Assembly (NCBI GenBank): GCA_029762595.1
Contig: JARVGJ010000017.1
Location: forward strand, 1-50,341
Reading direction: 5' to 3'
DNA from: Methanolobus sp.
GTDB taxonomy: Archaea > Halobacteriota > Methanosarcinia > Methanosarcinales > Methanosarcinaceae
Length of the DNA stretch: 50,341 nt
A program made the translations under genes and the position numbers. This document shows positions 1-50,341 of this stretch, piece by piece. The notes under the pieces are model-generated. The model had not been told where the DNA came from, searched no databases, and saw only the letters and a program-made list of their open reading frames with translations. The first letter of the stretch is position 1; each line of letters opens with the position of its first letter.

Positions 1-29
1 GAACTCTGGATCGCTGCCAACTCACTCAT
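1..29 (-). CDS. possible 5' end of a gene running out of the window
   Basis: On the minus strand an ATG at 29-27 opens a frame reading MSELAAIQS to the window edge. Nothing identifies the protein and there is no clear ribosome binding site, so this is only a candidate N-terminus of a gene lying to the left. Confidence 0.25.
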
Positions 30-537
30 AATCTTATTCTTTTTTAATCGCTTTTTATTATTTTCTTATACTTGGATTTTAATATTTTAGTTTGCCTTGT
101 GCTAAACCTGTCTCACTTTTGAAAATGCATCGTATGGGCCAGCCTGGGAGCTATATAATAAATCGTTTTAATACGCTTTAAGTATATATCTTTGATAGCG
201 TATGTCATTACTATTATTAATCTGTATTATATTGTATCATTTATATACTCAAAAGCACCTATATAACATAAGATATTTATGATACTTGTTTCTCTCTTGT
301 TCAAAAACAGGGCTTTAAAGCCCTATTTATTTTTTTACCTTTTAAGCAGATTCATAAAACCTTTAAGTACAATTATATGAATTATATGTGGGGTAGTACA
401 TACTTTATTTTTAGGATGATTTTTCTGGTATCCTATTCATTTCATGGTATTTACTTCCATATTCATTCCAGAAACCTGAAGTAATTATACGGATTAATGA
501 CCAACAATAACAGGAATCTGAAACAGTAGGTGATAAT
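30..537. other. AT-rich intergenic region with one terminator-like hairpin
   Basis: There is no gene-length frame here. The region is strongly AT-rich, with TATA-like stretches near 152-160 and 240-247. It holds a perfect palindrome at 309-324 (AGGGCTTTAAAGCCCT) followed by a T-rich tract. Only the extreme left edge has a possible gene, and that one is transcribed away, so the hairpin has no obvious plus-strand gene to terminate. A small RNA ending there is possible but unproven. Confidence 0.5.
309..337 (+). terminator. GC hairpin plus T-run
   Basis: The perfect inverted repeat AGGGCTTTAAAGCCCT at 309-324 is followed by a tract that is nearly all T to 337. On the minus strand it is also followed by a short T-run. 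It looks like an intrinsic, possibly bidirectional terminator, with no annotated gene immediately upstream on the plus strand. Confidence 0.45.
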
Positions 538-1962
538 ATGAAAGAATATGATCTGATTGTAATTGGCTCCGGTTCCGGGATGAACTATGTAAGTGCAATG
601 CTTGATGCAAATCCCGAAATGAAAGTTGCTCTTATTGATAAAGATGAACCCGGAGGTATCTGCCTGACCCGGGGCTGCATACCTTCAAAAATGCTCCTCT
701 ACCCTGCAGAACTTGTCAGAGACATTGGAAAAGCAGGAAATTTCGGGATCAAAGCCTCAATTGAGAACATCGATTTCAAGGTTGTAATGGACAGGATGCG
801 TTCAACAATATCAGAGGACATTGAAGGCATAAAACACGGATACACACACATTACCCGTCTGGATTTCTATAATGAGGCTGCAGAGTTTGTCTCACCATAT
901 ACCATGAAAGCAGGTGAGGAAACCATCACTGCAAAAATGATATTCCTGTGTACAGGTTCAAAACCTGCAATTCCACCGGTAAAAGGACTTGATGATGTGG
1001 ATTATCTCACAAGTGATGATGTACTTGAACTAACAGAGCTTCCGCAAAGTCTTGTCATAATCGGAGGAGGATATATTGCAGCCGAATACGGTCATTTCTT
1101 CTCTTCCATGGGTTCAAAGGTCACGATAATAGGCAGGAATGCCAGAATTATTCCGGAAGAAGAACCTGAGATCTCAGTCCTGGCAAAGAAAATGATGTCT
1201 GAGTATATGGATATTCTGACCAACTGCGAGGTTGTCGAGGTTAAGAAGTCATCTGAAGGAAAGGTCGTAGTTGCAAAAGACCGCAAAACCGGCGAAGAAA
1301 AAGAGGTCATGGCCTCTGCAATACTTGTGGCAACGGGCAGGAGCCCCAACACCGATATACTCAAACCAGAACTTGGAAGTATCGAAACAGACAAGCATGG
1401 ATGGATAAAGGTGAATGAACATCTGGAAACATCTCAGCCAAATATCTGGGCTTTTGGAGATGCAAACGGAAAGTATCTTTTCAAACATGTTGCAAACCAT
1501 GAATCAACTGTTGTCTATTACAATGCTGCCCTGAAAAAGAAAGCAAAGGTAGATTATCATGCAGTACCTTATGCGGTTTTTTCATATCCTGAAATTGCAG
1601 GTGTTGGCATGACCGAGAGACAGGCCATTGAAGAGTACGGTGAAGAGAACACAGTCATCGGTTTTTACCGTTTCCAGGATACTGCAAAGGGTATGGCTAT
1701 GTCACTGGGCGATGAGTTTGTTAAGATTATCCTTGAAAGTAGCTCACAGAAAATACTTGGAGCCCATATAATAGGTCCACAGGCCTCAGTTCTCATCCAC
1801 CAGATAATCCCGCTGCTGTACACGGAAAAACAGGATGCAACTCCAATAATGTATGCAATGGACATCCATCCTTCACTAAGTGAGGTCATCAAAAGAGCAT
1901 TTTATTCAAGGATGCCGGTCAATGAGTATCATATGATCATGCAGGCATACGGGCTGGAATAA
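538..1962 (+). CDS. dihydrolipoamide dehydrogenase-like flavin disulfide oxidoreductase
   Basis: The 474-residue protein belongs to the class I pyridine nucleotide-disulfide oxidoreductases (dihydrolipoamide dehydrogenase, mercuric reductase, glutathione reductase). It has an N-terminal FAD fold (VIGSGSGM), the redox pair CLTRGC with Cys42 and Cys47, a central NAD(P)-binding fold (IIGGGYIAAEYGHFF), a second FAD motif (IWAFGDANG) and the C-terminal active-site HPSLSE with His444 and Glu449. Length and motifs are intact. The ATG has a good GGTGATA ribosome binding site. No 2-oxoacid dehydrogenase E1 or E2 gene lies nearby, so the disulfide substrate is unknown. A lipoamide role would be a guess; a low-molecular-weight thiol or metal substrate is equally possible. 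Confidence 0.9.
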   Translation: MKEYDLIVIGSGSGMNYVSAMLDANPEMKVALIDKDEPGGICLTRGCIPSKMLLYPAELVRDIGKAGNFGIKASIENIDFKVVMDRMRSTISEDIEGIKHGYTHITRLDFYNEAAEFVSPYTMKAGEETITAKMIFLCTGSKPAIPPVKGLDDVDYLTSDDVLELTELPQSLVIIGGGYIAAEYGHFFSSMGSKVTIIGRNARIIPEEEPEISVLAKKMMSEYMDILTNCEVVEVKKSSEGKVVVAKDRKTGEEKEVMASAILVATGRSPNTDILKPELGSIETDKHGWIKVNEHLETSQPNIWAFGDANGKYLFKHVANHESTVVYYNAALKKKAKVDYHAVPYAVFSYPEIAGVGMTERQAIEEYGEENTVIGFYRFQDTAKGMAMSLGDEFVKIILESSSQKILGAHIIGPQASVLIHQIIPLLYTEKQDATPIMYAMDIHPSLSEVIKRAFYSRMPVNEYHMIMQAYGLE

Positions 1963-2033
1963 GTTGAATGACATGCACAAATTATTTACTTCTTAAATTT
2001 GAATTAGATTAGATCAAAGAAGGATGTGATTAA

Positions 2034-2939
2034 TTGAGTATTCCTGACTATCAATCAATTATGTTACCTCTTCTGAAGTATGCTTCAGATGAACTTGAGC
2101 ATCACACTCGTGATGCAACAGATGAACTTGCTATTGTTTTTAATCTATCTGATGATGAGAGGAAGGAATTATTGCCAAGTGGTAAACAAGCAATTTTTGA
2201 CAATCGAGTAGGATGGGCTCGCACTTATTTGAAAAAAGCAGGCTTAATCGCCTCAAAAAAGCGAGGGTACTTTTTTATAACTCCGAGAGGTCTGAAGGCA
2301 TTATCTGAAAAACCTGATTCAATAGATGTGTCTTATTTATCGAAGTTCAATGAATTTAATGATTTTATCAATACAAGCAACAGTTCCTCAAAAGTTCATA
2401 TTTCATCAATTACAAATGAAGAATTGGATCCAGAGGAATTAATTGAAAATAATTATCTTAAATTACACGAAGAACTGATTTCTGAAATTTTAGATACGAT
2501 AAAAGATTATTCACCCTCATTTTTTGAAAAACTTGTTGTTGATGTATTGACAAAAATGGGCTATGGAGGTTCCCGCAAAGATGCCGGGCAGGCAATCGGG
2601 AAAAGCGGTGATGGCGGAATTGATGGAATTATAAAGGAAGATCGTCTTGGACTGGATGTAATCTATATTCAAGCTAAAAGATGGGATAATACTGTAGGAA
2701 GACCTGAAATTCAGAAATTTGCAGGGGCGTTAATAGGCAAGCAAGCCAAAAAAGGTGTTTTTATTACAACAGCCAATTTTTCAAAAGATGCCGAAGTTTA
2801 TGCCAAGCAGACAGGAAACATTGTATTGATCGATGGTCCGAATTTAGCCAAACTCATGATAGAATATAATGTCGGTGTTTCTACTGTCAAGACATATGAT
2901 GTTAAGAAGATAGATTTAGATTATTTTGATGAAACATGA
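2034..2939 (+). CDS. Mrr-type restriction endonuclease
   Basis: The 301-residue protein has the Mrr layout. A winged-helix N-domain (about residues 1-95, with the Mrr_N-like stretch after LPSGKQAIFDNRVGWARTYL) is followed by a linker and a C-terminal Mrr catalytic domain (about 155-285). The PD-(D/E)xK core is visible as GDGGIDGI followed by IYIQAKRW. Members of this family cut modified DNA (type IV restriction). The start is TTG with AGGATG upstream; no ATG is available near it. The gene is visibly more AT-rich than its neighbours and stands alone with no methylase, as expected for a modification-dependent enzyme acquired by transfer. The DNA modification it recognises cannot be read from the sequence. 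Confidence 0.88.
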   Translation: MSIPDYQSIMLPLLKYASDELEHHTRDATDELAIVFNLSDDERKELLPSGKQAIFDNRVGWARTYLKKAGLIASKKRGYFFITPRGLKALSEKPDSIDVSYLSKFNEFNDFINTSNSSSKVHISSITNEELDPEELIENNYLKLHEELISEILDTIKDYSPSFFEKLVVDVLTKMGYGGSRKDAGQAIGKSGDGGIDGIIKEDRLGLDVIYIQAKRWDNTVGRPEIQKFAGALIGKQAKKGVFITTANFSKDAEVYAKQTGNIVLIDGPNLAKLMIEYNVGVSTVKTYDVKKIDLDYFDET

Positions 2940-2977
2940 AGCATTATTATCACTTCAATAGAAAAATAGAATAAAAA

Positions 2978-2997
2978 GAGAGAACCTCAGTTCTCTC
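2978..2997 (-). terminator. hairpin terminator of proX
   Basis: The inverted repeat GAGAGAAC-CTCA-GTTCTCTC overlaps the proX stop codon. On the minus strand it is followed directly by TTTTTATTC. It is placed to end the proVWX transcript, and it lies between convergent genes. Confidence 0.55.
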
Positions 2998-3877
2998 CGA
3001 TCCATTCACTTACTTTCTCAGGGTTGTTATCCACCCATTTCCTGGCAGCATCTTCTTCGGACATACCGTCTGCAAGGTCTGACATTACAGACTGGATGTC
3101 ATCGTGGGTCCAGTTGAACCTGCCTATTATTTCGTAGAGCTGCGGGTCATCTTCCTGAAGTCCCATTCTTGCAAGGGTCTCGACATGGTCTGCCTCACCA
3201 TATATCTCCATTGGATCTTCAAGATACTTCAGTTCAAAACTGTTGAATGCCCAGTGTGGTGACCAGAGAGTTACAACGGTCCAGTCTCCGGCATCAACTG
3301 ATCTTTTGAGTGAAGCGGTCATGCCTGCACTGCTGCTTGAAATAAGATCATACTCAAGTCCATATTCATCTATGGCTGTTTCGGTTGTTGACATTATTCC
3401 GGCACCCGGGTCGATACCAATGATTTGACTTTTGAACTGGTCCCTGTTATCATTGAGCTCATCGATAGAGTCAATGGTGACATATGCTGGTACAACAAGT
3501 CCTATACGGCAATCCTCAAGGTTCACGGCAACACTGTCAATGTCCTCTCCATACCTTTCCCAGTAGTTCTTTTGGGTCTGTGGAAGCCACGCAGAAGTCG
3601 TAAAGTCGAACTGGCTGTCTGCGAGTCCCTGATAGAGTGCACCTGCATCAACAGCTATTATCTCCACATCATAACCTGCCTCTTCAAGGACAAGTTTCAT
3701 GACATTGGTACTGGCTATTTCGCCGTCCCAGAGAACATAGCCGATAGTTGCTTCCTTTGTGGTGGTTGCTTCATCTGTTCCATTATCTCCGGTTGTGTCC
3801 TGGCCAGTGCATCCACTCACCATGACAAGCATGGCAAGCACTATGAGCACTGAAAGGACTTTTATTTCTCTTTTCAC
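2987..3877 (-). CDS. proX: glycine betaine/proline ABC transporter, substrate-binding lipoprotein
   Basis: This is the extracytoplasmic solute-binding protein of an OpuA/ProU-type importer. I place the start at GTG 3877 (TGTGATAA upstream). This gives a textbook lipoprotein signal: MKREIK, a hydrophobic stretch, then the lipobox VSGC, so the mature protein would be lipid-anchored outside the membrane. A longer frame to 3928 exists but would put extra residues before the signal peptide. The body is the ProX/OpuAC fold, including aromatic-rich segments (SAWLPQTQKNYWERYG, WSPHWAF) of the kind that form the betaine-binding aromatic box. It is last in a proV-proW-proX operon. In a methanogen the substrate may serve as osmoprotectant or as a methyl donor; the sequence does not say which. 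Confidence 0.9.
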   Translation of the reverse strand: MKREIKVLSVLIVLAMLVMVSGCTGQDTTGDNGTDEATTTKEATIGYVLWDGEIASTNVMKLVLEEAGYDVEIIAVDAGALYQGLADSQFDFTTSAWLPQTQKNYWERYGEDIDSVAVNLEDCRIGLVVPAYVTIDSIDELNDNRDQFKSQIIGIDPGAGIMSTTETAIDEYGLEYDLISSSSAGMTASLKRSVDAGDWTVVTLWSPHWAFNSFELKYLEDPMEIYGEADHVETLARMGLQEDDPQLYEIIGRFNWTHDDIQSVMSDLADGMSEEDAARKWVDNNPEKVSEWIGEN

Positions 3878-3939
3878 TTTATCACAACATTTTAGTTTAT
3901 AAAAAGACCAAAGGTCTGTAAATATCAATAATTACTTCA

Positions 3940-4773
3940 TTATTCCTTAGGTGTAATGCTCTGCGTCAATCTGTCAAGTACTATGGCAATTATCACAATC
4001 CCAAGACCTGCCTCAAAACCCTGGGCAATGTCTACCCTCTGGATACCTACAAGTACCTGGTACCCAAGTCCTCTTGCACCTATCATGGCAGCAATAACCA
4101 CCATTGAAAGTGAGAGCATTATGCATTGGTTCACACCTGCCATTATAGTTGGCAGTGCAACCGGTAATTCTACTTTGATAAGCTTTTGCATGGATGTCGT
4201 ACCAAAAGCATTTGCCACTTCTCTCAGTTCCACAGGGACCTGTCTTATGCCAAGGTTTGTAAGACGAATAGCTGGTGGCATTGCAAACACTATGGTTGCA
4301 ACAAGTCCTGGTACATTGCCAAGCCCAAAGAATATGACAGCGGGTATCAGATATACAAAAGAGGGCATTGTCTGCATGAAATCCAGCACTGGTTTTACTA
4401 TACTGAATATTGTTTCATTCTTTGCAGCCATGATGCCGGTTGGAATCCCTACCACCAAAGCCACCAGTGCAGATGCCAGTACAAGTGCAATGGTCTCTAT
4501 TGAAAGATTCCACAGGTCCATACTTTCTATCAGGGCAAAACCAATTGCAGTACCAATTGTAAGTTTTAGGTCCCTTCTGGAAACTATATACACCAGAATT
4601 GAAATAACGAATATGAATGCAATGGGTGGCAGGAACATCAATATGTCTTTGAATCCGGATATGAGAAAGTCAATGAATTTACTGAAGATGTCCATTAAAA
4701 AGCCGAAATTATCATTCAGCCAGTAAACGCCAGATTCAACGACTTTACCTATCGGTATCTCAGGTATCACCAT
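3940..4773 (-). CDS. proW: glycine betaine/proline ABC transporter, permease
   Basis: The 277-residue integral membrane subunit of the betaine importer has several hydrophobic segments. It also carries the conserved cytoplasmic EAA loop (VPVELREVANAFGTTSMQKLIKVELPVALPTIMAGV), which docks on the ATPase. Its length matches ProW/OpuAB. The ATG follows the proV TAA with no spacer, so translation is probably coupled, and proX begins about 60 bases downstream. The family assignment is secure; substrate identity rests on ProX and ProV. Confidence 0.93.
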   Translation of the reverse strand: MVIPEIPIGKVVESGVYWLNDNFGFLMDIFSKFIDFLISGFKDILMFLPPIAFIFVISILVYIVSRRDLKLTIGTAIGFALIESMDLWNLSIETIALVLASALVALVVGIPTGIMAAKNETIFSIVKPVLDFMQTMPSFVYLIPAVIFFGLGNVPGLVATIVFAMPPAIRLTNLGIRQVPVELREVANAFGTTSMQKLIKVELPVALPTIMAGVNQCIMLSLSMVVIAAMIGARGLGYQVLVGIQRVDIAQGFEAGLGIVIIAIVLDRLTQSITPKE

Positions 4774-5967
4774 TTAATCCTCCTCCTTTATGGTAAGGGC
4801 GCCTAGTATGCTACCTCTGACTATGACTCCCAGGAGTTTGTTCCTTTCATTCACCACAGCAAGCGGAAACTGACTTTCTGCTACCATAGGAATGATATCC
4901 TTGACAGGCTCATCTGGTGCAACTGTCGGCACATCAGTTATCAATACATCATGTAATGTTCTCTTCTCCTTAACGGCCTTTACAGCGTCATCAATGAGAA
5001 GTATGCCTTTGATGGTCTTTTCAGGATCGACCACAAAAATGGATGATATCCCGTGCTTTTTCATCAGTTGCATGGCAACGGTAAGTCCTGAATTGATGGA
5101 TACCACAGGTTCCGGGCGTTTCATGACATTCTCTGCAGTAAGGATCTTTGTCCTGTCAACACCGGCAACGAACTCAGATACGTAATCATCGGCTGGATTT
5201 GTGAGTATCTCCTCAGCCGTTCCTATCTGGGCAATGACCCCGTCCTTCATGATAGCTATGCGATCCCCGATTTTCAGGGCTTCATCCAGGTCATGGGATA
5301 CAAAGACTATGGTTTTTTTGAGTTTATCCTGAAGTGCGATCAGTTCGTCCTGCATCTCAGACCTGATAAGCGGGTCAAGCGCACTGAATGCCTCATCCAT
5401 GAGTAAAATATCCGGATCTGTGGCAAGTGCACGGGCAAGTCCTACCCTCTGCTGCATTCCACCACTTAACTGGGATGTTTTACTTGCTTCATGACCTTTA
5501 AGACCTACTTTGACAATAGCTTCCTCAGCCTTTGTGTATCTCTCCTCTTTGGGGATACCCTGAACCTCAAGTCCGAAAGCAACGTTATCAATAACGGTTT
5601 TGTGGGGCAGAAGAGCAAAGCTCTGGAAGACCATGCTCATTTTCTTTCTTCTGGCCTCCCTTAACTCTTTATCATTCATTGTGGCAATATCATCACCATC
5701 TATGAGGATATGTCCATCACTAGGGTCAATCAGTCGATTCAGGCAACGTAAAAGAGTGGACTTCCCAGATCCCGAAAGGCCCATTAGTACGAAAGTCTCA
5801 CCCTCGTAAACATCAAAGTTCACTTTATAAAGGCCGACAGTCTGTTTTGTCCTCTCGAATATTTCCTGTTTAGATATTCCCTGTTCTACAAGGGAAACTG
5901 CTTTTTGAGGTGTTTTGCCAAAGATCTTGACAAGATTGCGTACCTCAATTTTCTTATTTTTTTGAAT
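4774..5967 (-). CDS. proV: glycine betaine/proline ABC transporter, ATP-binding subunit (apparent ATT start)
   Basis: This is the ATPase of the betaine importer. It has Walker A GLSGSGKST, signature LSGGMQQR, Walker B ILLMDEAF, H-loop VSHD and a C-terminal tandem CBS region (about the last 120 residues) that senses ionic strength in OpuA-type transporters. The first ordinary start codon is GTG at 5823, but it lies deep inside the conserved N-terminus. The frame stays open upstream and encodes the expected ProV leader (KIEVRNLVKIFG, then QTVGLYKV) back to a TGA at 5979. That 48-codon stretch contains no ATG, GTG or TTG. An ATT at 5967 sits six bases after a strong GAGGT (5978-5974) and would give a normal 397-residue protein. 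If initiation at ATT is wrong, the gene begins at 5823 and lacks its conserved N-terminus. Confidence 0.88.
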   Translation of the reverse strand: MQKNKKIEVRNLVKIFGKTPQKAVSLVEQGISKQEIFERTKQTVGLYKVNFDVYEGETFVLMGLSGSGKSTLLRCLNRLIDPSDGHILIDGDDIATMNDKELREARRKKMSMVFQSFALLPHKTVIDNVAFGLEVQGIPKEERYTKAEEAIVKVGLKGHEASKTSQLSGGMQQRVGLARALATDPDILLMDEAFSALDPLIRSEMQDELIALQDKLKKTIVFVSHDLDEALKIGDRIAIMKDGVIAQIGTAEEILTNPADDYVSEFVAGVDRTKILTAENVMKRPEPVVSINSGLTVAMQLMKKHGISSIFVVDPEKTIKGILLIDDAVKAVKEKRTLHDVLITDVPTVAPDEPVKDIIPMVAESQFPLAVVNERNKLLGVIVRGSILGALTIKEED

Positions 5968-5978
5968 TGTAATACCTC
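5965..5978 (-). promoter_or_regulatory. ribosome binding site and non-canonical ATT start of proV
   Basis: On the minus strand GAGGT (5978-5974) precedes ATT (5967-5965) by six bases, the usual distance. The in-frame TGA at 5979-5977 overlaps this site, so translation cannot begin further upstream. The coding sense of the following codons supports a start here. Confidence 0.55.
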
Positions 5979-5979
5979 A

Positions 5980-6295
5980 ATTTGAAAGAAGGTCTTTTAA
6001 ATTAGTATCGTATCCTGTAGTTTTGACTGGGTTACCCTATATTAATCTGTCGCCACTTCGCTGCTAAAATATGCTCTATTATGTCTTATTTTCAAAAAAT
6101 AAGCTCTATAATTATCTTTTATCTTATTATTATATAATAGGCAGGCAAGCCAGATTTGGCATATTTTAACATGCAGATTATTCTGTAAAAAGGGAAAACA
6201 CCGGGTCGAATTTAATTGGCCTAAAGGTTTATTATCGATATATTGTAAAAAACACCAATAACATGGCCTGCTGACAGTAATGCAAACCAGCAAGG
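5980..6295. other. intergenic region upstream of proV
   Basis: This is AT-rich DNA without a convincing gene. A 96-codon minus frame ending at 6042 looks random and overlaps cofE. A hyphenated palindrome GGGTTACCC at 6029-6037 sits beside a TATA-like ATATTAAT (6039-6046). It is placed where an operator of the proVWX promoter would be expected. I see nothing else. Confidence 0.4.
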
Positions 6296-7087
6296 TCATT
6301 TCTTTTTGCTTATATTGCTGTAATACATACACTCATCCCTGCTGAACAATGGCATTTCGATGTCATCATCAACTATTCTTACAGGTGCATCCCTTACAAG
6401 CACTGCAGGCACACTTTCTCCTGCCTCCCCCATAAGCAACTGGGCTGCAGATACAAGATTATCAGCCACGGCTTTGCGTGTGATCCTCATTTCTTTTCCG
6501 AACAGGTCCAGTGTACCCCTGGCATCCTCTACAGGGACCATTCCAGAGCTTCCAAGGGCGATCCCGACGCATCCAAGACGCAGTGGCTGTGTGCGACTAT
6601 CTCCTATTATAACTGCAACCTTGCATCCACATTGTTCTTTTATTTCCCTGCGGATCCTTGCAGCACTCTCCTGAGGGTTTTTTGGGAGGAGGACCACATA
6701 CCCTTCGGGTGCATTAGAACCATCTATGCCGGCATTTGGTGCCAGGGTGCCTTTTGTGATTGTAAGTGCAGCTCCGGGAACTCCTCCGAACATTTCGTCA
6801 CATTCCTGCAGTATAAGCTCCATTTCCCTTGCATCAAGCTGGTATTCCTCTGCCAGCTTCCTTGCCTTTTCCCCGGGAATTATATCATCAAGACAGACCA
6901 GGCGGTTCTCAGATGTTGCAAGTGCTGACTCTGCAATGATGAGGACATCGTTTTCACGGAATCTTAATCCCTGTTTCTCCATTGCGTCAATCATTATCTG
7001 TACTATATTGTCACCAGGTTCAATAAGTGGGGTCTTTATGCCAAACATCTGTAAAGAAGGCTGGCATGCAGAGCGATCATTGTGCAT
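6296..7087 (-). CDS. cofE: coenzyme F420-0:L-glutamate ligase
   Basis: CofE adds glutamates in gamma linkage to F420-0, using GTP, to make the deazaflavin cofactor of methanogenesis. The protein matches the family along its length: KTPLIEPGDNI near the start, IIAESALAT, EMFGGVPGAALTITKGTLAPNAGID, the VVLLPKNP segment and VIIGDSRTQPLRLG. The ATG at 7087 has GGGAG six bases upstream. The ATG at 7093 touches that site, and a later ATG at 7048 is also possible. The start overlaps the end of thiC, so cofE is the last gene of a metF-thiC-cofE unit with likely translational coupling. Confidence 0.93.
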   Translation of the reverse strand: MHNDRSACQPSLQMFGIKTPLIEPGDNIVQIMIDAMEKQGLRFRENDVLIIAESALATSENRLVCLDDIIPGEKARKLAEEYQLDAREMELILQECDEMFGGVPGAALTITKGTLAPNAGIDGSNAPEGYVVLLPKNPQESAARIRREIKEQCGCKVAVIIGDSRTQPLRLGCVGIALGSSGMVPVEDARGTLDLFGKEMRITRKAVADNLVSAAQLLMGEAGESVPAVLVRDAPVRIVDDDIEMPLFSRDECMYYSNISKKK

Positions 7088-8333
7088 CGGCATCTCCCTG
7101 CAGGTAATCCTTCATTATCTTGATTGCACAGTAATCACCACACATAGAACAAGGTCCTTCATCAGGGCACATCTGTGCGGGTCTTTCAGGATCAATAGCA
7201 ACCTCCGCCTGACCTTTCCAGTCAAAAGAGGCTCTTCTCCTTGCAAGCATGAGGTCACTCTCACTCAAACCGTATTTCATGGAATCCCCTATATGAGCTG
7301 CTATCCTGAATGCAATGAGTCCTTCTCTGACCTGCTGGGGATCGGGCAGGGATAGGTGTTCTGCAGGCGTTATATAGCAAAGGTAGTCTGCACCTGCTCC
7401 GCTTGCCATGCTTGCACCCACAGCACCTGCTATGTGGTCATACCCAACGGCAACATCCGTTGGCAGAGGTCCTGCCACAAATAATGGGAAATCCGCCTTT
7501 TCCTTGTATATGCGCACAGAATCCGGGATATCGGATGCCCTGATATGTCCTCCCATGCCATTGATAATTACCTGTACACCTAAATCATTGGCCCTTTTTG
7601 CCAGAGAGGCATTTGTTTCTATCTCCATTAACTGCGCACTATCCCTCATGTCATGGATACATCCGCTTCTCATGGTGTTTCCCAGGGACAGTACGACATC
7701 TTTTTTCCTGAGCATTCCCATTATCTCATCAAAATGATCTATGAAAGGGTTCTCACAGTCGTTGAGCAGCATGAAAGTGCTGGTAAATGACCCACCTTTG
7801 GATACCATGCCCATGACCCTGGTCGAACTTTTCAGTTTTTCAAGCATTCTCTTTTCAACACAATGAAGGAGCACTGAGCTTACGCCTTCATCTATTTGTT
7901 TTTGAATGTGTGACAGGATGTCCTCAATTGTGACATTATCCATCCCACATTCAACAATTGCCTGGTAAATGGGAACTGTAGTAACCGGAAGTTGCGTGTT
8001 CTCAAACACCATCTTCCGGATGCCAGAAATGTCACCGCCCATTGAGAGATCAGTAATCGTTGATGCGCCATATTTTTGCGCGACTATCACTTTTTCGACC
8101 TCAGATCCAGGGTCAATGGCAGCTGAGGATGTCCCCATGTTCACATTGATCTTGGTACTGGCACCCTTGCCTATGGCAACAGGAGGGCATCCGGTGCGTG
8201 TCATTATGACAAGACTGCCGTTTGAAACTCTTTCCAGAACAAGTTCTTCTTCAATTCCCTCAACCCTTACAACTTCTTTCATCTCTGCTGTGAGGATGCC
8301 ATTCTTTGCATGGTCTACCTGCGTTTTCTTCAT
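7077..8333 (-). CDS. thiC: ThiC family radical SAM protein (phosphomethylpyrimidine synthase)
   Basis: The 418-residue protein is of the ThiC family, which rearranges aminoimidazole ribotide to the thiamine pyrimidine (HMP-P). It shows the core barrel motifs (DPGSEVEKVIVAQKYGAST, SMGGDI, TVPIYQA, GDSMKYG) and a C-terminal cysteine cluster in PCSMCGDYCAIK. I count CX2CX3C, one residue shorter than the CX2CX4C I recall for bacterial ThiC. The ThiC superfamily also includes 5-hydroxybenzimidazole synthase (BzaF), which uses the same substrate for a cobamide lower ligand, so that alternative remains open. The ATG overlaps the metF stop by four bases (ATGA) and the gene overlaps cofE, so the three are probably co-translated. 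Confidence 0.87.
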   Translation of the reverse strand: MKKTQVDHAKNGILTAEMKEVVRVEGIEEELVLERVSNGSLVIMTRTGCPPVAIGKGASTKINVNMGTSSAAIDPGSEVEKVIVAQKYGASTITDLSMGGDISGIRKMVFENTQLPVTTVPIYQAIVECGMDNVTIEDILSHIQKQIDEGVSSVLLHCVEKRMLEKLKSSTRVMGMVSKGGSFTSTFMLLNDCENPFIDHFDEIMGMLRKKDVVLSLGNTMRSGCIHDMRDSAQLMEIETNASLAKRANDLGVQVIINGMGGHIRASDIPDSVRIYKEKADFPLFVAGPLPTDVAVGYDHIAGAVGASMASGAGADYLCYITPAEHLSLPDPQQVREGLIAFRIAAHIGDSMKYGLSESDLMLARRRASFDWKGQAEVAIDPERPAQMCPDEGPCSMCGDYCAIKIMKDYLQGDADAQ

Positions 8334-9250
8334 TTGTTTCTCTTCCCTGTCCCGGCCATTTCAAGTATGTCTATCGTATTCACATGGTTGCCTACAGGCA
8401 TTATGTGAATTCCCCGGCACATCTTTTTGAGCTCGCGGATCGCTTCAGCACAAATGCAAATCCCTTCTTCTATGGGTTTTTCGGCTTTTTCCATCCGGTA
8501 TATCGTTTCATCAGGTACATGGATGCCGGGAATGTTGTTGTTCATAAAAAGTGCCATATTCGCGGATCTGAGTGGAATGAGCCCGGCAATTACCGGCACA
8601 TCGATATCATCCGCATACTCCATGAAGGCTTCGAATTGCGTGATGTCATAAACTGCCTGGGTCTGCATAAAATCGACCCCAGCTTTTACCTTTTTCCGCA
8701 TTTTCATCATCTGGCCGGCCTTTAAAGGATCCGTATTGGTAACCGCACCAACGACAAGGTCCGGCAGATGTCCTGTTTTATTTCCTGCCAGGTCATAACC
8801 TTCCTTCATCCTTTTTATCATTCCCAGAAGCTGCACAGAATCAAGATCATAGACAGGTTTCGCCCGTGGATGATCTCCTTTTGTGGTGTGGTCCCCTGTC
8901 ATAACACAGACGTTCCTTATACCCATTGCGTATGCTCCAAGCAGGTCGGATTGTAGCGCAAGCCTGTTCCTGTCCCTGCATGTAAGCTGCATGATTACCT
9001 CATGGCCTTCATCCAGCAACGTTTTGCTCATAGCAAGCGGACTCATGCGCATGACTGCTCGCTGGTTATCGGTGACGTTCAGGGCATCAGCAAAGCCACG
9101 GATAAGTTTCGCATCAGCAAGTGCTTCCCCCAGTTCAGTTCCTTTTGGGGGGCATATCTCTGCTGTTATGAGAAAATCCTTTGATCTGAGTTTGTCTTTG
9201 AAGGTCCTGGACATCGGGGAATTATATGTATGACTGGGTTTTAAAATCAT
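8330..9250 (-). CDS. metF: 5,10-methylenetetrahydrofolate reductase
   Basis: MetF reduces methylene-THF to methyl-THF with a flavin cofactor. Family features are visible: an ITAEICPPKG start to the barrel, ALNVTDNQ, QLTCRDRN, a VCVMTGD segment and a late GADFMQTQ-like motif (GVDFMQTQAVYD). The frame opens at 9250. An internal ATG at 9214 (MSRTFKDKL) fits the family N-terminus better and lies about 25 bases after a TTTTAAAA element, which would allow a leaderless start. The gene heads the metF-thiC-cofE unit. Its usual partner metV lies 1 kb upstream, separated by an insertion scar. With GlyA, FolD and PurN it forms a folate-type C1 set. Confidence 0.9.
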   Translation of the reverse strand: MILKPSHTYNSPMSRTFKDKLRSKDFLITAEICPPKGTELGEALADAKLIRGFADALNVTDNQRAVMRMSPLAMSKTLLDEGHEVIMQLTCRDRNRLALQSDLLGAYAMGIRNVCVMTGDHTTKGDHPRAKPVYDLDSVQLLGMIKRMKEGYDLAGNKTGHLPDLVVGAVTNTDPLKAGQMMKMRKKVKAGVDFMQTQAVYDITQFEAFMEYADDIDVPVIAGLIPLRSANMALFMNNNIPGIHVPDETIYRMEKAEKPIEEGICICAEAIRELKKMCRGIHIMPVGNHVNTIDILEMAGTGKRNK

Positions 9251-9261
9251 CGCAGCAGGGA

Positions 9262-9375
9262 TTAAAGTTTTTCTTTCAGGGGGAGGTATTTCTCCTTGTT
9301 TTCAAGGCAGAGTTTGATTTCTCTGGGATCAATGTCTATTTTGATGGCCTCAGTGTCTTGACCGTAGGATTGAGA
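9262..9375 (-). pseudogene. 3' remnant of an unidentified gene
   Basis: A minus-strand frame of about 37 codons has coding-like composition (IKIDIDPREIKLCLENKEKY) and ends in TAA at 9264-9262. It has no start codon and is closed upstream by TAA TAA at the edge of the IS630 tail. It looks like the C-terminus of a gene destroyed by that insertion. I do not recognise the family. Confidence 0.35.
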
Positions 9376-9506
9376 TTATTAAAATTTTTCAGAATGAAGT
9401 GAAAGCGTGGGAAGAGTCCAGGAATCACAAAAATAGTCGGATAAACTCGCAGTTCACGACCGAGGATGCAAGAGTGGAACTATCTAGCCTTTACCCGACT
9501 TTTTAA
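9369..9506 (+). mobile_element. IS630-family transposase, C-terminal remnant
   Basis: Forty-five codons ending in TAA encode the characteristic tail of archaeal IS630 transposases, including NEVKAWEESRN and the signature INSQFTTEDARVELSSLYP. The rest of the transposase, including its DDE catalytic core, is missing and there is no start codon, so the element is dead. It lies between metV and metF and probably marks an insertion followed by decay. Confidence 0.75.
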
Positions 9507-9803
9507 TGTTGAGCTGACACTAGCCTCTCCTGATAAGTTCCTGTGTTCCCAATATGCTCATCAACACCCGGCTTGACATTTAGAGATATATTTAGTTCGA
9601 TATGCTCTCTTCTAACATTATCACCGATTAGAAAAAAGTCTCATCAGAAACAAGACGAGACAGCAATTTAAACATCTTAAGCAGGAGTACCCCTTCAGAG
9701 CGTAGCGACAGATATGAGTAGTTCACTGTAACTTTCATTGTTTTCCAAATTTCCAATTCAGATTTAATAGCCCATAGGCCAAAAAAGGTCTATAGGAGAC
9801 ATA

Positions 9804-10214
9804 TCATAGAGTTATTTGTCTTATTACTATGGGATATTCTGAACTATAATTATACAATATTATGTCAAAACTATTCCATAATCCCAAATCCATCTGAAAT
9901 TGATTTGTAAAATTATCCTCCAAAGTAACTTTGGTTGTATATTCCTCTGTCCTTCCTGGAGGAAGAGAAAGTTTTAATAATAACCATTTTGGCTTTGATC
10001 GACTGATATATTTGTCAGGGATTAGCTCATACGCTTCCTTCAATAGTGATTTATTTGTGGAATCGAACATCTCAATTACAACTTTATGTTCAATGACATC
10101 TTTATTACCAACTGAAAAAAGAGGAAGAGTGTCTCCCGCAAAAAAGAAAGGCATCGCAGCAAAGCATATCGCAATTGCCGTTACAATAGCAATAAATACG
10201 TATGGCTTCTTCAT
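9804..10214 (-). CDS. small membrane-anchored or secreted protein of unknown function
   Basis: The 136-residue protein starts MKKPYVFIAIVTAIAICFAAMPF, with a single N-terminal hydrophobic segment (about residues 5-28). This acts as a signal or anchor, and the remaining ~108 residues lie outside the cell. That part has alternating short strands (KVVIEMFDSTNKSLL, WLLLKLSLPPGRTEEYTTKVTL), suggesting a beta-sandwich. No cysteines or catalytic motif stand out, and I do not recognise the family. It is AT-rich compared with the folate genes around it and lies in the interval that splits metV from metF, so it may have arrived with the rearrangement. Confidence 0.6.
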   Translation of the reverse strand: MKKPYVFIAIVTAIAICFAAMPFFFAGDTLPLFSVGNKDVIEHKVVIEMFDSTNKSLLKEAYELIPDKYISRSKPKWLLLKLSLPPGRTEEYTTKVTLEDNFTNQFQMDLGLWNSFDIILYNYSSEYPIVIRQITL

Positions 10215-10282
10215 TTTTTCCTTCTTATTATGGAAACAGCATATTCGTTGATGATTTGAAGATAAATTACAATGTTGAAGTT

Positions 10283-10912
10283 CTAGTTTCTACAGAGTAT
10301 CTGTCCTTCAATCTCTTCAGCAAGCCACACCTTCTCCATCAGGTCCTGCCTGCCCATCTTCTCCAGCCTGCTGCAGATCCTGTCCCACACACAGTCCTTA
10401 TCGGTATCAACCTCGCACTTTCCCTCCATCGAACCACCACAGGGGCCATTGAGGAGCTGTTTTGGACATTGTCCTTTGGGGCAGATACCACCAAAATAAT
10501 ACACAGTACAATCACCGCACATGGCACAGAGCCGGGGTATCACTTCTCCCTGTGAGCGTCCACCAAGGGATTCGGTATTATTTGAGGGGTAGACCGGGAT
10601 ATCTGTCACCCCGGCTATTATGGATACACCACTTCCACATGCCATTACAAGGATAGCTTTTGCCTCTCTTATGGCAGGGTTCTTTTCAACAAGGGAATCA
10701 AAGGATGCCACACTGCAGGCGGCGCTTGGGATGACCCATCCCACAACATTCTTCCCGTTAACCTCAAGGCGCTGTTGCATCATGGTCACTTCCGGCTCGC
10801 CGCCAACATGCAGCTTTGCAGCACAGGCATTGCAGCCGATGATGAAGATATCATCTTCGTCCTTCAGCAGTTTTAGTATCTCCTCAAAAGGTTTTGCTGA
10901 TGAGATTATCAT
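10283..10912 (-). CDS. metV: MetV-like iron-sulfur/zinc partner of methylene-THF reductase
   Basis: The 209-residue cysteine-rich protein is of the methylenetetrahydrofolate reductase C-terminal-domain family (MetV of acetogens), which partners MetF. Cysteines are clustered: GCNACAAKLHVGG, PSAACS, MACGSG, CAMCGDCTVYYFGGICPKGQCPKQLLNGPCGG, then C-terminal Cys residues. The pattern suggests metal or Fe-S binding. The ATG overlaps the end of the upstream dihydropteroate synthase-like gene by four bases, so the two are coupled. In other organisms metV sits next to metF; here metF is 1 kb downstream behind an IS630 scar. The electron donor is unknown. Confidence 0.85.
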   Translation of the reverse strand: MIISSAKPFEEILKLLKDEDDIFIIGCNACAAKLHVGGEPEVTMMQQRLEVNGKNVVGWVIPSAACSVASFDSLVEKNPAIREAKAILVMACGSGVSIIAGVTDIPVYPSNNTESLGGRSQGEVIPRLCAMCGDCTVYYFGGICPKGQCPKQLLNGPCGGSMEGKCEVDTDKDCVWDRICSRLEKMGRQDLMEKVWLAEEIEGQILCRN

Positions 10913-12144
10913 AGTTCCCTCTTATATCGCTGCTCCACATCCATGTCATTCTCAAGTGCTTCAGCTATCATCTCTGCGATGAGCGGAAGATTGCGTGCCT
11001 GGTATGAGAGTTTGCTCACAAGTTTCTCAAACTGCAGCAGCGTGCCTATTATGAGCACGTCTGTCTTCTCTGCCTCATGGGATACCGCATCACGCTCAAG
11101 GGCGGCATCACCTCCCCTGGCCAGCATCTCCTGCTTGATTATCAAAGCCTCGGTTGTGGTGATATTGTTTACACGTATCACCTTGCTCACGGTCTTGTTC
11201 TTCATGACCCTGGCACCAGTGCCTGTGACATCCATGCTTTTCATGAGATACACGGCATCATCGGGATGGGTAATGTCTGTGATCTCAACTTCAAAATCAC
11301 CATTTCTCACAACAGACTGTCTTTTTCGCATTGCCATTGCAACTTCAACCACGTCCTTTGTCTCAGGGATGTCATGTGTCCTGATGATATGTGCTCCTTT
11401 GTGCACTGCTATTGCGGTTGCTGCAAGACTCCCATATAATCTTTCAGCTGCAGGTCTGTGCAGCACAGCATCAATGCAGGATTTGCGCGAAATGGCTGCC
11501 AGAAGTGGCTTTCCAAACACCTTGAGGCTCTCGAACTGGTCTATAGTCTCAAAATCATATATGGGATCCTTTTCAGGTACCCACCTGCCAATTGCAGGGT
11601 CCAGTATCAGTTTATCTGTGTTTATTCCCCAGGCATCGGCCCTGTCGATAATTGTTGCCAGCGATCGCATGATGGCATCCATTCCAATTGGGTCACCAGG
11701 AAGTTTTTCAGATGCCATGACAACAGCAGGACACTCATATTCCTTCATCACATCAAGCATCTGCGGGTTGCTTGTGAAACCGGATACATCGTTAATGATA
11801 TCAGCACCATGTTTCAGGGCCTCTTGCGCAACACTGGCATATACCGTATCAACTGAGACCAGCGCATCCACATTATCATCCAGTGCTTCAAGGGCAGGGA
11901 GCATACGGTTAAGTTCTTCTGCTTCACTTATCACAGGTTCTGCAAGGGGCCAGGTGGAACGGGCACCTATGTCTATAATGGTAGCTCCCGCATCAGTCAT
12001 TCTCCGGGCCACCTCATGAACAGAATCATTACTGACAACAGAACCCTTGTAAAAGGATTCCTTGCTAAGGTTGATCACACCCATCAACCTCACGGGATGC
12101 TCATCACCAACCTTCAAACCACATATGTCAACATCAACAAGCAT
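10909..12144 (-). CDS. dihydropteroate synthase-like protein with extra C-terminal domain
   Basis: Residues 1-275 are a dihydropteroate synthase barrel: GVINLSKESFYKG (pterin pyrophosphate loop), IDIGARSTWP, VSVDT, DIINDVSG, LDPAIGRW, AAISRKS and a final RTHDI. The family condenses a pterin pyrophosphate with an aminobenzoate, for folate or methanopterin. Residues ~290-411 form an added domain (KQEMLARGGDAALER, then TDVLIIGTLLQFEKLVSKL). I recall a similar module at the N-terminus of some bacterial homologues. The canonical ESTRPG-type loop is altered to ARSTWP. The neighbours (folD upstream, metV overlapping by four bases) favour a role in tetrahydrofolate synthesis, but a methanopterin role is not excluded. 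Confidence 0.82.
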   Translation of the reverse strand: MLVDVDICGLKVGDEHPVRLMGVINLSKESFYKGSVVSNDSVHEVARRMTDAGATIIDIGARSTWPLAEPVISEAEELNRMLPALEALDDNVDALVSVDTVYASVAQEALKHGADIINDVSGFTSNPQMLDVMKEYECPAVVMASEKLPGDPIGMDAIMRSLATIIDRADAWGINTDKLILDPAIGRWVPEKDPIYDFETIDQFESLKVFGKPLLAAISRKSCIDAVLHRPAAERLYGSLAATAIAVHKGAHIIRTHDIPETKDVVEVAMAMRKRQSVVRNGDFEVEITDITHPDDAVYLMKSMDVTGTGARVMKNKTVSKVIRVNNITTTEALIIKQEMLARGGDAALERDAVSHEAEKTDVLIIGTLLQFEKLVSKLSYQARNLPLIAEMIAEALENDMDVEQRYKREL

Positions 12145-12240
12145 TATTCAACCTGGCAGTATCATTCAGGGTTAGTCTATTGGAGTAAATTGATCCATCA
12201 CTGGATGGAATATAATTTGCCTGTTTAAATATAAATATGC

Positions 12241-13104
12241 TTATGTGGTATCTTGGGCTGCCATAAGCACATGTTCCATAAGGATGGCTATGGTCATGGG
12301 ACCTACGCCCCCAGGCACCGGTGTTATGAGCGAGGCTTTCTTTACCACATTGTCAAAATCAACATCTCCGTAGACCTTACCTTCCTCTTCAGTTATGCCC
12401 ACGTCAAAGACGACTGCGCCTTCCTTTACCATGTCTGCTTTTATAAGGTGCTTCACACCTGTACCCACCACAAGTATGTCGGCATCAAGGGTGAACTTTT
12501 TCAGTTCATCCGTGAAAACATGGCATACAGAGACCGTTGCATTCCTGTTTATAAGCATTGCTGCCATGGGTTTGCCCACAACGTTACTGTGTCCCACAAC
12601 AACTGCGTGTTTTCCCTGTATTGTGACATTGTACTCTTCAAGTGCCCTTATGATCCCTTTTGGTGTGCAGGGTACAAGACCCTCTTCTCCAATGAGGAGT
12701 TTACCCATGTTATGTGGATGGAATCCATCGGCATCCTTTGAAGGGTCGATGGCAAGCATTGCAGCCTTGTCATCAAGATGTGCAGGAAGCGGTAACTGGA
12801 GAAGGATGCCGTGTATGTCTTGCCTTGAATTGAGTTCCAGGATTTGCTGCATAAGTTCTTCCTGTGTTGCGGACTCCGGCATATTGTGGTCTTCTGCATG
12901 TATGCCTACCCTTTCACATGCCTTATGCTTGAGGCGGACATACATCCTTGATGCAGGATCCTCCCCCACCAGGATCGTAGCAAGTCCCGGGGTTACTCCC
13001 TTCCTGGCCTTAAGCCGGTCAACTCCCTGCTTTACCTGCTCTTCAACCTTCTTTGACAGGCTTCTCCCATCTATCTTCCTGGAATCGTAGTTCTCTTCTG
13101 CCAT
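12241..13104 (-). CDS. folD: bifunctional methylene-THF dehydrogenase/methenyl-THF cyclohydrolase
   Basis: FolD interconverts methylene-, methenyl- and formyl-tetrahydrofolate in the cytosol. The two FolD signatures are intact: the substrate-site segment [18 protein letters not shown] with the catalytic lysine, and [17 protein letters not shown] near the C-terminus. The NAD(P)-binding region ([28 protein letters not shown]) lies between. The frame opens with GTG at 13110, but ATG 13104 has GGGTG seven bases upstream and is the better start, giving 287 residues. It sits between glyA and the dihydropteroate synthase-like gene on the same strand, within a folate C1 cluster. Confidence 0.95.
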
Positions 13105-13154
13105 ATACACGCACCCTTACTATTCTCCAATAAAGGAATGACGTTTCTGTTGAT

Positions 13155-14390
13155 CTATCTGTATATCGGGAATCCGCTGCAAAGCTGCTCAACATCGGAA
13201 TTGACACCGTGAAGTACAGGATCATCGTTAAGGTTGTTTATGACCTCTGTGATGAAGCCTGCGATCTCCTTCATCTCTTCTTCCTTCATTCCCCTGGTAG
13301 TTGTGGCCGGTGTACCTATCCTTATTCCGCTGGTTATGAAAGGACTTCTTGTTTCAAAGGGTATAGTGTTCTTATTAAGCACGATACCTGCCTTGCTCAT
13401 GGCAGCTTCAGCCTCTTTTCCTGTTATTGCGAACTTGTTGAGGTTGATCAGCATAACATGGTTGTCAGTTCCGCCGGAAACAATGTCAAATTCATTTTTC
13501 TGGAGTTCTGTTGCAAGTACATCTGCATTTTTCACAGTCTGATGCTGATCCGCCTTGAACTTTTCACCCATGGCCTCTTTGAATGCAACGGCCTTTGCTG
13601 CAATTATATGCATGAGAGGTCCTCCCTGGATTCCGGGGAACACGGACTTGTTCAGTTCCTTTGCATATTCTTCTCTGCACATTACCATTCCTCCTCTGGG
13701 CCCCCTGAGGGTCTTGTGGGTCGTGGTTGTGACAAAGTCTGCATAAGGCACCGGGCTGGGGTGGGCACCTGCAGCTACAAGTCCTGCAATATGTGCGATA
13801 TCCGCAAGCAGGTATGCCCCCACCTCATCAGCTATGTCTCTGAATGCCTTGAAATCAAGTGTCTTTGAATAGGCCGAAGCACCACATACTATCATCTGCG
13901 GTCTTTTCTCCTTTGCCATGTTCATAAGTGCATCGTAGTCAAGTGCCTCTGTCTCTTTGTCAACACCGTATGGTACTACATTATAGAGCTGCCCTGCAAA
14001 GTTCACCGGGCTGCCATGTGAAAGATGCCCTCCATGTGTAAGGTCCATTGACATTATGGTGTCCCCTGGTTTGAGGACTGAGAAATAACATGCCATGTTG
14101 GCACCGGATCCGGAATGTGGCTGAACGTTTATATGTTCTGCACCAAAGATCGCTTTCGCCCTTTCAATGGCAAGGTCCTCTGCAATATCCACAAATTCGC
14201 ATCCTCCATAGTAGCGCTTTCCTGAATATCCTTCAGCATATTTGTTTGTCATAACAGAGCCTTGTGCTTCCATTACCGCACGGCTTGCATAGTTCTCCGA
14301 TGCTATCAGGTTCAACTTGTAATCCTGACGGTTTGCTTCCAGCCTTAAGGCCTCTGCAATCTCCGGGTCGATTTCTGAGATATAAGACAT
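13155..14390 (-). CDS. glyA: serine hydroxymethyltransferase
   Basis: GlyA is a PLP enzyme that moves the serine hydroxymethyl group to a pterin, giving glycine and a methylene-pterin. Motifs are complete: [11 protein letters not shown], the [18 protein letters not shown] substrate loop, the PLP-lysine motif [15 protein letters not shown] and the C-terminal [11 protein letters not shown] prefer ATG 14390 over the TTG at 14399. Methanogens can use methanopterin or folate here; adjacency to folD and purN points to tetrahydrofolate, as shown biochemically for Methanosarcina barkeri. It is co-oriented with purN upstream and folD 50 bases downstream. Confidence 0.96.
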
Positions 14391-14467
14391 TGTTACCAAC
14401 CGTTGTCATTTGATAGTGATATGTTCGTATGCTCCCGGATTTCCAGGAGATCATTTGTAAATGTGAG

Positions 14468-15079
14468 CTAATTTATGTGTACTACAATTCTACCTTCCAC
14501 TTTAAGTTTACCCTCAACGAATAGTTTGACTGCTTCGGGGAGTATCCTGTGTTCCTCTATAAGTATGCGTGCGGCAAGGTCATCAGTAGTATCAGTGTCA
14601 AGGACAGGGACACATCTCTGGAGGATTATAGGCCCTGTGTCCATTCCCTCGTCTACGAAATGTACAGTGCATCCGCTAACCTTTACCCCATAATCAAAAG
14701 CCTGTTGCTGTGCATGAAGTCCTTTAAAAGAAGGAAGTAGTGCCGGATGGATATTTATTATCCGGTTGCTATATGTGACTATAAGTTCCTTTCCTATAAG
14801 GCGCATGTACCCTGCAAGAATTATCAGGTCGGTATCGTTGTCCTTAAGGACTTCCATCATTTCCTTTTCATATTCCTGCTTGCTTGCATAATCCGAAGGG
14901 TCTATATATACATCGGTAATGCCATGCTTACGGGCGCGTTCAAGTGCATATGCATCTCCCACATCGCTGATGACAACAGCTATTCTTGCATCTCTGATGT
15001 ATCCGCTTTCGATATTGTCGATCACTGACTGAAGATTGGATCCTCTTCCTGAAACAAGTACTGCGATGTTGGTAGTCAT
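14468..15079 (-). CDS. purN: phosphoribosylglycinamide formyltransferase
   Basis: PurN transfers the formyl group of 10-formyl-THF to glycinamide ribonucleotide in purine synthesis. The 203-residue protein has the family N-terminus (AVLVSGRGSNLQSVID), the central AGYMRLIG segment and the catalytic Asn-His-Asp set in NIHPALLPSFKG and VDEGMDTGPII. Many archaea use the formate-dependent PurT or PurP instead, so a PurN in a methanogen implies a working folate pool. It precedes glyA on the same strand with a gap of under 80 bases. Confidence 0.96.
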   Translation of the reverse strand: MTTNIAVLVSGRGSNLQSVIDNIESGYIRDARIAVVISDVGDAYALERARKHGITDVYIDPSDYASKQEYEKEMMEVLKDNDTDLIILAGYMRLIGKELIVTYSNRIINIHPALLPSFKGLHAQQQAFDYGVKVSGCTVHFVDEGMDTGPIILQRCVPVLDTDTTDDLAARILIEEHRILPEAVKLFVEGKLKVEGRIVVHIN

Positions 15080-15152
15080 TGCTAGTTCTAAAAGGGATTT
15101 CTGTATATTAGCGTTTTGGGATTTATCTCAGACTAGCAGTTTAAGGCCCCGA

Positions 15153-16121
15153 TCAATGGTCCATTCTGTGTTTCTTGGTCCTTTCATAGATAAGCTCTGC
15201 CAGCTCATCACTGCCTGAAAGCTTATCGAGCTCCCTCTTTTCGATAAGTACAGTGTTCTCAACAGTTTCGGATTTGATCTGCCCGTTTATGATAAAGACA
15301 GATTTTGTCCTTGTTACACTCGAGATACTGCTCATGAGGTCTGCACGTTTTATCATTGCACTGCTGTAGGTGCTGACACCTGTCAGCAATGTATCGGTTG
15401 TGTCTTTTGAAATGGCCTTGAAGGGTGCCTGGCTTGTTGACATGATCTGGTAGCCCAGGGCATAGAGCATACCCAGGATGCCATCATCAGGTTGTGTGTC
15501 AGACATCTTCTTCTGGGGTCTTTCAATATTCATGTCCTTGTCAAAACAGTGAAGGATATCTATGGACTTTGCCAGGGCTACATCAAGCAGTTCCTCCAGC
15601 TGGAGGACGATGTCTATGGATGCATCCATTCCGCCTTCCTCATATTTGCTGATGGTCCTCCTGGAAACTCCAAGCTCTGTGGCTAGCGCTCCAAGTGACA
15701 TGGCAGTCCTCTGGCGGGCCTCTTTGAGGACATCACCATCTATTGATACATAGAGTCCTCCGGGAGCCGCTGATACCAATGGTGGTACATTCTCTACAAA
15801 ATAGTCATAAAGGGTCTGTACATTGACCGCAGGGATTTCATAGCGCATGTAGACCACACTGTCTTCAAGCATCTGGTCCCTTGTCTTCGCACCTACCAGT
15901 ACTGCAGTCCCTCTCAGGTACCTTGCAAGGCTCTTCATCTCCCTTGCAGTTTCCTCATTCAGGCCGTCAATATTGTATAATACCTTACAAAAAATAAGTG
16001 TTTCATCTTTCCTTGCTGCAAGATCAAAGCTCCGTGGTCTTATATTGCATCTCTTTGATACAATGAAGCCTGATTGCTGTAATACATCAACGATCTGATG
16101 TATAAGGATCTCTTTTGTCAT
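15153..16121 (-). CDS. archaeal HTH-type transcriptional regulator with nuclease-fold N-domain
   Basis: This 322-residue protein belongs to a conserved archaeal family of putative HTH regulators. Residues 1-125 look like a restriction-endonuclease-like fold used as a sensor or structural domain (SFDLAARKDETLIFCKVLYN). Residues 130-190 are an XRE-type helix-turn-helix (RQRTAMSLGALATELGVSRRTISKYEEGG). A C-terminal domain follows, with a conserved stretch around TTDTLLTGVSTYS. It is divergent from the sensor kinase gene at 16316. A palindromic TATA-like TATATAAATATAT sits about 30 bases before its ATG. Because purN lies 73 bases downstream on the same strand it may share that promoter. Targets are unknown. 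Confidence 0.85.
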   Translation of the reverse strand: MTKEILIHQIVDVLQQSGFIVSKRCNIRPRSFDLAARKDETLIFCKVLYNIDGLNEETAREMKSLARYLRGTAVLVGAKTRDQMLEDSVVYMRYEIPAVNVQTLYDYFVENVPPLVSAAPGGLYVSIDGDVLKEARQRTAMSLGALATELGVSRRTISKYEEGGMDASIDIVLQLEELLDVALAKSIDILHCFDKDMNIERPQKKMSDTQPDDGILGMLYALGYQIMSTSQAPFKAISKDTTDTLLTGVSTYSSAMIKRADLMSSISSVTRTKSVFIINGQIKSETVENTVLIEKRELDKLSGSDELAELIYERTKKHRMDH

Positions 16122-16146
16122 GAGTAAATAGCCTTTGTTTGCACAT

Positions 16147-16163
16147 CTATATAAATATATTCT
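16147..16163 (-). promoter_or_regulatory. TATA-box region of the HTH regulator gene
   Basis: A nearly symmetric AT element (CTATATAAATATATTC) lies 26-42 bases upstream of the ATG at 16121. This is the distance expected for an archaeal TATA box with a short or absent leader. Confidence 0.4.
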
Positions 16164-16315
16164 CTAGGCCTCTCTCCTATGGCATTATATACACACTTGA
16201 TCGCATATACGATGTAACTCTTAGTTGGAAAATTATTTATTTGATGTGTTGAATTATTGTTGTATATACAATAACTTAATAAGAACTTGATTTTTGCAGG
16301 ATTAGTTTGTAATGA

Positions 16316-18289
16316 ATGCTGGTTGATGTCATAAATATGAAGGTCCGGGATAAAGAAATGGAGAAAACAGACATTTTCAGAGATCCGCTGACCTTTATAT
16401 CCAACAGAGTTCAAGTGGAGCTGCTACATCTATTGTGGATCATTTTATGCATTAGCCTGCTTGTCTGGCTGGTAGTTTCGTTATTTTTGTCATTTACGCC
16501 CTATGCTTCTTATTTTCAGGGAATTTCTGCACATGTTCTTTTAACAGGCAGTTATGTGTATATATTAATACTATTTCTGGTCCTGTCTTTTGTTTTCATT
16601 CTTTTGCAAAATAATAGCAAAAAAACAGAGTATATCCCACGTGAAATAGAACCGTTATTGAAAAATATAGTCGAACTCTCTCCATTACCAATGGCTTTGA
16701 TGGACACAGCATCCAATATTGTTCATTTGAACCGGAAGTTTACAGATACATTTGGTTACACTCTTGAAAATGTGCCCACACTGCATGAGTTATGGGAAGA
16801 CCCTGACAATAGCTTTGAAAGTGTTATCAGGGAATCCGGTTCTACCGGCCAGGTATATTCTTTTACAGAAGATGGATGTGGAAACACTTTCAGTAACGAA
16901 GCAGTTGTTATATGTAAAGATGGCTCTTCCAGGGACACTGAATGTAGTGTAGCAAAAATAATAGATGACAGGATGATCCTTGTTTTTAAGGATATAACTA
17001 CGGTAAAAACTGCTGAAAAAGCTCTCCTTCTTGATGAATTGAGCTTAGAGGCCCTTTTTGAATTGAACCGATTTAAAGATTCTACGAGAAGCGATGTTAT
17101 CGATTTTTCCCTTAAAAAAGCTGTGGAACTAACCGAAAGTCAGATTTGCTGCATTGGTTTTGTAAATGAGGATGAAGATACGGTAAAGATGCACACATGG
17201 TCCAAGGGATCAATGGAACCTTGTTCCCTAAGAACTGTTAAAAATGTATTTTCTTCTGATGATATGGGTATCTGGGGTGAACCTATGAGGCAACGCATGC
17301 CTGTGCTGATCAACGATTGTGGAAATACCGGTTCTACTAACAACATTTTCCCGGAAGGCTATGTTCCTATACATAACTATCTCGGGGTTCCCATATTCGA
17401 TAACGATAAGATAGTTATGGTCGCAGGCCTCTCAAACAAGGAAGGTGATTACGACAGTCCTGACACAAGGCAGATTACACTTCTTATGGAAGCTACCTGG
17501 AAACATATTAAAAGAAAAGAAGATGAAGATAAGATCCGCAGATATGCAGAAGAGCTTGCAAAGAACAATATGGAGCTTGAATCACTGGACCGCATGAAAG
17601 ATGAGTTCATGACCAACATCACACATGAACTAAAGACCCCTCTTATCCCTATCAAAGGATACAGCGAACTTCTTTTTGAAGGGCATCTTGGCAGTCTTGA
17701 TGAAGGCCAAAAAAGGAGCGTTGGAGTGATCCTCCAGAACGCTGAAAGATTATACAAGTTGATAGATTCCCTGCTTTATATGCAGAATATTCATTCGGGA
17801 AATGTTCAGTATCACCTTGATTCCATAGATATTTCAAGTATACTTGAAAAAGTAACCGTGCAGATTATATCGCTAAGAAAGGAAAACGGCCCTTCGTTGT
17901 TCAAAGAATATAGGTCCCCTCTTCCATTCATATGTGGTAACAGGATATATCTGGAGCAGGTGTTCTTCCACATACTTGAGAATTCATTCAAATTTACTCC
18001 TCCAGAAGGTTCAGTGACCGTCAATGCATACCAGGAGCAAAGAATGATCCACATTGTTGTGAAGGATACTGGTATTGGAATACACGAATCTGAACTGCAT
18101 AATGTCTTTAAGAGATTCTACCAGGCCGATGGCTCCCTCACAAGACGTTATGGTGGCAATGGACTTGGATTATATCTTTGCAAAAGTATTGTGGAAGCAC
18201 ATGGGGGTTCCATATGGGCGGCCAGTGAAAAGTGCAGGGGCACAGAATTGCATGTGCTTCTTCCGGTAATCGAAGAAGGAACTATCTAA
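16316..18289 (+). CDS. membrane PAS-GAF sensor histidine kinase
   Basis: The 657-residue kinase has two N-terminal membrane segments (about residues 35-60 and 73-100). A PAS domain follows (about 112-225, starting at ELSPLPMALMDTASNIVHLNRKF), then a GAF domain (about 240-395). The HisKA domain has its phosphorylated His437 in THELKTPLIPIKGYSE, and the HATPase domain has N-box ILENSFKFTPP, G1 DTGIG and G2 GGNGLGLYL. All catalytic boxes are intact. No response regulator gene is adjacent, which is common in Methanosarcinaceae. The first ATG has no clear ribosome site; internal ATGs at 16337 and 16358 are alternatives that keep both membrane segments. The ligand of the PAS/GAF sensors is unknown. 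Confidence 0.9.
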   Translation: MLVDVINMKVRDKEMEKTDIFRDPLTFISNRVQVELLHLLWIILCISLLVWLVVSLFLSFTPYASYFQGISAHVLLTGSYVYILILFLVLSFVFILLQNNSKKTEYIPREIEPLLKNIVELSPLPMALMDTASNIVHLNRKFTDTFGYTLENVPTLHELWEDPDNSFESVIRESGSTGQVYSFTEDGCGNTFSNEAVVICKDGSSRDTECSVAKIIDDRMILVFKDITTVKTAEKALLLDELSLEALFELNRFKDSTRSDVIDFSLKKAVELTESQICCIGFVNEDEDTVKMHTWSKGSMEPCSLRTVKNVFSSDDMGIWGEPMRQRMPVLINDCGNTGSTNNIFPEGYVPIHNYLGVPIFDNDKIVMVAGLSNKEGDYDSPDTRQITLLMEATWKHIKRKEDEDKIRRYAEELAKNNMELESLDRMKDEFMTNITHELKTPLIPIKGYSELLFEGHLGSLDEGQKRSVGVILQNAERLYKLIDSLLYMQNIHSGNVQYHLDSIDISSILEKVTVQIISLRKENGPSLFKEYRSPLPFICGNRIYLEQVFFHILENSFKFTPPEGSVTVNAYQEQRMIHIVVKDTGIGIHESELHNVFKRFYQADGSLTRRYGGNGLGLYLCKSIVEAHGGSIWAASEKCRGTELHVLLPVIEEGTI

Positions 18290-18340
18290 GGACCGTGCAG
18301 AACCATTTAACAATGATGAATCATATGTGCTATTGGTCCA

Positions 18341-19645
18341 ATGAGCAACGAATACACTAAAATGGTCATCGGTATCGATGATACAGATTCCAGGGATGGC
18401 ATGTGTACCACATATCTGTGCGCACTTCTCAGGGATGAGATCTCGTCTTTTGCAAAGGTCGTCTCAGATCCTCTGCTTGTTCGGCTAAACCCAACGATCC
18501 CCTATAAGACACGTGGGAATGCCTCGGTTGCTCTGCTAGTGGAATGCGGGGAACCGGATAAAATGATGGAACATGTGACCTGCAGGGTTGCCTCCATGTC
18601 CTGTCTTGACAATGAGAACACCAATCCGGGAGTTGTTTTCATCACAGGTGAGCAGTTCCAGATTGCAAGGCCCAAATTAAGTGAGTTCTTCAGGCGTGCT
18701 GTAAGGAATGTTATAACAATAGATGAAGCAAAGGAAGTGGCCATGGAGCTTTGCCTCAGGTACCGGGTGTTCAAGAACGGACGTGGTCTTATAGGTGCTC
18801 TTTCTGCATGCGGTGCAATGCTTGATCCGCAATGGGATCACACCTATGAGTATCTTGCATACAGGAAAAAAGATGTATGGGGTACACCACGCTCTGTTGA
18901 TGATGATTCTTTGTTCAAGGCTGACAGGCAGACCTATCCGGACACATGGGATACCGTGGACCTGGCCAATGATATGGTTGTTTGTGTGCCTCATTCTGCA
19001 GACCCGGTTCTTTACGGGATAAGGGGAAAGGACCGCTTTTCAGTGGAAAAGGCTGCATCCTATGTTCGGTCCGAGCCTGTGGAGCGTGCATGCACATTCC
19101 GCACGAACCAGGGCACCGATATGCATCTTTTACCTGTGGCGGGAATAGCTGAGATGACAGGGATGCATTCTTACATACTGGAAGGTCAGGTCTGCTCGCA
19201 ACCGGCTACTATCAGGGGAGGGCACACTATTTTCTCTTTGCAGGACTCAGAAGGTCAAAAGATCGATTGTGCGGCCTTTGAGCCTACAAAGAACTTCAGG
19301 GAACTTGTACGCCAGCTCATTCCCGGTGACAGGGTAGCAGTCTATGGAAGTGTTACCGAAAGAACAGTGAACATTGAGAAAATAAAGATAATCAGCCTTA
19401 CTCCTAAATATGAGGTCCTTAACCCTTTATGTCCTTGCTGTGGTAAGCGAATGAAATCCGCCGGCTCTGGCCAGGGTTACAGATGCAGGAAGTGCAGTAA
19501 AAGTTCAATGACCACGGAAAGCAAGGAAGTTAAAAGGGGCGTATTGCCTGGATTCTACGAAGTTCCTCCCTGTGCACGGAGACATCTTGCAAAGCAGCTT
19601 CTCAGGTTTGGAAAAGAGGATGTACCAGTCTTTCCTTCAAGGTAA
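18341..19645 (+). CDS. tiaS: tRNA(Ile2) 2-agmatinylcytidine synthetase
   Basis: TiaS attaches agmatine to C34 of the CAU-anticodon tRNA-Ile so that it reads AUA, an archaeal decoding modification. The protein has the TiaS N-terminus (VIGIDDTDSRDGMCTTYL), the NPTIPYKTRGNASVALLVE segment, a central OB-fold (ILEGQVCSQPATIRGGHTIFSL) and a C-terminal zinc ribbon (CPCCGKRMKSAGSGQGYRCRKC). Length, 434 residues, is normal. It stands alone between the sensor kinase and the convergent nadE. Confidence 0.95.
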   Translation: MSNEYTKMVIGIDDTDSRDGMCTTYLCALLRDEISSFAKVVSDPLLVRLNPTIPYKTRGNASVALLVECGEPDKMMEHVTCRVASMSCLDNENTNPGVVFITGEQFQIARPKLSEFFRRAVRNVITIDEAKEVAMELCLRYRVFKNGRGLIGALSACGAMLDPQWDHTYEYLAYRKKDVWGTPRSVDDDSLFKADRQTYPDTWDTVDLANDMVVCVPHSADPVLYGIRGKDRFSVEKAASYVRSEPVERACTFRTNQGTDMHLLPVAGIAEMTGMHSYILEGQVCSQPATIRGGHTIFSLQDSEGQKIDCAAFEPTKNFRELVRQLIPGDRVAVYGSVTERTVNIEKIKIISLTPKYEVLNPLCPCCGKRMKSAGSGQGYRCRKCSKSSMTTESKEVKRGVLPGFYEVPPCARRHLAKQLLRFGKEDVPVFPSR

Positions 19646-19662
19646 GGACATTTATTCCTGCA

Positions 19663-20442
19663 TTATCGCAGGTCTCTGAGTTCTGCTACAGGCGGAGATT
19701 TCTGCTTATGCAGGTTAGTATTTATGCGTCCTATGACAGAATCCCTTTGTCTGCTTGTAAGTCCAAGTGTATTCTGAGCAACCTGGGGACTTTCACCTTC
19801 AAGCAAAAGTGCAAGGAACCTGTCAACCAGCTCGTAAGTAATGCCCAGCTCCTTTTCATCTGTCTGACCTGCCCACAGTCTTGCTGATGGAGCTTTTGTG
19901 ATCATGTCCCGGGGTATTCCCATAAGTGCTGCCATTTCCCTGACCTCGGTCTTGTACAGGTCGCCTATAGGCTCGATGTCAACACCGCCATCTCCATATT
20001 TTGTAAAGTACCCAAGCAGGATCTCGGTTTTATTGCCTGTCCCCATTACCATCCTTGACATGCTGTTAGCATAATAGTAAAGTACAGACATTCGTATCCT
20101 GGCTTTAAGATTGCCGTTGGCATGCGAATTGGAGAGGTCACTTTCGGGGATAGAGTTCATGTAAGCAGAAAGTATCTCTGAGATATCAATGGTCTTGAAT
20201 TCTATACCAAGTCTCTCAGCCACCTCTGTGGCATCCAGTACGTCTTCAGCAGGTGTGAGGTTAAGCTCTGGCATGTGTATTCCGAGGACATTCTCCCTGC
20301 CAACTGCTTCAACGGCCAGGTAAGCTGTAAGAGCTGAATCAATGCCACCGCTAAGGCCCACAACAGCTCCTTTTACGCCGGATTCCTTTGTTTTTTCCCT
20401 GATGAAACCAACGATTGCTTCTTTAGCCTTTGAAATGTCCAT
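19663..20442 (-). CDS. nadE: NAD+ synthetase
   Basis: The 259-residue short-form NadE uses ammonia to amidate nicotinic acid adenine dinucleotide. Visible motifs are the PP-loop VVGLSGGIDSALTAYLA, the substrate loop GTGNKTEILLGYFTKYGDGG and DIEPIGDLYKTEVRE. There is no glutaminase domain, as usual for the archaeal form. It converges with tiaS, leaving a 17-base gap, and is followed upstream by a 470-base gene-free interval. Confidence 0.95.
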   Translation of the reverse strand: MDISKAKEAIVGFIREKTKESGVKGAVVGLSGGIDSALTAYLAVEAVGRENVLGIHMPELNLTPAEDVLDATEVAERLGIEFKTIDISEILSAYMNSIPESDLSNSHANGNLKARIRMSVLYYYANSMSRMVMGTGNKTEILLGYFTKYGDGGVDIEPIGDLYKTEVREMAALMGIPRDMITKAPSARLWAGQTDEKELGITYELVDRFLALLLEGESPQVAQNTLGLTSRQRDSVIGRINTNLHKQKSPPVAELRDLR

Positions 20443-20911
20443 TGTATCACGCCAGAAGGATATTAATTATGAATGTTATCAGTTATACTTATTTGTTTCT
20501 CTTTGGCAGGAGTATTTTATACCATCTTCTGTTATATAGGAATTAATGAGTTCAAGGGAACTCTTTGGTTGTCACCATCGTATAAATTTCTCCCCCCCTT
20601 TGCACATTCTGTGAAGGAACTGTATATACAAGATCGATTTTCCTGTGCCAGGTTATCCTGTGATAGGAATACACTCTCCTTCTGGAAACCCTCCCTATGA
20701 CTTTTTGCCTGGATTGTCAGTTCCGCATGATAATCTTTTCATGCATTGTCACTCCATTTCAAATTAATATATTCAAAATTAATCTGCTATCAACATATTT
20801 ATTATAATTATAAACATATATGTTATTATATAATATTTTGTTATATAATAATGACATGTCTTTTGTAGCTGACAAAGAATTAATCTATGTTCAGAAAGTA
20901 TCATCTAAAAC
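20443..20911. other. gene-free interval between nadE and nob1
   Basis: No convincing protein frame is present. The middle part (about 20540-20760) is less AT-rich than its flanks and contains small hairpins: GAGTTC-AAGG-GAACTC (20547-20562) and GCATGA-N8-TCATGC (20727-20746). The right part has a clear TATA tract near 20838-20850 that probably belongs to nob1. A structured RNA in the middle is possible; I do not recognise one. Confidence 0.35.
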
Positions 20912-21391
20912 ATGGATTACTATATTGCTGATTCTGCGGTCTTTATCATGGGTTCAGAGATTCAGCCTCAGCGTATCATAACAGTTCCCTCGGTGATCGT
21001 TGAACTGAAAAGTAATGAATCGTCTTTACGATTTGAACTTTCAAGGGAAAGTGGAACTCGTGTTGAAATGCCGGATGAATATCTTCGAGAGAAGGTATTG
21101 AGCGCATCCACAAGAACAAGGGATTGTGAAGAGCTATCTGCAACAGATATTGATATCCTTGCCAAGGCCCTTGAATATAAAGACAGTTCAGTGCTCCTGA
21201 CAGATGATTATGCTGTTCAGAACGTTGCCAGGGTGATGGGCATTGAAGTCAGGCCCGTGGTCCAGAAAAAGATAAAGGATGTACTTGTATGGCAAAAGCA
21301 ATGTACAGGCTGTTACAGGCTTTATGATGAGGGTGATGTCTGCCCTGTTTGTGGTTCTTCTTTGAAGAAAAAGCGTAAAAGAAAAATATAA
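20912..21391 (+). CDS. nob1: endonuclease Nob1 (PIN domain plus zinc ribbon)
   Basis: Nob1 cleaves the 3' end of pre-16S rRNA during small-subunit maturation. The 159-residue protein has a PIN domain (about 1-105) with acidic residues in YIADSAV, LSATDID and VLLTDDYAVQNVA. A zinc ribbon follows (CTGCYRLYDEGDVCPVCG), and then a basic tail KKKRKRK. Order and length match archaeal Nob1. The start has no strong ribosome site, but a TATA tract lies some 60 bases upstream. Confidence 0.93.
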   Translation: MDYYIADSAVFIMGSEIQPQRIITVPSVIVELKSNESSLRFELSRESGTRVEMPDEYLREKVLSASTRTRDCEELSATDIDILAKALEYKDSSVLLTDDYAVQNVARVMGIEVRPVVQKKIKDVLVWQKQCTGCYRLYDEGDVCPVCGSSLKKKRKRKI

Positions 21392-21466
21392 CATCACTGT
21401 TGTTGTATTATATATGGTAATATGATGTTAATGGATTACAGATAAAAATGAATATGCGGGTTTCAT

Positions 21467-22078
21467 ATGAAGAATATTGAGAATTTGATCCAGAAGGCCC
21501 TTGAATTGCAGGCTAACGGCCTTGTAACAAGGCAAATTGCAGATGAACTTAACGTTTCCCGGGAAACTGTCACGTGGCTTTTGACCCGTGCGAAAAAAGA
21601 AGATATCTCTACTGCACCCAAAGACATATCTGTCAACTGGAGCAGTATTGGTAAAAGTGCTCACAGGATGCGCCATATTGGGATAGCGATGTGTGACATG
21701 GTGCTTGATACGGTGGAAGCCACAGGCAACGATATTGACCTGGTGGTAGGTATAGGCCTTAGCGGAGTTCCGCTTGCAAGTCTAATGGCAGATGAATTAG
21801 ATACGGATATATCTGTCTATCATGCATATGGTGAACATGAAGGTGATTCGAAGTTAAAAGGAGCTTTCAGCAGGAACTTTGCAGGCATCAAGGGCAAGAA
21901 ATGCATAATAGTGGATGATGTGATCACCACCGGCAATACTATGAACGATGTAGTGTCCCATCTTAGAAGCTCAGGCGCAAAACCACTTGCAATTGCAGTA
22001 CTTGTGGATAAGACTGGTTCTGAGACATTATCCGAAGTACCCGTGCATGCGCTTGTACGTATAGTACGCGTTGACTGA
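21467..22078 (+). CDS. gfcR: GfcR-type transcriptional regulator (HTH plus phosphoribosyltransferase domain)
   Basis: The 203-residue protein combines an N-terminal helix-turn-helix ([23 protein letters not shown]) with a type I phosphoribosyltransferase domain resembling orotate PRTase. The PRPP loop is [16 protein letters not shown]. In haloarchaea the homologue GfcR is a transcription activator of sugar-catabolic genes. In methanogens the family is conserved but its targets are not known to me. It lies 75 bases after nob1 on the same strand and converges with the DHH protein gene. Older annotations call such genes pyrE-like; the HTH argues against a purely enzymatic role. Confidence 0.88.
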
Positions 22079-22116
22079 TTTTATTTAAGGTCGGTTTGAA
22101 AGGTTCTGTATAGGAG

Positions 22117-24240
22117 TCATTCAACTCCTACAGATCCTACTTTTTCGACAAGTTTGGAGAGCACTTCCTTACGCATGCCTTCTACGAATTTGATGCTACC
22201 CACTACCAGGTGTCCTCCTCCATTGACTCCTCCGCCTTTGATCTCTTCGTGAAGCTCCCTTACCATCAGAGGGATGTTCATTTTAACTCCCTTTGAGCGA
22301 ATTACTGCAAAGTCCGGTCCATATCCGATGGTTATTACTGGTTTGTCCACAAATTTGCGGCACAATCTGTCGTGTACCTCTCCTGATGTTTTCCCGGGTG
22401 GGGGGAAGGTGAACTTGTGGGCGTAGTTCTCAACATCCAGTACATTGAGGATAGCTCCGTTGGGGAGGTTCTGAGATTTCACATGGGCCATGCAGACATC
22501 TATCTGCTCGGCTATCATCTCATTTGCCTGTTCGCAAAGCAGGTTGACCAGATTCTTGTGTATCGTGTGGTCTCCAAAGTCCAGGATATCATCAATGATT
22601 CCTTTGCCGTTGTTGAACTTAAGCCAGTATGCCTCAAAGTCAAGAGCAAGCGCCATATCCTTGAGGTCCTGCAGGCTGTATCTGTCAGAAACCATCTCTA
22701 TGTATTGCCTTGCTTCGTCAGCTTCTGAGCGGTCACCCACTGCGGCCACAGCAGGAAGGTGGTCTATCTCCTTTTCAACGTTAATATTGATCATGCGTGC
22801 TACCTCGGTACAGAGCATGCCTGCAGTCACTCCGAAATCACCTCCGACATGGGCAGGATTAACGTGTGCTATGAGGTAATCATCCACTTCCTTGTCGGGG
22901 TGGTGATGGTCCACGACTATCATCTGGATCCCATAAACCCTGGCCTGTTTCATTGCAGGCACATCCTCAAGTGTGGAGCCGTTGTCCACACTTACCACAA
23001 GGGGCATCTTCTGGCCATGCCTTGCAGTATCCTCAAGAGCAAAACTGATGTCACGTACAACATCCATGACCTCATAAAAAGGCGCCTTTGATGGTGCACG
23101 TTTGTAGAAATGATATTCACCGTCAGGGCCGTTAACTTCCTTTATCAGGGGGATGATGGCCTTCTCTATAGCCATTGCAGCGGTCATTCCGTCAGCATCG
23201 GCATGATGACGCAGTATGATAGGAGTTGATTTGATTATGGCTTTCCTTATTTCCTTTGCAACTTTTTTCATAGCAGGTCTGAGTTTCTCAAGAACCTCAC
23301 TATTGGCCATGTATTCTATTTCATAAGGCTCGGCTCTGTTGTCAATGGCAGCCTCTATTCTTTTGAGTATCTCCACTTCTTTTGGTCCTGTAAGTCTTTT
23401 AAGACTCTGGATCTCAAGCTGCACACTGTCTCCGCGGGATGTTATCTCCCCGGTGGCAGAAACTATCATATCTGACTCTACCTGAGGGTATGCTCTCTCT
23501 CCTGCACTCTCAAATGCAGCGCCTGAAACCTGTCCAGTCTCATCGGCAATGGTGAATATTGTAGGACCTGCTGTTTGCTTGACCTGTATGACCTCGCCTT
23601 CTATCCGTACCTTCTGGCCGACCATCCGGGTAACCTCGGTTGCGGTTTTTGTTGGGAGGTCCTTTTCAAGTTCCACGGTCTGGTACTCTTTCAGCTTACG
23701 TGGCACAAGATCCATTTTTCCTCTTGGTTTTATCTCCTTGAGGCTGACCATTACAGCTTCCCCTACTTTCAGTTCCTCTTTCATGTTACTGGAATGAATA
23801 AGTCCTCTGAGGTTGGAATTAAGGTCCACGAAAACACCAAAATCAGCAATGTTCCTCACAACTGCATGATACATCCTCCCAACTTCAAGTTCTTCCAGGG
23901 TGCATGAGTTATCGAGCTTGTAAACAACCTGTTTTTTTGCACAGGGCTGGCATACTTCATCTCCATCATAGAGCCCTTCCATGGAAGATCCGCATATTTT
24001 ACATTTATAATAGGTCCCTTTTCCTTCACATGCAGTACATTTCTCTCTGGTCTCGATTTCCCCGCTTCCCTGGCAGTTGTTGCAGGAAGAGCCGTTCTTC
24101 AGAAAACTGGCCATTTCTTTCTCAGAAAGTTTCATAAAGTCTATAGACTTTGATTTCCCTGTTCCTTTGCACTCCGGGCATTTGGTCGTGCCAGTGACAC
24201 TATAGCCCTTTCCATTGCAATCTATACATTTCTCACTCAT
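22117..24240 (-). CDS. DHH-family phosphoesterase with DnaJ zinc finger, S1 and OB domains
   Basis: The protein is about 707 residues from ATG 24240 (MSEKCIDCNGKG); the frame continues upstream but without family sense. Domain order: four DnaJ-type CXXCXGXG repeats (CIDCNGKG, CPECKGTG, CNNCQGSG, CTACEGKG), a CKIC/CQPC ribbon, an S1 RNA-binding domain (YHAVVRNIADFGVFVDL), an OB-fold (VRIEGEVIQVKQTAGPTIFTI) and a RecJ-like DHH/DHHA1 unit. The latter has the metal motifs RHHADADGMTAAM, VSVDNGS and VVDHHHPD and the C-terminal GGGVNGGGHLVVGS. The family is euryarchaeal and related to RecJ/GAN nucleases. The composition predicts a single-strand DNA or RNA exonuclease or a cyclic-dinucleotide-type phosphodiesterase; I cannot decide which. 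Confidence 0.9.
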   Translation of the reverse strand: MSEKCIDCNGKGYSVTGTTKCPECKGTGKSKSIDFMKLSEKEMASFLKNGSSCNNCQGSGEIETREKCTACEGKGTYYKCKICGSSMEGLYDGDEVCQPCAKKQVVYKLDNSCTLEELEVGRMYHAVVRNIADFGVFVDLNSNLRGLIHSSNMKEELKVGEAVMVSLKEIKPRGKMDLVPRKLKEYQTVELEKDLPTKTATEVTRMVGQKVRIEGEVIQVKQTAGPTIFTIADETGQVSGAAFESAGERAYPQVESDMIVSATGEITSRGDSVQLEIQSLKRLTGPKEVEILKRIEAAIDNRAEPYEIEYMANSEVLEKLRPAMKKVAKEIRKAIIKSTPIILRHHADADGMTAAMAIEKAIIPLIKEVNGPDGEYHFYKRAPSKAPFYEVMDVVRDISFALEDTARHGQKMPLVVSVDNGSTLEDVPAMKQARVYGIQMIVVDHHHPDKEVDDYLIAHVNPAHVGGDFGVTAGMLCTEVARMININVEKEIDHLPAVAAVGDRSEADEARQYIEMVSDRYSLQDLKDMALALDFEAYWLKFNNGKGIIDDILDFGDHTIHKNLVNLLCEQANEMIAEQIDVCMAHVKSQNLPNGAILNVLDVENYAHKFTFPPPGKTSGEVHDRLCRKFVDKPVITIGYGPDFAVIRSKGVKMNIPLMVRELHEEIKGGGVNGGGHLVVGSIKFVEGMRKEVLSKLVEKVGSVGVE

Positions 24241-24476
24241 TGTATCTAGTCTTAGATGGTATATATTAGATTTATGTGTTTGCTTGTCTCCACCCCAAAA
24301 AGCCATCATATATATTATGACTTTTTTCCTGCCAATTTCCTGCTTTTTCTGGTATTTGCTTTATATTTGTCCATACGCCATATCTTTGTCTTCAAAAAAT
24401 ATATTTAAAAGCCGGTTTGAAATTATTAACATCAAAATCAATCACATTAATAAACGATAAAAGAGTTCTATAACTT

Positions 24477-24559
24477 GTTGGGTCTGAAACGTTATTTCTA
24501 TAATAACGACGCTTTCATGCTTTTGTGTACATCCCCTCAAACAAGAATTCAGACCCAGC
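24477..24559 (+). ncRNA. candidate structured RNA or leader element
   Basis: A 12-base arm GTTGGGTCTGAA (24477-24488) pairs with TTCAGACCCAGC (24548-24559), with one G-T wobble. Inside it a second hairpin forms from CGTTATT (24490-24496) and AATAACG (24502-24508) around a five-base loop. Such nested pairing in AT-rich DNA is unlikely to be chance. A TATA-like ATATTTAAAAG lies about 70 bases upstream. It could be a small RNA or part of a long 5' leader of the slipin gene. The strand is assumed from the position of the TATA element. Confidence 0.4.
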
Positions 24560-24714
24560 CTTCTATAATCCTTTTCTATTAACTGCCAATAATATTTCAA
24601 TGACTGCGATGGCCGGTTTTTACATTTCTTTTATTGCAGATATTAGCTGATATTGGCTTATATTACTTGAATAACGAGGTCATTTATATAACTTGTTTCC
24701 TTTATGTAATATGT

Positions 24715-24741
24715 AGATAATTCAGATAATTCAGATAATTA
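24715..24741 (+). repeat. three tandem copies of AGATAATTC in the slipin leader
   Basis: AGATAATTC occurs at 24715-24723 and 24724-24732, and as AGATAATTA at 24733-24741, ending just before AAGGAG. The copies lie between the TATA element and the ribosome binding site. Confidence 0.7.
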
Positions 24742-24753
24742 AGGAGAATGGTT

Positions 24754-25515
24754 ATGGTTTCGTATGATATTATAATACCTCTTGCCATTGTGGCAATTTT
24801 CATACTGTCTAAAGCTGTGAAGATAGTAAACGAGTATGAGCGTGTGGTCATCTTCCGTCTTGGAAGACTGAGTGGTATAAAAGGTCCGGGTCTGTTCCTG
24901 ATCATACCTATAATCGATACGGTTGTGAAGGTGGATCTGCGTGTTGTAACGATCGATGTACCCAAACAGGCTGTTATAACAAAGGACAATGTGACAGTGG
25001 CTGTTGATGCTGTGGTCTATTACAAGGTCATCGACCCCTCAAGGGCAGTCAATGAGGTCGAGAACTTCAAGTATGCCACAGCTATGCTTTCCCAGACAAC
25101 CCTGCGTGACATTGTCGGTCAGATTGAGTTTGATGATGTACTATCAAACAGGGATGATGTTAACAAAAGAATTCAGGAGATGCTGGATATTGCTACTGAT
25201 CCGTGGGGTATAAAAGTTACAAGTGTTACCCTGAGGGATGTCAGTATCGATGATGTAATGCAACGTGCTATTGCAAAGCAGGCAGAGGCAGAGCGTGAGA
25301 AGAGAGCCCGTATCATTCTTGCAGAAGGTGAGTTCATTGCTGCTACGAAGATGAAGGATGCTGCACGTCTTTATGAAGAAGTGCCCGTTGCCATCAAGCT
25401 CAGGGAGCTTCAGACCTATGCTGAGATAGCAAGGGAAAGGAACATGATCGTTGTAACCAACCCGACCGATATTGGGAACATTGCTGCGTTCTCAAAGGCA
25501 TTCGATAAGAAATGA
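24754..25515 (+). CDS. SPFH/stomatin-family membrane protein (slipin)
   Basis: The protein has one N-terminal membrane hairpin (YDIIIPLAIVAIFILSKAVKIV) followed by the stomatin/prohibitin domain (EYERVVIFRLGRL, GPGLFLIIPIIDTVVKVDLR) and a C-terminal helical region (AEAEREKRARIILAEGE). These proteins oligomerise into membrane scaffolds. The frame opens at 24748, but ATG 24754 lies eight bases after AAGGAG and is the better start. The stop overlaps the start of the nfeD gene by four bases; a slipin gene followed by an nfeD gene is a conserved operon, and the NfeD protease is thought to cleave or partner the stomatin. Confidence 0.93.
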   Translation: MVSYDIIIPLAIVAIFILSKAVKIVNEYERVVIFRLGRLSGIKGPGLFLIIPIIDTVVKVDLRVVTIDVPKQAVITKDNVTVAVDAVVYYKVIDPSRAVNEVENFKYATAMLSQTTLRDIVGQIEFDDVLSNRDDVNKRIQEMLDIATDPWGIKVTSVTLRDVSIDDVMQRAIAKQAEAEREKRARIILAEGEFIAATKMKDAARLYEEVPVAIKLRELQTYAEIARERNMIVVTNPTDIGNIAAFSKAFDKK

Positions 25516-26858
25516 AGGATGGAAGGTACATGGGAAACAAGTGCCTTTCAATCCTTGGCACTTTTCTTTTTTTGGTATTGGTGCTGTCGCAGTTCTCAGG
25601 TATTGCATTAGCTGCTGAACAGAAAGTGCTGGTGCTTGATATATCAGGCCCCATCACTCCTGTCTCTGATGATATAGTAGCTGATGCTATTGCCTTTGCA
25701 GAGAATGACAATTATGAAGCCCTGCTGATCACTATGAACACGCCAGGTGGCGGACTGGAGGAAACCCTTGATATCATTGAGCAGATAGCTGCAACAGATG
25801 TCCCTGTGATAGGGTTTGTATATCCTGAGGGGACCAAAGCCTGGTCTGCAGGTACGCTTATTCTTATAAGTACGGACATAGCTGCAATGGCGCCCTTTAC
25901 TATAATAGGTTCTGCACAACCCGTCTCTGTAACTCCCGGTGGAAGTGAGCCTGTAGATGATGCAAAGATCGTCAATGCTCTTGTTACACGGGCTACTGAG
26001 AATGCAAAGAAGCACAACCGTAACCAGACCGCTGCCGAGGAGTTCATCACCAAGAACCTAAACCTTGATGCTGAGACTGCGCTTGAATATGAGGTTATAG
26101 AGTATGTTTCTCCTTCTATAGCGAACCTGCTTTCACAGGTGAACGGGCTGGAGATAAAGGGCAAAGTCCTTAACACCGAGGGTGCAGATATCACCTACTA
26201 CCAGCCGTCCCTGCGGCTTGAGTTTATGAGCATCATATCAAATCCCATAGTGTCCTCTCTTCTCTTGCTTCTTGGTATCTATGCAATTATACTAGGTATA
26301 TCAAACCCTGGATTTGGAGCGGAAATATTTGGTGTTATTGCGATAACACTTGGGCTTGTAGGCACTGGCTTTGATGTAAGTACAGGAGCTGTGTTCCTTA
26401 TTATTGTGGGTGTCATTCTCTTATTGCTGGAATTCCAGGCTCCGGGATTCGGGGTTTTTGGAGTTGCAGGCTTTGTGTGCATAATTGCCGGAAGTGTGCT
26501 GCTGGCACCTACGGATTTCCCGCGGAACTACACCCCTGCAGAATTCCAGAGGACCATGATATTGTACATTGTAACACCTACTGTTTTTTTGGGTCTGTTC
26601 CTTCTGTTTGCTCTCTACAAGATAGTAGAGGTCAAAAAAAGAAAACCATTGTTCGGAGAGCTTATAGGCGATACAGGCCAGGCAGTAGATCCCATAGGTG
26701 ACGGCAATGAGGGTTACATACTGCTGCGTGGACAACACTGGAAAGCACGTTCATCGGACCTTATCGTAAAAGGGGACAAGGTCAGGGTAATTGAGAAAGA
26801 TGGCGTGGTGCTGGTCGTTGAAAAATTAAAAGATGAGCAGGAATTGAGAAATAACTGA
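25512..26858 (+). CDS. NfeD-type ClpP-class membrane serine protease
   Basis: The protein is about 448 residues. A signal peptide ends near ALAAEQ. A ClpP-class serine protease domain (about residues 35-240) contains the oxyanion GG motif MNTPGGGLEETL and the nucleophile region KAWSAGTLILISTD, with Ser in SAG. Then come four to five membrane helices (about 245-385), and a C-terminal cytosolic OB-fold NfeD domain (GQAVDPIGDGNEGYILLRGQHWKARS). This is the long NfeD form that partners stomatins. ATG 25512 overlaps the slipin stop; an internal ATG at 25530 also keeps the signal peptide. Confidence 0.92.
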   Translation: MKDGRYMGNKCLSILGTFLFLVLVLSQFSGIALAAEQKVLVLDISGPITPVSDDIVADAIAFAENDNYEALLITMNTPGGGLEETLDIIEQIAATDVPVIGFVYPEGTKAWSAGTLILISTDIAAMAPFTIIGSAQPVSVTPGGSEPVDDAKIVNALVTRATENAKKHNRNQTAAEEFITKNLNLDAETALEYEVIEYVSPSIANLLSQVNGLEIKGKVLNTEGADITYYQPSLRLEFMSIISNPIVSSLLLLLGIYAIILGISNPGFGAEIFGVIAITLGLVGTGFDVSTGAVFLIIVGVILLLLEFQAPGFGVFGVAGFVCIIAGSVLLAPTDFPRNYTPAEFQRTMILYIVTPTVFLGLFLLFALYKIVEVKKRKPLFGELIGDTGQAVDPIGDGNEGYILLRGQHWKARSSDLIVKGDKVRVIEKDGVVLVVEKLKDEQELRNN

Positions 26859-26901
26859 GAAAGAATTGAAATATAAAACTTCAAAAACAACGTTTAAGGA
26901 A

Positions 26902-26935
26902 AGAAAGGCAGGTCCTTTCTATTTCCTTTTTATCA
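26902..26935. terminator. hairpin terminator between convergent genes
   Basis: AGAAAGG (26902-26908) and CCTTTCT (26914-26920) form a 7-bp stem with a five-base loop, followed on the plus strand by a T-rich tract. It sits between the nfeD stop and the convergent AIR-synthase-like gene, whose stop codon it overlaps. Confidence 0.5.
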
Positions 26936-28238
26936 TTTCTATAACACGGCTTTTCTTTTCCATGGCATTCAGTGCCGCTTTGTCAATGGCTTTTTTCATA
27001 TCATCAAAATCACGGGGATTCTCATCGCCGATCATCTTCTTGATGGGAGTGTAAGCGGATTCACGGAAGCGTGGTGTGAAATCCCTGACCTTTCCATCGA
27101 TAATAATTTCCGCGCCTGTGCCTTCAACTACTTTACCGATTACCGCAATGTCAACATCTGCACTTCGGATGGTCTTCATAATGTCTTGCGCATATTCTTC
27201 AGGTGCAATTATAAGCAAAGCATCAAGGGAAACTCCCAGATAATCTATCTCAAGGGATTCAAGCATTTCAAGGACCCTGGGGTTGACAAGTTGTCTCATC
27301 TTATCTTCTTCAAAAATGAGCTTGACACCTGCTGTCCTGGATATCTCCTTTGCATCTCCGCGGATGCCGCCGTTTGTGACATCTGTCATTGCATGGATGT
27401 ATTTAACAAGACCTGAATCCAGCAGTTTCTCGCACGCTTCCAGGAACTTTATGTTGATGGTCTCATCAACGATATCATGCATCCCATAGTAGAGTGCGGC
27501 CGTGGATATTGTTCCGCCTCCTGCTCCTTCTGTCATCAGGATCACATCTTCTGCCTGTGTCTGCTCACGTGATGTCAGTTCTGTTGAAACGCCAACAGCA
27601 CCCACACCTCCTGTCAGGCGTTCTCCTATGACCATGTCACCACCGATCCTGAGGGTGCTTCCGGTTATCAGTGGGATGCCTGACAGTTCAGAGACAGTTG
27701 TGATGCCGGCAATGTGGTCAAAGATCTTACCCACATCCCCATCATCTGCCACATGGATGTCAGAGAGCATGGCAACAGGTCTTGCACCCATTACATAGAT
27801 ATCACGCAGTGCTGCTCTTGCAACGTGGAATCCTGCAAGGAATGAATAATCGCTAAGCCTGGAGTGCATACCGTCAACTGTGAGGATGATGTATTCACCG
27901 CCATCAGACCTCACAACCCCTGAATCGTCAAGATGTGTGGTGTCCACGACTGCCTTTGTCTTGCCGATGACCTCGGCTATCTTCTCATGGGTATAGAAGT
28001 CTCCAAGACCCCTGGAGCCGACACCGAACTGTCCCATTGTCACACCTGAGATGCTGGGTTCAAGTACATCACCTTTCAGGACAAGGGTCGCCTTTGCTTC
28101 TATAATGGTTGCCTGTGCGAGTTTACGTGCATGTTCCGGGCTTGTCTCCTTGACTTCCAGTATCCGGGCAGTTATTTTATCCTCAAGGTCAGGGTCGTTC
28201 TTCCTGAGCCCTCTTTTTGCGTATCCTTCGATATCCAT
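26919..28238 (-). CDS. AIR synthase-related protein (PurM/HypE/SelD superfamily)
   Basis: The protein is about 439 residues from ATG 28238, which has GAGG seven bases upstream; the frame opens earlier with GTG at 28256. It carries the two-lobed PurM fold: a glycine-rich N-lobe (GVTMGQFGVGSRGLGDFYTHEKI), the DDSGVV metal/ATP motif, RDIYVMGARPVAMLSDIHV and a C-lobe ending GVSLDALLIIAP. A long N-terminal helical extension (EYAKRG to EPSISG, about 60 residues) is typical of the methanogen AIR synthase-related group rather than of true PurM. Substrate is unknown; the superfamily activates carbonyl or selenium groups with ATP. It follows hisH by about 11 bases and is probably co-transcribed. Confidence 0.82.
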   Translation of the reverse strand: MDIEGYAKRGLRKNDPDLEDKITARILEVKETSPEHARKLAQATIIEAKATLVLKGDVLEPSISGVTMGQFGVGSRGLGDFYTHEKIAEVIGKTKAVVDTTHLDDSGVVRSDGGEYIILTVDGMHSRLSDYSFLAGFHVARAALRDIYVMGARPVAMLSDIHVADDGDVGKIFDHIAGITTVSELSGIPLITGSTLRIGGDMVIGERLTGGVGAVGVSTELTSREQTQAEDVILMTEGAGGGTISTAALYYGMHDIVDETINIKFLEACEKLLDSGLVKYIHAMTDVTNGGIRGDAKEISRTAGVKLIFEEDKMRQLVNPRVLEMLESLEIDYLGVSLDALLIIAPEEYAQDIMKTIRSADVDIAVIGKVVEGTGAEIIIDGKVRDFTPRFRESAYTPIKKMIGDENPRDFDDMKKAIDKAALNAMEKKSRVIEMIKRK

Positions 28239-28249
28239 TTTATTTCCTC

Positions 28250-28858
28250 TTAGCACATAGCAACAAAGTTCTTCAGTATCTTCAGTCCCACATCCCCGCT
28301 TTTCTCCGGATGGAACTGGGTGCCTATGACATTGCCTGCATCATTTACGATGGCAGCTGCAAATGCGGTGCCATATTCACATGACAGTAGTGTGTTCTTC
28401 TCAGTGGTATCAACGTAGTATGAGTGAACGAAGTAAAGAAAAGCATCCTCATTAATACCTTCAAAAAGAGGATGTTGCTGTATGATCCTTATGGAGTTCC
28501 ATCCCATGTGCGGGACTTTGAGTTCAGAGTGGGGGAACCTGAGTACTTTTCCTTTTACAAGGTCAAGACCTTCGTTGATACCACCTTCCTCGGATGTGCT
28601 CATCATCATCTGCTGTCCCAGGCATATGCCCAGCATGGGTTTGCCAGAGGCAACATAATCATCGATTGTGGCTCTCAGGTCCTCTACATTTTTCATTGCG
28701 TCCCGGAATGCCCCAACCCCCGGAAGGATCACACCGTCAGCATTCCTTATCTCTTCAGGGTCACTTGATATGAGTACACGGGCTCCTGCATGCTCCAGTC
28801 CCTTACGGACACTCCTTAGATTACCAAGTCCGTAATCGATGATAACGATCTTCTTCAT
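28250..28858 (-). CDS. hisH: imidazole glycerol phosphate synthase, glutamine amidotransferase subunit
   Basis: HisH supplies ammonia from glutamine to HisF in histidine synthesis. The 202-residue class I amidotransferase shows YGLGNLRSV at the start, the nucleophile Cys78 in MLGICLGQQMM and the His/Glu pair in GTQFHPEKSG. The length is normal. Its hisF partner is not in the window. The AIR-synthase-like gene follows at once on the same strand. Confidence 0.96.
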   Translation of the reverse strand: MKKIVIIDYGLGNLRSVRKGLEHAGARVLISSDPEEIRNADGVILPGVGAFRDAMKNVEDLRATIDDYVASGKPMLGICLGQQMMMSTSEEGGINEGLDLVKGKVLRFPHSELKVPHMGWNSIRIIQQHPLFEGINEDAFLYFVHSYYVDTTEKNTLLSCEYGTAFAAAIVNDAGNVIGTQFHPEKSGDVGLKILKNFVAMC

Positions 28859-28985
28859 GTGAGAATTAAAGAATGGTTTTGGTACATGAATGTAACGATG
28901 TTAATTATTCATCGTTCTTTATAAAAATCAGGAACAAATCAATAAATTTATATTCAATGTGTTTTTCCTACGAAACGGTGATTTT

Positions 28986-29468
28986 TTGAGAATAACAGAA
29001 AAACTCTTCAATGATGATAGGGCCATTGAGCTGCCTATCAATATCGTTGTTATGCTGGTGGTCGGGATGGTAGCCCTTGCAGCACTTGTGGCAATAATAC
29101 CCCCGCCGACAAAGAACATGTCAGTGAGTATTGTTGAATCCGGGGAGAATGGCACTGCTCTGAAATCAGGTAATACTGTAATGATCGATTCCTTAAATGC
29201 CAACTCCTTTGATATCGATGTGAGCATGTCGGTGGTCGACCCGGACGGCTATCCGGTGAGGGATGCAAACGTTGTGCTGCGTGGTCTGGGAGGTGTGGCA
29301 ACCGGTGTCACTGACGATAATGGTATGTGCGATCTGTTCACTGCCGATGGTGCATCCCTGAGCCTTGGCTCCAACCAGAATGAAGGCACCCTGGACCTTA
29401 CCATATCGGCCAATGGTTTCTATGATTTTGAAAAGACAAATGCTGTCATGATAGTCAGGACCTCATGA
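28986..29468 (+). CDS. prepilin-like, membrane-anchored Ig-fold protein (copy 1)
   Basis: I place the start at TTG 28986, four bases after GGTGA, giving about 160 residues; a GTG at 28959 is a weaker alternative. A short charged leader (KLFNDDRA) is followed by ELPINIVVMLVVGMVALAALVAI. This is one hydrophobic helix preceded by an acidic residue, as in archaeal type IV pilin-like proteins. The rest is a beta-rich domain of the carboxypeptidase-regulatory/Ig type (VDPDGYPVRDANVVLRGLGG, then GVTDDNGMCDLF). The next gene encodes a shorter paralogue. Likely on the cell surface; the binding partner is unknown. A class III signal cleavage site is suggested by the layout but is not canonical. Confidence 0.75.
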   Translation: MRITEKLFNDDRAIELPINIVVMLVVGMVALAALVAIIPPPTKNMSVSIVESGENGTALKSGNTVMIDSLNANSFDIDVSMSVVDPDGYPVRDANVVLRGLGGVATGVTDDNGMCDLFTADGASLSLGSNQNEGTLDLTISANGFYDFEKTNAVMIVRTS

Positions 29469-29499
29469 TCCTGACCCTCTTTTTATTGCGGAACTTTGC

Positions 29500-29931
29500 A
29501 TGCTGTCAGATGAGAATGCCTCAGTGGAGCTGCCCATCAGGATCGTGGTGCTTACAATAATCGGAATGATAGGCATATATGCAATCCTCAGTGCTGTAAT
29601 GAGCACGCCCTTTGTTCCTGATGCCATGTTCGCATCCCCGGACCGCAGCAGCTTTAACATGACCGGCAATGTGTGTGATTCCCCTGATATGACGGTCCGG
29701 GTCTTTGATAATGAAGGGCAGCCCGTGGGAGATGCAAACGTCGTTGTCTGGGGTCCTTCCAGGAAAAAGGCTGTTGGTGGTGTCACAGACCACAACGGTG
29801 AGTTCCATTACAGATTGCTGAATATCTCCCTGCCGCAGGGTAAAACAGAAGGTTATCTTTCAGTGAAGGTGATGCAGGAAGGCTACCTAGATCACAATGA
29901 TGACCTGTTTGTGAAGGTCAGGAAAGTGTGA
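29500..29931 (+). CDS. prepilin-like, membrane-anchored Ig-fold protein (copy 2)
   Basis: The 143-residue paralogue of the preceding protein has the same plan. A short leader (MLSDENAS) precedes VELPIRIVVLTIIGMIGIYAIL as a single hydrophobic helix. An external domain follows with VRVFDNEGQPVGDANVVVWG and GVTDHNGEFHYRL, matching the VRDANVV and GVTDDNG motifs of copy 1. The gap to copy 1 is about 30 bases on the same strand, so this is a tandem duplication in one operon. The ribosome site is weak. Function is unknown. Confidence 0.75.
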   Translation: MLSDENASVELPIRIVVLTIIGMIGIYAILSAVMSTPFVPDAMFASPDRSSFNMTGNVCDSPDMTVRVFDNEGQPVGDANVVVWGPSRKKAVGGVTDHNGEFHYRLLNISLPQGKTEGYLSVKVMQEGYLDHNDDLFVKVRKV

Positions 29932-30054
29932 TATGATCAGGAGAGTATGGTGCTGTCCTGTTATGTGAGCGATCCTTTCTCTCCCTGACCTTTGTTTTTT
30001 CCGTAAGGATCTGCATGAATACTCAGGTATCTTTACTACGGGTCCTCATTTAGA

Positions 30055-30720
30055 TCATGCTTTTTTGCTGTTGGCCATATAGAACTTCAACAACACAGCC
30101 ATTGCAAACACCAGGGCTATGGCAAAGGAGAAATAGGCCGAGCGTATGATGTCCCAGCGGCCCTGTATTATGAGGATGCCTGTGAGTGTCAGTATGAGCG
30201 CTCCCACAATGCCTGAAAGCTCCACGGGGACCTTCACAGAACCTATGTTGATGCGGTTGCGGTTCTCAGCTTTCTCAAGGCGCATGCTGAGCCGGGATAT
30301 CTCGTTCTTTAACTCAAGTGTGCAGGACCTTGTGAGCAGCTCTTCATCTTCTTTTTTGGAACTGTTCTTTTCCAGTTGTTCAGCAAGTACTGTGTTCTCT
30401 TGCCGAAGCTCTGTGATGTGTGTGTCCATTATGCTGATCTGCGTGCCAAGTTCCATGACCTTCTCTTCAAGCCCCGGGTCATGTGACCTGCTCTTTTTTA
30501 GCTCATCTATGTCTGAAAGGATGGCTGTGATGTTCTCCTGTATCTCTTCAAGGGCCTTCTCAGGATCCATCTCATACTCCTCAATGACGTCCTGCAAAGC
30601 TACATCCACAGAGAGCCTGCGTTCAACTGCGCGCAATCTTCTTTCCACGCTTCGCACGTTCTGGTCAATGGAGTGTAACCTGCCGTTGATGTCTTCTTTT
30701 ACCTGCTTGTCGTTTTTCAT
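30055..30720 (-). CDS. coiled-coil protein with C-terminal membrane segments
   Basis: The 221-residue protein is unrecognised as a family. Residues 1-150 are a long, highly charged coiled coil (for example QNVRSVERRLRAVERRLSV and ILSDIDELKKS). The C-terminus has two hydrophobic helices (about 165-185 and 195-215) and a short KK tail. The topology suggests a membrane-anchored cytoplasmic rod, of the kind seen in scaffolding or envelope-tethering proteins. It is followed on the same strand by nothing and preceded by a small unknown gene next to ugd. Possible involvement with the nearby surface proteins is inference from position only. Confidence 0.68.
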   Translation of the reverse strand: MKNDKQVKEDINGRLHSIDQNVRSVERRLRAVERRLSVDVALQDVIEEYEMDPEKALEEIQENITAILSDIDELKKSRSHDPGLEEKVMELGTQISIMDTHITELRQENTVLAEQLEKNSSKKEDEELLTRSCTLELKNEISRLSMRLEKAENRNRINIGSVKVPVELSGIVGALILTLTGILIIQGRWDIIRSAYFSFAIALVFAMAVLLKFYMANSKKA

Positions 30721-30777
30721 GACCTGCCCACCAATTGAGCGGTCATTTTTTACTTAATCTATTAAAATCCTTCGATT

Positions 30778-31107
30778 TTAGTCGGATAATTGAAGAGTTA
30801 TGTTCTCGGGACTTACGCTAAGAACGTAGTACTTGTGCTTGTCCAGCATGATGGAGGTGCTCTTTTTGGGGAAGAAGAGGTTAAGTCCATGCCCCTGGTA
30901 TCCGCTTGAGAGCAACATAGCTATGGAAAAGGTGTTCTCATTGGGCATCCCGCAGTAGATCATGTCTACCATGCTGGTCTTTAGAAAGCCGCTTTTGATG
31001 GTCTTTCTTTGTCCGGTGTTTAAGGTGAATGTTTCTGCCATGGTTATCTCTTTGGAGGCCTGCTTTTCTGGTGCTGTTGTATTATATTGCACATCTGTAC
31101 TGGCCAT
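30778..31107 (-). CDS. small protein of unknown function
   Basis: The 109-residue soluble protein has no membrane segment and no cysteine-rich motif. Its central part (GQRKTIKSGFLKTSMVDMIYC) and tail (KYYVLSVSPENITLQL) suggest a compact beta fold. I do not recognise it. An internal Met at residue 23 (MAETFTLNTGQ) could be the true start, which would shorten it to 87 residues. It sits 12 bases downstream of ugd and upstream of the coiled-coil gene on the same strand, so all three are probably co-transcribed. Confidence 0.6.
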   Translation of the reverse strand: MASTDVQYNTTAPEKQASKEITMAETFTLNTGQRKTIKSGFLKTSMVDMIYCGMPNENTFSIAMLLSSGYQGHGLNLFFPKKSTSIMLDKHKYYVLSVSPENITLQLSD

Positions 31108-31119
31108 CTGCCCACTAAT

Positions 31120-32427
31120 TTACCAGCAGATGCCCTGGTAATCTATCTCTATGCTGAGCTTCTCTGGATTGATCAGATGCCTGCCGTCAATGACCACACG
31201 GTTGGCCATGAGGCCAAACTCTTTGTCAAGGTTCCTGAACTTGTCCCACTCTGTCATGATAAGACAGCCCTCGGCTTCTGTCAGGGCATCAGATGCGCTC
31301 TTACAGTATGTTACATCTTTGAAGAGCTTTTTCATGCTTTCCTCTGCCATGGGGTCGTATGCGGCGATATCAGCTCCAAGGCGCAGCAGTTCCTCGATAA
31401 CCGGAATGGATCTTGATTCCCTTATGTCATCAGTGTCGTTCTTAAAGGCCAGGCCCAGGACGGCTATCCTCTTTCCTTTCAGGTCGCCTTTCATGTCGCT
31501 TATCTTTTCCCGCAGCAGCTCCACCATCTTCAGGGGCTGCCGGTTGTTTATATCAACAACGGACTGGAGGAGCTGTGGTGCATATCCCATGTCCCTGGCC
31601 TTGCCTATCAGTGCCTTGACATCCTTGGGGAAACATGAGCCTCCAAAACCTGCCCCGCAGTTGAGGAACTGGCGCTCTATCCTGAAATCCGTGCCTACGG
31701 CGTCCATGACCTCATAGGTGTCGATGCCAAGTTGCTTGCAGATGTTGCCCACCTCGTTGGCAAAGGATATCTTAGTTGCCAAAAATGAATTGTTGACATA
31801 TTTGATCATCTCCGCGGTCCTGGGATTTGTGTGTGTTACCGGACGGTCCAGCTTGCGATAGAGCTCTGACACCACAAAGAACGACCTCTGGTCAATTGCA
31901 CCCACCACGATCTTGTCCGGATGCATGAAGTCATACACAGCCTTGCCTTCCCGCAAAAACTCCGGGTTCATCACAACCCCAAAGTCCCTGCCCGCCTTCT
32001 TCCCCGAATACTCCTCCAGAATCGGAAGCACCACCTTGTCGGTAGTCTCCGGCACCACAGTACTTTTCACAACAACAACATGATAGTGATCCTTCTTAGC
32101 TATCGCCCTGCCAAGGCTGGCACTTGCCGCCTTAACAATTGAGAGGTCAATACCCCCATCCTCCCCCGACGGCGTCCCCACGCAGATAAACGAAGCATCC
32201 GAGTTCGCCACAGCATAATCATAATCCGAGGTCGCAATGAGCGTCTTTTGCGTGTGCCTTGCCAGCAGCTCATCCAGCCCCTCCTCCCATATGGGCGCAA
32301 CCCCTGAATTGATCAGTTTTACCTTCTCCTCATCGATGTCAATACAGATAACCTCATGCCCAAGCTCCGCAAAGCAAGCCGCAGAGACAGAGCCAACATA
32401 GCCTGAGCCAATGATTGATACTTTCAT
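31120..32427 (-). CDS. ugd: UDP-glucose/nucleotide-sugar 6-dehydrogenase
   Basis: The 435-residue protein oxidises a UDP-sugar to the uronic acid with NAD, for surface polysaccharide or N-glycan synthesis. It has the N-terminal Rossmann motif IIGSGYVGSVSAACFAELGH, the VVKSTVVP segment, the catalytic Cys265 in GAGFGGSCFPKD and the C-terminal UDP-binding domain (VLGLAFKNDTDDIRESRSI). The assignment to UDP-glucose rather than another UDP-sugar is not certain from sequence. The following two small genes on the same strand are of unknown function. Confidence 0.92.
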   Translation of the reverse strand: MKVSIIGSGYVGSVSAACFAELGHEVICIDIDEEKVKLINSGVAPIWEEGLDELLARHTQKTLIATSDYDYAVANSDASFICVGTPSGEDGGIDLSIVKAASASLGRAIAKKDHYHVVVVKSTVVPETTDKVVLPILEEYSGKKAGRDFGVVMNPEFLREGKAVYDFMHPDKIVVGAIDQRSFFVVSELYRKLDRPVTHTNPRTAEMIKYVNNSFLATKISFANEVGNICKQLGIDTYEVMDAVGTDFRIERQFLNCGAGFGGSCFPKDVKALIGKARDMGYAPQLLQSVVDINNRQPLKMVELLREKISDMKGDLKGKRIAVLGLAFKNDTDDIRESRSIPVIEELLRLGADIAAYDPMAEESMKKLFKDVTYCKSASDALTEAEGCLIMTEWDKFRNLDKEFGLMANRVVIDGRHLINPEKLSIEIDYQGICW

Positions 32428-32503
32428 GTATGGATTCTCCTTATGGATATATTATTAATTGCTTCCTTTATTTTATCTAATTATCTAGCTTAGTTAAACA
32501 TTA

Positions 32504-35428
32504 TTAACTGCTTGGTGTGGTAATATATTCATAAATGGAATCTTCAACAGGATGATTCATTTTGTACCTCACTTTTACAACTGAGACATTCTTGTTGTTT
32601 TCATCTACTAAAGTAGCTTCTTCGAAGCTATTATCAATAGGTGTTACATCTCCCATGTAATAGAAATCGTTACTTTCAGCATTGCTTTTTTTGATGAATA
32701 AAAGCAAACGAAGTCCATTTCTATAATTTCTAATGGTAGATACATCATTACTATTTAATGATCTTCTGGATTTAGACATCCATTCAAATTCAGAATTGTT
32801 AACAAATCCTTCTTCATATTTTGTAGTACTCGAAATATGTTCTTCTTTGTGATAGTTTACGAATATTAGACAATTTTTCTTTTGAGGATGAATCAGATAT
32901 CCTCCAACATTTTGTGCTAAAGGATTTTGGTCCCAATTTAGAATTCTAAAAACATCTTTTCGAGAATATTTCTGATACAATAGGAACCCATCAACATACT
33001 TATCTTTGTCAAAGTTTCGATCATAAATTGTTTCGGAATAGTCCAGCATATCACTTAGAAAACGCAAGAAAGTTTCATTTTTTAATGTATCCACAAATTT
33101 ATCACTAAATAAGAGATTTCCGCTTTGATAAGAAACGATGCTTAAATCGTATATTTTACTAACACTAATTAGATTGCCATTATGCCTTTCAGTTACAAAG
33201 TCAAAATTGATGTTTTTGATACATGATTCTATTGTTTCATCAGGAATCGAAATACCATATTTATCAAAAACAACTGACTTTAATTCTCCCTTTTGCAAAA
33301 CATTTCCAGAAATCAGCTTTTTAAGAATAACAACTTCCTCCACTCTTTTAGTGTTTGCAATTTCATTGGAGAATAGTTCAAGAAGCTTGATTTCTTTATC
33401 AGATAGTTTGTTTTGTAAGGATTCCTCTTGACTTGATACAAAGTTAAAATAGGATTTTGAATAGTTTACATATAGTTGTGGATCTCTAGAACCGTGTTCT
33501 ACAAAGTCCATCATCATAGGAATTTGACCGATCTTAAACTTTAAAAGTTCATACTCTTTGTCAAGATCTTTTTTGAGTTGTAAATTCGCTTTGTCGATTG
33601 ATGCAAAAATTCTCTCATGTGTAATTTTATCAAAATTAATAGTTGAAGCACCAGGAATTAAACTACTTCCACTTAACATCAATTTGCGTAATGTATCCTT
33701 GTTGTAACTAGTATCTCCATACAATGCAATCGGAACTAAGTAGTTGTTATTGTAATTACCTATGAAATCAATTACAGTTAGGTATTCTTTATCGTTAGCT
33801 TTACGCAACCCTCTTCCTAACTGTTGGACAAAAATAATGGCTGATGCTGTTGGTCTCAACATAATTACTTGATTCACTTTTGGAATATCTACTCCTTCAT
33901 TGAAGATATCAACAGTAAATATATAATCTAATTTTTCCAATGGATCGGAACTTTCCAATCTATTGATTGCATCAATTCTCTCGTCTTCATTATTGTTTCC
34001 AGATAATGAAACAGTTCTGTAACCTATTGAATTAAATGCATCAGAAAGTTCCTGGCTTTCAGCTACACCACTGCAAAATATTAATCCTCTAATGCAACCA
34101 TTGTCACATCCATAAAATTCAGCCTTTTCAATTATTCTATTTACACGCTCTTTTGCAGTTAATAAAGAAAAATCTGCATTTTCATCTAAAGGTTGACCAT
34201 CTACTGTAATATCAGTAACTCCAAAATAATGGAAATTTGATAGCATATTTTCTTTTAAAGCTCTATGCAATCGAATTTCGTACGCAATATTGTGTTCGAA
34301 TTGAGAAAAGATATCAAAACCATCTGTTCTTTCAGGAGTAGCAGTCATGCCCAACAAAAACTTTGGTTTAAAGTGATTGAGGATTTTTTGGTAAGTTTCT
34401 GCACCTGCTCGATGAGTTTCATCTATAACTATATAATCAAAATGACTTTCATCAAATTGGTTCAAATGTTCATCTCTGGAGATTGTTTGAATCGTTGAAA
34501 AAATAAAATCAGCATCTATCTCCCTTTCACTACCTGAATAAATCCCCATTCTTTGTTTAGTTCCAATAATATTTTGAAAGCTAGCCATAGCTTTTTCTGC
34601 AATGTTTTTTCGATGGACTATGAATTAAAATTTGTTAGGATTATATTCTTTCACATCAAATGCAGATAAATAGGTTTTTCCTGTACCTGTTGCAGAAATT
34701 ACTAGAGCTTTATTTTTTCCATGTATCCTCAAATTTTTTAGATTTCTCAATGCTTCTTTTTGCATTTTATTAGGAATAATTGACTTTTCATGTTTATTTG
34801 CAATGCTCTTTTTTGAAATTGAAATAAATGTATGTTTCAAAGAATAATCTCTTTCATAAGAATCAATGAAATCATCATCTACCCATGTAGCATTTTCGAA
34901 CTCAGATTGAAATTCTTTGATTGAATCATTTATTAATTTAGACTTGTCTGTAGCTGAAATTCTCAAATTCCATTCTTTGTTTGAGCATAATGCATTAGCT
35001 GTAAGATTGCTACTTCCAACAATAAGGTCATATTGACTGTTTTTTTTGAATAAATAACCCTTCGCATGGAAATCAGAGTCAACTGCTATTTTTAGCTCTA
35101 TATTTTTGAGTTTTAGTAACGATCTTAAAGCTTCAGGTTGGGTAAAATATTGATACTGGGATACCAATATTTTCCCTTTAATTCCAGAGCTTTCAAGTTC
35201 TAGAAGTTGATTTATTAAAGAAATCACACCACTTTTTGTTGCAAATGCTACTGAAAACCAAAATTCATCACAATTTTTGAGCTCTTTTAATATAGTTTGT
35301 AGTACTTTTATTCCATTGTCTGTGTCATTAACTAGCAATTCTGGAAGAAACTCTCTTTTTGAAACTAATGATCTATCAATGAATCCAGTTTTTAAGCTAT
35401 CTAGCAACTGTATAGAAAAATCGTTCAT
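32504..35428 (-). pseudogene. PLD-nuclease/SF2 helicase/DUF3427 gene with one in-frame stop
   Basis: Two open segments, 35428-34625 (267 codons) and 34588-32504 (694 codons), are the same frame of one gene. They are split by a TAA at 34627-34625. Reading through it gives EYNPNKF-stop-FIVHRKNIAEKAMASF, a normal helicase continuation, so a single change (probably TTA to TAA) inactivated it. The intact product would be about 974 residues. It has a phospholipase D-type nuclease domain (HAKGYLF, GSSNLTANAL), Walker A ATGTGKTYLSA, DEAH-type box VIDETHRAG, helicase motif VI QQLGRGLRKA and a C-terminal DUF3427 region. The gene is AT-rich and coupled to a NUDIX gene. Such fusions occur among restriction-like and defence genes. 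Readthrough, or use of two polypeptides, cannot be excluded. Confidence 0.82.
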
Positions 35429-35429
35429 T

Positions 35430-35831
35430 TTAGTATTCCTTCATTAATTTTGAAACAATTGGAAGGTCTGCTTCAGCCCAATCTAATGATGATAACCCTT
35501 CTGAATTTAACCATTTGAAATCAATATGTTCTTTCAAATTCAAATCTAAATTTGAAGCACGACATATAAAACTGTGCATAGTAATACTAAAATCAGGATA
35601 TTGATGCCTTACTGTTAAAAAATCCTTTTCTATTTTTATGTTCATATCCAGTTCTTCCAATAATTCACGCTTTAATGCTTGCTTTTTTGTTTCACCAGAT
35701 TTCATTTTACCACCAGGAAATTCATACTTTAAAGAAATATAATCGTACTTTCCATAATCTCTTTGAACACATAGAATTTTGTCATCATTCATGACTATTG
35801 CTGCAACTACGTTATAATGTTTCATTTGCAT
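35430..35831 (-). CDS. MutT-like NUDIX hydrolase
   Basis: The 133-residue protein cleaves nucleoside diphosphate-X bonds, probably of (d)NTPs. The NUDIX box reads GKMKSGETKKQALKRELLEE, followed by LDM; the usual late Gly is Asp, as in several MutT-like dNTP pyrophosphohydrolases. Its N-terminus (VVAAIVMNDDKILCVQRDYG) resembles the 8-oxo-dGTP/CTP hydrolase group. AGGA lies six bases before the ATG, and a TATATAAAT element lies about 40 bases upstream. Its TAA is one base from the ATG of the PLD-helicase gene, so the two are co-translated. It is the only intact member of that pair, which suggests a nucleotide-related role in a defence unit. Confidence 0.88.
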   Translation of the reverse strand: MQMKHYNVVAAIVMNDDKILCVQRDYGKYDYISLKYEFPGGKMKSGETKKQALKRELLEELDMNIKIEKDFLTVRHQYPDFSITMHSFICRASNLDLNLKEHIDFKWLNSEGLSSLDWAEADLPIVSKLMKEY

Positions 35832-36208
35832 TTTACATCCTAGTAAATATAAATATGATAATTAATTTATATATTTTTTTTAAAAATCGAGTTTCTTTAG
35901 TTCACTCAGATTAGAGTATGTCTTCAAAATTTGCTTCATATCATAGTCTGTCAAAATTCTTTAATTACATATTTTTTCACATAATGCACTATAACTTACT
36001 ATGCTCCCACATTTCAATAATCTCAATTAGAAGCGCAATCCAATTCTTCAACTTTTTCTCAACATTATATTGTTGCAAACAATACTAATAATTGCCAACT
36101 CTTTTCCTCATCAAAAGTCTGGTGAAATCCAAGCTTGCCACACACCACACACTATGCCGGTAAGAAATAAATCCAATACCCCCTCTATATCCCTTTGTAG
36201 TGATCACC
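35832..36208. other. AT-rich interval, nothing recognised
   Basis: About 370 bases without a convincing gene lie between the divergent NUDIX and methyltransferase genes. The left end holds the TATA element of the NUDIX gene (minus strand, around 35866-35875). I see no tRNA, repeat or insertion end in the remainder. Confidence 0.45.
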
Positions 36209-36766
36209 ATGCTCCACACCAACCCCCACGTCTGCCCCGCAGCAATATCAGGCATCCTGGATAATCGTGTACGCAGGTGGCTGCAGGATCCCCGTAAAAT
36301 CCATGTGCCTTATGTGGAGGAAGGGATGGAAGTGCTGGAGGTCGGGTGCGGACCGGGGTTCTTCACGGGGGAGCTGGCGCGGATGGTGGGGGAGAAGGGG
36401 AAGGTTGTGGCGGTGGACCTGCAGGAGGAGATGCTGCGCAAAGTAAGGGAGAAGATCAGGGGGTCCGGGCTTGAGGGGAGGATCGTGCTGCACAGGTGTG
36501 AGGAGGACAGGCTGGGGGTATCGGGGAGTTTTGATCTTGTGTTCCTGTTCTATGTGGTCCATGAGGTGGCGGATAAGAGAGGGCTTTTCAGGCAACTTCA
36601 GGGGCTGCTTAAGGACGGAGGGGTGGTCTATCTGGCAGAGCCGCCCATACATGTTTCCGGGAGGACGTTTGAAAGGATACTTGGGGTTGCACAGGATGCG
36701 GGGTTTGAGATTATGGACAGGCCCTGGAGTTTTCCTGACAAGGTGGCGGTGCTGAAAAAGCTGTAG
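36209..36766 (+). CDS. class I SAM-dependent methyltransferase
   Basis: The protein is about 185 residues from ATG 36209 (GTGAT upstream). It is a Rossmann-type methyltransferase: motif I VLEVGCGPGFFTGELA, the acidic residue in VVAVDLQEEML, motif IV FDLVFLFYVVHEV and a post-motif LLKDGGVVYLAEP. Length suits a small-molecule (UbiE/UPF0020-like) enzyme; the substrate is unknown. It is markedly more GC-rich than its AT-rich surroundings. It converges on a hicBA module 40 bases away. Parts of this gene recur at 37754-37852 in the same order, so it belongs to a duplicated block. Confidence 0.85.
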   Translation: MLHTNPHVCPAAISGILDNRVRRWLQDPRKIHVPYVEEGMEVLEVGCGPGFFTGELARMVGEKGKVVAVDLQEEMLRKVREKIRGSGLEGRIVLHRCEEDRLGVSGSFDLVFLFYVVHEVADKRGLFRQLQGLLKDGGVVYLAEPPIHVSGRTFERILGVAQDAGFEIMDRPWSFPDKVAVLKKL

Positions 36767-36803
36767 GATGATTATCTATCTGTTTTAGATGGGTGACTTA
36801 TGG

Positions 36804-37027
36804 TCATCTTTCATTCAAAAAGTCTTCAAGCGATACATGTGCTTGTTTAAGTATACTATTCAATGTGCCCTTTTTCAGAGGGTCATGTAAAGGTACGGTC
36901 ACGGTGTCATGTCCGCGTTGAAGGAACACGTGACTACCTTTTTGCCTAACAACTACAAAACCAAGTTTCACCAGGATCTTGATAGCCTTCCGGCCGAAAT
37001 TACAGGAATCTCAGGCACTTGCAACAT
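36804..37027 (-). pseudogene. hicA: hicA toxin gene, frameshifted
   Basis: The minus strand reads MLQVPEIPVISAG in one frame and then KAIKILVKLGF, RQKGSHVFLQRG, HDTVTVPLHDPLKKGTLNSI and FLNER-stop in the next. This is a HicA mRNA-interferase (double-stranded-RNA-binding-like fold) with its catalytic His in the GSH motif. The two parts are separated by loss of one base near 36997-37000 (the run GCCGGAAGGC). The total length is 224 bases, two more than a multiple of three. No start codon precedes the second part in its own frame, so the toxin is inactive unless the ribosome shifts. Its start overlaps the hicB stop. Confidence 0.8.
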
Positions 37028-37217
37028 CAACCTTTGCAATCTCGCCAAGTACTCTTGCCTGCTCTTCAGTGACCTCAAGCACCAGTTCAATGGCCTCTTT
37101 GATGTTCTCAAGGGCTTCTTCCCTTGTATCTCCTTCACTGATCGCTGCGGGTAGTTCGAGGCAACGTGCAGTGTATCCACCTTCTTCTGCAGCCTCAAGG
37201 ACTATTGTGTACTCCAT
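37011..37217 (-). CDS. hicB: HicB-family antitoxin
   Basis: The 68-residue protein has the HicB partial RNase-H-like fold: YTIVLEAAEEGGYTARCLELPAAISEGDT, then REEALENIKEAIELVLE. It is the short form without a C-terminal DNA-binding domain. It precedes and overlaps hicA, which is the less common hicBA order. The hicA reading frame is broken, so this antitoxin probably has no toxin to bind locally. A truncated copy of this gene lies at 37890-38033. Confidence 0.85.
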   Translation of the reverse strand: MEYTIVLEAAEEGGYTARCLELPAAISEGDTREEALENIKEAIELVLEVTEEQARVLGEIAKVDVASA

Positions 37218-37326
37218 GAATACCCATTAGACGTTTTTGTATATTAAATTGATTTTACTGCGAGTGCATTTTTGCGAAATGTATTCTATAGGTGATTACA
37301 AACATTCTTTCGGTGTAGTCAGCTGT

Positions 37327-37497
37327 TCATTTCATGCCCTTGCGATACTGCTCCACCAGAAACTCCGGCATATCCTTGAGCTTGTCCTCGCTGGAATAAC
37401 TCTGAAGGCAGTGATAATACCTGCCCCTGTCCGTAAACAGTATATTGATTGGCGGGCAGCCATTCTCCGCATCCTTGGACTTTGTGTTCTAAAAGAA
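37327..37497 (-). pseudogene. remnant of an unidentified gene
   Basis: A minus-strand frame without a start codon reads CPPINILFTDRGRYYHCLQS and continues with SEDKLKDMPEFLVEQYRKGMK to TGA at 37329-37327. It is closed upstream by TAG. The composition is coding-like and charged, so it is probably the C-terminal end of a lost gene. I do not recognise the family. Confidence 0.35.
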
Positions 37498-37538
37498 CTC
37501 AATTCAATGCATTGGACAATATCGTAAAGCCAGCCTCC

Positions 37539-37727
37539 TTAACGATAACCTTTCCTTTTCGCAAGAACGATGTCATCGGGCGTTATTTCTGAAAACAAAG
37601 AATGAGTTATCGTTAACTTTACGATTGAACGATAATTCCTCTGTAATGAAAAAAGACTATCAAGGGAATCATCCATGTCTTGATTTATCGTTAACCTCAA
37701 ATTAAGGATTTTAGTTAACGATAAATC
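37539..37727. repeat. cluster of GTTAACGATAA repeats in alternating orientation
   Basis: Copies: TTAACGATAACC (37539), GTTATCGTTAAC (37606), GAACGATAATTCC (37627), GATTTATCGTTAAC (37682-37695) and GTTAACGATAAATC (37714-37727). The last two form a perfect 14-bp inverted repeat with an 18-base spacer. A looser relative occurs near 41346-41385. The elements could be binding sites for a regulator, ends of a small non-autonomous element or hairpins of a processed RNA. Confidence 0.6.
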
Positions 37728-37753
37728 CGGAATATGGCATATCCTTAACTTAT

Positions 37754-37852
37754 CGGTAGACATGCAGGAGGGGATGCTGCGCAAAGTAAGGGAGAAGATC
37801 AGGGGCTCGGGAGTTTTCCTGACAAGGTGGCGGTGTTAAAGAGAGTTTAAAA
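37754..37852 (+). pseudogene. truncated second copy of the methyltransferase gene
   Basis: From about 37754, with CGGTAGACATGCAGGAG, the DNA matches 36411 onward through the AAGTAAGGGAGAAGATCAGG segment. It then jumps at about 37807 to sequence matching 36729 onward (GTTTTCCTGACAAGGTGGC) up to the end of the gene. Roughly 255 bases of the middle are missing. It is a deletion remnant and keeps the orientation of the intact gene relative to hicB. Confidence 0.75.
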
Positions 37853-37889
37853 TGAGTATTGTGGGCCAATTGCCTGCTCTTCAGTGACC

Positions 37890-38033
37890 TCAGGCAACCA
37901 GTTCAATGGCCTCTTTGATGTTCTCAAGGGCATCTTCGCTTGTATCTCCTTCACTGATCGCTGCGGGTAGTTCGAGGCAACGTGCAGTGTATCCGCCCTC
38001 TTCTGCTGTTTCAAGAACTATTGTGTACTCCAT
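37890..38033 (-). pseudogene. truncated second copy of hicB
   Basis: The first 45 codons are nearly identical to hicB at 37217 (YTIVLETAEEGGYTARCLEL, then ISEGDTSEDALEN). After IELV a one-base change in length (GGCAACCAG against GCACCAG in the intact copy) throws the frame into TGA at 37892-37890. The product would be 47 residues. Traces of the original 3' part continue to about 37866. There is no hicA behind it. Confidence 0.8.
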
Positions 38034-38142
38034 GCTCATTCACCAGTAGCTCCGGCACATTAAATAGATCTGCAGCGAAAAGGCAGCGAAGTAATGTATC
38101 GTCTTCGTGGATGGCTGCGTTGTCCTTAGCATGTTAATGTTT

Positions 38143-40077
38143 TTAGCAGTCCTGGAGCAGATCGCCTTTGTCCGATGTCTCTGCCTGCCCAATATGGGGC
38201 AGTTTTCCAAGCCTTGCGGTGAACCAGAACTCAGAACCCTTGCCCAGCTCGCTGTTCACGCCTATCTCTCCATCCATCAGGTTAACCAGTTGTCTGGAAA
38301 TGGCCAGTCCAAGACCGGTGCCCCCGAATTTGCGGGTGTTTGAGGTGTCCGCCTGGGTGAACTTATCAAATATCATACCAGTCTTCTCCTCTGGGATACC
38401 TATGCCTGTGTCACGCACTAAAAAGCGAAGCAAGACCGCATCATCGTATTGGGATTCCACTGATACTTCGATTGTCACCTCACCCTCGGTGGTGAACTTG
38501 ATGGCATTTCCAGTCAGGTTGGTCAGGATCTGGAGAAGACGTTTATGGTCACCACAAAGCAGCCGGGGGACATCGGTGTCAATGTTGCAGGATAGTCCCA
38601 GGCTTCTGGAATATGCACGAGGGGACATGGTATTGACAAATTCTCCCAGCAGGCCACGGATATCAAGATCAAGTAGCTCCAGTTCCAGTTTGCCTGCCTC
38701 TATCTTAGAGAAGTCAAGTATGTCGTTGATAATTTCCAGTAGTGATCTTCCGCTTTTCTGAACCAACTCTGTATAATGCCGCTGCTTCTCATTCAACTCC
38801 CCTTCAAGCAGCAGTTCTGTAAAGCCGATAACCCCATTCATTGGGGTACGAAGCTCATGGCTCATGATGGCAAGGAATTCTGACTTGGCCATATTGGCAG
38901 ACTCGGCGTTTTCCTTTGCCTTTACAAGCTCCGCCTCTGTGCGTTTACGTTCGCTGATCTCCTGCTGCAGCTCTTCGTTAATTTTCATAAGATCTGCAGT
39001 GCGCTCAGCTACAAGTTCCTCCAGATGTGCCTTATGCTCTTTCAGCGCCTCCTCAGCCTGCATGCGCTCAGTGACATCACGCATCATGATCAGGTTTCCA
39101 AGATGCCTTCCCCTGGAATTGTTGATCGGAGTATTTGTCCTGTAATATACATTTTTTTTAATGCTAATGTGGCTCTTACCATCACTTGGGGAGAATATGT
39201 CTTTATAATGAACAGAATCCCTATATACAGAATCATCACCACGCCTTGGTTCTGTTCTTAGTCGCAGCAGTTTGCGGGCCGGCTTGTTAGCATTGATCAT
39301 CCTTGCATTTGAGTCAAGAACAAATATCCCATCCGGGATATGATTGAACATAACATCAAAAGCAAAAGGCGTTATATCAAAAAGTTTAGTTGTAGCGATC
39401 CCTAATGTAAATATGATCAAAGTGCACACAAGTGCCAGAGGTGTAAGGTCAATAAACCCGAGAGGACGTAAACCTGTTATATACAGGGCGTTTGCAACAA
39501 TGGGAAATATCCATCCTGCCAAAAATAAAAAAATAGGTAAGCGGTCAGATCCCAGCACTTTAAAGAACATGCTGGCTAACATCAAAAAACCCAGGGTCAA
39601 AGCAATGTATGAATAAACAGCATGGAACCACCAAAGGGGGCCATACTCTATCTGGAGGAATGCAAAACCATGGGAGAATACAAGCTCAACCGATGTGAAA
39701 AAAAGGTGATGCACACCATTTGTAGCATGCATTATCATGGAAAACAACGGAACTATGAACAAAAGCATAATGTTATGCGAAGTTAACCAGTCATCATTAC
39801 CTGAATAACGGGCTGCGAAAAGAAGCCAGAAAACAGGAATTGTAGTAATGCCAATATAACATAATACTACAAATACTTTCATATGTGTAAAATTTGTAGA
39901 TAGAAGCTCCATTCCAGAGAAAAACGTCCAAATCGCAGCACCTGCCATCAGAAATGATAGGTGCAGGACCGCCTCATTATACCTGCGTTTCCATGCGTAG
40001 AAAGAAAGGAATACAGCTAAGATCGATGCCCCTACCATCAATAAGCTTAATGTCAGATGCAGTTGCGTAAGGTCCAT
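38143..40077 (-). CDS. 7TM sensor histidine kinase with PAS domain
   Basis: The 644-residue kinase has an N-terminal seven-helix membrane domain of the histidine kinase N-7TM type (about residues 1-225: [19 protein letters not shown] to [11 protein letters not shown]). A PAS domain follows (about 235-345, [19 protein letters not shown]), then a coiled coil (345-395). A HisKA domain carries the phosphorylated His407 in [11 protein letters not shown], and the HATPase domain carries [23 protein letters not shown] and GGTGLGLAI. The C-terminus ends soon after the catalytic domain, whereas bacterial homologues with this HisKA subtype often continue into a receiver domain. No response regulator is adjacent. 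The ligand is unknown. Confidence 0.92.
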
Positions 40078-40189
40078 GTTTGCTCTGAGTAGAAGTTCTA
40101 TTATGTGATCAAATGCTGAATAAAACTTAGTAAGTTATTTCAGGCAGCAATAATATTATATTAATATTTTATAATATACTTTAGTACTA
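40078..40189. other. divergent promoter region
   Basis: An AT-rich stretch lies between the kinase and the genes at 40190 onward. A TATA-like TTTTATAATATAC lies at about 40166-40178, roughly 20 bases before the candidate small ORF. Nothing else is recognised. Confidence 0.4.
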
Positions 40190-40366
40190 ATGATATATAA
40201 AAAATCTTCTCCGGGCCAGGCAGTTAGATCATTCTGGCAGCATGTGCAGGACTTATTCTTGTGGGCAGAAGAAACGTTTTCCCAGCAAAACCGTGTCTTT
40301 GGAGAAGAATGGAACCTGAGCGCTTACTTAACCTTTATCACATATAATGACCTACAAAATATTTAG
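40190..40366 (+). CDS. candidate small protein upstream of mntA
   Basis: A 58-codon frame (MIYKKSSPGQAVRSFWQHV to TYNDLQNI) starts about 20 bases after a TATA-like element, which would fit a leaderless transcript, and ends 25 bases before mntA. The composition is protein-like and rich in aromatic residues (FWQHVQDLFLWAEETFSQQN). It has no ribosome binding site and no recognised family. It could be a genuine small component of the toxin-antitoxin locus, or a remnant of an older gene. Confidence 0.4.
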   Translation: MIYKKSSPGQAVRSFWQHVQDLFLWAEETFSQQNRVFGEEWNLSAYLTFITYNDLQNI

Positions 40367-40390
40367 AAGAACACCTATCAAGTGACCCCA

Positions 40391-40837
40391 ATGAACGCAC
40401 AGAACCCAATTCCTCAAAAAGAACAGCTTCTCCCCCTCCTGCGTGAATTCTTCCGGGCAGAGGAGTGCGTGGAGCTTGCATATCTTTTCGGCTCGCTTGC
40501 TGAGGGGAAAGGCGGGGCTCTCAGTGACATCGATATAGGCGTCTATCTGTCCGGCACGCTGACAAAGGCTGATAGGGGTCGTAAGCGCATTGAGCTGATT
40601 GGCAGGCTCATGTCCCTCCTCAGGAGTGACAGGGTCGATCTGGTGCTGATCAATGATGTTTCACCGGTGCTTAAATTCGAGATAATACGGCCAAATGTCC
40701 TGCTATTTGAAAGGGACCCTGACCTGAAAGTGGACGTGGAGCAGCGTATCATGTCGGTGTACCTGGACTGGAAATACTATGAGGACCGCATGAATCAACA
40801 TCTTCTCAAAAGGATAATGGAAAAGGGACTGACCTGA
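40391..40837 (+). CDS. mntA: MntA-type nucleotidyltransferase antitoxin
   Basis: The minimal nucleotidyltransferase is about 148 residues from ATG 40391 (GTGA upstream); a GTG at 40382 is possible. The catalytic motif GSX10DXD is intact in YLFGSLAEGKGGALSDIDIG. In the HepT-MntA system this enzyme transfers AMP units to a tyrosine of the HepT toxin and so neutralises it. The stop codon is followed at once by the hepT start, the usual gene pair. It lies in the accessory region with hicBA and the PLD-helicase gene. Confidence 0.9.
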   Translation: MNAQNPIPQKEQLLPLLREFFRAEECVELAYLFGSLAEGKGGALSDIDIGVYLSGTLTKADRGRKRIELIGRLMSLLRSDRVDLVLINDVSPVLKFEIIRPNVLLFERDPDLKVDVEQRIMSVYLDWKYYEDRMNQHLLKRIMEKGLT

Positions 40838-41257
40838 ATGGATGGTAACGACAAAATACTCCGGAAACTTAACTTCATGCAAAAATGCGTGAGTTATCTG
40901 AAGTCGGTGGATGCGGACAGCTTTGAACTGGAAAAAAATTACCAGCTGCGTAGTGCTGTCGAACGTAATTTCCAGCTTGCCATTGAAAGTGCAATAGACA
41001 TCGGTGAGATGATAATCTCCAGGGAAGGGTTCGAAAGGCCCGAAATATATCGGAGTGTGTTCCTTATATTAGGCAAGCACGGGATCATTCCCCCGGAGTT
41101 TGCAGAAGGCTTCGCTCAGGCAGCAGGTTTCAGGAATGTACTGGTCCATATCTATGAAGAAATGGATATCGATATCCTGCATATGTTCCTGACAGAAAGG
41201 TTAGAGGATTTTGATGAGTTTGCCAGGCATACTGCCAGGTATCTAAGCAGGGAATAA
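40838..41257 (+). CDS. hepT: HepT-type HEPN ribonuclease toxin
   Basis: The 139-residue all-helical HEPN protein (formerly DUF86) carries the RX4HXY motif intact in FRNVLVHIYEE: catalytic Arg and His plus the Tyr that MntA modifies. The preceding helix SAVERNFQLAIESAIDIGEMI is typical of the family. It starts directly after the mntA stop. With MntA it forms a complete type VII toxin-antitoxin pair. Both catalytic motifs are intact, unlike the broken hicA nearby. Confidence 0.92.
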   Translation: MDGNDKILRKLNFMQKCVSYLKSVDADSFELEKNYQLRSAVERNFQLAIESAIDIGEMIISREGFERPEIYRSVFLILGKHGIIPPEFAEGFAQAAGFRNVLVHIYEEMDIDILHMFLTERLEDFDEFARHTARYLSRE

Positions 41258-41400
41258 TGAATCGCTCTTTTTGCGCAACCAAGTTACACGCCCCCAAATA
41301 TCGACGCTTGAAGGCTGATCCATTCTAATTTTATTTCAATCCACAATTAACGATTTCAGTAATGATAAGTCCGCAATATTGCATACGCTGACCTGGTGGC

Positions 41401-41437
41401 AGGTGACCATATTCTATATAGCATTCTGTGGTCACCT
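41401..41437. repeat. 9-bp inverted repeat between hepT and the dikinase gene
   Basis: AGGTGACCA (41401-41409) and TGGTCACCT (41429-41437) form a perfect stem around 19 bases, between convergent genes. On the minus strand the second arm supplies GGAGGTGA, seven bases before an ATG that opens a 22-codon frame. This may be a terminator, or the start of a lost gene. Confidence 0.5.
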
Positions 41438-41463
41438 CCGGTTCTTTTAAAGCACGTAAATGC

Positions 41464-43674
41464 TCACTTTCTCCTTATGGTGACTATACCCAGGTAACCA
41501 TCGACTGTCAGCTCATCACCATTCCTTATTATCCCGGTGGCATCGGGTATGCCGGTAACACAGGGAATCCCGTATTCCCGTGCAATGATGGCCCCGTGTA
41601 TCAGCATACCACCCCTGCGCTCCACTATACCGCTCACAAGGGGGACTACAAAAGTCATATTAGGGTCAATGGCATCACATACCAGGATCTCCCCGGACCT
41701 CACTTTAAACAGATCATGTTTATCCACAATGACCCTGGCAATACCTGTAACAAGACCTTGCCCTGCAGGCTGTCCCTGTATCTGCCTCACATGCTCCTTA
41801 ATATCTAAAGCTTTATCCTCTTCCCTTTTCAGGGATCCTTTCACAGGAAGGTATTCATCATCGTTCAGTGCCTTGAGGATCTCATTCTCACTATAATCAT
41901 TTGTATTTGTATCTATATTTGTATCAAAGCCCTGCACCCTTATGGCAATCCTGTCCCTTGCCTCATTGAGGGATACAATATACTGATGCTCTATTCTCCC
42001 AAGATGTATGTTGTCATCATCACGCAGGCGGTAACTTGTGCGTCCCATATCAAGCAGTTCTCTGGCAAAGGCCTGCTCACTATCTGAAAAGGCTGAGATG
42101 AAGCTGTTTTCCATCTCTTCTTTATCCCCTTCTTTATCCCTCTCTTCATATTTTTCTTCCCTGCCCCTTTTCACAGCTTCCTTTCTGTCTGGACCAGATG
42201 CAAGTTCCACTATATGTCCTACCAGCTCTTCCCTGCTCTTAAAAATACCAGCATGCATGTAGTCCTGTGTAAAATCCTCAATTCTTTCCAGGAAAGCCCC
42301 TTCTGCCTTGCCATTCTTTGCCCTGTCCATCAGAGCACTATCCTGTCTGAGCATGTCCGCCAGCCTTTTTAGCTCCTCGTTCCTTTTCATGCTAAGCAGC
42401 CCGGAACCTGAAAGGAGTTCCATGAACTCGTATGGGTCTGAAGGTCTTATCACATCGTTGTAGACCTGTGCGAACAATCTCATCCCATGGGCAAAAGGGA
42501 TGAACTCATCAGTATATCTCTGCTTCCAGCTCTCATACAATCCCTTTCTTCTCAATATCTCTCTGCCAAGCTCATTGTCATCCATGCCCTGAAGATCCAC
42601 TGTTTGCAGGGCCTTGTAATCACTGATCATTTGCGGGATCAATTCATGCTCAACCCTTCTGCGAAGCTTTTGCAGGTCATCCACTGTCCTTCTGAGGGAC
42701 AGGTACCATACCTTCTCCTCATCTTTGCCGGTAGTTATGGGTCTTGACTGGAGGACATATATATCTTCATCCTTTATGGTCCACTCAATGTCCTGCGGCC
42801 CTTCAAAACTTCTCTCAAGTATCATGGCTATCTGATACAGTCTGTGAACCTCTTTTTCATCAAGGGGGACCATCTGTGCCAATTCATCTGGCATACTCTC
42901 AAGTACAGTACCCTTCTCCACAAGATGCACTATCTTCTCACGCCCCGAAGGTTCCTGGTAATCGATAATAGCGCCATCTTTCCTGTCAATTGTCCACCTG
43001 TCAGGTTCCAGGTCCCCATCAACAAGACCCTTGTTCAGCCCGTGTACAGCTTCAATGATCATCTGCTCATTATCATTTGGACTGCGGCTGAATATTATCC
43101 CGGATGCCTGACCTTCCATAAGCTCCTGTATGATAACTGCCATCCCGCTTTTTCCCACATCAAGGCCCAGCTCCTCCCTGTACAATAAGGCCGCATCAGA
43201 CCACAGGGATGCCCATACAAGTCTCACATGCTCTATTATGGGACCAGGGCCCCTTACATTGACATATGACTCATGCAGGCCGGCAAAGGAAGTGTTGCCC
43301 GAGTCCTCACCGGGGGCAGAGGACCTGACCACTACAGCCTTGTCATATAATAGCTCCCCTATGCCTGAAAGCAGTTCTTTTTCAAGCTCCTCTGGAATTG
43401 CTGTGTTAAGGAACATATTACGTATTCTAAGGGATGTATCCCACATCTCTTCCCAGCGCATGTCTGCCATATCCTTGCGGGAAAGCTCCATTATTATACT
43501 ATCCCTTATGTGGGTGGAATCAAGATATCTCTCATAAGCTGCTGTACTGATGCATGTAAATGGAGGGACCTGCAAATCCTCATTCATTAGCTTGTGAAGT
43601 GAAAGGGCCTTTGATCCAATAAGTTCCAGGCACCTTGTCTCTATTTCCTCCATATCTATGACATATCTCTTCAT
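41464..43674 (-). CDS. PEP-utilizing dikinase with rifampin-phosphotransferase-like domain order
   Basis: The 736-residue protein has an N-terminal ATP-grasp domain of the PPDK/PEP synthase type (about residues 1-320). Seen there are SKALSLHKLMNEDLQVPPFTC, VVRSSAPGEDSGNTSFAGLHE, SGIIFSRSP and YVLQSRPIT. A long helical middle region (about 325-630) follows, and then a C-terminal phosphohistidine swivel domain with the catalytic His in RRGGMLIHGAIIAREYGIP. PEP synthase has the His domain in the middle and a C-terminal barrel; that barrel is absent here. The order ATP-grasp, helical, His domain is that of rifampin phosphotransferase, which phosphorylates an acceptor bound by the middle domain. 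The acceptor is unknown. The ATG overlaps the PNPOx-like gene by four bases. Confidence 0.85.
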   Translation of the reverse strand: MKRYVIDMEEIETRCLELIGSKALSLHKLMNEDLQVPPFTCISTAAYERYLDSTHIRDSIIMELSRKDMADMRWEEMWDTSLRIRNMFLNTAIPEELEKELLSGIGELLYDKAVVVRSSAPGEDSGNTSFAGLHESYVNVRGPGPIIEHVRLVWASLWSDAALLYREELGLDVGKSGMAVIIQELMEGQASGIIFSRSPNDNEQMIIEAVHGLNKGLVDGDLEPDRWTIDRKDGAIIDYQEPSGREKIVHLVEKGTVLESMPDELAQMVPLDEKEVHRLYQIAMILERSFEGPQDIEWTIKDEDIYVLQSRPITTGKDEEKVWYLSLRRTVDDLQKLRRRVEHELIPQMISDYKALQTVDLQGMDDNELGREILRRKGLYESWKQRYTDEFIPFAHGMRLFAQVYNDVIRPSDPYEFMELLSGSGLLSMKRNEELKRLADMLRQDSALMDRAKNGKAEGAFLERIEDFTQDYMHAGIFKSREELVGHIVELASGPDRKEAVKRGREEKYEERDKEGDKEEMENSFISAFSDSEQAFARELLDMGRTSYRLRDDDNIHLGRIEHQYIVSLNEARDRIAIRVQGFDTNIDTNTNDYSENEILKALNDDEYLPVKGSLKREEDKALDIKEHVRQIQGQPAGQGLVTGIARVIVDKHDLFKVRSGEILVCDAIDPNMTFVVPLVSGIVERRGGMLIHGAIIAREYGIPCVTGIPDATGIIRNGDELTVDGYLGIVTIRRK

Positions 43675-44114
43675 GTCATATCCAGCTCCACGACATTCTG
43701 GAAACTGCTCGCTATGATATATCTATCCACATCTAACCTTATAAGAGCTGATGATGGGGATTCCAGGAAATCCTTAAGGTATGGGTGCTTTTCAATATAG
43801 AGCTTTTTAAGCTCAGCTGTCTTTTCAGCAACCACAACTCTCCCATTGGCATTCACAGCCATAGCATCCTTAAAATCATTGGACGTGTTTGTCCTGTTAT
43901 CTATCATCATGGATGCTTTGCCAGAGCCTGTAAGATATGAATACTTCCTGGTGGCCACAGGAGTTACAAAATATATGGATCTAAGATCATCACTTGCTGC
44001 AAATCCCACAAGGTTGGTATATGTTCCCTCATCGTGGTATGTTGCAAGGACTGCAAGTTTCTGCTCTTTCATAAGAGAGCTCAGACTTTCCTTTAAACGC
44101 TGACTTTTCAACAT
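43671..44114 (-). CDS. pyridoxamine 5'-phosphate oxidase-like flavin protein
   Basis: The 147-residue split-barrel protein starts MLKSQRLKESLSSLMKEQKLAVLATYHDEGTYTNLVGFAASDD, a typical FMN-binding PNPOx-like opening. It continues with SIYFVTPVATRKYSYL and MMIDNRTNTSNDF. It may bind FMN or F420; the family includes F420-dependent reductases and heme-binding proteins as well as true oxidases. It lacks the full pyridoxamine-oxidase signature, so a vitamin B6 role is unlikely. It is translationally coupled to the dikinase and lies 40 bases after the GyrI-like gene, which suggests a three-gene operon. Confidence 0.85.
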   Translation of the reverse strand: MLKSQRLKESLSSLMKEQKLAVLATYHDEGTYTNLVGFAASDDLRSIYFVTPVATRKYSYLTGSGKASMMIDNRTNTSNDFKDAMAVNANGRVVVAEKTAELKKLYIEKHPYLKDFLESPSSALIRLDVDRYIIASSFQNVVELDMT

Positions 44115-44154
44115 ATGAGGCCACCCACAAAAACTTTAAGAATTTCAACCCTTT

Positions 44155-44613
44155 TCAGTCCACAGCCATTGTAATGCGGGTCAAAAGCTCGCTTTGTGGC
44201 ACTTCCATGGGTGAATTGTAGTAGTACTCATGGGAGATGCCCTTTGGCTTATATCCATTGTCCTCTATCCATTTTGCCATTTCACTGTAGGGTTGCTCCA
44301 TGCCTCTATAAGGGCCCTTGTACATCATGGATACATATTTTCCTGCAGGGATCTCCGATACGCCGATCTCACCACTACCTTCCAGCGGCATGGCAACCGG
44401 AAAACCTATTTCCAGGTCCAGGTCCTCCATATCCATGTTGTAGTAGGCAACAAAAGGTGCTCCTGCAGGCTCCTGGCCTATTCGGAACATATACTGCATT
44501 ATCTTCTCATAGCTCTCACCTATAAGAACTGGAAGCTCACTGACCGCTGCCCTGGTCCGGATCGACAGGACAGGCTGTGCCTGTTCTTCTTTAATTTCGA
44601 TTCCACCGTTCAT
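44155..44613 (-). CDS. GyrI-like small-molecule-binding protein
   Basis: The 152-residue stand-alone GyrI-like (AraC effector-binding) domain has two repeats around a ligand pocket: PVLSIRTRAAVSELPVLIGE near the start and ISEIPAGKYV-type sequence in VSEIPAGKYVSMMYKGPYRGM. The C-terminal EYYYNSPMEVPQSELLTRI carries the conserved acidic pocket residue. There is no DNA-binding domain, so it acts as a binder or hydrolase of small, often xenobiotic, molecules. It is the first gene of the operon leading to the PNPOx-like protein and the dikinase. Confidence 0.88.
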   Translation of the reverse strand: MNGGIEIKEEQAQPVLSIRTRAAVSELPVLIGESYEKIMQYMFRIGQEPAGAPFVAYYNMDMEDLDLEIGFPVAMPLEGSGEIGVSEIPAGKYVSMMYKGPYRGMEQPYSEMAKWIEDNGYKPKGISHEYYYNSPMEVPQSELLTRITMAVD

Positions 44614-44729
44614 ACTGAATTCTCCAATATCTGGCTCTATATATCACTGCACTTTGCAGAGAGATGATCCTTACTGTTTTGATCCATGCATAGTAGTTTA
44701 TCAGGTTTATCGGACTATGGGCATCTGCC

Positions 44730-46571
44730 TCAGATCTCCTTTACCCACATGACCTCGCCTTCTTCCACAGCATCCAGGATGTCATCAGCTATGGCGGAAT
44801 CTATCCTCACCTTGATATCGCCGTGCCTGCCTACAGTGGCCGAGAACATGAACTCTTCACCTGCATAGACTTCCACATCACGACCTGAAGCCTCGGGGAC
44901 ATTTAGGATGACATGTTTTTTCGTGCGCTCGATTATAGGATGATGCTCCTTGTTCTCACGCATTTTCCTCTCATCTGTGGATTCGAACTTACGTACGTCG
45001 ATATGGATGCCCAAAGCCTTCTCGATATCATCTATGGTCTTTCCACCTTTGCCTATCACCCTTGGGAGATCCTTTTCCCTGACACGTACAAGAGCCCGGT
45101 GGTCTGAGACCATCTCCACTTCAACAGGGCCGCTTGAGTAATTACTGATAAAGTCCTTCACCTCACTTTCTGCAAGCTTCCACGAAGGGCTTCTCTGCTG
45201 TTCCCCTCCCAGAGGCATGACCACGACCTGCTCGCCGTATGTGTATATTTCGAATTCGTTCTTGCCAGTTTCAAGGTCCGATATAAGTATCACGGGTCTT
45301 GCAAGGTCTGCCTCCATCATGCCTGCAGGCACCTTCACAGTGAATTCAAGCACCTGTACTTTTGCGATCTCTCCCTTGTCTATGAATATCACAGTATCCA
45401 CCACCTGAGGGATCACACCAAGCTCAACTCTTCCGATAAGCCTCTGGATGGCATCCACAGCACGGTTGGCATGCACCACTCCGATCATACCAACACCTGC
45501 TAGCCTCATATCTGCAAATATCGCAAAATCCTTTGTCTTGCGTACTTCATCATATATGGTATAATCCGGGCGCACAAGCAGCAGTACATCTGCTGTGTTC
45601 TCAAGGCTGCCGTCAAGGGGTGCATACTGTGTTATCTCCTGGGGAACCTGCAGGTCACGGGGTGATTCCATTGTTTTCACAATAAAGCCCCTGTTGTTAA
45701 GATAGCTTGCAACGCCGGCTGCAAAAGTGGACTTCCCGGCACCCGGTGGTCCTGCTATCAGTATGCCTCTCTGGGTGCGTATCCTTTCCTTAAGTACATC
45801 GCTTAAGCGATATTCTTCCAGTGATACCGATGCCACAGGCCTGACGATGGTGATTTCCATATCATCGGAGAAGGGAGGGTGTGATATGGCTATTCTCATA
45901 TTCCTTATCTGAAGTACCGAGGCACCGCTGAAGGACATCTCTGTGAAGGATTCCAGGTCTGAACGTGCCCTGTCCAGCAATTCCCTGGATATCATCTTAA
46001 GTTCCTGGTATGCGCAGGGTTCATCCCTTATCTTTACGTATTGGACATCTGCTATTGACCCTCTCTTTGCCATGGGACATACCTTATGCTTTAAGTGAAC
46101 CGACATTGTGTCTGGTGTAAAGAACTTGTCAACAAGCAGAGGCCCGAATTCTTCCATAGGAGGCTTTACGAAGTCAACGTCAATTCCCTTTGCCCTTGCA
46201 ACCAGGGACTGCACCCTGTCACCGGTGACAAACTTAGCATCCAGTTCTGCTGCAGTCTCCCTGATGAGCGCATCTATCTCACCGCCCTTGGCAAGTTTTA
46301 CCTGATCAAGGTTAGGTCTAAGTCCGGTAAAGAACAATCTGATGTAACCTTTGCTGACATAGCGCTGAAGCTCCTGTATCTCTTCAAGTCCTTTATATCC
46401 TATCTCAAGTCCCCTGTTAGCCTGTGCTTCCAGCTCTGCCATTACAGCTTCGGGGACATGGATATCAACGTCCCTCAGTCTGCCATCAAGTATCTTTCCA
46501 GAAAGGATACCATCGATAACAGCACTCGTGTCAGGAACTATCTTCTGTCTGTTCTTGGTAAAGTCTTCCAT
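44730..46571 (-). CDS. PINc/VapC-family ATPase with KH domain
   Basis: The 613-residue archaeal protein fuses three modules. A PIN nuclease domain (about 10-140) starts [14 protein letters not shown] and has acidic residues in [20 protein letters not shown] PilT/VirB11-like secretion-type ATPase (about 225-470) has Walker [14 protein letters not shown] and the downstream [21 protein letters not shown]-terminal KH RNA-binding domain (about 490-560) has [17 protein letters not shown]. The combination points to RNA processing coupled to an ATP-driven hexamer. It is conserved in euryarchaea, and its substrate is unknown to me. It is monocistronic by position. Confidence 0.92.
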
Positions 46572-46675
46572 ACTTATGGATAGGGTTGCGCACTATATAA
46601 TTAGGTTGCCATCACTTATGTAATGGCCGGAATTGATAAAAAGTGAACTGGAAATATATGCCTTGATTGCTTTTT

Positions 46676-47038
46676 TCAGTAGACCTTTTCAGGATCAAAT
46701 ACCTTCTCTCCGATCTCTTCCCCCTCGATGTTCCGGTAAAAGCATGATCTAAAGCCAGTATGGCAAGCACCACCGATCTGTTCTACCAGTAAAAGCACCG
46801 CATCCATGTCGCAGTCGATCCTTATCTCGATGATCTTCTGGATATGTCCTGAGCTCTCTCCCTTTTTCCACAGGCTCTGCCTGCTACGGCTCCAGTAATG
46901 TGCTATGCCGGTATCTATGGTTCTCTGCAACGCTTCCCTGTCCATGAAGGCGCACATAAGCACCTCCTTTGTTTCGTTATTCTGGGCAATGGCCGCTATG
47001 AGGCCGTTATCATATTTCAGGTCATTGATATTGATCAT
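46676..47038 (-). CDS. hisI: phosphoribosyl-AMP cyclohydrolase
   Basis: HisI opens the adenine ring of PR-AMP in the third step of histidine synthesis. The protein is about 120 residues from ATG 47038; the frame opens at 47047. It shows [51 protein letters not shown] and the metal ligands in [23 protein letters not shown]. It is the single-domain form without a fused HisE. It is divergent from the RecA-like gene. Confidence 0.95.
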
Positions 47039-47140
47039 ATGTATCACTAATTGCTATATACTATAAAATACTATTATCTATCATTATTAATATAATTGAA
47101 CGCAAAATATTTGTGATATTTAAGTTATAGGGGTCTTCTT

Positions 47141-47905
47141 ATGGATTACAGTTTTGATGGTACAGGGGGATACAGGGTCCCCACAGGAATAGCCGGACTG
47201 GATGTACAGCTTGGGGGAGGTGTCCCGCCAGGGACCACGATCCTGATCCTTGCAGAGCCAGGTTCCTATTCTGAGATGTTTGCCCAGCAATTCGTTTATG
47301 GCGGTCTTTTGAACAATGAGAGCGTCTTTTACTTCACTTCTGAACATCCTGCACAGGAGATCGTTCATGAGATGGAGGATATGAGGTGGGATGTTGAAAA
47401 GTACGTTGAGGACGGAAATCTTGATTTTATCGATGCATACCTTCCCAGATTCTATAATGTACTTCCAAAGGAGTTCACAAGCAACCTTTCAGCAAAGGAT
47501 TTTCTGAAAAAGGGTATCGATTCAATGGGTCTGCTCAAAGCTACAGTCACACAAAAAAGGGATGATAAATACCGGGGTGTAATTGATTCTATCTCATACT
47601 TCCTGCGTGCCTACAATCTGAATACGGTTGTAGAGGTCATCGAAATGGTTTCCTCCATTGGCAAGGCCACAGGTGCCATCCATTTGGTAATGATGACCAG
47701 TGGTATGCATGACTCTGTGACCGAGAACACACTTCGCCATATATGTGACGGAGTAATAGAGTTCAGGATCAAAGAACGTGGTAGCGAGATCGAGCGCAAT
47801 ATCCTGATACGTAAGATGCGCGGAATGATAGTTCCAAACAGGACGATCTCCTACATGGTCACACAGAAAGGGATTGAACTGGAGACCACAACGCGTGTTC
47901 TTTAA
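47141..47905 (+). CDS. RecA/RadA-superfamily (KaiC/RAD55-like) protein with degenerate Walker A
   Basis: The 254-residue protein has the RAD55/KaiC core: VPTGIAGLDVQLGGGVPPGTTILI, then strands and helices through FYFTSEHPAQEIVHEM and VIDSISYFLRAYN (Walker B-like aspartate), and a C-terminal IRKMRGMIVPNRTISY. The P-loop position reads AEPGSYSEMF instead of GxxGxGKT/S, so the lysine and the hydroxyl residue are missing. ATP hydrolysis is unlikely, though nucleotide binding may persist. It precedes the REase-fold gene by about 90 bases on the same strand. The function is not known; related proteins serve signalling or motility. Confidence 0.82.
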   Translation: MDYSFDGTGGYRVPTGIAGLDVQLGGGVPPGTTILILAEPGSYSEMFAQQFVYGGLLNNESVFYFTSEHPAQEIVHEMEDMRWDVEKYVEDGNLDFIDAYLPRFYNVLPKEFTSNLSAKDFLKKGIDSMGLLKATVTQKRDDKYRGVIDSISYFLRAYNLNTVVEVIEMVSSIGKATGAIHLVMMTSGMHDSVTENTLRHICDGVIEFRIKERGSEIERNILIRKMRGMIVPNRTISYMVTQKGIELETTTRVL

Positions 47906-47995
47906 CATCTATCATGTTCCTTCCCGGAACATGCTTTTCTATCTGTATGCCTTTTATTTGTAGAAAGCTATTTTAGTTAAACGGCAAAATGGGTA

Positions 47996-49216
47996 ATGAT
48001 AATAATGAAACAGGATCTAGTTCGAATTTTGAGGGATATTTTCACATCATCGGGATATGATGTAACAGACTCTTTCCGGCATGACCTTGTTGCTGAGAGG
48101 AACAGCTTCAAGACATACATTAAGCTTTCATATGATCCCGATATTACAGAGCTGCGGGAATTCGCATGCCAGCTTACAGAAGGCGAGGGGCTTTACGTTA
48201 TTGCCGCAGAGGCCACAGATGAGTTTCTCCGTCAGGCAAAGGCTTCAGGTATAAAAGTATGGACCCGCGATGATATGGCTTTGAAGATCGGCAGGGCAGT
48301 GATCGCTGATGTAGAGGGAACCACCGCAGATCTTGACCTGCTTGGCCAGTTCACAGAAAAGCCGCTCGCCCATGCAGGCACTGTCAGCAGGGCTGATGAG
48401 GTTGCAAAAGAGGCAATAAATGCCATATTTGGTACCGGTTCATCTCCCCATGTGGACCAAAAGGCCCTGGACAATTCATTTATATCAAGGTGCTCAAGAA
48501 CATCGACACCTTCTGTTGAGCAGATCACAGAAGTTCAATACTATCGCCCCGGAACGCTCAGCTCTGAACCTGTTGCTGAGGAGCCGGTCATGTCCGATGT
48601 ACCAGTGATAAGGGAGAAGGTGCCCTTGGAAGCACCTTTGTCACAGGGACAGTCCGTACTTATGGACCTGCGATCATCACCGGTCAATGTCCCAAAAGAA
48701 CGTGCAATGTCCATTGCAGTTCCTCATGTCCGCGGGGGTAAAGCTGCAGTATTGAAATTCGTACCTTTCTGGAAATACAGTTATTCACTGGGTGTTGAAC
48801 ATCGTTACAAGTCCAAGATAATAGATATATCAGGTGATGGGACCGGCTGTCTCAATGCTCTTAACGGCAACAATGAGAAGATGGACCTCAGGGATATACA
48901 TGACAGCGTTATGGTCCCCGATGTTGAGTATGATGTCAAGGTCCCCGTAACAACTGAAGAGGATGCCTGCAAAGGCCTTCTTGATACGATCATTGCTGAA
49001 TATACACGGGACCTGCGCTTTGACAATGCACAGGGTGATGCGATCATTTCCGAACACAAAAGGTTTAAGCCAGCAGCATCAGATATAGACCTGAATGTGG
49101 AACTGGTCTATGTACCGGTATGGGAGATAAAGGGACAGCGCAATTCGGTGGAGATCAATGCTTCCAGTGGCGAGGTCCTGCGAAATCCCGTAGACAATGA
49201 TGTGGAGTTTGTATGA
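47996..49216 (+). CDS. methanogen protein with nuclease-fold N-domain, function unknown
   Basis: The 406-residue protein has no assigned function. Residues 1-115 resemble a restriction-endonuclease-like fold (RILRDIFTSSGYDVTDSF, then FKTYIKLSYD with a lysine after a beta strand). I cannot find a full PD-ExK set. A disordered, Pro/Ser-rich linker spans about 130-235. The C-terminal part (about 240-406) has paired motifs KFVPFWKYSYSLGVEHRYKSK and ELVYVPVWEIKGQRNSVEIN, which look like two halves of a duplicated fold. It is co-oriented with the RecA-like gene. An internal ATG at 48005 is an alternative start. Confidence 0.65.
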   Translation: MIIMKQDLVRILRDIFTSSGYDVTDSFRHDLVAERNSFKTYIKLSYDPDITELREFACQLTEGEGLYVIAAEATDEFLRQAKASGIKVWTRDDMALKIGRAVIADVEGTTADLDLLGQFTEKPLAHAGTVSRADEVAKEAINAIFGTGSSPHVDQKALDNSFISRCSRTSTPSVEQITEVQYYRPGTLSSEPVAEEPVMSDVPVIREKVPLEAPLSQGQSVLMDLRSSPVNVPKERAMSIAVPHVRGGKAAVLKFVPFWKYSYSLGVEHRYKSKIIDISGDGTGCLNALNGNNEKMDLRDIHDSVMVPDVEYDVKVPVTTEEDACKGLLDTIIAEYTRDLRFDNAQGDAIISEHKRFKPAASDIDLNVELVYVPVWEIKGQRNSVEINASSGEVLRNPVDNDVEFV

Positions 49217-49245
49217 GCTGCATTGGTGAATGATGCTAAACTTAG

Positions 49246-49274
49246 TTCGTATGTATACGAATATTTTATATATC
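49246..49274 (+). promoter_or_regulatory. inverted repeat and TATA box upstream of the HesB/IscA gene
   Basis: TTCGTAT-GT-ATACGAA (49246-49261) is a perfect 7-bp inverted repeat directly followed by a TATA element (TTTTATATA, 49264-49272). The HesB gene starts 75 bases downstream. The position, abutting TATA on its upstream side, is that of an activator or repressor operator. Confidence 0.5.
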
Positions 49275-49344
49275 AAAAACACATATAAAGGATTACCCGG
49301 TAGTCACCTTGTAGTAAATTCACTTAAATAATGAGGAATAAATA

Positions 49345-49674
49345 ATGGTAGAAGTAACTGACAAAGCAGCAGCTGAATTGAAATCACTGCTTGAGGAACA
49401 GAACAAACAGGATCACGCTCTCAGGATCTTCATTGCAGGCATGAGCTGCTGCGGTGTGCAGTATGGAATGTCACTTGAAGAGGAGATCAGTGAGGAACAT
49501 GACCTTGTGCTTGAAGACAATGGTCTCAAAATAGTTATGAACAAAGATGATGCAGATGGTCTTTCCAATGCAAAGATAGATTATGTGGACGGTCCTTCCG
49601 GAAAGGGCTTCGTAATCGACAACCCGACATCAGGCGCTGGATGCGGTACATCCTGTGGTGGCAGCTGCCATTAA
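49345..49674 (+). CDS. HesB/IscA-family iron-sulfur assembly protein
   Basis: The 109-residue protein has the A-type carrier fold (VEVTDKAAAELKSLLEEQ, LRIFIAGMSCCGVQYGMSLEEE, FVIDNP). Canonical IscA carries one Cys in the middle and a CGC-type pair at the end. Here there is a vicinal CC in MSCCGVQYG and a C-terminal GCGTSCGGSCH, which is extra cysteine-rich and ends in His. It probably binds an Fe-S cluster or metal and could pass it on; a selenium or copper role is not excluded. GAGG lies eight bases before the ATG. An inverted repeat next to the TATA box suggests dedicated regulation. Confidence 0.88.
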   Translation: MVEVTDKAAAELKSLLEEQNKQDHALRIFIAGMSCCGVQYGMSLEEEISEEHDLVLEDNGLKIVMNKDDADGLSNAKIDYVDGPSGKGFVIDNPTSGAGCGTSCGGSCH

Positions 49675-49728
49675 GCGGGTTTGATATACATATAGGCAAA
49701 TTGGGTAATTCATATCACAGGTGATACA

Positions 49729-50079
49729 ATGATCCCGGGATTAGGTGGCAGGGGCATGAACCCTGCAAAGGTCAAACAGATGATGAAACAGATGGGCATC
49801 AACATCACTGAGATAGATGATGTTGAACAGGTCATCATAAGGACTGCTTCAAAGGATATCGTTTTTAATGATGCCAATGTTTCCATAATGAATGCCCAGG
49901 GTGTGGATACCTATCAGATAGTCGGCACACCGGAAGAAATGGCCAGGGAATTACAGATTCCTGATGAGGACGTTAGTCTGGTTGCAGAGCAGACCGGTGT
50001 TTCCCAGGACAAGGCCCGCCAGGCATTAAAAGATGCCAACGGTGATCTTGCAGAGGCTATTCTGGCACTCTCATCTTAA
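49729..50079 (+). CDS. nac: archaeal nascent polypeptide-associated complex protein
   Basis: The 116-residue archaeal NAC alpha homologue binds emerging chains at the ribosome. It has a Gly/Met-rich start (IPGLGGRGMNPAKVKQMMKQMG), the NAC beta barrel (VIIRTASKDIVFNDANVSIMNAQG) and a C-terminal UBA domain (DVSLVAEQTGVSQDKARQALKDANGDLAEAILAL). The length is normal, and the ATG has GGTGATAC upstream. Confidence 0.95.
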   Translation: MIPGLGGRGMNPAKVKQMMKQMGINITEIDDVEQVIIRTASKDIVFNDANVSIMNAQGVDTYQIVGTPEEMARELQIPDEDVSLVAEQTGVSQDKARQALKDANGDLAEAILALSS

Positions 50080-50171
50080 ATCTGTCTGATCTTAATTTAT
50101 TTTTGTTTTTATTTTTTTTATTAACTTTTTTTAGTTAACTTTATCATGTTGGAGTAAGAAGACCATCGTTT

Positions 50172-50341
50172 TCAAACGGTGGATGAATTACGTCCCCTAT
50201 TGGAACTGCCGTCAATGTATTTCTTAATTGTTTCAGCAGATACTTGACCATGAGTACCAACATAATAGCTTGGTGACCAAAGATGATTTCCCCAAAATTC
50301 CTTTTTTCGTAATTCGGGAAACTTCTGGAAAACTCTCTTAG
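50172..50341 (-). mobile_element. tnpA: IS200/IS605-family TnpA transposase, 3' part (cut by the window edge)
   Basis: The minus strand from the window edge reads KFPELRKKEFWGNHLWSPSY and YVGTHGQVSAETIKKYIDG, ending in TGA at 50174-50172. This is the C-terminal half of a Y1 (HUH) transposase of the IS200/IS605 type, with the helix bearing the catalytic tyrosine (TIKKYI). The 5' part lies beyond the window, so intactness cannot be judged. A small hairpin (CCATCGTTT with AAACGGTGG, 50163-50182) overlaps the stop codon; it may be a terminator or an element-end structure. Confidence 0.85.

Follow-up and report, generated by a model that had tools for sequence, protein, structure and literature searches.

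A NUDIX hydrolase predicted to act on 5-modified dCTP adjoins an interrupted SauUSI-type restriction gene in Methanolobus

Introduction

Nucleases that depend on 5-methylcytosine (5mC) are widespread, and SauUSI is a main barrier to gene transfer in Staphylococcus aureus. A stretch of 50,341 nucleotides from a Methanolobus contig (JARVGJ010000017.1; hereafter the window) raises the question of what a small NUDIX hydrolase does beside a gene of the SauUSI type. A sequence-only reading of the window had taken the two genes for a candidate defence pair in which the NUDIX enzyme may act on a modified or signal nucleotide. Here we examine both genes and their neighborhoods in other genomes; the pairing suggests how cells may keep both the mark and the nuclease off their own DNA.

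An interrupted SauUSI homologue in an AT-rich restriction slot

The cargo at 33-36 kb has a GC content of 0.285-0.308, compared to mostly 0.42-0.51 elsewhere in the window, confirming the AT-rich island originally described. In the Methanolobus genus, this locus is an AT-rich restriction slot lying between two fixed genes, one on either side (Table 1); one genome (G016) has no cargo at all, its left and right anchors being about 150 bp apart. The toxin–antitoxin genes to which proximity had been claimed do exist, as a nucleotidyltransferase and HepT toxin–antitoxin-like pair at 40382-41257. A stretch of about 4.6 kb that includes a histidine kinase gene separates them from the cargo, and they look like part of the slot flank because similar genes (as judged by eye) adjoin the same anchors in relatives. 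The open reading frames (ORFs) of the window place neither a DNA methyltransferase gene nor a synthase gene in the cassette. The Methanolobus genome does encode a C5-cytosine methyltransferase, so that 5mC may arise here anyway.

Table 1. Features of the slot and its cargo in the window
Feature	Position	Strand	Evidence
Left slot anchor, UDP-glucose/GDP-mannose dehydrogenase family gene	31120..32427	-	Pfam; 25/27 genus genomes
SauUSI homologue, second ORF, 694 aa: remaining SF2 ATPase, coupler, DUF3427	32504..34588	-	7clg residues 298-952, 524 bits; PADLOC mREase_IV PDLC03658, 542 bits
DUF3427	32519..33373	-	PF11907 positions 2-280 of 280, 250 bits
SauUSI homologue, first ORF, 267 aa: PLD nuclease domain and helicase Walker A (ATGTGKT)	34625..35428	-	7clg residues 10-271, 209 bits
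TAA stop, codon 268 of the large gene	34625..34627	-	In-frame; unbroken in 11/12 relatives
PLD-like nuclease domain, FHAKGYLF...GSSN motif	34895..35266	-	Pfam PLDc_2, first-ORF residues 55-178; motif from translation
NUDIX hydrolase, 133 aa, intact; predicted 5-methyl-/5-hydroxymethyl-dCTP pyrophosphohydrolase	35430..35831	-	Pfam NUDIX, 49-51 bits; 3gwy; PDC-S07; tree
Right slot anchor, SAM-dependent methyltransferase-like gene	36200..36766	+	Pfam; match in 19/27 genus genomes

The NUDIX ORF indeed ends one base ahead of the ATG of the large gene at 35428. All the domains attributed to the latter are detected by Pfam: (i) the PLD nuclease domain (PLDc_2, 45 bits), with its FHAKGYLF and GSSN catalytic motifs; (ii) the SF2 helicase-like ATPase (ResIII and Helicase_C), whose ATGTGKT, DETH and QQLGRGLRKA motifs are split over the two ORFs; (iii) the C-terminal DUF3427. 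The gene is not, however, one open frame, since the TAA at 34627-34625 divides it into two ORFs of the same frame. Its matches to PADLOC mREase_IV and to the PDB chain 7clg, which, judging by its length, we take to be SauUSI, make it, at the level of sequence, a well-supported homologue of the SauUSI-type Type IV restriction enzymes. It is thus of the defence type, as supposed, but it belongs to a known family instead of being an uncharacterised module. Like SauUSI of S. aureus, which it matches over the full length, it combines a PLD nuclease, an SF2 ATPase and a C-terminal DUF3427, and an S. aureus record carries a NUDIX gene of the same family directly upstream of SauUSI; unlike SauUSI, it is split by an in-frame stop. 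SauUSI is reported to cut DNA containing 5-methyl- and 5-hydroxymethylcytosine (PMC3874153, PMC7913695), and its DUF3427 is described as an SRA-type target recognition domain (PMC7913695, PMC12707154).

The window copy is therefore better described as an interrupted SauUSI homologue than as a working member of the family: no single uninterrupted polypeptide is encoded, whereas 11 of the 12 relatives inspected hold an unbroken copy of 948-978 aa, the remaining one being broken too. As read in the assembled sequence, the interruption may be a true stop or an assembly error. Recoding of the stop, by pyrrolysine or otherwise, was rejected, the codon being TAA and not TAG and unbroken relatives existing; a working split protein was judged unlikely, the break falling inside the ATPase between the Walker A and DETH motifs. 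Compared to the relative L044, the second ORF shows 45, 37 and 162 differences at codon positions 1, 2 and 3, respectively (141 synonymous versus 74 non-synonymous codons); as the differences lie mainly at third positions, any loss would be recent. Given the interrupted nuclease gene, the cassette of this Methanolobus genome probably does not function at present, or was lost only a short time ago.

Predicted substrate of the NUDIX hydrolase

The best PDB match of the window NUDIX protein is 3gwy (139 bits, E 6e-40, residues 1-131; 49% identity), which is listed in Table 1 of PMC5158307 as Q5LBB1_BACFN, a 5-Me-(d)CTP hydrolase of Bacteroides fragilis. The kcat/Km values given there for Q5LBB1_BACFN are 4.8e6 per M per s for 5-Me-dCTP and 4.4e6 per M per s for 5-hydroxymethyl-dCTP, and NudG of Escherichia coli is reported to act on 5-methyl-dCTP as well (PMC5158307). 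The substrate of the window protein is accordingly predicted to be, and likely is, a 5-substituted dCTP, which retains the modified nucleotide of the sequence-only reading but not its signal nucleotide. NUDIX proteins do occur in NAD/ADP-ribose conflict systems (PMC7159879), and this one could in principle degrade a signalling nucleotide (a cyclic oligonucleotide or an ADP-ribose derivative) and thereby regulate the nuclease; with no synthase gene in the cassette and a nearest characterised relative that prefers 5-substituted (d)CTP (PMC5158307), we find this scarcely credible.

The window protein carries a Nudix box of the form GGK...GE...REL.EE, whose G, E, R, E, E and E columns do not vary over the 10 rows compared. 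In a quick tree built on 130 columns, with MutT and NudG on long branches, it falls with 3gwy into one group of 24 rows, 21 of which are SauUSI partners, the SH-aLRT support of 91 being below the 95 mark. Although E. coli NudG (Orf135) and MutT share the NUDIX fold and box with the window protein, they are stand-alone housekeeping genes and distant from it in the tree. Furthermore, MutT has an Asn where 91 of 92 SauUSI-linked rows, like NudG, have an Asp.

The window protein also matches the PADLOC defence candidate PDC-S07 at 156 bits. In all 23 of 23 Streptococcus suis cases, this candidate is reported to co-localise with RM type IV (PMC12813430), and it is reported to be scored in 99.06% of Enterobacter genomes (PMC12851794). 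Since the model also matches NudG (147 bits) and MutT (131 bits) and fails to separate the window NUDIX from these housekeeping proteins, we dropped the label as evidence of defence.

Linkage of the NUDIX and SauUSI genes across genomes

The sequence-only reading had allowed that NUDIX genes might show no such association elsewhere; in fact, at 70 of the 80 named loci, a NUDIX gene of the window family is found no more than 500 bp from SauUSI. The near flank of SauUSI holds 71 NUDIX matches in 78 kb versus two in 706 kb of far flank, an enrichment of about 320-fold, and the gene is found upstream on the same strand (41 cases), downstream on the same strand (23) or downstream and convergent (7). 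It adjoins SauUSI in 11/14 Bacillota sample genes, 2/2 Bacteroidales and 12/12 close archaeal copies. The adjacency is thus not a local feature; its recurrence over bacteria and archaea is well supported. Three of the Bacillota genes have no NUDIX within 200 bp; for one of them, which stands beside a contig-edge fragment, the NUDIX is 1.8 kb away.

A contig edge is near in five of the ten named loci lacking a NUDIX within 500 bp, and four genomes among these loci (L102, L114, L125 and L150) contain no strong NUDIX of the window family anywhere. In one relative (L047), the NUDIX carries a stop and the adjoining SauUSI is intact. SauUSI cloned without a partner is reported to be active in E. coli (PMC3874153). 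Note that 10 of the 80 SauUSI loci have a second, unrelated type of pyrophosphohydrolase (MazG-like) no more than 3 kb away, and in five it is contiguous.

A divergent class of PLD–SF2–DUF3427 proteins, about 1048 aa long in the Methanolobus genus, lacks the NUDIX in all eight loci of that genus and its order. The NUDIX accompanies 7 of the 53 Bacillota genes of this class (6 of the 20 frames of 1000 aa or more) and is directly adjacent in three Bacteroidales loci, one a fragment. SauUSI proper thus shows a strong link to the NUDIX, and the divergent class a partial one.

The SauUSI–NUDIX adjacency is already in print, in a figure legend of PMC7641849 and, as co-localisation, in PMC12813430. 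The literature searches made turned up no explanation for it, prior reports giving bare adjacency or co-localisation, and the SauUSI structure paper (PMC7913695) contains no occurrence of the word NUDIX.

A putative guard of the nucleotide pool

The account towards which we lean is that of a two-gene Type IV restriction cassette whose NUDIX hydrolase keeps 5-modified dCTP from host DNA. In an intact cassette, the SauUSI homologue, an ATP-driven PLD nuclease, would read 5-methyl- and 5-hydroxymethylcytosine via its SRA-like DUF3427 and shred the DNA that contains them. The NUDIX protein would remove 5-modified dCTP, so that the DNA polymerase could not write the marks into the DNA of the host; the host DNA, free of marks, would then not be taken for foreign, and the nuclease would spare it. 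The risk would peak once the nuclease had broken down methylated DNA and thereby released 5-methyl-dCMP for salvage. Such a cassette would define self via the policing of nucleotide pools and not via DNA modification. We infer this guard role from sequence and gene order. The MazG-like pyrophosphohydrolase at some SauUSI loci counts in its favour, whereas several observations weigh against it: the SauUSI genes with no NUDIX partner, the intact SauUSI beside a broken NUDIX in L047, the reported activity of SauUSI cloned by itself (PMC3874153), the many ordinary neighbors of the wider NUDIX family, and the C5-cytosine methyltransferase gene of the Methanolobus genome.

The pairing makes it directly testable how such cells spare DNA that has taken up salvaged 5-methyl-dCTP. 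It also offers a likely substrate and role for a gene that appears in defence surveys only under the candidate name PDC-S07, with the warning that the model counts the housekeeping MutT and NudG too. The same logic of a restriction enzyme plus a pool cleaner can be searched for with other modified bases.

The NUDIX family beside other endonucleases

SRA-like HNH endonucleases, too, have NUDIX genes of the window family next to them, at 19 of 34 closely related loci on viral contigs, probably prophages; one of these pairs is fused, and NUDIX–HNH fusions occur in both orders. The HNH part of these paired or fused endonucleases matches two chains, 6ghs (TagI) and 6ghc, the latter being 5-methylcytosine-specific restriction enzyme A. 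Comparable known enzymes are the SRA–HNH endonucleases TagI and ScoA3IV, which lack an ATPase and whose nuclease fold is unrelated to that of the SauUSI type. The paired enzymes also match a PADLOC mREase_IV model, their SAD_SRA match being under the Pfam cut-off. For members of the wider NUDIX family that adjoin neither DUF3427 nor SRA-like HNH genes, 52 of 64 neighbors were aligned, the other 12 being omitted; many of the neighbors are ordinary genes, and no other common partner appeared. Further arrangements were seen: a NUDIX–Vsr fusion in Collinsella, and C5 methyltransferase genes within 400 bp of the NUDIX in two Bacteroidales loci.

These associations bear on the remaining explanations. 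That the NUDIX is a housekeeping gene of the MutT/NudG kind merely travelling with a restriction gene would fit the poor discrimination of the PDC-S07 model; set against the enrichment beside SauUSI in three arrangements and the fusions, in both orders, to an unrelated endonuclease type, this explanation is disfavoured and very improbable. Alternatively, the NUDIX could be a weapon that depletes the 5-hydroxymethyl- or 5-methyl-dCTP of phages with modified genomes, the nuclease cutting whatever modified DNA is still made. The same substrate evidence (the 3gwy match and the kinetics of Q5LBB1_BACFN, PMC5158307) agrees with this, as does the presence of the NUDIX–HNH pair on probable prophages, where superinfection exclusion would pay. 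We nevertheless consider it unlikely: transferred 5mC is usually methylated as polymer, against which pool depletion is useless, and Dcm-methylated plasmids are among the known SauUSI targets (PMC3874153).

The Vsr fusion and the neighboring methyltransferases would suit yet another role, in which the NUDIX would curb mutagenesis at 5mC sites, or oxidised-nucleotide damage in general, its link to the nuclease then reflecting 5mC mutagenesis and not self-cutting. However, the strongest linkage is with nucleases that destroy 5mC DNA, not with methyltransferases, and the window cassette has no DNA methyltransferase, which leaves this role quite improbable.

Extended to all these enzymes, the guard reading would become a general rule, which we put forward tentatively and with slightly more doubt than trust: nucleases that read 5-modified cytosine would carry a dedicated guard of the nucleotide pool. 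SauUSI, the second PLD–SF2–DUF3427 class and the SRA-like HNH enzymes would have gained the same 5-methyl-/5-hydroxymethyl-dCTP hydrolase independently of one another, in some cases as a fusion, self being safeguarded by exclusion of the mark from the dNTP pool and not by a protective mark on DNA. Were this rule true, a guard that is lost or overloaded would leave the system self-destructive, akin to toxin and antitoxin.

Finally, SLFN-type helicases adjoin the NUDIX in four Bacteroidales loci (L154, L158, L163 and L168).

Composition of the cassette

The NUDIX gene and the PLD-SF2-DUF3427 gene lie on the minus strand of the window, spaced as the sequence-only reading had described: the large gene starts one base past the NUDIX end, and Pfam recognises NUDIX, PLDc_2, ResIII, Helicase_C and DUF3427 domains in the cassette. 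What that reading took for a single large gene is interrupted by an in-frame TAA at codon 268, overlooked at the time, which splits it into two same-frame ORFs of 267 aa and 694 aa; the window thus combines an intact NUDIX with an interrupted nuclease. The frame is unbroken (948–978 aa) in 11 of the 12 relatives inspected and broken in one (locus L045). Since the differences between the second ORF and its relative at locus L044 fall mostly on third codon positions, the stop would be either a recent break or an error in the 58-contig assembly. One possible reason for loss of the nuclease is a conflict with a C5-cytosine methyltransferase encoded on another contig of the same genome.

Both ORF products align end to end with the solved chain 7clg (residues 10–271, 209 bits; residues 298–952, 524 bits), and the PADLOC model PDLC03658, for a Type IV methyl-directed restriction enzyme, matches both pieces (219 and 542 bits). 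Chain 7clg is tabulated as 'Putative helicase'; we take it to be SauUSI, in line with its 953-aa length. As published, SauUSI consists of a PLD nuclease, an SF2 ATPase and a C-terminal DUF3427 that is an SRA-type reader; it requires 5-methyl- or 5-hydroxymethylcytosine and shreds such DNA (PMC3874153, PMC7913695, PMC12707154). This match places the nuclease half of the finding in a known family: judged by sequence, the large gene of the cassette is an interrupted SauUSI homologue.

Features of the window and of related loci
Feature	Location	Strand	Basis or remark
NUDIX gene, 133 aa	window 35831-35430	minus	Pfam NUDIX
Nucleotidyltransferase + HepT-like RNase pair	window 40382-41257	+	Pfam
Mrr-type restriction endonuclease (Mrr_N + Mrr_cat)	window 2034-2939	+	Pfam; ~30 kb from cassette
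C5-cytosine methyltransferase gene next to Vsr-like gene	L408 (G000:C32) 3987-6055		Vsr likeness by eye; 7.3-kb contig, window's genome
MazG-like pyrophosphohydrolase genes contiguous with either SauUSI or its NUDIX	L076, L130, L139, L148, L149		

Identity of the NUDIX

Among solved structures, the window NUDIX has 3gwy as its top match (139 bits, E 6e-40), a chain that Table 1 of PMC5158307 identifies as Q5LBB1_BACFN. That paper gives kcat/Km values of 4.8e6 and 4.4e6 per M per s for 5-methyl-dCTP and 5-hydroxymethyl-dCTP, respectively, with a value about 50-fold lower on 5-hydroxy-dCTP and much less activity on canonical NTPs. In a quick tree of 186 rows and 130 columns, whose SauUSI-linked rows include two with the NUDIX 1 and 5.3 kb away from the scanned SauUSI match, a 24-row group (SH-aLRT 91) holds 3gwy and 21 SauUSI partners, the window NUDIX among them; we regard this grouping as a lead rather than proof. 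An Asp is aligned with a MutT Asn in 91 of the 92 SauUSI-linked rows, and NudG also has Asp. In MutT, this Asn contacts the base.

The PADLOC defence-candidate model PDC-S07 (PDLC04899) also picks up two E. coli proteins, NudG at 147 bits and MutT at 131 bits, and this cross-matching probably accounts for its being reported in 99.06% of Enterobacter genomes (PMC12851794).

Linkage of the NUDIX to SauUSI

A scan of named genomes with a five-sequence SauUSI alignment yielded 435 confirmed loci, and the counts that follow cover the 80 best of them. A NUDIX of the window type (at least 100 bits) lies within 500 bp of SauUSI in 70 of these 80, so that the expectation of NUDIX partners for DUF3427 genes elsewhere is borne out for SauUSI. 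The more distant flank of the same loci serves as an internal control: 71 such NUDIX matches fall in 78 kb close to SauUSI, but just 2 in the 706 kb beyond, a ~320-fold enrichment. The NUDIX is upstream on the same strand (41), downstream on the same strand (23) or downstream and convergent (7), and these differing arrangements mean that the link either outlasted rearrangement or arose more than once. Ten of the 80 loci lack a near NUDIX: a contig edge is close in five, L137 has a NUDIX at 1.05 kb, and at L141 the NUDIX lies 18 bp away from another SauUSI copy, itself fragmented. No NUDIX of the window type above 76 bits was found in the genomes of L102, L114, L125 and L150, so a SauUSI gene need not have the partner.

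Among 299 Bacillota genomes drawn, a NUDIX lies no more than 200 bp from 11 of 14 SauUSI genes, one of the 11 (genome G333) being the draw centre; the same holds for both SauUSI genes of 295 Bacteroidales genomes, one of the two again being the draw centre. The NUDIX is directly upstream in 12/12 close archaeal SauUSI copies, and an S. aureus record (L062) also carries the pair. Pairing is the rule for SauUSI, with exceptions.

The adjacency is already noted in print: a figure legend in PMC7641849 describes small proteins beside Streptococcus SauUSI homologues as MutT homologues, and for S. suis PMC12813430 reports PDC-S07 and RM type IV as the only consistently co-localised pair (23/23). Literature searches found no functional explanation of it. 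This analysis adds a link to the substrate, counts that span several phyla, a partnership with another type of nuclease, gene fusions, and the slot.

For relatives of the two window proteins it is published that SauUSI cuts DNA bearing 5mC or 5hmC and that this type of NUDIX destroys 5-methyl- and 5-hydroxymethyl-dCTP; a DNA polymerase takes these nucleotides about as well as dCTP (PMC10742078). Our data show close linkage of the two genes in different phyla, and they show the same NUDIX paired with another type of nuclease, one that has an SRA-like domain. We infer that the NUDIX most likely prevents the forbidden mark, 5-modified cytosine, from entering host DNA. The leading alternative is an attack on phage pools of modified dNTPs, and both may be true. 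At L047 (genome G096, ~9922–10314), a stop-bearing NUDIX adjoins an intact SauUSI, the only such case among the 12 close relatives; this pair either speaks against an essential guard or is a sequence error. Another pool-cleaning fold, a MazG-like pyrophosphohydrolase, is present in 10 of the best 80 of 435 loci, contiguous in 5. A human MazG-superfamily dCTP pyrophosphatase is tied to 5-methyl-dCTP (PMC4491611).

Other partners of the NUDIX

Viral contigs matching the NUDIX profile include one group in which the NUDIX overlaps or abuts a ~275-aa HNH endonuclease. This enzyme has a weak SAD_SRA match (22 bits, under the Pfam cut-off), and through its HNH part it matches TagI (6ghs) as well as 6ghc, which is a chain of 5-methylcytosine-specific restriction enzyme A. 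The NUDIX is adjacent or fused in 19 of 34 closely related SRA-like HNH loci. It is absent from all 16 of the more distant loci that the profile recognised, and 30 further loci below the profile were left out of these counts. Since many of the 34 come from closely related prophages with near-identical sequences, the rows outnumber the events. Four Bacillota NUDIX loci and Priestia plasmids have the pair too; when annotated genes are considered, the endonuclease is without a NUDIX on plasmids of Geobacillus, Tepidibacter and Aerococcus. Fusions exist in opposite orders, NUDIX-SRA-like-HNH (L340) and HNH-NUDIX (L396, a Paenibacillus polymyxa plasmid), and a Collinsella aerofaciens plasmid encodes a NUDIX-Vsr mismatch endonuclease fusion (L065:5001-5990).

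The second PLD-SF2-DUF3427 class has a NUDIX partner in 7 of 53 Bacillota genes, and only a handful of 45 Bacteroidales NUDIX-family matches adjoin DUF3427 genes. A Pfam search of 52 neighbours of unlinked NUDIX members revealed no recurrent partner. SauUSI is nearly always accompanied by such a NUDIX; the converse, that the NUDIX always serves a nuclease, is not claimed.

At L205:2440-5044, a DUF3427 protein with a C-terminal NO VEIN domain is followed by a weak GIY-YIG protein and a window-type NUDIX, a possible further restriction architecture. In four Bacteroidales loci (L154, L158, L163, L168), a window-type NUDIX directly adjoins a Schlafen-group-3 helicase gene, which at L154 matches PADLOC PDC-S41 (874 bits).

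A restriction slot in the genus

In the window's genus, the cassette lies between a UDP-sugar dehydrogenase gene (present in 25/27 genomes) and a SAM methyltransferase-like gene (19/27). SauUSI and NUDIX form the cargo in six of the 27 (G000, the window's genome, G004, G012, G014, G021, G026), SauUSI being broken and only one anchor found in G012. The second DUF3427 class, in reverse orientation, is the cargo in ten (G002, G005, G007, G008, G013, G015, G018, G019, G022, G025), with just one anchor found in G005 and G018. The slot is empty in one genome (G016, ~150 bp between anchors), and three have other cargo between both anchors: a C5-cytosine methyltransferase, an EcoRII-type nuclease and an HhH-GPD glycosylase (G001); a SNF2-type helicase and others (G006); and, as judged by eye, genes for a C5 methyltransferase and an ATPase plus one that is PLD/helicase-like (G009). 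Restriction-like genes adjoin the dehydrogenase anchor in four more (G010, G011, G023, G024), and G003, G017 and G020 were left without a cargo class.

The GC content of most slot cargo genes is 0.31–0.41, versus mostly above 0.42 in the flanks; the AT-rich island of the sequence-only reading is real and thus represents cargo carried in a restriction slot. The toxin-antitoxin genes reported nearby do include a nucleotidyltransferase and HepT-like RNase pair; genes similar by eye lie near the methyltransferase-like anchor in relatives, so this pair looks like flank, not cargo.

Three slot genes (L409:2882-3283, L410:422-946 and L411:10842-11612), one with an HNH domain, share a YSRK/N...ITDATINTG-like stretch and possibly encode an undescribed modified-base reader.
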